A stretch of 39,019 nt of DNA from Spirogloea muscicola (Eukaryota; Streptophyta; Zygnematophyceae; Spirogloeales; Spirogloeaceae): contig WELB01000009.1 in the NCBI GenBank assembly GCA_009602725.1, forward strand, positions 567,062-606,080, written 5' to 3'. A program made the translations under genes and the position numbers. The notes under the pieces were generated by a model. It saw only the letters and a program-made list of their open reading frames with translations. It searched no databases and was not told the origin of the DNA. This document shows, piece after piece, positions 1-39,019 of the stretch. The stretch's first letter is position 1. Every line of letters starts with the position of its first letter.

Positions 1-483
1 CCCTTTCTCTCTCTCGCTCTCTCTCCGCCTCTCCCTCCCTCTCTCCCTCTTATCTGCTGTTTGTGTGCGCGCGCATGCAGGCGTGTGCGTGAGAGTGTGT
101 ATGTATGTGTGTGTGTGTGTGTGTGTGAGAGAAAGAAAGCGGCTGCTGATATGAAAGAATCGGCTGTGAAATGCCAGCCAGAGAGAGACTACGAGAGAGG
201 AAAGTAGAGAGTGGGGGGGGGTGGGGAGAGGAAGAGAGAAGCTCCAGTACTCTCTCCCTCCTCCCATAGCGCCTCCGCGAGCTGGCCCAGCCTGAGCTGC
301 TGGAGCCTCCCGGCCGACGTGATCAGCTGGCCTCAGCGGCAGCCCAACCTCGCTTTCAGCATCCCCGCTCGCCATTCTGCCACCACCGCGCTCGGCTGCA
401 GCGCTCGCCGCCGACGCCGTCGTCGTTCCGCGGCTAAGGGCCTCATGAAGGCGTGAAGTACGCGGGCCTTCAGGAGCGAGACG
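1..483. repeat. Upstream region with CT-rich and TG microsatellites
   Basis: No gene is seen here. Bases 1-50 are CT-rich (CTCT/CCCT runs), and about 93-127 is a TG dinucleotide tract that grades into GAGA/GAAAG. From about 240 the sequence becomes GC-rich and is probably the promoter and 5' UTR of the large gene whose start codon I place at 484. An in-frame reading exists on both strands, but nothing in it resembles a known protein. No clear TATA box was recognised. Confidence 0.6.
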
Positions 484-3400
484 ATGCGAGGCGCGCCCAG
501 CGCGCACCCGCGCGCGGCCGCTGCGCACCTCTTCAAGCTGCCTCACGCAGCGCTCTACGCTCTCGCCACGCTTGGCGCCGCGTTGGGCGCCACTGCGCTA
601 CCGCTGCATGCAGCTGCCGGTACGTGCTTCTTGATCACGCAGGGCTAGTGATTGTTGAAAGCAGGATATGCAGTGAGTGCTGCAAGCGAGCTGTGATCTT
701 CGACGATATTCCGAAGTCGAAGCGAGCCACCACGCCAGAGCCAGTATTTGATGCGTGCTGCTACCCAAGCTTACAATGTTAGCTCCGCTTTGCAAGCTAC
801 TCAAGACACACTTGCAGCTGTCATATTGTCCTTGACACTTCAAGGACCAGCATGAAGAACAATCGAACCTGCTCGATTGGGCCTTCATATTTCCTGTTGA
901 AACATGTAGATGCTGAGGAGATATTAAGGCATCAATTCTCCATTTCAAATTATTAGACTGTGCGATGCAGGTGTCCTTCAACATTATCATCATGTACCAA
1001 GGAGTGCAGGCTCTCACAGGCAACTTACTAAGCACCGCGGAGTAGACCTGTATTCCAGCATTCTCTCTAGGAACGTAACTGTTGACTTCCGAGTGGCCGG
1101 CAAAGGTGAGAAGCTAGCATATAGATATTCGGTCCATGCAACCGCACGCGGATTGCGCATGTGCATATATATCTGGTCAATGTGCATCTAGTCAGATATA
1201 TCAAGCTCAGCGCCTCTACCTTATTCTCTAACAAAAGCTACTTCTATAGGAGCGTATGTCTATATTTGATTTGAGATCCTTGCCACAAGAGACTGATATA
1301 TTATTAAGCACCGGTTGTCAGGCCAGCTTGACTAAGTCATGAATGCCTTCGTCCTTGCAGAAGTCGAGGCTAGAACAGCCTTCGTTTGGTGCAGTGACGA
1401 GGCTTGTCTTCAGGACAAGATTGCATCTGATCGATCAGCCAGTGTCTACCTGGACAAGGACATATTGCTCACTGCTCCACTGCCAGAGGTTCAACATAGC
1501 TTTACAATTGTCGGAGCCTGTGACAGTGGCCCTTGCAAGATTGACGGCGACAACAAGTTCCAGGTTAGGCTGTTTCCACGATCTTTACACATCTTCGACA
1601 GCCGTGTGCACCTTATGTGCTTGTTTACACAGAGGTCTTACATGTATTGACCTTCTCCAGCTGATTGCATGCCGTCAAAGATGGTCAACCTCCTCTAACT
1701 ACCTGTGTCTGCATATCACAGATATTTCATGTCTTAGCAGCCGCAAGCTTGTCTCTTCAGAGTATTACCCTCATCAATGGCGTGGCCACAGACTATCCAG
1801 CAACAACAGTAAGCTTCTCTCGTCTCTTGACCCCAATTGAGCTATGGCTTTCTACTCGCATGATTGCATCCAAATTGTCTTGCGTACTTTCTTGCACTGT
1901 CTGTGTTCCTGCGCAACCTCCTGATGAGCATATACTTGACAGGAAGGTGGAGCTGTATATGTAGCTGCATCGCTACCATTTGTGATGAAGACGAAGTTCT
2001 CAGCCATAGCAGTCAACTTTATCCACAATACTGCTATAGTGGCAGGAGGGGCGGTCTACATTGGTGCTGGATCAATGGCATACTTTAAAGACGTCTCATT
2101 TGCTAACAATCTTGGCAATGTAACTATGCGAGTCCTCTATGCTTGCTCACATCTTATTATTACCGAGCTAAATGCTTAGGCATTGACGGCTGTCATGCAT
2201 GCTTTTCGCTGGACGATTCCCTTCTGAATACACGTGAATTTGACCTTGTAGCTTCGAAGACAAAGTTGCTGCTGTGCAGTGATCTCACCAACTCCGGCAA
2301 CGCTTTCTTTGATCAATAGTCCGTCTGCGGTCCCACAAGCCACTGTAACGCCATGATTGCTGATGAGCATCTGATGTTCCTACTGCCAGCCCCCAGCTGG
2401 TGGTTATGCTTTCGGAGGAGCGATCTATCTTGGTTCAGCTAATGCTCAAACATCAACAGGCGGCACGGGCCTGGACAGTTGCTCGACCTTTCAGAATGTA
2501 TCTTTTGTGCACAATGTTGCCTGCTTTGGAGGAGGAATCTTTGCTGATGATGCCTCGCCCGACCTTGAGATGGTAAGAAGCTATCGAAAGGCCGTCACCC
2601 TCTTGTATGATTTATCAAGGAAAGGGGTTTATCCTCTCTAAGCATGTTACACGCGTCCCACAACACCCTCAAGTTGAAAAGGAATTACTCACATGATGTA
2701 CTGCTTCTCCATTACTTAGACATGTACCTTGCTGTCCAGAACGGAGGAAGTAGACTGGATTGCTACGATTGCACCTTCTCAGATAATGTGGCACGCGAAG
2801 AGGGAGGTGCAGTGCATTTGGCTGCTCAAGGTGGTGGTGCACTTGCACATTTTTACACATCTGCATTCAATCACAACAGTGCAGGGGTAAGTTGGCCGTC
2901 CCAATCACAAGGGCAGCTGCGCACTGACTCTGCAGAAGTAGCTGTACAGATACACACGGTAAAATTGATTGTTTGCTTTTCGTAGAACTCAAAGCCAGCA
3001 GCAAAATTTTTACCTCCTCTGTCGCAGATATCCGGTGGAGCTATCAGCAGTGAGGCATCAGTTGGTGAAACGTCGGGAGTGCAAGCATCTTGGTTGGATT
3101 CTTCGTTCCAAATGAACACAGCCCCAGTAAGTGGAGCATTTCTGCAGCCAACATGCAGACGAGTCTGCAGCTGCGTGCAGATTGATCAGAATGTAATTTC
3201 TAATGAGACGAAGTTATTGAAGTAAAGCGGTGGTCAAGAGACCATACTAATCGGGCATGTGAATTACACAGGCTGGGATGGCGATGAAGGTGGACAATAA
3301 TGCCAACTTTGTGATAGTGAGGACTGAGTTTGTATCGACAGCGTCGCAAGCCTCCACAGCCGAGGAAGTCCTCTGTGATGGCAACTGCAGCTTCTGCCCG

Positions 3401-6400
3401 ACAGAGCTGAAGGCGCCACAAATCCAGGGCTCAGGAACGATAACAACTCTGTGTAAGTCCAGCTCTTGAGAGTCTGCTGCATGGGCATCAGACTGACTCA
3501 GCATCTCATTACCATGCACCATGAATCCTGCACCATGAATTTTAACTTCAACCATTGCTTGGTACTGCAGCAAGTTGTCCGACTGAGCAGGCCAAGTGCG
3601 TGTGTTGCTATACACCACCGAGCTGCGACAACCCACCTCATCCTCCAAGCAGCCCTGGTGACCTCCCTCCTCCAAGTCCACCATCTCAGTCACCGCCATC
3701 GTATCCACCACCTCCACCCTCTTCCCCTCCCCCTCCCCCTCCACCACCACCACCACCTCTATCACCTCCTCCTGAGTCCCCCTCTCCACCACCCTTCAGT
3801 CCTCCTCCGCCACCTCCATCACCTCCGCCCCACTCCCCACCCCCACATCATCCTCCACCATCACCTCCTCCTGAGTTCCCATCTCCACCACCCTTCAGTC
3901 CTCCTCCGCCGACTCCACCACCTCCGAGTCCTCCTCCACCTCCATCACCTCCACCACCCTCCCCACCTCCACCACCTCCGCCTCAACCATCTCCTCCTGC
4001 GTACCCCTCTCCACCACCCTTCAGTCCTCCTCCGCCACCTCCATCACCTCCGCCCCACTCCCCACCCCCACATCATCCTCCACCATCACCTCCTCCTGAG
4101 TTCCCATCTCCACCACCCTTCAGTCCTCCTCTGCCTACTCCACCACCTCCGAGTCCTCCTCCACCTCCATCACCTCCACCCTCCTTCCCATCTCCACCAC
4201 CTCCGCCTCCACCTTCTCCTCCTGAGTCCCCCTCCCCACCACCCTTCAGTCGTCCTCCGCCACCTCCATCACCTCCGCCCCATTCCCCACCTCCACATCA
4301 TCCTCCACCATCACCTCCTCCTGAGTTCCCATCTCCACCACCCTTCAGTCCTCCTCCGCCTACTCCACCACCTCCGAGTCCTCCTCCACCTCCATCACCT
4401 CCACCCTCCTTCCCATCTCCACCACCTCCACCTCCACCATCTCCTCCTGCGTACCCCCATCCACCACCCTTCCGTCCTCCGCCGCCACCTCCATCACCTC
4501 CTCCTCCATCACCTCCTCCTGCGTTCCCCTCTCCACCGCCCTTCAGTCCTCCTCCGCCACCTCCATCACCTCCGCCCTCCTTCCCACCCCCACCACCAAC
4601 TTCACCACCACCTCCTCCTGCATACCCCACTCCACCGCCTCCAAGCGCTTCTCCGCAAAGTCCATCACCCTCGCCCCCCGCCCCACCTCATCAACCTCCT
4701 CATCATCCTCCACCATCTCCTCCTCCGCCCCCCTCTCTACCACCTCCAAGTCCTCCTCCGCCCCCTTCACCACCTCCAAATCCTCCTCCACCTCCACCAC
4801 CTCCACCACCCTTCCCTTCTCAACCACCTCCGCCTCCACCGTTTCCTCCTGCGTCCCCCTCTCCACCACCCTTCAGTCCTCCTCCGCCACCTCCATCACC
4901 TCCTGCTCCACTGCCACCTTCACCACCTCCAACCTCCAGTCCTCCACCGCCGGCTCAGCCCCCACCTCAACCTCCACCCCCAACACCTCCTAGCTCTCAC
5001 AAACGACCACACCCCCCACCTCAGTCAGTGCCATCACCTCCACTCTCCCCCCCTCCCCCTCACAGTCCTCCGGCTGGCCCCCCACCTCAACCACCTCTTC
5101 CTCCACCACCCCCTCCAGCGTCCCCCTCACCACCACCTCCAAGTCCACCTCAGCCACATCCATCACCTCCGCCCTCCTCCCCACCTCCTCCTCCATTGCC
5201 ACCTCCACCACCTCCACCACCTCCACCACCTCCAATGTTCAGCCCTCCCCCTCCAGCTAAACCCCCACTTCAACCTCCACCTCCACCACCTCTAAGCTCT
5301 CACGAACTCCCACACCCACCTCAATCAGTGCCATCACCTCCATTGTCCTCCCCTCCCCCTCACAGTCCTCCGGCTGGCCCCCCACCTCAACCACCTCCTC
5401 CTCCACCAAACCCTCCTGCGTACCCCTCTCCACCACCTCCACCACCTCCAAATCCTCCTCCATCACCTCTGCCCTCCTCCCCACCTCCTCCAATGCCACC
5501 TCCACCACCTCAGCCCTCCAGTCCTCCTCCTCCCAGTCCTCCTGCCAAGCCCCCAGCTCAACCTCCACCTCCACCACCTCCTAGCTCTCACAAACCACCA
5601 CATCCACCTCAGTCAGTGCCATCACCTCCAGTCTCTCCCCCTCCTCCTCACAGTCCTCCAGCTGGCCCCCCGCCTCAACCACCTTCCCCTCCACCAGCCC
5701 CGCCTGCGTCCCCCTCACCACCACCTCCAAGTCCCCCTCAGCCACCTCCATCACCTCCGCCCTCCTCCTCGCCTCCTCCTCCACTGCTACCTCCATCACC
5801 TCCAACCTCCAGTCCTCCCCCGCCGGCTAAGCCCCCACCTCAACCTCTACCCCCAACACCTCCCAGCTCTCACGAACGACCACACCCACCTCAGTCAGTG
5901 CCATTACCTCCAGTCTCTCCCCCTCCTCCTCACAGTCCGCCAGCTGGGCCCCCAACCCAACCTCCTCCTCCTCCACCAACACCCCCATCGTCCACCTCTT
6001 CACCACCTTTGAGTCCTTCACAGCCACCTCCATCACCTCCGTCCAATCCACCTTCTCCTGCACTGCCACCTCCACCACCTCCAACGTTCAGTCCTTCCCC
6101 TCCAGCTGAGCCCCCACCTCAACCTCCACCTCCACCACCTCCAAGCTCTCACAATGCCCCACACCCACCTCAATCACCTCCTCCACCAACCCCTCCTGCG
6201 TACCCCTCTCCACCACCTCCAACTCCTCCTCAGACACCTACATCACCTTCGCCCTCCTCCCCACCTCCTCCATTGCCACCTCCATCACCTCAGCCCTCCA
6301 GTCCTCCTCCTCCCAGTCCTGCTGCCAAGCCCCCACCTCAACCTCCACTTCCACCACCTCACGATTTGCCACACCCGCCTAAGTCAGTGCCATCACCTCC

Positions 6401-9400
6401 AATCTCCTCCCCTCCCCTTCACAGTCCTCCGGCTGGGCCCCCACCTCAACCACCTCCCCTCCCACCAGCTCCTCCAGCGTCCCCTTCATCACCACCTCCA
6501 AGTCCTCCTAAGCCACCTCCATCACCTCCGCCCTCCTCCCCACCTCCTGGTCCACCACCTCCTCCAGTGTCCCCCTCCTCACCACCTTCAAGTCCTCCTT
6601 TGCAAGCTCCACCATCTCCGCCCTCCTCTCATCATTCTCCCAGATCTCCAGCTAAGGCCCCCCCTCAACCTCTTCTTCCACCACCTCCACCACCTCCGAG
6701 TCCTCAAAACCCGCCAACCCCACCTCAATCACCTCCATTCGCCTCCCCTCTTCGTCACAGTCCTCCAGCTGGCCTCCCACCTCTTCCTTCACCTCCTCCT
6801 GTGTCCCCCTCTCCTCCACCTCGTAGTCCTCCGCAGCCACCTCCATTACCTTCACCGTTCTCCCCACCTCCGCCTCCACCACCTCCTCCAGCATCCCCTT
6901 CACCACCACCTCCAAGTCCTCTACCACCTCCAAGTCCCTACAACCCTCCACCCCCGCCTCAAGCAGTGCCATCACCTCCATTCTCCTCCCCTCCCCCTCA
7001 CAGTCCTCGGGCAGGCCCCCCACCTCCACCACCTCCCCCTCCACCACCACTTCCTGCGTCCCCCTCTCCACTACCTCCAGGTGTTCCTTTGCCACCTCCA
7101 TCACCTTTGACCTCTTCCCCACCTCAACTGCCTATACCTCCAGCAGCTCCTCTTCCTGCGCCCTCCTCACGACCACCTATGAGTCGTCTTTTGCCACCTC
7201 CATCACCTTTGTCCTCCTTTGAGCCCCCACCTCAAGCTCCACTTCCAACACCTCCTCCGGCATCCCCACCTCCGGTAACTTCAAGTCCTCATCGCCTCTC
7301 ACCTTCTCCGCTGTACCCACCTCCTCTGAGTCCTCCACCTCCTCCTTCACCACCTCCTCCCTCACCACCATCTCTGCCCCTATCCCCATTCCCTCCACTT
7401 CCTCCTCCACCGTCTCCGCAGACCTCCCCACCCCCTGGTCTGCCTCCTCCACCAATTCCACCACCTTCGCCATCTCCCGACAGCTCTCCTACAGGACCCC
7501 TACCTCAACCTCCACCCCCGCAACTCCCTCCTGCGTCCTTCTCTCCTCCACCACCTCTGCCATCAACACCCTACTTCCCTCCTCCTCATAGTCCCCACAG
7601 CGTCTCAGTTTCGCCTCCACCTCCACCACCACAACCTCTGATGCCTCCACCTCCTTCTTCATCATCTCCACCCTCCTCTTCCCCTCACAGTCCTTCTGCT
7701 AGCCCCCCTCAACCTCAATCACCTGCTCCTGTAAACCCCTCCCCTCCACCACCCCCTCTGGCATCCCTCTCTCCTCCAGATCTAAGTCCTCCCAGCCCTG
7801 TACTGTCATTTCCGTCTCCATCCCCACGCCCTTCAAATGCTGGTCCACCTTCTCCACCACCAAAATCACCTCCACCCTCTTCTTCTTCCAATGCCAGTGC
7901 TTCTAGCCCCCGACCTCAGTTTGCGTTACCTCCTCCTGAGTCCCTTTCTCCACCCTCCTCCCCTCGTCATCAAATGATTCCTCCTGGCCCTCCACCTCAG
8001 CCCTCGCCAGCTTCTTCGCCAACTTCTTCGCCAACTCCTGTGTCACGCTCTCCACCTTCCAGTCCTCATAGCTCGGTACCCCCACCTCCATCTCCTTCTC
8101 CACCATATGTAGTAATATCTCCACCATTCTTCCCTCCCACTCAGAGTCCTCTTGCTAGCCCCCCTAGTCCACCCCCTCTTCCACGTCCCCCTGCTTCACT
8201 CTCACCTCCATCTCCAAGTCCTGGTGCTCCACCTCCTTCTGCACCGCCTCCAGTCGTTCTCTTGCCTCCCCCTCCTCAGCCTGGTCCACCTCCAGCTCCA
8301 GTTGCTCCAGTCCCGTTCCCTCCTCCGCCTGTCATCATGTTATCACCACCCATTCCTCCGCCCCCTGGGATGAAGCTGACAAGCCCGCCCATATTACATC
8401 CTCCATCCCCAGCTTCTCCAATCCTCTACCTCAGCCCGCACCCCCCTCCTTCCAGCGGCCATGCACCAGCTCCTTCCCCCAGCTCCACTCCGATCCCCCA
8501 CCTCCCTCCTCCACCCTTACTGAGCTTGCAGCCAAGCCCATCTTTCCCCTTTCTACCACCTCCGCCATACTACCAGCATGACCACTCTGGCTCAGCCCGC
8601 GATCACCCTCCACCTCCACCGCTTCTTGAAGCTCCACCTCCTTCCTCACCACCTGCCCGCTCTCCAGCGTCGCCAGCCCCATCTACTTCCACGCCTCCAT
8701 TGTTGGGGCCAAGTCCAGCTCCTGCACCCTTGCAGATGCCACCCCCTCCCTCCTCAAGGGCTGCGCCACCAGTGCTGTCAAGGCCTCCACATCCTGTCCT
8801 TCCTCCGCCCTCCATGGCCTCACAGCCACCGCCACAGTCAACAGCCACACCTCCGACCGGCACCCCATCCTCCACACAGGCCCCGCCGTCACTACCGCCA
8901 CCGCTGCCGCCGCCGCCGCACAGCTTGGCCAAGCCACCAAGCACATCACCTTCACCGCCCCCACCTTTGCCTCCACCAAATGTTCCACTTACACCCTCTC
9001 CTCCGTCCTTCCCTCCACCTAGACCTTCACCACTCAGTGGTCACTTGCCTCCACCTCCTTTGGGCCCCTCCCCTCCACCTGTGACTGGCCCCGCCCCCAG
9101 TCCTGCCTCTCCCAGTCAGCTCCCTCCCCCAGCGCCGGTTCTCCAACCTCCACCAGCAGCCGCTGCACCATCGTCATTGGGCACTGGCAACGCTTCCTCA
9201 GGATCAAGCCACACCCACCCTCCTCCAGCTCCACAGCCAGTGCAGAGTCCTATCGTCCCATCACCTCCTCCCCTCTCTGCTCCTCCATATTCACCTCCTC
9301 CACGCTCAACCTTGTCACCAGCTCCATCCCCGTCCGTACCGCCGCTCCCACCTCCACCTTCATCTCCATGGCCCCCTCCGCTGCTTTCACCACCTCCTCT

Positions 9401-11210
9401 GCCAATGCCATCGCCAGTTCCGCAGACCCACCCCCCTCCTTTGTCAAGGCATCCACCTCCATCTACTCCCTCCACCCCTCTGCCTTCGCCGTCTGCAACA
9501 CATCCGTCGCCGCCATGGCCGCAAGCCACTCCCTCATCTTACTCCAGATCCCCTACTCCCATACCACACCACCTCCCTCCAGTCTCTCCTCCTCAAGTAG
9601 CAACGCCACCTCATGTTGCTCAACCGCCTAAGAGTCTACCTCCCTCCTTCCATCCTCCTCACCTACAGCCCCCTCCTTCATCCTCCCAGAATCAACCTCC
9701 GGAGTTCCCCCCTCCTCTGCACCACCAGGCCCCTCCTGCCTTCCCCTATCCATCCCACCAGGAGACCTCTCCTCCCCCCACTCAGACACCCTCTCCCTCC
9801 TCCCCCTTACCTCCTCCTCAAGAGTCTTCACCTCCCTCCTCTCAAAGTCCACCTTCCTTCTTGCGGCCTCCTCCGCCCCAAGAGGCCTTCCCTCCTCCAT
9901 CTCTCACTCCCCCGTCCACCAATTCTGGGAAACCTAGTCCACCTGCTGCTTCTGGTTCTCCTTCTCCAAATTGTACCTGCAACCAGGCTCAGCCTCCCCC
10001 AGAGCCCTGCCCACACCATGGCCATCTGAAGAGGCACCACCACGCACACCAACATCGTAAGCTCACGGGCTCTCGATTCTGGCACCTGATGGCCAATTGT
10101 CTTACAGAAGCCTCGCGCCAGTCTTAGCAAGTCAGTCTTGCTAATGAAATTGCATCCACATGTTGCAGGCCCAAGCACAAACGATACACAGCCGGGCGTG
10201 AGAGGTGATCCCCACCTCATTGGCAAGCACGGCGAAAGGTTTGATTTCTTAGGCAAAGCCGGGAAGAGCTACTGCCTCGTTGCTGACAAGGCGCTTAACA
10301 TCAACATGAAGCTTGTGGCTGGGTATCGCAAGCACACAACAGTAAGTACTTGATCAAATGCCCAAACGACCAATTGCAATAGTTTTCGGGGCACTATCAA
10401 TATGTGAGATGTGCTTTCACTTTCTTGCATCACCAAACATTGCAATGGCTGATGCCCTTGTTGCTTCTTCTGACGCTCATGAAATACATGGGGGTAATGA
10501 CATGCCTGCCTGCTCACAAGCAGCTCTGCTTATGCACTCTTCCGATTGCGTGCTTGCAGTATATCACACAGATAGGCATCATATTGGGGAAAGTGCAAGT
10601 ACGTATATCTGCAGACAAAGCTCCTCGGACACCCGGCAAAGTCAGAGACGTGATGCTGGGCGAGATTGACGTCAACGGCGTCCTCCTTGCATCAACTGTA
10701 AGAAACATGACTATTGGAGAGCTGGAGCTCAGGAGGTCCAGGCGATCTGTGAGACTCGTGCAGATGGGTTTGTTGGACGTGGAGGTGGAGGTGAAGCGTG
10801 TGGTGTACTGGAAAGGTGGACCTCAGCAATTCTATGTGAGCACCTACCGAGCCCCAAAGCTCATGATATGCCGACCCTTCTACTTGTCTGACCTGGTAGA
10901 AAGGGAGAAGAGCTCGCCCATAGAGAAGGAAAGCTAGCTGACATGATAATGAGACTTGATAATGAAACTGCTGACTGATCAGACACTCCTGCCTTCGTGT
11001 GTGCAGCTGAATGTCAACGTGGACCAGCTGCAAGTGTCGGCAACTGTGCATGGCGTGCTGGGCCAGACGTACCGCAAAGCAGCACCTCTTGGCCGACAAC
11101 ACCGTAGGCGCCACCATGGCGCCTTCAAGATCGAAGGCACAGAGCTTGACTACCGCACAGCCAACGTGCTGGATCCTGGTTGCCGCTGGGGTCCGCAAGG
11201 CCAGAACTGA
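484..11210 (+). CDS. Giant secreted Pro-rich protein: POMP-like beta-helix, 2,162-codon PPSPPP region, C-terminal GDPH/root-cap-like domain
   Basis: Modelled exons: 484-619, 1010-1105 (tentative; its acceptor could be at 971), 1361-1563, 1722-1808, 1943-2119, 2390-2572, 2740-2886, 3028-3126, 3272-3452, 3571-10056, 10169-10341, 10560-10835 and 11007-11210. All phases agree and the total is 8,448 nt (2,815 aa). The start at 484 gives an N-terminus ending in a hydrophobic run (ALYALATLGAALGATALPLHA), read as a signal peptide. Exons 3-9 carry repeats of the polymorphic-outer-membrane type, such as NTAIVAGGAVYIGAGS, HNVACFGGGIFADDA and DNVAREEGGAVHLAA, which suggest a right-handed beta-helix. A Cys-rich junction (SCPTEQAKCVCCYTPPSCD) leads into the Pro/Ser exon, probably hydroxyproline-rich and glycosylated. 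The end resembles plant root-cap (PF06830) or vWD-like domains: RGDPHLIGKHGERFDFLGKA, then GVLGQTYR. A cell-wall or extracellular role is inferred; the substrate is unknown. Confidence 0.85.
1361..3452 (+). other. Beta-helix region encoded by small exons (POMP-like repeats)
   Basis: This is the part of the large gene that encodes the repeat domain. Five consecutive exons, 1722-1808 (29 codons), 1943-2119 (59), 2390-2572 (61), 2740-2886 (49) and 3028-3126 (33), begin and end in phase 0, so any of them could be skipped or duplicated without a frameshift. Each carries the pattern F-x-x-N-x-A-x-x-x-GGA(V/I/F), as in chlamydial Pmp proteins and many algal secreted proteins. The exon at 1361-1563 holds the cap-like lead-in (SFTIVGACDSGPCKIDG). 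The donors are mostly GTAAG. Confidence 0.8.
3571..10056 (+). repeat. Pro/Ser-coding low-complexity exon with higher-order tandem repeats
   Basis: This single exon of 6,486 nt is open throughout and encodes mostly PPSPPP, SPPPP, PPHSPP and similar motifs. Two levels of longer repeat are visible. Between about 3780 and 4475 a 225-bp (75-codon) unit recurs: the landmark TTCAGT falls at 3795, 4020 and 4245 (TTCCGT at 4470), and a second landmark at 3894, 4119 and 4344. From about 4990 to 5960 a looser unit of 282-300 bp recurs, marked by QSVPSPP...HSPPAGPPPQPP (landmarks near 5021, 5321, 5609 and 5891, with diverged copies near 6380 and 6960). From about 7100 the repeats are more degenerate, and Ala, Thr and His become more common. 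Confidence 0.9.
10169..11210 (+). other. C-terminal GDPH/root-cap-like domain (three exons)
   Basis: Exons 10169-10341, 10560-10835 and 11007-11210 encode about 218 residues that read RGDPHLIGKHGERFDFLGKA, then YCLVADKALNINMKL, then a beta-rich stretch (VRLVQMGLLDVEVEVKRVVY), and finally GVLGQTYR near the end. The opening GDPH-x-x-G...FDF-x-G...Y-LV-x-D and the late GVLGQTY are shared by plant root-cap/LEA-type proteins (PF06830) and are distantly like von Willebrand D domains. Splice phases match exactly: the Pro exon ends in phase 1 and the next exon starts with two bases. The role is unknown; surface or matrix interaction is plausible. Confidence 0.75.
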
Positions 11211-13142
11211 TCATGCACAGATCTTCTGTGCTGAATGCCACACTCACCAGTGGTTAGGCATATCTGCAGCTCTGTCGTATAGGAGAGAATCTTGAGCCAT
11301 CAATTCATTGTGTACACGCCAGTCATTAGGAGTACCTGCAGCTCCCCCTTACAGCAGATTATTGATGTAGTTGCCAACATCAGAATGCTAGCACATGTTA
11401 CCTTTTTCCTTTACCTACATTGTGGTCAATAATTTAGTAGCAAGAAATTCGCAGTGCCCACCCATCCCATACATTCCCATCGTCTGCAGAGACAGCTGCA
11501 GCATTTCCTATTCTTTCAAGTCTTAGGTTAGTTTGGTCTCAACCCAATGTACATTGTCAAGCGTTCCACTGGCTTCCTAGACGCGCTCGCAGCCGATTGC
11601 TGCAAAATACGGTCCTTGGCTTGCAGCCGTTTTGGATAGCCGGCAGGCGATTGGGCATGCGCCAGCTGGCCCTTCCGTGCGCTGGGCCTGGCCAGGGCCT
11701 TGCCAAGCAGCTGCCTCCCCGAGCTGCCCAAGCTGCATTCTGCGGCTGCTTCATGCGCAGCCACCTACCCCATTGTCCTCCTGGACCTTGTCAGTTCTGG
11801 ACCTTGTCATTCTTTTGTCATTCTAGTGGGCCTCACACAACCATTGCCTTCATCTATGGAGAAAGTTGCTTCCTGGCCTGGCCCTTCGCACGTTGTTCAA
11901 TCTTTTGTCTGGGCTTGCCAATCCCAGCCATCGCCCTCTACTGAAAGAGTCTTCCTCTCTTTGCAGCGCTCGCCCCTTCGGACGAGCTTACTTCTTTGGA
12001 AGAGCTGCTACTCCTGACATGGCAACTAGTTGCCAGGTGTCCTCATTCACAGCTTGATATTTGAGCAACGGCCCGTTGACTAGGAATACTTAATCTCGAG
12101 ATGAAGTTGGTAGATTGACCAACACCCTTGCTCCAGTGGTTTTTCTGGCTGGCTGCTTACAGCTACTACCTCTTGTGGAAGCCCCTCTTTCAAGCTTGAC
12201 TCCTCCCAGCCATTGCCTTTGAGTAGAAGCAGCCCAGCTGGCTCTGTCCGGCCAGTTTGTCTAGAAATTGTTTTCCTTCCTTCCCTTTGTATTAATTGCT
12301 TCTCGTTCTCCAATATAACCTGATATGCTTGACTGGCGCTCAGTGAGCAGTACACCTTTAGCGGCCCACGTTAGCAAAGAGTCAACCAATGTATTCCATG
12401 CCTGACATATGGCAGCCACTGCCAACCGACTAAGAGGATTTGGTGGAGATTAGTATTAGCTAGCACGACAATGCTTGCCAGCACATGAAGCGAAGCACTT
12501 GCTAATATATGATTTACTTGTGGGTTGGTTGCAAAAATGTCATACGTCATTGCTCTCGGGTTCTAGTCTTGGATGGAATTACGATTGGTGTGCGTTCCTC
12601 ATGCAGACTGCTGTGTACTATGGTACACTGATAAAGCCTTGCATCATAGAGGCATCTACCCTACCAGGCATCACTGCCGGAGGCGAGAGTGAGCCTCGAT
12701 CAGAGATGCCAGACTTAGCCCCAGACGGAGCCCCAAGCCAGGTGAACCTGGAATAATCATCATCAACACTTTGAGTAGCTCGCAGTGCCTACAGCAGCAT
12801 ATCATGATTCGTCAAACCTCGACGATGAGGTGGGGCATGAGCAGATTACAGGCAGCATCATCCAAGTCCAAAAAGCGAAAATGCTAGACCTTACAGACTC
12901 AACTGACTGGCTTAATTGACAATAGCCACTTGATGACATGCTTGAGCCCGTGTAAGCCCTGCAGGGTCATCAGGCAGCGAACGAAGCAGCGGCAGCGGCA
13001 GCAACAAACTTGCTGAGAGGCCGCCAGCTCTTGGGGCGACTGCAGAGTGCACAATCCGCCTACGGCCATCAGCCGAGTGTTGCAGTTGCCCTGGAGACGG
13101 GCCCACAGGGGTGCCGATTTCTGCACTGCTATTGGTCAGTCT
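11211..13142. other. Intergenic region with diverged interspersed repeats
   Basis: I see no convincing gene. A short open frame at 12475-12756 has no recognisable domain and no codon pattern like its neighbours. About 11800-12250 contains worn copies of the repeat family described elsewhere in this window: GGGCTTGCCAATCCCAGCCA near 11911, and CCCCTTCGGACGAGCTTACT followed by TTTGGAAGAGCTGC near 11972-12010. TTACA at 12891-12895 would be TGTAA on the minus strand, a possible chlorophyte-type polyadenylation signal about 250 bp past the stop of the carboxypeptidase gene. Confidence 0.55.
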
Positions 13143-16005
13143 TCAGCCACTGCCGACCGCCACTGCTGCCTCCAGCTTCGCCCCAGCCACCACCATGCTA
13201 TCAAGCTGCGCCTCAATCCAGTTTTCAATCATGACCTGCGAATGTCGGGGCTGGTCGACTGGGACCTGCAAATGAAGGCCGACACGTAACCCTGAGCCCT
13301 GAACTTTGAGTCTGTTGCCATGCACCCTCATGATACAAATCATTTGAGATGCTGTAGGTCTGGGACACTGATTCTTATCACAAGTCCGCAGCACTATGCA
13401 CTGCTGCACGTTACCTGGTGGCCAGCACCAGTAACCTCAACGTGCGTGAGGTTGTCGAGCTGGCGCCAATATCCCGCGAGGCGACCATCGACGCGCCAGA
13501 GCCGGCGCTCTGCGCCCCAGAAGGCATCATTCCGGTCCCAGTCCAGGTCCGCCATCCAGGCCAGGGAGCTAACAACGCCATCCTTGGCATCGTACTGGCC
13601 CTGATACAGCAGCATTGGGAGGCCTGCGCGCACGCATGCCTCCACCTTCCACTTGCAACTCTTCATGGTGTCCTGCAACAAGTGACGCTCAGACTCAGTC
13701 CTTGTAGACATGGTTAATTGTGCAATTTGGCTGTGTCAAACTAGAACACTGTTTTCTGTAAATCAGGACTCGATGCTGTTTGTTTTCTTTGTGCCAGAGG
13801 CGCAGAGGTTGATGGAACGCCGATAAGCTGCCAGGACCCTTGGCGGGCAAGCAGCGCAGCAAGACCCAGGTGTCAATCCTTACGAAAGAACACTCATAAT
13901 CGCAGCCTTTCACTTCAGCTTCGTGGTGCTAGGGCACAGGGCAGCCCGACTTGCCGGTCCATACTCCCCAGCAGCAATAGATCTGAAATATTACATGCTA
14001 AAATTGTACCATAGGCCCCACACACTACGGCCTAGATATCAAAGCTTGTAAGAGCAAGGGCAAAGACAAGGGAGAAGCTATCATGCCCAACGACTCGTGC
14101 CTCACCTCTGCCATGTGCAGGCGGATGCTTTTCCGGCAGCTGACCCAGTCCACGTCGGCATCCGCGCCAAGGGCCGCTTTCACTTCTGGCCGATTCAGGA
14201 ATAGTGCGAGGTACTCAATACCGTCCTGCAAGTGAGACATCGGCGCATACAGACATAGCTTAGTGATCTGAGTGCTTGGCATTTGCTTCGATCCAACTTC
14301 CCAATGGAGTCAGCGTGGCCCAGAGCGACCAGCTTTGTGCATCTTGCAAGCCTTATTCTCTATTGCAGGCGCACCTCTGTAGCGTGGTACTTAGCATAAC
14401 GCCGCACGTCGAGCAGCGTGGGAATGCCGCCGTGCTCCTCAATCCACTCGCACAGCCTCGTGCGGCGGTGGTGCGCTGCCACCCACTCCTCCCTGCCACC
14501 TCGCAGACACAGGGCGGGGCAACTCAACCTCATTAAGAAAAGTGATTAGCATTGATGTTGAGTGATATGATATATATTTACAAGGGCAAAGCATTGCTGC
14601 ACTTGTTGACAACACAGCTACTGCCGCGATTGGCGGCCACCCAAGCAGCTGGCATCAAGAGAATGCAGAGATCTTGCGGGCAGCGTGGCTGCAGAGGGCG
14701 CGCCTGTCCACGAGATCAACGACGGCCTCCGCCTCGTGCTTGACGTGCTCCGCCTGACGGCCATCTAGCAGGCCAAAGTGGTATGCAACCTCGCCATGGA
14801 CCTGGACCTGCCGTCAGAGGGTCGAGAGCAGACGGCGTCAGCAGGTGTGCCGACAGGAGGCCCCTGCAAGGTGCAACAGCCCACATGATGCACTCACTGG
14901 CTTCTGGGTGTGTCACAGATAGTCAGCATCCAATTACAATGAGAAGGATGTCCAGGTTAGCCTGCTCTATGCAGGCGCCACTAAGCCGCGCAACCTGTGA
15001 TCGGGGATCGGTGAAGCCATTGCCGACGGCCATGCCAAGAAGGCGGAAGGGCAGGCGCGGCTCCTTGGCGCTGCCGCCCCCGCTGGCGCCGCGCCGCACC
15101 TCTTCCAGCAGGCGATGAGCGAGCGACGGGACGTACTTGCCACCGTAGCTTTCGCCGGCGACAACGAGCGGGCGGCCAGCAAAGTCGGGGTTCTCTCCGA
15201 AGAAGGCCAGCAGCCCGTGGAGCAGGTGCTCTGCGACTCTGGCCTGGTCCGTTGGCGCAGTCTCGCTGGGTCCCACGACGCTAAAGCCTGTGCCGATGGG
15301 GTTGTCGACGAATAGCACGCCATACCTGCCCCGATGCCAGCAGGCAGCCTGGCGGGCGTCACACCAAGGTGTTGGTCATGGACGCCTCAACAGCCTGCTG
15401 CCAAGGCCTTGGTAACACTCTTACACTTGGACCTTGCAGATCTGAACGTCAGATTTCCTAACAGATGCTGACGTCTTAAGCTCGCCACTAAGAGCCTAAC
15501 TTTCAGTAGTCGAGCCTAATCCTTTTTGTGTACAAGGTGCCCCACACCAGCGCTCGGAGCTCGTAGAGTCAATACTGAACAAGCATACATATGGTATGCC
15601 CACCATGATGGACCAGTCAGAGAATACAAGCAACGCACAAGCTTGGAGTCCTGATATCTTGGGGCGGACGCGATTGCGGCAGCCTGACCTGCGGTTCCAG
15701 GCGCCGGCATTGGGTACGAGGCGGCCGTCGACGCCGGCGACGCGCCAGGGCCCGAGCTCGTAGAACGCGCCGATGAGGGAGGAGCATCCGGGGCCGCCGT
15801 TGAGCCAGAGGATGAGCGGCGTGTCGCGGAGCGGCCGCCCGCCAGGGTCCGACGCCTCGTAGAACGTGTAGAAGAGGCGCGAGGCCGACCCCGCCGCCAC
15901 CGGGACATAACCCGAGAGCGTCGGCAGCTTGTCGCCGCTAAAGTCGGCACCATCCGGCAGTGGGCTGGCAGTCGTTGGTGGCGCCTCAGCGCCGGCGCGC
16001 GGGGC
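13143..16005 (-). CDS. Serine carboxypeptidase (family S10), SCPL50/51-like; N-terminal exon unresolved
   Basis: Secreted or vacuolar serine peptidases of this family remove C-terminal residues; some plant members act as acyltransferases. Exons in transcription order: 16005-15689, 15325-14995, 14801-14678, 14499-14375, 14225-14106, 13672-13415 and 13265-13143, giving 465 residues in consistent phase. Visible motifs are LPTLSGYVPV, LILWLNGGPGCSSLIGAFYE (oxyanion/substrate region), DNPIGTGFS, GESYGGKYVPSLAHRL (nucleophile Ser), LLYQGQYDAKDGVV (Asp) and GAGHQVPVDQPRHSQ (His), so the triad is complete. The best fit is plant SCPL50/51 and animal CPVL-type enzymes (FYELGPWRV, LAGYWRQLDNLTHVEV). The third intron appears to use a GC donor (GCAAG at 14677). 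A hydrophobic stretch AFAVSFLAAAF encoded near 16300 could belong to the missing signal-peptide exon, but no ATG fits it cleanly. Confidence 0.9.
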
Positions 16006-16771
16006 CTGTGGACCATGACTACCGGACCATTAGGACGAAAATTCGGCGTTAATCAACCCCAACCTTAGATTTGTACCTGTGTCCCTGGATTGCGAGTCTT
16101 ATTGCTCTTGTCAAGCAAAGGTGCCAGCTGGCAGCAGTCCCGGACCTTGCGCACGACTCGCCTCGCTGCCACAGCAGCGGGAGCGGGCCGCGCCGGCAGC
16201 GCGACGCGCAGGAGGCGGTCCGCGTCGCCCGCCGCCGCCGCCGCCGCTGTGGGCGCCGCCGGGAGCCACTGGGGGCTCTGGCTGAAGGCGGCGGCGAGGA
16301 AGGACACTGCGAACGCGCGAGCGGCGGCGGCATCGTGAGCATGGAGGCGTGCGGAGGAGAGCGGCTGCAAGGAGGGCCGAGCGCCGCTGCCACTACAGCA
16401 CGGGGGCCGCCGGAGGCAGACCCTTGGCGGCCAGCAGGAGGCAGCTGCCGGCGGGGCTGCCACGGCGCAGCGTGCGCGCCGCCAGGAGGGGCCTTCTGGA
16501 GATCATGGCTGCCGCCCGTCCCGGCGGGGCTGCAGGCGGCAGAAGCGAGGCACGATCAGGTGCCTGCTGCTGATACAGGCTCAGCCGCCAAGTCCTTGCT
16601 GCAAGCGCTTAGACATGTACTGCCTGTGCTCGTCGCCATGGCGCCAGCGCGCGGGTGTGCGCGCGCCAGCGAGGCTGGCGGCGCTTCTGCTGCGGCTTGG
16701 CTGGCCCGACGCGCGAGCAGCAGGCTTGCCAGGCCGACCTGCGGGCGCCGTCGCGGGCGCGGGCGCGGCGG
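16006..16771. other. GC-rich spacer between divergent genes, probably holding the 5' exon of the carboxypeptidase
   Basis: All frames are long because the sequence is very GC-rich (GCC/GCG triplets), so open frames here mean little. On the minus strand, frames near 16200-16400 encode Ala/Arg/Pro-rich peptides, one with a short hydrophobic run that could be a signal peptide for the carboxypeptidase. The gene beyond the gap runs the other way, so promoters for both probably lie here or in the gap. Confidence 0.5.
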
Positions 16772-17526
<755 letters not shown>

Positions 17527-17589
17527 GAGCCCGTTGCCGAGCGCCCGAACGGCGAGGGAGCGGCGGCGGCGGCCGAGGCCGGCCCTGCC

Positions 17590-20550
17590 ATGGATCCCGA
17601 GCAGCCTGTGGCAGCCGCGGCGGCGGCTGAGGCCGAGCCAGCGCCGGCGGCGGGGGTGGCCTCACACGACTGCGAGGGCCTGGATGACGAGATGGAGGCC
17701 GAGGCGGAGCAGCTCCGCCGCATCGCCGTCCTGCGCGACCGCCTGACTGACAGCCGCCAGGTGCGGTGCTGCCTCACATGCAACGGCGGCTGGCCGAGCG
17801 GTGATCTCGACTCTTGATGGAGTTGCCGGAACTCAATGTGGGACTATTGAGGGGCAGTGGATTCGGCTCCATGGCCGTGGCCCTGAGCTCTGGCACGAGC
17901 TCTGATGCTGAGTGAGCTCCCATGCGGAGCGAAGGCTGACTCGCGTTTGCACGTGCGCTCCATGGCGGCAGGAGGAGCCGGACCTCCTAGACGCCCTGCA
18001 GGAGCTGGAGGCGATGCCCATGTCCGTGGAGGCGCTCAGGGTGCCTCTCTCTAGCCCCCTCGGCACTCGAGACGGCCGTGTTGTCTGCAATGTATCGCTG
18101 CGCCGGCGAGACTCTCACCATTGGTTTGCGGCAGCTGACAGCGTGGCCCCTGCTTGCTGGCATCGGCTTCCGCAGGTCACGGAGGTGGGGCTCAAGGTCC
18201 GGCTGCTCCGCAAGCACAGCTCCAAGCGCGTGCGCGAGGCCGCCAAGCTCATCCTCCGGTCGCCACTCCTCCTCCTCCCCCCTTCTCCCTCCCTGCTCAA
18301 GCAAAGGCACTCGCTCCTCCTGCAATGCCGAGCTGGCCAGTTGCCGACCAATGTCACACCCTACATAAGTACGGTCATGAGTCTGTGCTGATGCGTATGC
18401 GAAGCTCGCTTGCAGGCTGTGGAAGGACATTGTCTTGGAGTTCCTCGGCAGCGTGGACGCCATCAAGAGCGGGTCTCCACCGCCAGGTGCCGGCTCTGCA
18501 CGGCCCAGAGGCAGCATGTCACAACACAGGTGCCCTGTATCCAAGGCCGCCGCAACCAGGCCGGCGTCCTTAACGTCGCCGCTTGCTCGCTCGCTCGCTC
18601 TGCAGGCGAGCAGCCGCCGGCAGTCTCCAGGGGCACTGAGGAGGGCGAGGAGAATCAGCTGCAGTCCTTGCCGTCCGCGCTGCCTGATCTGCCCCTGGAT
18701 CCGCACGCTCTCCTGGACACCCGCACCACCGAGCCCGCCGCCATGGCCGAGGTTGGTCTGCCGCTGCCGCCCCACGCCACCCGCTCCTGCTCCTGCTCTC
18801 GCTCCTCGCACAGTGAGGGCACGAGCAAGCTGGTGTCTATGTCCTGTTGCAATCTGTCAGTCAAGCTGCAAGCGCTTCCCTCACCTAGCCGGCGTCCATA
18901 AAGCAATGCGTCACTTTGAAGTCAGTGTGCTGACAGTAGTTCCGTTTAATCTCGATCATTCGCAGTTCCTGCGTGAGCTCATGGAGGAGGACATTTGTAA
19001 GTCTCTTTTCGCAATGTGTTCCGCATATATATTGGGTGGTCGCTTGCTGGCTTGCAGTTTGCTCCAAGTCTTGGTCAGAATGTCCAGTGGCGCAGGGTCC
19101 TTGAAGCGGCTCAGTTGCAGATGCTGGTCTCGCTCGCTTCCTACCATGCATGTGCTGGTCTTAGGATGGTCGAATTTTCTGGGGAGCAAGGCTGGGTTGG
19201 CTGCGTAGGCGCAGGTCCTGCACGGTGTTGTGGCCCTCATGCAATCTTCCATGCAACTTGATCAGCGGGTTCCAGCTCATGCACATAGGTAGCATGTGGT
19301 TAGCAGTACAATCAGTCAGAAGTGTAGTCCAATAGTCAAACAATCAACAGTTACCCACCTAAACTGCGTGATAGACTTACCTAAATCTGTCTTCTCATGG
19401 GAGGGCAGCCGGCGGCTCTATCAACCTGGCGACTGAAGAGGACCTGCGGTGGCCCACACCTGGCGGAACGGGGTCCGCCGCCTGGCTGGACATCTCCGGC
19501 CCCATATCACCAATCAAGGATTCTCTAGGCCCCTTGACTGCTGAGGCCCGCGTGGCCCCGAGCACAAAAAAGCTCAGCAATCAGGAGGAGCAGGCCAGCA
19601 TGACGGAAGCAGGGAGGAACGTCATGGTCGGCGGCTGTAGTAGCAATGGCAGCAATGGCGGCGGCTGCAGCCCGGAAGCTCTACCGTGTGTGGCGGAGGA
19701 GCCCACTGAGAAGCAGCAGCCGCTTCTGGCAGCGGCCGGCGCTGATGATGCTGACGCAGCCGTTGCAGCCGACAAGCCGTCGCTGCCGCCGCCGGTGCTG
19801 GCTCCCTGCGAGTGGAGCGCGAGCAAGGCCACGCTGCAGCATCTCAAGGAGGCAAAGAAGCTCAGCGCCGTGGACGGCAGCAGCATGCCGCCGAGGCAGC
19901 AGACCCCGGAGCCGCCTACCGTCAGCGCGGCGCCAAAGCAGAAGGCCAAAGAGGCCGGCGGAAGCTTGGGTGCAAGCGCGTCGAGAGCTGCCAAGGAGGC
20001 GCCGCACCCGAGAACCGCCAATGGCCTGACGCCTGGGAGCCCCTTGCTGCCTAAGACTGGATCGGCGAGTGCAAGGCCCAGCCCTACCAAGGTGGCCACT
20101 ACCCAGGCAGACCCCTTGTGCACTGCTGACGAGCGGCTGGCCAAGGTCAAACGCAAGCTGCACGAGCGCTATCAGGAGCTCGAAAATGGTGAGTTTCGCT
20201 ACCGTGCTCATTCATCTGCCAAATGTAGATCCTCCACGATTGCTTGATTTCAGGACATACTCCTTGCTTGGAACGATGAGATGTTGACCTTGAACCGCTG
20301 CCGTCAATCTTTAGGCATTGCTTGCTATTAGTAACAACTCAGCGAATGCTTAGGTGCTGCTCCTGGTGGTATGCGTGCAGCCAAGAAGCAGCGCGTCGTG
20401 CAGGTCATGGAGCTCACCGACCTGCCGCAGCATAAGGGCGCCGGTGGCCCCCGGCGCATGGCCAAGCTGCCGCCGCCAGCTTCCTCGGCGTCGTCACGCC
20501 TCGGCCTCCAGCGAAAGTTCTCGCTACCCACGCGGCCGGCCTCTCGATAG
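17590..20550 (+). CDS. TFIIS N-terminal (LW) domain protein, MED26-like
   Basis: This is a likely nuclear transcription cofactor; TFIIS-N domains in MED26, TFIIS, elongin A and IWS1 bind elongation and Mediator partners. Modelled exons: 17590-17760, 17972-18040, 18176-18258, 18416-18486, 18606-18751, 18966-18996, 19409-20188 and 20381-20550, totalling 1,521 nt (506 aa) with every phase matching. The domain spans roughly residues 40-130: LRRIAVLRDRL, LLDALQELEAMPMSVEALR, TEVGLKVRLLRKHSSKRVRE, then AAKLIL-R-LWKDIVLEFL, the classic LRKH...VR...A...WK pattern. The remainder is Ala/Pro/Ser-rich and probably disordered, with a conserved-looking end (AKKQRVVQVMELTDLPQH). Plant MED26a/b-like proteins are the closest match I recall. 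The frame is open upstream of the ATG as far as the poly-A artefact, so an earlier start inside the gap is possible. Confidence 0.85.
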
Positions 20551-21702
20551 GGCTCTAGGCAGATATAAGTGCCATTTTGTCGGTCAAGCATGCAGGAGAG
20601 AACACACCTCACCACCCCGCAAGATCACGGCCCCCAACCCTCTTGGCTGCATGGCCTGTCTGTTCCGCAGATGCCACGATGCCTTGGCAAGTTAGCAAGG
20701 CCATAATCTGTGTTCATCCTGCATGATGTGAACATCAGAACAAGTGGGACAACCATGAAGTGTAGCCACCCACGGTGCCTCTCCATGACAAGCCAATGAC
20801 ATGCATTGTGATATGGCTATGCAATTTCTGGCATTGGCTCCTTGAGCACCTGAGCCACTTCCTTTCCACGGGTCCTGGACTGCTGAAGAGCGGTTGCAGG
20901 CTGTGCCAAAGACGTAGCGCAAGCTCGTCCGCAGCTGACATGCCACCAGTGCATTACGAGGTGAGGTGCTAAGCATCTGCACTGCTTCCAGTCTGCATCG
21001 TCCAAGCACGTCTGCCTCCTAAGTGCACCCTCGCTCTCGCTCACGTTCTCCTTCTCACTCTTGCTCTTGCCTCGCTCCCTCCACCCCCCAATTCTCTTAT
21101 TCTCTCTAACTCTCTGTCTGTCTGTCTAAGTATGTGTCCAAAGTAATTCAAGAATATGCGTCAAACCAACCAATAATTGCTAGGATGGTTCGAGGATGTG
21201 AGCTTCAGTATGATAATAAGTCTGCTATATAATTTCCATCACAGGTCACTGAGTAGTGCTCCTTAAAGAGCATTCTGTGTTGTTAAGTATTGTGTTGGCC
21301 AACCACCGCGCACGCCGAGGAAGCTCAGAAGCAACTCCCGGAGGCTAAAGAGTCCAATGCTTGGATCTCAGGGTTGCAGCAAGAGCAGGTCTTTCCGTGA
21401 GTCACCGGCCTGCACTTGCACCAGCAAAGCAAACCTTCAAGCTGCTTACTGGGGACCCAGGATGTATCCACCGGGCTTACTTTCTCAAGCTGTCGGTAAC
21501 ACAGATGCCCAAGTGAAATGTACTAGTCCTCATTTTCCAAACGTATGCAGAATGAAATGCAAGTCAGGAAGATCACTGGAAAAGCTTGAGAGTGAATGCA
21601 AATTTTCAAGTAGATGTGGACTTGAGGGTCTACATCCGCTGCTCCAGCATAACAGATGGCATGCTTGCTGCTTCATGCCATAGCTCAAGCTAAATCATTG
21701 GC
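20551..21702. other. Intergenic region with a CT-rich tract
   Basis: No gene is recognised between the stop of the MED26-like gene and the stop of the convergent CobW gene. About 21030-21130 is a CT-rich low-complexity tract (CTCGCTCTCGCTC, CTCTCTAACTCTCTGTCTGTCTGTC). A short open frame at 21357-21683 has no family resemblance and overlaps nothing conserved. Confidence 0.55.
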
Positions 21703-24700
21703 TTACTTGGCAGCAGCTTTGGCTCGCGCTGCTGTCGTCAACGTAAGGACCAGAGGGTTTCTCCAGGACCTCCATGCGCTTGGGCCCTGACGAAGCTGGA
21801 AGTTTACATGGGGTGCACAATGCCATCAGTAAGCTCACAAAGTAGGTGATCCTAGGTACAACCCGCACATACTGGCATGTCTTCTCTATTTGAGGAGATT
21901 CTTGGTCGAGGACACGCCCAAGTCAAACGTACTTTGGTCCACTCTTAGTCAAGTCTTGAGCACGTACTGTACTGCTAAGGTGGGGAGCTGAAATCCTCTT
22001 ACTCTAAAGGAAGACAACTGCAACTGCAAATGTACAAACAGTGAACATACCAAGTTCTGCTAGGCACCAGTTTTCCCATGCGTGACAAACGAGGACTCAC
22101 CTCCTCCTCAGTCAACAAACAGGCTTGGAGGCGTCCTTGCACTCTCTCCTGATTCAGCTCAACTGTGCCAATGAAGACAATCTGCAAGAATGTGTGGACA
22201 TCACGTCAAATCCCTTAAAGTGTTGACTGGCAAAAGAATTCATCATATAAAGCTTCAGAATTCATCATCCAAGCTTAAATGTTGCCCACATAAGCATCAG
22301 CAAATGTGATACAAGAAGGAGCGGGGGTAGTAGACGGAGGGAAGCAGAGCAGGGCACCAGCAAGGATACGGAATAAGACGTGTCATGGTGAAGCACCTGG
22401 CTGTAAGATTACCTCTTGCCTTCTATCACCAAAGTCAGTGCTTGTCATTGGACACTCAAGATTCACCTCCTGCATACATGTCATTTTGCTGACCCTGATA
22501 CTTCTACAAGCTGATACATGCATGCAGCTCGAGCTAACACACAGAATGAGATAGCTCCACTACAGATGAGTTGGTAGTTGACTTGATATCAATACAAATA
22601 TGTTTTTGAATGGCAAGAGCAGAGAATGCAAGTCTCACCGGCACCCACGTAGTACCCGGCTGAATCTCAAGGACGCTGCCAGCCTGACACCACTCTCTGC
22701 CATCCCAAGCAAAAGCACTTTCTGTTAGTCTAACCAGTTGGACAAGCTAGCTAGCTTCCAGGCCGAAAGAAAACAAACAAACTGGTCACATAAGAAATTG
22801 ACTTCTCTCATGTAAACCCCAAGCAAGGTAAACCCCAACGTGAAAATGTTTGTGCTGTATTCTAAATTCTGTATCCGAAACCCAGCACAGCTTCGCCTGA
22901 GAAGAGAACCCAGACCAGCTTGATGGGCATGTGTTGAAGGGCTTTACCCAGCACAGTCCATCTTACTGGCGAGCCAGAGGAGGCCCTTGGACCTCAGCAA
23001 GCCATTCCAAGTGTGGCAATCCCCTCCGCTTCCACTTCCCCTTGTCCCCATCTGCATGCCTGAAGTACCGTCTAAGCGAGCCAGATGGTGGCGGAGGTCC
23101 TTGACCAAGTCGTGCAGCCGCTCCATGTGGAAGGGTCTCCGCTCTTCGAAGACAAAGCTGCAAATATGGCCGGCCTGCGAATGCGCATGTGTGTGGTGTC
23201 CCTCATCACGGCTTGCGCCCCTTGTGAGGTCCTCATCGCCCTTGTCACTGTCAGAGTGGTCACGTGAACAAGCCCCGACAGTCTTCTCCGTTTCCAAGCT
23301 CGCTTCAGTGCCTATCTGCCGCCTGCCTGTGGCAATAATTACCTCCAAGGGGACCCTGCCGAACGTGGTGGTCTGAAGGAGATAGAAATCCCAAGGGCTG
23401 TGTCAGCCCTGGCAGCACTGCCTTGGGATCATCGTAATCCTCGACCTTACATAACATGAACATCACCGAGGGTAGGAGTATGATAAGGGTCCATGTTCAT
23501 CTGGACCTAGGTACAAGCTGATGCCAGCAATTCCTGCTGGCAAAAATTTTGGCTTCTCAGCACATTAGCAATGCTTCTGGAGAAGGAAATTGAGTTGCAT
23601 TGGCACTTCAGTATCCGAGGTTTACTTGGAGGAAGGCACGAGGGTTGAGGGCCCTGACAGCGGCACTGCAAAGCGCCAGCTTGGGCAGCGGCACTCGGTC
23701 GGCCTTGTTGAGAATTACCACGTCTGCACATCCAATCTGTGGCCCAGATCTTAGCTTCTACTCACCACCATTGGCCTCTACACCCCACCATCATGAACAC
23801 GATGACGTGCAAGACTGCACGCCGTCTGGACTGCAGTCCAGAAGCAAGTAAAGGCCTCAGTGCCGGTCCCGCTGAAGGCCCCAAGATAAGAAAACAAGCA
23901 TAGAAGCCCAAAAACGGAAAGCCTTTGTGGGCAACCCCTGAGGCCTTAACACTTGTTTCCCTTTCCTCCCGAGTAGCGTGCATGGAAGTCAGTGCACCTG
24001 CTCAACCATAAGCGCCGCCAGTGCACTTTCATCGGTGCCAGCGCCTGCAGCCCCACTGGCTGCATCCAGCCACCTCAAGATGGTGCCGGCGTCAACCACG
24101 GTGACCTGACAACGAGATTGGCATGGAGCATAAGTCGAGCAGTGAGTATGGGAGACAATTGAAGCCATTGACAGTGGGCAACACTCACTGGACAACAAAG
24201 TGCCCAACTTCGCGCCCATACAGTCTGGGTATGGGAAACCCAGAGGAGACAGACTTCCTACCAGAGTGTCAAGCACCATCTGCTGAGGGCAGCCTTCCTC
24301 ATCGCCGCCAAGTGCGGCCAGGAGACTGCTGACATTGGACGCCTGAGGAAGTAAAGAGAGCCAAGGAGACACCCCTTGACGTGAGCAGCAAAGAAAGTAG
24401 TCGTATTCGACCATCAAGCCGTCAGCTTGCACGTTCCCTCCCTCCCTAATGGACTGTGGGGAACTTTGGCATTTCAGAGTTCGGAGATTGGGACGAACGC
24501 TTTAGCTTCGGAGGTGACTTAGCATACGGTCTGTAATGTCTTATGGATATTGCCAAGTTCTATGATCTATGTAATTACAGGAGTGCCTAACTTGGAAAAT
24601 TTAGCCTGTCCAGGACACTGCGCACCGCTGCGACGCCAGAGCACTCAATCACAACAGCATCCAGGGGCTCGCTCCCATGGTCGGTCGACAGCAGCTTTTC

Positions 24701-25394
24701 GAGGGCCGCGGCCAGCCCGCCGCCAGCAGAGCAGCAGATGCAACCTGAGGCCTCCCTCGCCAAAGCATAAGCGGATGGCGCAGCTTGCCGGTATCCAGTA
24801 TGACTATATTAGATGAGTGAGACAATGAAGGTCAATCAAGATCCATAATAGGAATCATTGAGGATGGAGCCGACTCAAGGGCTCGTGCTGCCAGGGCTCC
24901 GAGTCAGCAGAACCCCGATTACATATTGGTGCGACAATGAAGAATCATTCAAGCCCTGCACCCCTAAATCCTAAACCCTTGTCCGTAAACATGGCAGTAA
25001 TCAGAAACGTGTTTACTCCGGGAGCTCGAGCTGCCCAGGCCCTCACCACCGTGGAGCTCTGCGAGCCCGCCGGCCGCGCCTGCCAGCTCGCCCAGAACCC
25101 GGGCGTCCACGTTGACCTGGGCCACCGGCATCTCACGGGTTTCGGTTAAGGGTTTCGGGCGTTCATCGTGGCAGCGCAACAACACAATGTCCGTCCAGGC
25201 GGGCGCGCGCCGCAGCCGTAAAGCTAAACCCCTGAGCCTTAACCCTAACCCAAATCCTGATCTCTAAACGCTTAGCCTAAACCCCAAACTCCAGAGCTCC
25301 GCCGCGGCGGCGGCCTCACCTCGGCGAGGTCGTTGACCAGGACGCCGATGCGCCGGCCCCCCGCGGCCGCCAGCACCCCGCTCAGCACCGTGGT
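21703..25394 (-). CDS. COG0523/CobW-domain GTPase (putative metal chaperone), 5' end missing
   Basis: This family uses GTP to deliver metals, usually zinc, to client proteins (ZNG1, YeiR, YciC, CobW). Exons in transcription order: 25394-25320, 25116-25047, 24744-24626, 24342-24262, 24105-23998, 23736-23626, 23372-22948, 22696-22639, 22469-22413, 22181-22101 and 21795-21703. They give 425 residues plus a stop, with all phases matching. Motifs in order: TTVLSGVLAAAGGRRIGVLV-NDLAEVNVDA, the metal-binding GCICC, DAVVIECSGVA (Walker B region), TVVDAGTIL, VVILNKADRV (NKxD), VPLEVIIATG, a His-rich linker (DEGHHTHAHSQAGH) and the CobW_C domain (FVFEERRPFHMERL, GLLRSKGLLWLAS, DRRQE-IVFIG, ACLLTEEE). 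The Gly-x-x-Gly-x-Gly-Lys half of the P-loop is absent: the first visible exon begins exactly at the TT of GKTT, next to damaged sequence at 25425-25447. Loss by assembly is more likely than a real deletion. Confidence 0.88.
24955..25290. repeat. Degenerate telomere-like CCCTAAA motifs in introns of the CobW gene
   Basis: Around 24961-24982 is CCCCTAAATCCTAAACCCTT, near 25144-25160 the opposite strand motif GGTTAAGGGTTTCGGG, and from 25221 to 25290 CTAAACCCCTGAGCC, TTAACCCTAACCCAAATCC and CCTAAACCCCAAACTCC. These resemble the plant/algal telomere unit CCCTAAA but are scattered and impure. They flank the exon at 25047-25116. They may be interstitial telomere-like DNA or just a CTAAACC-rich intron composition. 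Confidence 0.5.
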
Positions 25395-25527
25395 CTGCGG
25401 CGGCGGGCGGCGGCGGCGCCGCGGNAAAAAAAAAAAAAAAAAAAAAACGCCGGCGGCGGCTGAGTCCAAGGCCGCCTCCCTCAGGCCAGTGGTCATCCTC
25501 CCTGTAATGCCGCCACCTCCCGCCCGC

Positions 25528-25558
<31 letters not shown>

Positions 25559-26074
25559 GCCGCCGCAGCCGGCGGGTCCAAGGCCTGAGCTAGGGGAGGG
25601 CGCTGTCGGCCCACCGTCAGGACGGCATGACGCTCAGCGTCAGCGTCATCCCCTCCATCGGCTGCTGACCAGGGGTTACGAAGCAGGCACCCAAACGCAG
25701 GCCCTGAAAGCTAAACCATTAACTCCAATTCCTGCCTATTTCGTGCCTTTGATTGAAATCTCTTCCTCCACGGCCAGCACCACTTAGCCATATGGATCAG
25801 CAAGAAGGCCCCGTCAACAGCTGGCAGACACGTATTCGTTCATTCTTGTCATTTGGAGATATGGTGAGGCTCCTTCTAATGTGAGAGGCTCGTTAGATCC
25901 TCGAAGGCATCGGCGAGAATGCAGTCTCCTGAGCGAAGGCGGAATGGCGCCTCCTCACTTGTTCAGTTACAAGAGAATGTTGCATGCATATGGCGCATGG
26001 CAAGTGGCGTTTTGCATGGAAACTACGCCTATAGGCACCAATTAGACGCACTTAGCTACACGTCACTGCAAGCA
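25395..26074. other. GC-rich region with a damaged join (N plus poly-A) and a GCC triplet tract
   Basis: A single N at 25425 is followed by 22 A (25426-25447), the same kind of junction as the larger gap at 16772-17525. About 25523-25566 is a GCC/CCG triplet run. The missing P-loop exon and start of the CobW gene should lie in this interval on the minus strand, but I cannot find them. TTACA at 25968-25972 is TGTAA on the minus strand, about 100 bp past the stop of the next gene, and could be its polyadenylation signal. Confidence 0.6.
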
Positions 26075-28469
26075 CTAGAGGACTGGGCTGGGCAGAGCCT
26101 CTCGTGCGATGGAGGCCTCGATCTCGGCCGCAGCAGCAGCCTCCCTTCCCAGAATGACCGTGACGTGGTCGGCGCCAGAGACGGCCCGTAGGTCAACGTT
26201 GGCATGCTTGGCTGTCAACTGCAGACTGTGAGCGTATGGACATACAGCGTCTGCCGAGCCATGGATGACTCGAACTCGGAGGCCGGCGAGGTGGAGCAGG
26301 TGCAGTGTGGGGCCAATGAGCGCCGCACCACCGCAGATGGTGTTGTGGAAGATGTGCCATGCGGAGTGGTGTGTGTGCTGCATGAAGTCAGCGATGAACG
26401 AACGCGGCACCCTGCAGAGGGGCTGAGAAGGTCAGTCTTGCACCCTGCATGAATGTGCTAGGCATCTAGAGGCATGATTAGCTTACAACGGCCGTGTTAG
26501 AAACACTAATGTCTTCTTACTTACAAGTTATCCAGTGCTTAAAGTTGCGACCTTCAATGTAAGCCTTCCCAAGAAGACCAAAGTCTGCGCTCACCTGCGC
26601 CGTGAAAGCAGTGTAGCTGCAGCACCGAGGACAGGCTCCCACAAGCGGTGATTACGGCAGAGGATAAAGCAGACGACGCGCCCAACGTGCTCATGGTGCG
26701 ACATGAGCGCCATGCCGAATGCCAGAGGTGGCCACAACGTCCGCCGTATGGCCTTCTCAAGGTACTGCTCGGCGGCGGGCACGCCGGGTGGCGTCGCCAC
26801 GTAGGGCTGCATCAGCATGGCCGCCGCTACCATGCACGTCAGCCTCAGTGCTGCTCGCAAGGCAGCCAAGGCTAACAGCTGCGGTGCCAGCGTGGAAGGC
26901 AGCGGCACAGGCACTCACGGGTGAGAAGAGCGTGACGGAGGCCACCTCCAGAGGGTGGCAGGCGGCCAGCGCCAGGGCGACGAGGCAGCCCATGGAGTGC
27001 GCTACAATGTGGAAGGACCGCAGGCCGTACCGAGCGATGACCGATGCCTGGATCGTCTCCACGTGGTCACACAGAGTGTACAGACAGTCCGTCGGCTGCG
27101 CTCCAGCGAACAAGCAGCGATGAGCACCATCAGCGGCTGTTGGGCTGATTGGGAGGACTGGTGCTCAGCATGGGGGCTGGCCCTCACCTTGGGGCTCCTG
27201 CCGAAGCCGAGGAGGTCCACAGCATAGAGGCGGTGCGTGGCCAAAAAGTGCTCCGAGAAGTGCGGCAGCACAGTGTCGACCCAGAACGACGAGGAGGCCG
27301 CAAAGCCATGTAGAAAGATGACGTCGCTAGCCTCATTGACGGGCACTCTTGGGATCTTGTCAGAGCCTGGAGCAGTGCCGGCGAGGCCCTTGTGTGCACG
27401 CTTGGGAAGGCGCGACCCGGCGGCAGTGGTGGCGGCGCACGTGCGGTGCACGTACAGGTGACCCTCAGAGGTTCTCCAAGCCGAGCAAACGCCACAGCCG
27501 CAGTCTGACCAGCGATGGCGAGACAGGTGCTCGCCATCACCGCGGTGCACTCCGTGCTTCGAGGCGCCCGCGTCGCCCTTCTCACGCCGGAGGGCTTTGT
27601 GGAGGAGCGCCGCAACAGCGCGCAGCTCAGTGGTACGCTGCGCGAGGCCGTCGCGGCCCATAAGCGGCTGGCCTGCTGGCGCTGGCGGTGGCGCTGGCAA
27701 ATTTAGCAGGCGAAACGTGACGCCAGACACCGCCTCTAGGAGAGGCTGCTGCTCCGCCGCTGCCTTGGCGATCTTAAGCGTGCCGACTGTGTCCACCTCG
27801 TCGGCCCCTCGCTTGGCCGTCTGCAAGGAGGCCGTCGCAACCTTGTAGATGGCAACGCGGCCAGTCGGCCGCACCACCCTCCGTCGCCGCGCTCGTAGCG
27901 TTGCCGAGACTGCCGCCAGGCGGTTGGCCGCGGCCGCAACGGCCTCCGCTTCTGCTCCGCTTTCTCCTGCACCGTCGTCGTAGCTGGCGAGGGCCTCGTC
28001 CCAGGCGGCCGTGCGCTTGCGCTCGGCACAGTAGCACGGCGGCGCGCCGCTTGGACACCACGCATCTGCCAGCCTGCACACCTCAACGCCAACGGGTCAC
28101 CAAACCTCAGCGGCCCGTTGCAAGTGAGGCTCAGAGAAGGCAACGATGTCCCCTCCGGATCGTGGCGAAGGCGACGGCACAAGGCCGCACTGGCCATTGC
28201 CATGGAGGTGGCGCCAAAGGACGTCCAGATGGTGGCGTTGCCGTCTCTCTGGACAATGCATCGACGGCCGCTGACCGAGTATAGGTCCACTCCTCTATCT
28301 GAGTCGTTGGTCGGGGGACCTCGAGTGCACCTGAAGACGGGGCAGAGCACGCGGTCCAGGGCCTCCAGGAGCGCGAAGGCGGCCCGGTCCGCAAGCCCCC
28401 GGCACACCGCCAGCAGGCGCCCGCCGCCGGCGGCCAGGAGGTCCCCCAGCGCCCGCGCCGCCGCCGCCG
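26075..28469 (-). CDS. Alpha/beta hydrolase, BODYGUARD-like; 5' end in an N gap
   Basis: Arabidopsis BODYGUARD (BDG) is an extracellular alpha/beta hydrolase needed for cuticle formation; its reaction is unsettled. Exons in transcription order: gap to 28331, 28073-27188, 27095-26919, 26806-26595 and 26411-26075 (stop at 26075). Phases match throughout. Features shared with BDG are the hydrophobic lead-in ALLEALDRVLCPVFR, PSGAPPCYCAERKR, VIFLHGFAASSSFWVDTVLP, LYAVDLLGFGRSPK-PTDCLYTLCDHV, the nucleophile elbow HIVAHSMGC, TLWPPLAFGMALMSHHEHVG, HHSAWHIFHNTI, VIHGSADAVCP (acid Asp) and VSGADHVTVILGR (His). The triad is therefore complete. The long second exon adds about 200 Ala/Arg-rich residues between the N-terminus and the hydrolase fold. 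The start codon is not visible because Ns fill 28470-28642. Confidence 0.87.
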
Positions 28470-28642
28470 NNNNNNNNNNNNNNNNNNNNNNNNNNNNNNN
28501 NNNNNNNNNNNNNNNNNNNNNNNNNNNNNNNNNNNNNNNNNNNNNNNNNNNNNNNNNNNNNNNNNNNNNNNNNNNNNNNNNNNNNNNNNNNNNNNNNNNN
28601 NNNNNNNNNNNNNNNNNNNNNNNNNNNNNNNNNNNNNNNNNN
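28470..28642. other. N gap in GC-rich triplet sequence
   Basis: There are 173 Ns flanked on the left by GCCGCCGCCG and on the right by CGGCGGCGGCGCGGCGGCGG. The gap breaks the first visible exon of the BODYGUARD-like gene. The flanks are GCC/CGG repeats on opposite phases, typical of sequence that short reads cannot cross. Confidence 0.95.
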
Positions 28643-29800
28643 CGGCGGCGGCGCGGCGGCGGCGGCCCTCGGCGGGCCTCGAAGCTCTCCCGCCCGGCAG
28701 CTGCAGGCCGGCCAGCGTGGCGCCTGGGCGGCAGGTGGTCCCGGGCCACGCAGGCAAAGCTTGCTCTCCGGATTGGCTTCTTTTAATCCACGTGGAAAAG
28801 TCTCCAGGCTGGCCCCTCGATTGTAGTGCAACCCGCCACGTCGACCGGGTCCGTTCGACTCGGGGCCTTCCACCTTCTTCCTGGTGCTGGTTTTCGGGCT
28901 TCCCCGGGCTTGCGGTTTGCTAAATGGACAGCTTCACACTGGGGACGGACGGACGCAAGTTGGCCTCGAGATGGCCTCGACTTGGCAAGGCTTTAACCCC
29001 GGGCGTTCTATACACCGCGCGACACGTACCCCTCGGTCGCGTCCGTTTGCCCCGGTGTGAAGTGGCCCCTAATAAGTGTGGAGAGAAAGTGAGCTCTTCC
29101 GTAGAGGGCCGGTGCTGTGAAAAAAGCTAGCCCAGATGTAATGGACAAGGTCCAGTGGGCCGAAAGGCGCCCAAACCACACAGCTATGCAACAGACCACG
29201 ACGACTGGGAGCTTCAAAATCATGAGTCAGCAGCCGCAAGTCTCCCTTCTTCCTGTTGCTAAATTTATGCTACCCCGACTTGCAGCTGCTAACTAGGAGA
29301 ATTGGGGTCAGTGTGTAGGGTCAAGTTCAGCCTGAGCTGAGTAGGTATTGAGTGGATGGCCTGAGTGACCTGATCTACTGTGCGACACTGAGCAGGCACA
29401 CTTAGGGGTCCCCACCTTTTTGCCGATTCATCTGGGCCTTGTTCATGCTGTTGTGGGCTGGCTTTCTGTCAGCCATCGCTTACTTTGGAAGAGCTGCTTC
29501 GTCTCGTTGACCTCGTGTATATCCTTGGGTACATGGAGAAACTCTAATCGCAACTGATCTCCTATATTACTGGATAGCTCTCTGCGTACCCTACTTGCCT
29601 TCTGCACCGCTGTGCCAACCGGGCTCATGACCTGCGGCGACGTTCGAGCCAGCAGATGGAACCACATGTGGACGACAGCTAAAAGTATGAAGAATGGCAT
29701 ATAGGCAGATGAGGCGCCCTTCTTACCCCACTCCCACTACAGGAGTCAGCCTCTGGGGCTTCGTCCCCAAGGATTCGCCGAAGTGATGTGCTATTTGTTC
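28643..29800. other. Intergenic region with two interspersed-repeat copies
   Basis: Apart from the possible 5' part of the BODYGUARD-like gene just right of the gap, no gene is seen. A minus-oriented repeat copy lies at about 29080-29180 (GACAAGGTCC, then GGGCTAGC on the reverse strand and GAGCTC from GGAAGAGCTC). A plus-oriented copy lies at about 29435-29510 (TTGTTCATGCTGTTGTGGGC, TGGC, CAGCCATCGC, then TTTGGAAGAGCTGCTTCGTC). Confidence 0.55.
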
Positions 29801-32310
29801 TCATTTTGCTTTCAAGCCCGATTCTCGAAATGTGAGGCTCACCCTCCGCTCTGCAAGGAGGTCACCATTGAGTATGGCATGCGTGAAACTGTAGCGACTC
29901 TCTCCTGCAACAATCTGCACACGCCTCCAGCCAATAGCAGAGAAGTCATTCACGTACTGCATTCAGTGTCCTACCTTTTATGTAACACCATCAGTACCAA
30001 CAGCGCAGCACAGCACAAAGTAACTCCCACATCAGGAGATTGCTGCTACGGTTAGGATAGAACATGCAGCTCTTACCACGTCTACACAAGATTCGAATCG
30101 GTTCTTAAGGACAATGCCATAATGCCAGGACTCAGGACTCAGCTTACTAATGTGTTGTTGCATGTTGCACTAGATGAAAGTGACATTGGGGCACTTCAGC
30201 CCAGACTCCCCACCTGCAGAGAGCGTGGCTTGAGGAGGACCTTGAAGTGATCCTTGGGCCCACGCTCACGAGCATATGTCATGTAGCAGGCGCCGCCAAG
30301 GCTTACGTTCACGAGTAAGGTCCCGGACAGCTGCAGGCCAAGTGTTACACGCCACAGCTTTAGAAGGTTGTTGGAGGCTCCAGCGGCTTCTTTCCTTCTG
30401 TCTTCCTCCTGTCTATTCTGTCTGTCTTTCTGTCTGTAAAATAACGACCTTTAGAAGTTTTTTTTGACTCAGCTTGTTGGCAGTCCACGGACCTGCCGAT
30501 CGTCCACGTGTGCTTGCAGCGAGTGGCCAAGCTGCCGCCTGTAGTCCATCGCATTTGCGCCATTGGGGCAGAAGCTGTAAAGCTGTGGGATGCTCCTCAT
30601 CTTCAGCAGCACGCTGTTGAGGAATCCCGGCATCGGCGTCTTGGACTTTGAGACGGACCTGTTGTTGCCACAGACGAGACTAACCGAAGAGTGAACATTG
30701 CAATAGTGAAAGACAGCAGGGCAGCTACTGATACTACAAGGTGTTGCAAATCAAGGAAAACAGCTGCACAACAAGGACTTTCATCACCTATAAAGTCATT
30801 GTCTAGACAGACTGATGAGAGTTGTGCAACTACCCAATGTTTGTTCAATGATGCAAAAGCCTCAGTAGCATACTGATAATTGTTGGCCCCTAAAACCTGC
30901 CCTCATCTACCTGTCATCCTGCCAACCTACCTAGTACGGATGCTGGTCATGACGCCGTACTGCTTGCCAAAGTGCCGGCCATTGATGGTGCTCGGCCGCC
31001 ATCCATTTCCCGACTCAACGTCCAGCGCGTGCATCAGGCTCTCTTCCTCCTGCAGCAAATCTACAACGACTGAGAACAGGCAGAGGTAGAGCACAGTTGC
31101 ACTTGCCCAAAATAACTGCTCGCCTGAACAGCGCAAGTTGTTCCACTGACAACAAGACGCAGCACCCACCTGAGGCGACAGAAAGTCCTCAATGATCAGC
31201 AGGCCCTTTGAGTTGCTCGACCTTGGCATGAACACTGGCGAAGCGGGAGCGCATGGGTCTACATTGCCAGCAGCTCTTCCTCCGCTGCTCTCGTCCACTT
31301 CCTGAGCAGGCTGTAAGCACTCTTGTACCTTGCTAGCCCTTGGCACCTGCTGTGCTCCAGTCAAGGTCTGCGCTTGAGGAACTGCCTCTTTGCTGGGACC
31401 TTCCTCTGTGGCCACACTCTCAATGCCTGACGCCTCGTCGTGACTGACGAGGCCTTGCCACTGCGCACCTGAGACACAACCATCAAGAGTATCTGCATTC
31501 CCGCACTGGACTTCTGATGAAGGACGCTCTGACGGCTGGTCGGAGACCACTCCGGTGCTTGGCAGGCAGTCGTTGGAGTTTGAGGCCGGAGCACAGCCTG
31601 GCTTTGAAGCTCCTTGCAAGATACTGAACGAGAAAGCGTTGCTGGTACCGTCGTCGAGCCCGGCAAGGTCAACTGAGGCATCTGCATCGAGGCCCCGGAG
31701 CGTCGTAGCGTCCCTTGGAGCAGCATCAAGACTGCCGCCAGCACTGCGATATGCTCTCAGGTTGGCGGCGGCGAGGGCCTTGTTCTCCCAGCGGGCAGCA
31801 GAAAACACGGGCGCTGACGCCACTGCCGCCGCCGCTGCCGCCGCAGCCCCCTCTGCCGCCACCGCCGGCTCCTGAGAGCACACGGGCGTGAGGAACGGGA
31901 TGGGCTCTGGAGCAGGCGCCGGCGGCTCCGGCCGGCCTTCCTGCACGGCCTCCTCCTGCTGCTGTTGCTCGTGAGCTCGCTTGCCAACCTCCGCCTGCGC
32001 CGACGCCACTCCATGCGCTGCCGTCTCGGCTCCTTGACCGCCGCTGGGGCTCGCCACGAGCGCCTGGTCAGGAGGCGGCTGCGCACTGGCGGTCCTCCGC
32101 TCCGAGCGCAGGCAATCTGGCCGAGCCTCCTGCTGCTTGTGGGCGCTGGCCTCGGCATTCCAGCTGCGGCCGCCGCTGCCACAGCCGCCTTTGCCGCCGG
32201 CAAGGCCAAGGCCGAGGCCGGCGCCGCAGCCGCCACCGTCGAGGTGGTCATTGATCCTGGCGAGCGCCACCCAAGCCTGCTCCGCGGCAGTAAGTGGGTC
32301 CCTCGACCGT
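29801..32310 (-). CDS. AlkB-family 2-oxoglutarate/Fe(II) dioxygenase, ALKBH4-like, with long N-terminal extension
   Basis: AlkB-family enzymes oxidatively demethylate nucleic acids or protein; human ALKBH4 has been linked to protein and DNA substrates. Exons in transcription order: about 32310-31170, 31049-30931, 30658-30493, 30330-30214 and 29914-29801. The catalytic part reads KGLLIIEDFLSPQ-EEESLM, GRHFGKQYGVMTSIRTRSVS, MPGFLNSVLLKM, HSLQAHVDDRQ (Fe-binding HxD), LLVNVSLGGACYMTYARER, VLLKPRSLQ, then IVAGESRYSFTHAILNG (distal His) and ERRVSLTFRES (2OG-binding Arg pair). All active-site residues are present, and the order fits ALKBH4 (HxDD, RY-x-x-x-HAI, RRVSLTFR). Before it lie roughly 350 Ala/Glu/Gln/Ser-rich residues. 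The start codon was not found: the frame closes near 32310 with no ATG, so another 5' exon is likely. Confidence 0.88.
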
Positions 32311-32596
32311 CAGCTTGTATAACATATATCAATTGTATGAAAGCTCAATACCGCCGGCACGTGTGTTAGCCTAATGACACGACTGCCGAAGAAGAGCGGC
32401 GAGCGGATGAGGCAGCCAAGTGGGTTTTGGCTAGACAAGCAGGCAGACGGGATGCCGACTTAACAGCACTCTTATCGATCTTGGATTTGTATAAGTTTGT
32501 GATGTTGTCAATGGCCAATTGAGCTACCCAGAACGACGAAGCAAGGCGCCGAGAGCCGAATGCGCTTGCGGTGATTACGGACAGCGCCGACGGGGC

Positions 32597-32665
32597 AGGC
32601 CAGTCGGCATTAAGCGGTCCCGGCGCTGAGCGCGGGGTCTGAGAGACTCAGGGTTCGAGCCCCGA
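32597..32665 (+). other. tRNA-like A-box/B-box pair, possible tRNA-derived SINE head or tRNA relic
   Basis: GGCCAGTCGGCATTAAGCGG near 32598-32617 resembles the D-arm/A-box of a leucine-type tRNA, and GGTTCGAGCCCC near 32652-32663 is a good B-box. The spacing suits a tRNA with a long variable arm. However, the T-stem has only about three pairs and no acceptor stem can be drawn, so it is not a functional tRNA as I read it. Confidence 0.3.
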
Positions 32666-34589
32666 TGGGAAAAACCAGGGAGCAAGCGGCACCTGGCAGA
32701 GCGGGCACCCGGCGAAGGCGCTGCCGTCGGCGGTGCGGAAGCGCCGCCGCCCGCCGGGCTGNCACGCGCCGCGCCGCCGCCGCCATGGCGCGCGACCTCC
32801 GCCGCCGCCGCTGCCGGAGGCGGCGCTGGCGCCAGCTTCGTCTTGAAGCCGCTGCTGAGGGAGCTTCGGTGGCGGAACAATCTGACAGCTTGAGGCTTAG
32901 ATATATCGTACATGGTGGATTTTGCTGTGCTGTAGTCTCTGTGTGATTCTGGCGCTTTTCGGCCCTTTGGAACTTGTTCATTCTTTCTGGGCTGGCTTTC
33001 CACATCACTCCATGCTGCTACAGACTGTTGAGACCGGCACAGCTGATTGCAAGTGCTAGGAAGACTAGCTCGGAACCTTCAAAGCCAGGGAGCAAGGGTA
33101 TAAGTAAGACAGTAAGGGTGGCCGCATCAAGGAGAAGGGGACCTGACAGACCAGAAGAGTGACTCCACCAAGGTGCAGCTCATGTCAAGCGCCAAGTGCG
33201 TTTGTCACAACATGTGACGACAGCAACTCCAGCCATTGCTTGAGCTGTTGCAGACAAAAGTTTTGAGCTCCTACATATCGCTGCAATTAGAAAGGAGCGC
33301 AGCGCTAATCGTACTAATCCGAGACTTGAAGCACTTGCGCATCTGGGGATGCGAGCCGAGTCTTTCATGCAATAGACATTCCCGTATGGCCGGCCGTTCA
33401 CGGCTACGGTGCCCTAAGCGAAGCCACTCTCTCTTCCCTGCAGCTGTTAAATTTCCTGGCTGGCCTATACTACCGGCGCACCTTTGGCCAACACCGTTTA
33501 TCCTCTCATGAAGCGCAGCCCCAAAGGAATGGACTGTGATCGGGAGAGGCCAAAGCATGGCCAGTATTTGGCAAGGAGCACCAGCAAGTCTGGCTCATCA
33601 GGGTAAGAGTGTCATCCTCCCCCACAATTTGAGGCCTTGGAGTCAGGAAGACACTTCTGCACTGGGTGCTACCAGCCGCTTGCTGCATTCTGGAGGAGGC
33701 TTGCGCTGAGTATTGTATATTTAAACAGCACGAAGGACGAAGAATCTCTTTGCAGGACAGACAGCGTATACATATGGGCTACAGCGGTCAAGGTGTACGA
33801 AGGCATACACAGCTACAAACAAAGGCCGGCTGCAGCTACTTGCGACTTGCTCAGTGGCCGCAGGGTCAGCAGGTGGTGGTCGCTAACAAAGAGAAGCTCT
33901 TCAGACCATAGAACACAGCCCTAGCGGAGGGGGGCGATAGCTGTGAAAGGCCAGCTAATTTCCCACAAAAAGAAGCTCTTCCGAAGATGGAGCGTTACCT
34001 GAGTGATGGAGGACCTGAGTGGCCAAGGACGAAGGCAAGCACATCGACAGACGTACATTACCTGCTGCTTAGCTAACCCGCTCAGTAACCACGAGTCAGC
34101 TGGTAGGTCGCTAAGTGATGCACGTATATTGGACGGCAGTGACAAGCCCTGCTGCCACCAGCTAATGCTCGACCAGCTTCCTGGTGCAATGGCTGTGAAG
34201 GGGCGATGATTGTGAAGGCCAGCCCACAGAAGAGCGAACAAGGTGAAAATTCACAAAATGAAAGCTTTTGTGGCCCCTATCCTAAATGGGCGAGCACTTC
34301 TCCTTTTCAACGGGGGGCAATGGCTGTGAGGCTAGCCCAAGAAGGGATAGCTCTTCCAATGAAAGGCAATGACTGTGAGAGGCTAGCTCAGGAAAGTCAG
34401 CTCAAAAGCAGCCCGAACTGAATGAAGAAGCGAAGAAATGAAGATGCTTGTCCTGTGGAGGGCGATGGTTGTGACCAGCCCAGAAGAGAAAGCGCGTCCC
34501 AATTGACTGGTGGCTGTGAGAGGCCAGCCCAAAAGAATGGACAAGGTCTGAAGGAGCCGGATGGCGCAGAAAGCGAGGGACTAAATAAT

Positions 34590-34715
34590 GTTTTACCATA
34601 GCATCCTCAGGCCCCTTTGTAGCTGCTCACCGCTCTTAGGCCCCTCTGAACCTTTGTGATTTCTTTTTGGGCTGGCTTTTCGCAGCCCTTGCCCCCATTG
34701 GGAGTGCCACTTCTT
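34590..34715 (+). repeat. 126-bp arm of an inverted pair (partner at 38115-38240)
   Basis: The sequence from GTTTTACCATAGCATCC to GGAGTGCCACTTCTT is repeated in reverse orientation at 38115-38240. By eye the two arms differ at 4 of 126 positions. The arm includes the core of the wider repeat family (GGGCTGGCTTTTCGCAGCCC), whose ends can form a 6-bp stem. Confidence 0.85.
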
Positions 34716-35730
34716 CCAATAAGTGCTAAGACGGCAGAAGCGGATTGAACAAAAGGAAAGGGACGAAGTTGCTGACGGCGTGGTGGGCGCCGTCCCGAGC
34801 AGGGGGGTCAAACGGGGTCAGCGCGCTGGCAACTTCGCGGCCCCGTCAACGCCGCGGGCGCTGGTTGACGCGCTTCCACTGCCGTCGGATCCGAGGATCG
34901 TCGGTCGCAAGCCCCCCCCCCGGCCCGCCCTGCGGAAGCTTCCCCCGGTGGGAGGTGGCCATTGTCGGCTTTCGGGAGGCCGCCAAGAGTGCCGCCTCTA
35001 CTCCCCTCTCCCAGCCGCTCCTTCCCGACGATGTTTGTTCCTTTGGACTGGCCTCTCACGGAAAACATCAATGTGGGTCTCACAGCCATCGCCTCACATT
35101 GGCAGAGCTGTTTCGTTTCTCCGTAGACTAATTTCTCCTGACCTGCCAGCCCCTCTTCTCTTGCCAGCCCCTCTTCTCTATGGGCGAGCCCTTTCTGCTC
35201 ACTAAGGGAGGTTGAGCACCCAGTAAATCACTTGAGTCGCTGCGTGCTTCAGCGCTTTTCTGGCTTCTTCTGAAAGTTTGCTATTCTTATTTTGGGCTAG
35301 AAGAGTTTTTCTCTTCTGGAAGAGAGAAACTCTACTGGAAGAGTTTCTCTCTTCTCCCTTCTTTCTTCCTCCGGACCTCCGCCTGCGGCGCCTCCTTCTG
35401 GCCCCCTTGCCTCGCCATCGCCAGAAGCTCCTGCTCTCGCAGAGCACTTGTGCAGCCGCTGTGCACCTGCACCCTCCTCTCTCACTCCACAGGCTCGCCA
35501 CCTCGCCGCCCAGCAGCTGCCGCGCAACGAGCGCGTCGCTGCAACTGGGCTCTGCGCCGCCGCTCGGCACCTGCCGCCACCGGGGCCCAGCGTGCCTTTC
35601 TCTGACTGCCGGCAGAGCCTTAAGAGGTGCGGCCAGCGCGCGGCCCGACGTGTATTGGAGAGCGAGCTCGTGGCGCTCGCCTGCTGCCACAGCGTCCTTG
35701 GGGCTGCAGCTGCTGCAGACGGCTGCATCC

Positions 35731-37039
35731 ATGAAGCTCCTGAGGGGCCTCATGGGCAAGATGTTCAAAGGGCACGACGACTCGGCCGGAACTTGCTCCG
35801 AGACGGTGTGCATTGCGCCTCCCCTTAACAGCACCGGCGACAGCACGGAGGACCCCGGCCCAGTGCTTCTGGAGCTCTTCACCTCGCAGGGCTGCAGGTT
35901 GGTATGGAGCACGGAATGCCTGCATTGCCAACTTCTGCTCCTGTATATGTCACCCCCTTATGAGCACGTCACAATGATTCTTGTGTAAAGAGCACGGCGT
36001 TCTGACCTTGAGTTCAACATCGCATTTGCGCAGCTCCTGCCCGCCGGCTGACCACGTTTTGAGCAAGCTCGGTCGCGGGAGCTCCGCAGGCGTGCCAGTC
36101 ATTGCGCTAGCGTACCACGTCGACTACTGGGACTACCTGGGCTGGAAGGATCCCTTTGGCAGCGCGCAGGCGAGTGACCGGCAGCGCGCCTATGGGAGGG
36201 CACTGAGCCAACGCAGCGTTTACACACCAGAGCTGGTGGTGCAGGTGCGTGCTGTCAAAGCCCTTGTTGAGCGAGCGCAGAAGTGGATGCAAGTTCACCT
36301 GATTCACTAGAAGCCTCACTCATGATAACCCCTACTCGAGCTTGAGAATCTGGAGTCCGAAGGATGACTCCTTTGGATGGCCTACCGATGTGTGTGGGAG
36401 GCTCATGCCACAGTTGGGCTAGCAGGGTGCAGAACACTGCGTGGGCTCCAGCACCAAGCAGGTCGAGAACCTCATAAGCACAGCATCACGCTATCCTGCA
36501 CCTGAGATTGAGGTGGGTTATGCCGCTGCACACTACAAGGAATCTGCCTCTTGCGCCAACTTTAGGTGGTCGAGATTATTGGCTCCTGTCACTTGCAGAG
36601 CTCACCCCTGCACTTGAGCAGCAAAGTCATCAGCCTCAGCACTCAGCTCGCAATTAATGTTGAATTGATGCGAGCGCAGGTTACTACTGAGCAACTTGAG
36701 ACCATGCTTAGGATCACCCTCGTGGCTTCGACACCAGCTTGGATACGAGATGGGAAGCTTGGAACAATCAGCGTCATGATTGCTCTCTATGAGAGCAAAA
36801 AGCAAACCAAATGCAGTCGGGGCGAGAACCGTGGCAAGAATCTCGTGAATGACTACGTTGTGCGGGATCTCAAGCAAGCCTGCCAGCTGGCACCAGATGC
36901 TCGTGCCGCCAAGTCGGAGCTGCAATTTCCGCTGGCGCCTGGCACTAATCTCACCAATTGTGGCCTCGTCGTATTCCTCCAGGACCTGGCCACAATGCGA
37001 GTGTATGGCGTCAAAAGTGTCAATTTGACTGACGCGTAA
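35731..37039 (+). CDS. DUF1223 family protein, thioredoxin-like
   Basis: Modelled exons are 35731-35897, 36034-36244, 36426-36512 and 36599-37039, giving 906 nt (301 aa) in consistent phase. Family hallmarks: [24 protein letters not shown] (a CxxC-type Cys site at an exon junction), VPVIALAYHVDYWDYLGWKD, PFGSAQASDRQRAYGRAL, RSVYTPELVVQ, GAEHCVGS, and near the end VMIALYE, CSRGENRGKNLVNDYVVRDL. DUF1223 is best known from proteobacterial secreted proteins and is predicted to adopt a thioredoxin-like fold; the biochemical role is unknown. The frame stays open upstream to 35278, so an N-terminal targeting peptide from an earlier start is possible. I chose 35731 because the codons upstream look like GC-rich untranslated sequence (Leu/His/Ser-rich). 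Confidence 0.85.
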
Positions 37040-38258
37040 GCTATGCTGTGTATTGTATTGGCACTTTGATCTGGCTTCGCTGAACTATGCATCATCAGAA
37101 TCATGCTCTACGCAAGAAGTTGAAGCTCTCACAGTCCTCAGCGTCATGTAGTGGGTCAGAATAATCAAAAAACGAATGACCAGGTCCTGGGCTGTAGCGA
37201 TTGTGCTCCCCTTGGCGCTCGCCAACCATAGGGCTGCTGCCCCCAGTTTGAGGTGGCTGTTAAGAGTGGGGCACCCTCTAGCAGTGAGGTGCATGGGGTT
37301 CTGTGGGGTGCCTTGTACATTCCTTTGGGCTGGCCTCTCACAGCCATTGCCGTAATCTGTAAAGCTGTTTCTTTCGACCCCTTCGAACCTTGTTTTCTAT
37401 GCGCCTTCCAACCCTTTCTGACCTTATTTCATTCATTTCATGGGCTGGCCTCTCACAGCCGTCACCTTAATTTGGAGTAGCTGTTTCTGAATTCTTGGGC
37501 TGGTCTTTTGTGACCAATTCACTACTTTTTGTAGCCACTTCACTAACTTTCTTCCTTCAGGGAGAATCCACTTGATTTCATGGTTAAGAGAAAGAATAGC
37601 TCGTTTGGATTGAGATGAATCGATAGCTCTGAGAGGCCAGCCCAAAAGTTTTGAACAAGGTCCGAAGAGGCCAAAGACGCAAGAACACAACAATATTACG
37701 CGTGACTTCTGAGAATGGACGCTCAATTACCTGTAGTTAATCAAATGCACATTGGAGTGATTAGGGGGTGGAAAAGCATTGCAGAGAGGGCGTACCTAGT
37801 CCCCTCAATGCGGGCCTCATTCACTCCAATGGGGAATGAAATAGACAGGGGACCCGCTACTCGGAGACTAGATCCCTGACCTGCGGCTGCTCCACAGGGT
37901 ATATGAGCTTGTCAATCCTTTTCGGGCTGGCTTCTCACAGCCCTTGCCCCCATTGGGAGAGCCACTTCTCATACGAGCACCCAGTGGCCACTTGAGTTGC
38001 AGTGTGCTTATCGCTTTTCTGGCCCCTTCGAGCTTTGTTCATTCTCTTTCTGGGCTGGCAGATCACAGTCATCGCCCTTTCCTGGAAGAGTCTCGTTCTC
38101 GTCATTTGGACTAGAAGAAGTGGCACTCCCAATGGGGGCAAGGGCTGCGAAAAGCCAGCCCAAAAAGAAATCACAAAGGTTCAGAAGGGCCTAAGAGCAG
38201 TGAGCAGCTACAGAAGGGCCTGAGGATGCTATGGTAAAACAGGGGGAGGATGGATCAC
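37040..38258. repeat. Intergenic cluster of interspersed-repeat copies in both orientations
   Basis: Copies are seen at about 37315-37400 (plus, GGGCTGGCCTCTCACAGCCA), 37440-37490 (plus, same core), 37490-37530 (partial), 37615-37695 (minus, AGAGGCCAGCCC then GAACAAGGTCC), 37925-37980 (plus, GGGCTGGCTTCTCACAGCCC), 38028-38105 (plus) and 38115-38240 (minus). Between them, 37740-37900 contains an 11-bp inverted repeat (CATTGGAGTGA near 37751 and TCACTCCAATG near 37830). No coding gene was recognised. Confidence 0.75.
38115..38240 (-). repeat. 126-bp inverted partner of 34590-34715
   Basis: This is the reverse complement of 34590-34715 with about four differences. The pair encloses the DUF1223 gene and most of the local repeat copies, 3.4 kb apart. 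Confidence 0.85.
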
Positions 38259-38637
38259 TCAGTGAGTACGAGTGAGGAGCCTCAGATCCGACAGACTAGC
38301 TGCCGGGAAGCTATCACCCTGACGAAAACCAGAGCCCGCAGCGAGAGCACGGCCAGCTCGCAGATGCAGAGCGTGGGCCATGGACCGCTGCAGGGATACA
38401 GAGAGGCGCATCCGATAGACCTGAGCCCACGAGCCCGCGGCGTTTAAGTCGGCTGGCTCGCCGCGTCTGCGGGACACAGCACGCCGCGCAAGCCTGGCCA
38501 ACAGGTCAAGCCACTGGGACCCAAGAGCCCCGTGCACGTCCACCGCCAAGGGGACGAACTCGTCGGCAGGTGGGTGGTCGGAGTGCTTGGCCGCCTTGCA
38601 GCGAGCGGCCTTCGACCCACTTCCAGGACCCTAGCCT
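38259..38637 (-). mobile_element. C-terminal fragment of an algal reverse-transcriptase retroelement protein (LINE-like)
   Basis: On the minus strand, 38637 to 38259 reads GSGSKAARCKAAKHSDHPPA, then DEFVPLAVDVHGALG, LLARLARRA and YRMRLSVSLQRSMAHALHLR. The string K...KH...F-x-PLAV-x-x-x-GALG, a spacer, and RLSVxLQR-x-x-A-x-A is what I know from the C-terminal, restriction-endonuclease-like part of RT proteins abundant in green algae and dinoflagellates. There is no RT core next to it on this strand, so it is a fragment. The exact clade is uncertain. Confidence 0.6.
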
Positions 38638-38742
38638 CTCTGATTTGCGGCTGCTTAGCAGGGGTTACTGAGTGATTTGTAGCTGCTTTCTTTCTTTGTG
38701 TGCTTTGGTTTCTTAGCGCTTCCTCTGGCTTCCTCTGGCTCG

Positions 38743-39019
38743 GTGCTGGCGCCCACCAACGCCGCCACGCGGGCGGCCCTGGACTCCCTGCACCCTCCGG
38801 CGCGCAACCCCCTACCCCCGTGGCTGGACACCTTCACCCCGCTGGAGGAGGTGGTCCTCGACGCCGACGCCCTGCGGCAGGCCCTGCAGAGCAGCCGCCG
38901 CGCAGCCGCTGGAGGTCCTTCCCACATGCTCACCGAGCACCTCCGGGAAATCTTCTTGGAGGGGGACGCTGCCGACTTCGCGGCGCTCCACCAGGTGTGC
39001 CAGCTCCTCGCCCGCGACC
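38743..39019 (+). mobile_element. N-terminal side of a reverse transcriptase domain, runs off the window
   Basis: The plus strand reads VLAPTNAATRAALDSLHPPA, then PPWLDTFTPLEEVVLDADAL and AAAGGPSHMLTEHLREIFLE, and is open to the window end. The pattern (A)-x-GPS-x-M-x-x-EHL preceded by AATRAAL-x-x-LHPP is the region just before RT motif 1 in the same algal retroelement group as the neighbouring minus-strand fragment. The rest of the RT should lie to the right of the window. The upstream frame is open to about 38710 with a tandem GGCTTCCTCT duplication. Confidence 0.65.

Follow-up and report, generated by a model that had tools for sequence, protein, structure and literature searches.

Pherophorins of Volvox and Chlamydomonas consist of a globular head, a Hyp-rich rod and a second globular head, the heads belonging to DUF3707 (PF12499). 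The gene analyzed here lies in a window of 39,019 nucleotides from Spirogloea muscicola (the whole stretch of DNA studied) and encodes a predicted protein of the same head–rod–head plan, which differs from the pherophorins in its heads and in not belonging to the chlorophyte lineage. DUF3707 is absent from both heads according to Pfam searches. A genome-wide search for DUF3707 gave no match, but it gave none in the control genomes either, which leaves the absence of the family from the genome unproven.

Long chimeric extensins (Liu et al. 2016, PMC4769139) are likewise described as exceeding 2,000 aa and combining repeated SPPP motifs with non-HRGP sequence; the available part of that source reports them from Ostreococcus, Chlamydomonas and Volvox, with none in the remaining species analyzed there, K. 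flaccidum and land plants among them. As compared by length, repeats and taxonomic distribution, the window protein differs in its streptophyte origin; the heads that it carries are of the PMP beta-helix and DPH/Root_cap types. PtEXT30, listed among the chimeric extensins of Populus (PMC5073881), also joins SPPP-type motifs to PF06830, but it has 467 aa and motif counts of 5/0/0/0, and PF06830 is its sole listed domain. AnIBP of the streptophyte alga Ancylonema is presented as a beta-solenoid N-terminal domain followed by a C-terminal DPH/Root_cap domain (PMC10796529), as here; its N-terminal domain, however, has the DUF3494 ice-binding fold rather than the PMP type, and the main text of that paper contains neither “proline” nor “linker”. 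In LRX extensins, as outlined in PMC4477543, a folded N-terminal head is comparably attached to a wall-anchoring extensin part, but the head is an LRR domain in place of a beta-helix and there is no C-terminal head. Finally, the Pmp autotransporters of Chlamydia carry the same GGA[IVL]/FxxN beta-helix repeats as the N-terminal head, whereas the window gene is eukaryotic and intron-rich, and its heads have no match to the autotransporter or Pmp middle domain in the two pieces scanned against Pfam.

Lineage and Gene Structure

The first-pass annotation of this DNA had assumed a chlorophyte setting. Three nuclear markers (PsbO, GapA and RbcS) scored higher against land-plant than against chlorophyte structures and point to Streptophyta, and chlorophyte origin was rejected on these scores; the assembly gave no rbcL. 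Extensins and AGPs are reported in charophyte walls in the part of PMC10762512 available.

The gene model comprises 13 exons (Table 1) separated by GT-AG introns throughout, giving 8,547 nt in a single open frame of 2,848 aa, with an in-frame stop nine codons 5' of the start ATG. Exons 4–8 are each of phase 0-0. Both the single frame through 13 exons and the proposed domain order, from a signal-like N-terminus through beta-helix, Cys hinge and Pro/Ser rod to GDPH, were confirmed in this model.

Table 1. Features of the modeled gene in the window (all on the forward strand).
Feature	Position (strand)	Description	Support or counterpart
Exon 1	484-619 (+)	Start ATG; N-terminus resembling a signal peptide, with hydrophobic AALYALATLGAALGA at residue 22	C51 counterpart aligned; C84 from base 36 on
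Exons 2-3	971-1105, 1361-1563 (+)	N-terminal head begins; exon 3 with four Cys	Counterparts in C51, C84
Exons 4-8	1722-3126 (+): 1722-1808, 1943-2119, 2390-2572, 2740-2886, 3028-3126	Predicted POMP/PMP-type beta-helix, residues about 189-386	PF02415, TIGR01376, motif shuffles
Exon 9	3272-3452 (+)		
Exon 10	3571-10056 (+)	6,486 nt; symmetric phase 1-1	Open C84 counterpart, 5,358 nt
Exons 11-13	10169-10341, 10560-10895, 11007-11210 (+)		
Cys-rich hinge	3374-3626 (+)	Eight Cys within residues 424-468	Last part of exon 9 and first part of exon 10, across intron 3453-3570
Pro/Ser rod	3630-9968 (+)	Residues 470-2582, 2,113 aa	Inside exon 10, between Cys clusters
Cys-containing His/Arg-rich linker	9969-10203 (+)	Residues 2583-2623	Spans intron 10057-10168
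GDPH (“DPH”) domain with Root_cap end	10204-11207 (+)	Residues 2624-2848, exons 11-13; pI 10.0	
Root_cap (PF06830) match	11031-11186 (+)	Includes HGVLGQTY motif	

The Two Heads

The N-terminal head is, by profile and motifs, of the PMP/POMP beta-helix type, with the fold itself predicted. It scored above the curated cut-off for both PF02415 (33.8 bits against 20.6) and TIGR01376 POMP_repeat (28.7 against 15), and in the stretch shown in Table 1 seven GG[AG]x motifs alternate with six of the FxxN type. This total of 13 was reached by none of 20,000 shuffles of residues 91–440 (mean 1.35, maximum 7), so the POMP-type assignment made at the outset stands. The head is acidic (pI 5.1). A sequence search of the PDB with it gave no match, and six pattern matches in viral contigs were not confirmed. 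A PF02415 search for further PMP genes in the genome also returned nothing, yet it missed the window gene too and is therefore blind to such genes.

In the C-terminal domain, PF06830 matches the window copy at 24.1–24.8 bits (E 4.1e-5 at 24.1), slightly below the curated cut-off of 27, whereas the same exon at locus C84, one of two further copies of the gene, was flagged above it (26.9 bits alone, 28.4 with neighboring exons). The domain family begins with GDPH/GDPR and ends with an HGVLGQT[YF]-type motif; an alignment of six sequences, one of them without the GDPH exon, has 17 invariant columns, and the Root_cap profile matched all six members. These shared motifs bear out the GDPH/root-cap reading of the first-pass annotation. 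For the relation to VWD that it also raised there was no Pfam match at E up to 1. FcGBP from the PDB does match the family profile (E 9.2e-5), but mostly through the GDPH motif: six of the eight matched stretches cover the first 18–19 positions, and the remaining two end by position 64 of 237, and we rejected VWD membership.

The DPH domain is called streptophyte-specific and is predicted to fold as a beta-sandwich in the available text of PMC10796529, and the secretome of Penium, another streptophyte alga, includes root-cap proteins (PMC6027541, as far as that source was accessible). Searches with the DPH head gave 8 pattern matches in prokaryote genomes and 25 in viral contigs, none of them confirmed. 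At L019, one of the five other DPH loci of the genome, a stretch of N precedes the domain; a 6,238-aa open frame is listed for its contig, C279.

The Pro/Ser Rod

The rod contains 54% Pro and 78% PAST. A uniform PPSPPP rod of 2,162 residues had been expected; a long Pro/Ser spacer is indeed present, but the figure of 2,162 counts all codons of exon 10, and the rod itself is shorter (Table 1). Nor is it uniform, as Pro content falls along it from 68% to 38%, and PPSPPP-type repeats are concentrated in the first half, which has 66 of the 87 SPPP+ motifs. The C-terminal half (38–50% Pro, except at its start) may not form a stiff rod. Unlike most classical extensins, the rod contains no YXY motif, so isodityrosine cross-linking of the classical-extensin kind is not expected.

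No stop interrupts the Pro frame of exon 10 (2,161 codons); the remaining two forward frames have 18 and 29 stops, and they hold long ORFs as well. The symmetric phase of this exon would agree with a protein put together by exon shuffling.

Copies of the Gene and Selection

Besides the window locus (C9), the genome contains two further loci, C51 and C84, in which all 13 exons have counterparts in the same order; all 24 matches of a beta-helix query were confined to these three loci. The C84 copy is open throughout the compared stretch. In the C51 copy, exons 4, 7 and 8 contain single-base indels, the rod has three changes of the Pro frame, and there is a GC donor. If these are not errors of assembly, the gene may be in decay in one part of the genome.

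Exon 10 has 2,162 codons in the window copy and 1,786 in C84, whereas the heads of the two align without gaps, indicating that the spacer tolerates changes in length. For the same pair, dN/dS of the N-terminal head is 0.39 over 420 codons; the C-terminal head gives 0.17, 0.21 and 0.26 for the three pairs over 236 codons (Fisher p for C9–C84, 3e-6 and 1e-8). As judged from these main comparisons (dN/dS 0.17–0.39), both heads are under purifying selection.

Proposed Function and Alternatives

Chimeric extensins are defined by at least two SPPP repeats together with a non-HRGP domain (PMC5073881, PMC4769139), and long ones by a length above 2,000 aa (PMC4769139); the window model has two heads besides its SPPP+ motifs and lies well within this range of length. 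We consider it probable that the locus is one streptophyte gene for a secreted long chimeric extensin, which in the wall or sheath would serve as a long, non-covalent tether or scaffold with two heads, and the wall or adhesion role suggested earlier is in this sense supported as an inference from sequence. The signal-like N-terminus would direct the protein into the secretory path, where the SPn blocks would be hydroxylated and arabinosylated. The glycosylated spacer could then adopt a stiff polyproline-II rod with a contour of up to about 0.65 µm at 0.31 nm per residue. The opposite charges of the heads hint at different binding partners: one end might, for example, attach to a surface or a protein, and the opposite end to acidic polysaccharide of the wall or to further DPH heads.

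A giant secreted protein with unlike heads at the ends of a rod appears to be an unusual combination of known parts. Its more specific description, a streptophyte long chimeric extensin in which a rod of ~0.65 µm carries a PMP beta-helix of bacterial type and a root-cap head of plant type, is put forward tentatively. It would join, in one streptophyte gene, a kind of protein reported from chlorophytes and a domain called streptophyte-specific (PMC4769139 and PMC10796529, in the parts available). If so, chlorophytes are not alone in having giant head–rod–head wall proteins, and the earliest use of root-cap domains was as wall-anchoring heads in algae. The protein is a concrete candidate for the giant glycoprotein tethers of early streptophyte walls and for a role of root-cap domains in a rootless organism.

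A less likely reading places the protein outside the wall proper, as a mucilage or holdfast adhesin whose beta-helix head binds surfaces or neighboring cells while the rod does no more than extend its reach. For Chlamydia, a role of PMP beta-helix proteins in host interaction and adhesion is described (PMC10715098, PMC11166332, in the parts available); however, sequence does not distinguish an adhesin from an intrinsic wall protein, and no ligand site was recognized.

That the model wrongly joins two adjacent genes, one for a beta-helix and Pro-rich protein and one for a DPH/Root_cap protein with a missed start, is unlikely. The model rests on genomic sequence, and the five other DPH loci (L018–L022) resemble short stand-alone secreted proteins. 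The modeled intron contains an ATG, at 10144, that shares the frame of exon 11, and C51 and C84 each have three in-frame intron ATGs before this exon, so a separate start for the C-terminal head is possible in all three copies. However, on visual inspection the peptides that run from these ATGs to GDPH lack a hydrophobic signal, whereas L018–L022 have one before the domain. In the spliced model no Met occurs in the roughly 150 residues preceding GDPH, and no hydrophobic segment within residues 470–2623 exceeds 1.13 (15-residue mean), compared with 1.67 at the N-terminus. With the exon order equal in three loci and the frame open over all joins in C9 and C84 (C51 being frameshifted), the sequence supports well a single gene that encodes the heads and the rod together, as claimed initially.

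We regard a freeze or desiccation protein as very improbable: AnIBP shares the broad plan of a beta-solenoid that binds ice and a C-terminal DPH domain that oligomerizes (PMC10796529, in its available text), but Pfam finds no DUF3494 in the heads, the N-terminal head has two TxT tripeptides and no array, and ice binding needs no rod of this length. Equally remote is a locus losing its function, with the frame persisting since C-rich and T-rich repeats hold few stops: the frameshifts of C51 and the long ORFs in other forward frames of exon 10 would fit it, but the dN/dS values speak against it, and the Pro frame of exon 10 is free of stops in both C9 and C84, compared with 10–29 stops in the other frames.

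Gene Structure and Copies in the Genome

The gene model proposed in the first-pass annotation could be rebuilt as 13 exons, with all introns GT-AG and a single terminal stop, giving a spliced length of 8,547 nt and a protein of 2,848 residues. A stop codon lies in frame 9 codons upstream of the start ATG, and the first 46 residues, with the hydrophobic stretch AALYALATLGAALGA and an AxA-like end, are predicted by eye to be a signal peptide.

Features in and around the gene, in window coordinates
Feature	Position	Strand	Match
Gene, 13 exons	484-11210	+	
Rod exon (exon 10)	3571-10056	+	
ATG inside the modelled intron before exon 11, in frame with exon 11	10144	+	
Open frame, alpha/beta-hydrolase match	27005-28096	-	PF00561
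Open frame, DUF1223 match	36566-37036	+	PF06764, 50 bits

We searched the assembly (153 Mb, 471 contigs; the window is C9:567062-606080) with both ends of the protein. All 24 matches of the beta-helix (N) head fall on contigs C9, C51 and C84, eight on each, and the 30 matches of the C-terminal (C) head comprise nine in these loci and 21 elsewhere. The C51 and C84 loci contain counterparts of all 13 exons in the same order. The C84 copy is open throughout the compared stretch, which starts 35 bases into exon 1, and its rod exon has 5,358 nt (1,786 codons, against 2,162 in C9). In the C51 copy (C51:608400-619700; loci L063 and L064), exons 4, 7 and 8 carry single-base indels, the rod exon is 6,986 nt long with frameshifts and its Pro frame changes three times, and the donor following exon 12 is GC; these disruptions may be recent decay or else assembly error.

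Between C9 and C84, dS is 0.18 in the N head and 0.23 in the C head, and dN/dS is 0.39 (420 codons) and 0.21, respectively. The C-head comparisons, of 236 codons each, gave dS of 0.20 for C9-C51 and 0.17 for C51-C84, with dN/dS of 0.26 for the latter pair; the C head of C51 still has dN/dS of 0.17 relative to C9 despite the indels, rod frame shifts and GC donor. The C51-C9 comparison of the N head took in six exons, excluding exons 4, 7, 8 and 10, and gave per-exon dS of 0.07-0.17 and dN/dS of 0.11-0.58, highest in exon 1, on few changes.

The Two Heads

The POMP-type assignment of the N head was borne out by profile searches of the translated model, with 33.8 bits for PF02415 (cut-off 20.6) and 28.7 bits for NCBIfam POMP_repeat (cut-off 15). 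Residues 189-386 contain 13 repeat motifs (GG[AG]x, seven; FxxN, six), a total never attained when residues 91-440 were shuffled 20,000 times. A PDB search by sequence (E up to 1) returned no related solved structure. Residues 424-468, at the end of the head, are rich in Cys (8 Cys).

The C head follows a Cys-containing, His/Arg-rich linker and has the sequence GDPH...HGVLGQTY. Root_cap (PF06830) matched at 24.1 bits (E 4.1e-5), slightly under the cut-off, and the corresponding C84 exon was flagged above it. An alignment of the C head and five relatives encoded in this genome, of which one lacks the GDPH exon, has 17 invariant columns, and all six members match Root_cap. The suggested VWD relationship was not upheld, as Pfam reports no VWD domain and the PDB match of the C-head profile (Fc fragment of IgG binding protein, E 9.2e-5) comes largely from the GDPH motif, with six of eight stretches spanning 18-19 positions and the other two 64 of 237. 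On sequence grounds, the C head fits best with the 'DPH domain' described by Prochazkova et al. 2024, a beta-sandwich followed by Root_cap (PMC10796529), rather than with the VWD family.

Proline-Rich Rod

The 2,162 residues originally given for the rod correspond to the codons of exon 10; the Pro-rich part itself, between the Cys clusters, has 2,113 residues (470-2582), with 54% Pro and 78% Pro/Ala/Ser/Thr, and its longest Pro-free stretch is at most 16 residues. It is not the uniform PPSPPP rod first described: the first 200 residues are 68% Pro, the share dropping to 38% by the end, and its first half carries 66 of the 87 SPPP+ motifs. The YXY cross-link motif does not occur in the rod, which argues against isodityrosine networks.

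It should be noted that C/T-rich DNA has few stops in any forward frame, so the length of the rod ORF alone is weak evidence; other frames of this DNA contain ORFs of up to 612 aa. The Pro frame of the rod exon has no stops in either C9 or C84, the other forward frames having 18 and 29 in C9 and 10 and 25 in C84.

With phase 1-1 the rod exon is symmetric, and beta-helix exons 4-8 are all phase 0-0; such arrangements would permit exon shuffling.

One Gene or Two

The beta-helix with the rod and the DPH head could belong to separate genes, and ATGs in frame with exon 11 do occur in the preceding intron, one in C9 and three each in C51 and C84. However, a product started there would have no signal by eye, whereas in the short stand-alone relatives (L018-L022) the domain is preceded by a signal-like stretch. 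In the spliced model, leaving aside the folded heads, only the N-terminus has a signal-like segment; there is no Met in the approximately 150 residues preceding GDPH and no strong hydrophobic segment across residues 470-2623. The frame stays open across the exon joins of C9 and of C84, which makes separate genes look improbable. The intron ATGs could start a signal-less DPH protein via an alternative transcript.

Relatives and Known Systems

The Root_cap family is large in this genome, with 36 Pfam matches, the C84 copy among them, and it is varied for a single streptophyte genome (loci L005-L008 and L018-L038). Some relatives are short, the domain being joined to a signal-like stretch by a short Pro-containing linker; in others the N-terminal part contains Cys and appears to resemble Ole e 1. 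The most Pro-rich 100 residues contain 14-37 Pro at 29 other Root_cap loci, counted within about 1.5 kb on each side, some flanks being N, so that a rod farther upstream may have escaped the count; in the three copies they contain 45-73 Pro at five loci and 37 and 40 at two rod-tail loci.

Partial likenesses are known. One survey names chimeric extensins of >2,000 aa as a class, which it found in Ostreococcus, Chlamydomonas and Volvox (PMC4769139; cited again in PMC10762512) but in none of the other species it covered, among them Klebsormidium; the 467-aa poplar protein PtEXT30 combines SPPP-type motifs with Root_cap (PMC5073881); and AnIBP joins a beta-solenoid to DPH (PMC10796529). The full domain order was not found among the listed word matches in open-licence papers.

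The gene is well supported, and for its product we infer the following function. The protein would be a secreted glycoprotein with hydroxylated and arabinosylated SPn blocks, reaching a length of about 0.65 um at most if wholly polyproline-II. The acidic beta-helix end (pI 5.1) and the basic DPH end (pI 10.0) suggest that the two would bind different partners, the latter possibly acidic polysaccharide of the wall. The Penium secretome is reported to contain root-cap proteins, one of which has no homologue in Volvox or Chlamydomonas (PMC6027541).

Genome Setting and Lineage

The chlorophyte setting assumed initially does not agree with three marker proteins, whose PDB scores are best with land-plant entries; by these scores the source is a streptophyte, presumably an alga. 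PsbO scored 365-383 bits with five land-plant entries vs 298 and below with chlorophyte ones, and GapA 351-361 vs 313 with Chlamydomonas (spinach GapB, a paralogue, 311). RbcS scored 168-197 with plant-type entries, of which 9pvb was the top one, vs about 151 and 144 with Chlamydomonas and one further algal-type entry; the matched stretch is about 117-120 residues in the former and 124-125 in the latter two, and plant-type RbcS has a short loop, which fits the shorter stretch.

PsbO was seen on one contig only. Several GAPDH genes lie on three or more contigs and RbcS on C39, C8, C42 and C441, a distribution that gives the genome the look of three homeologous sets. Together with the three gene copies at dS of about 0.2, this suggests that the genome is an old hybrid or polyploid one.
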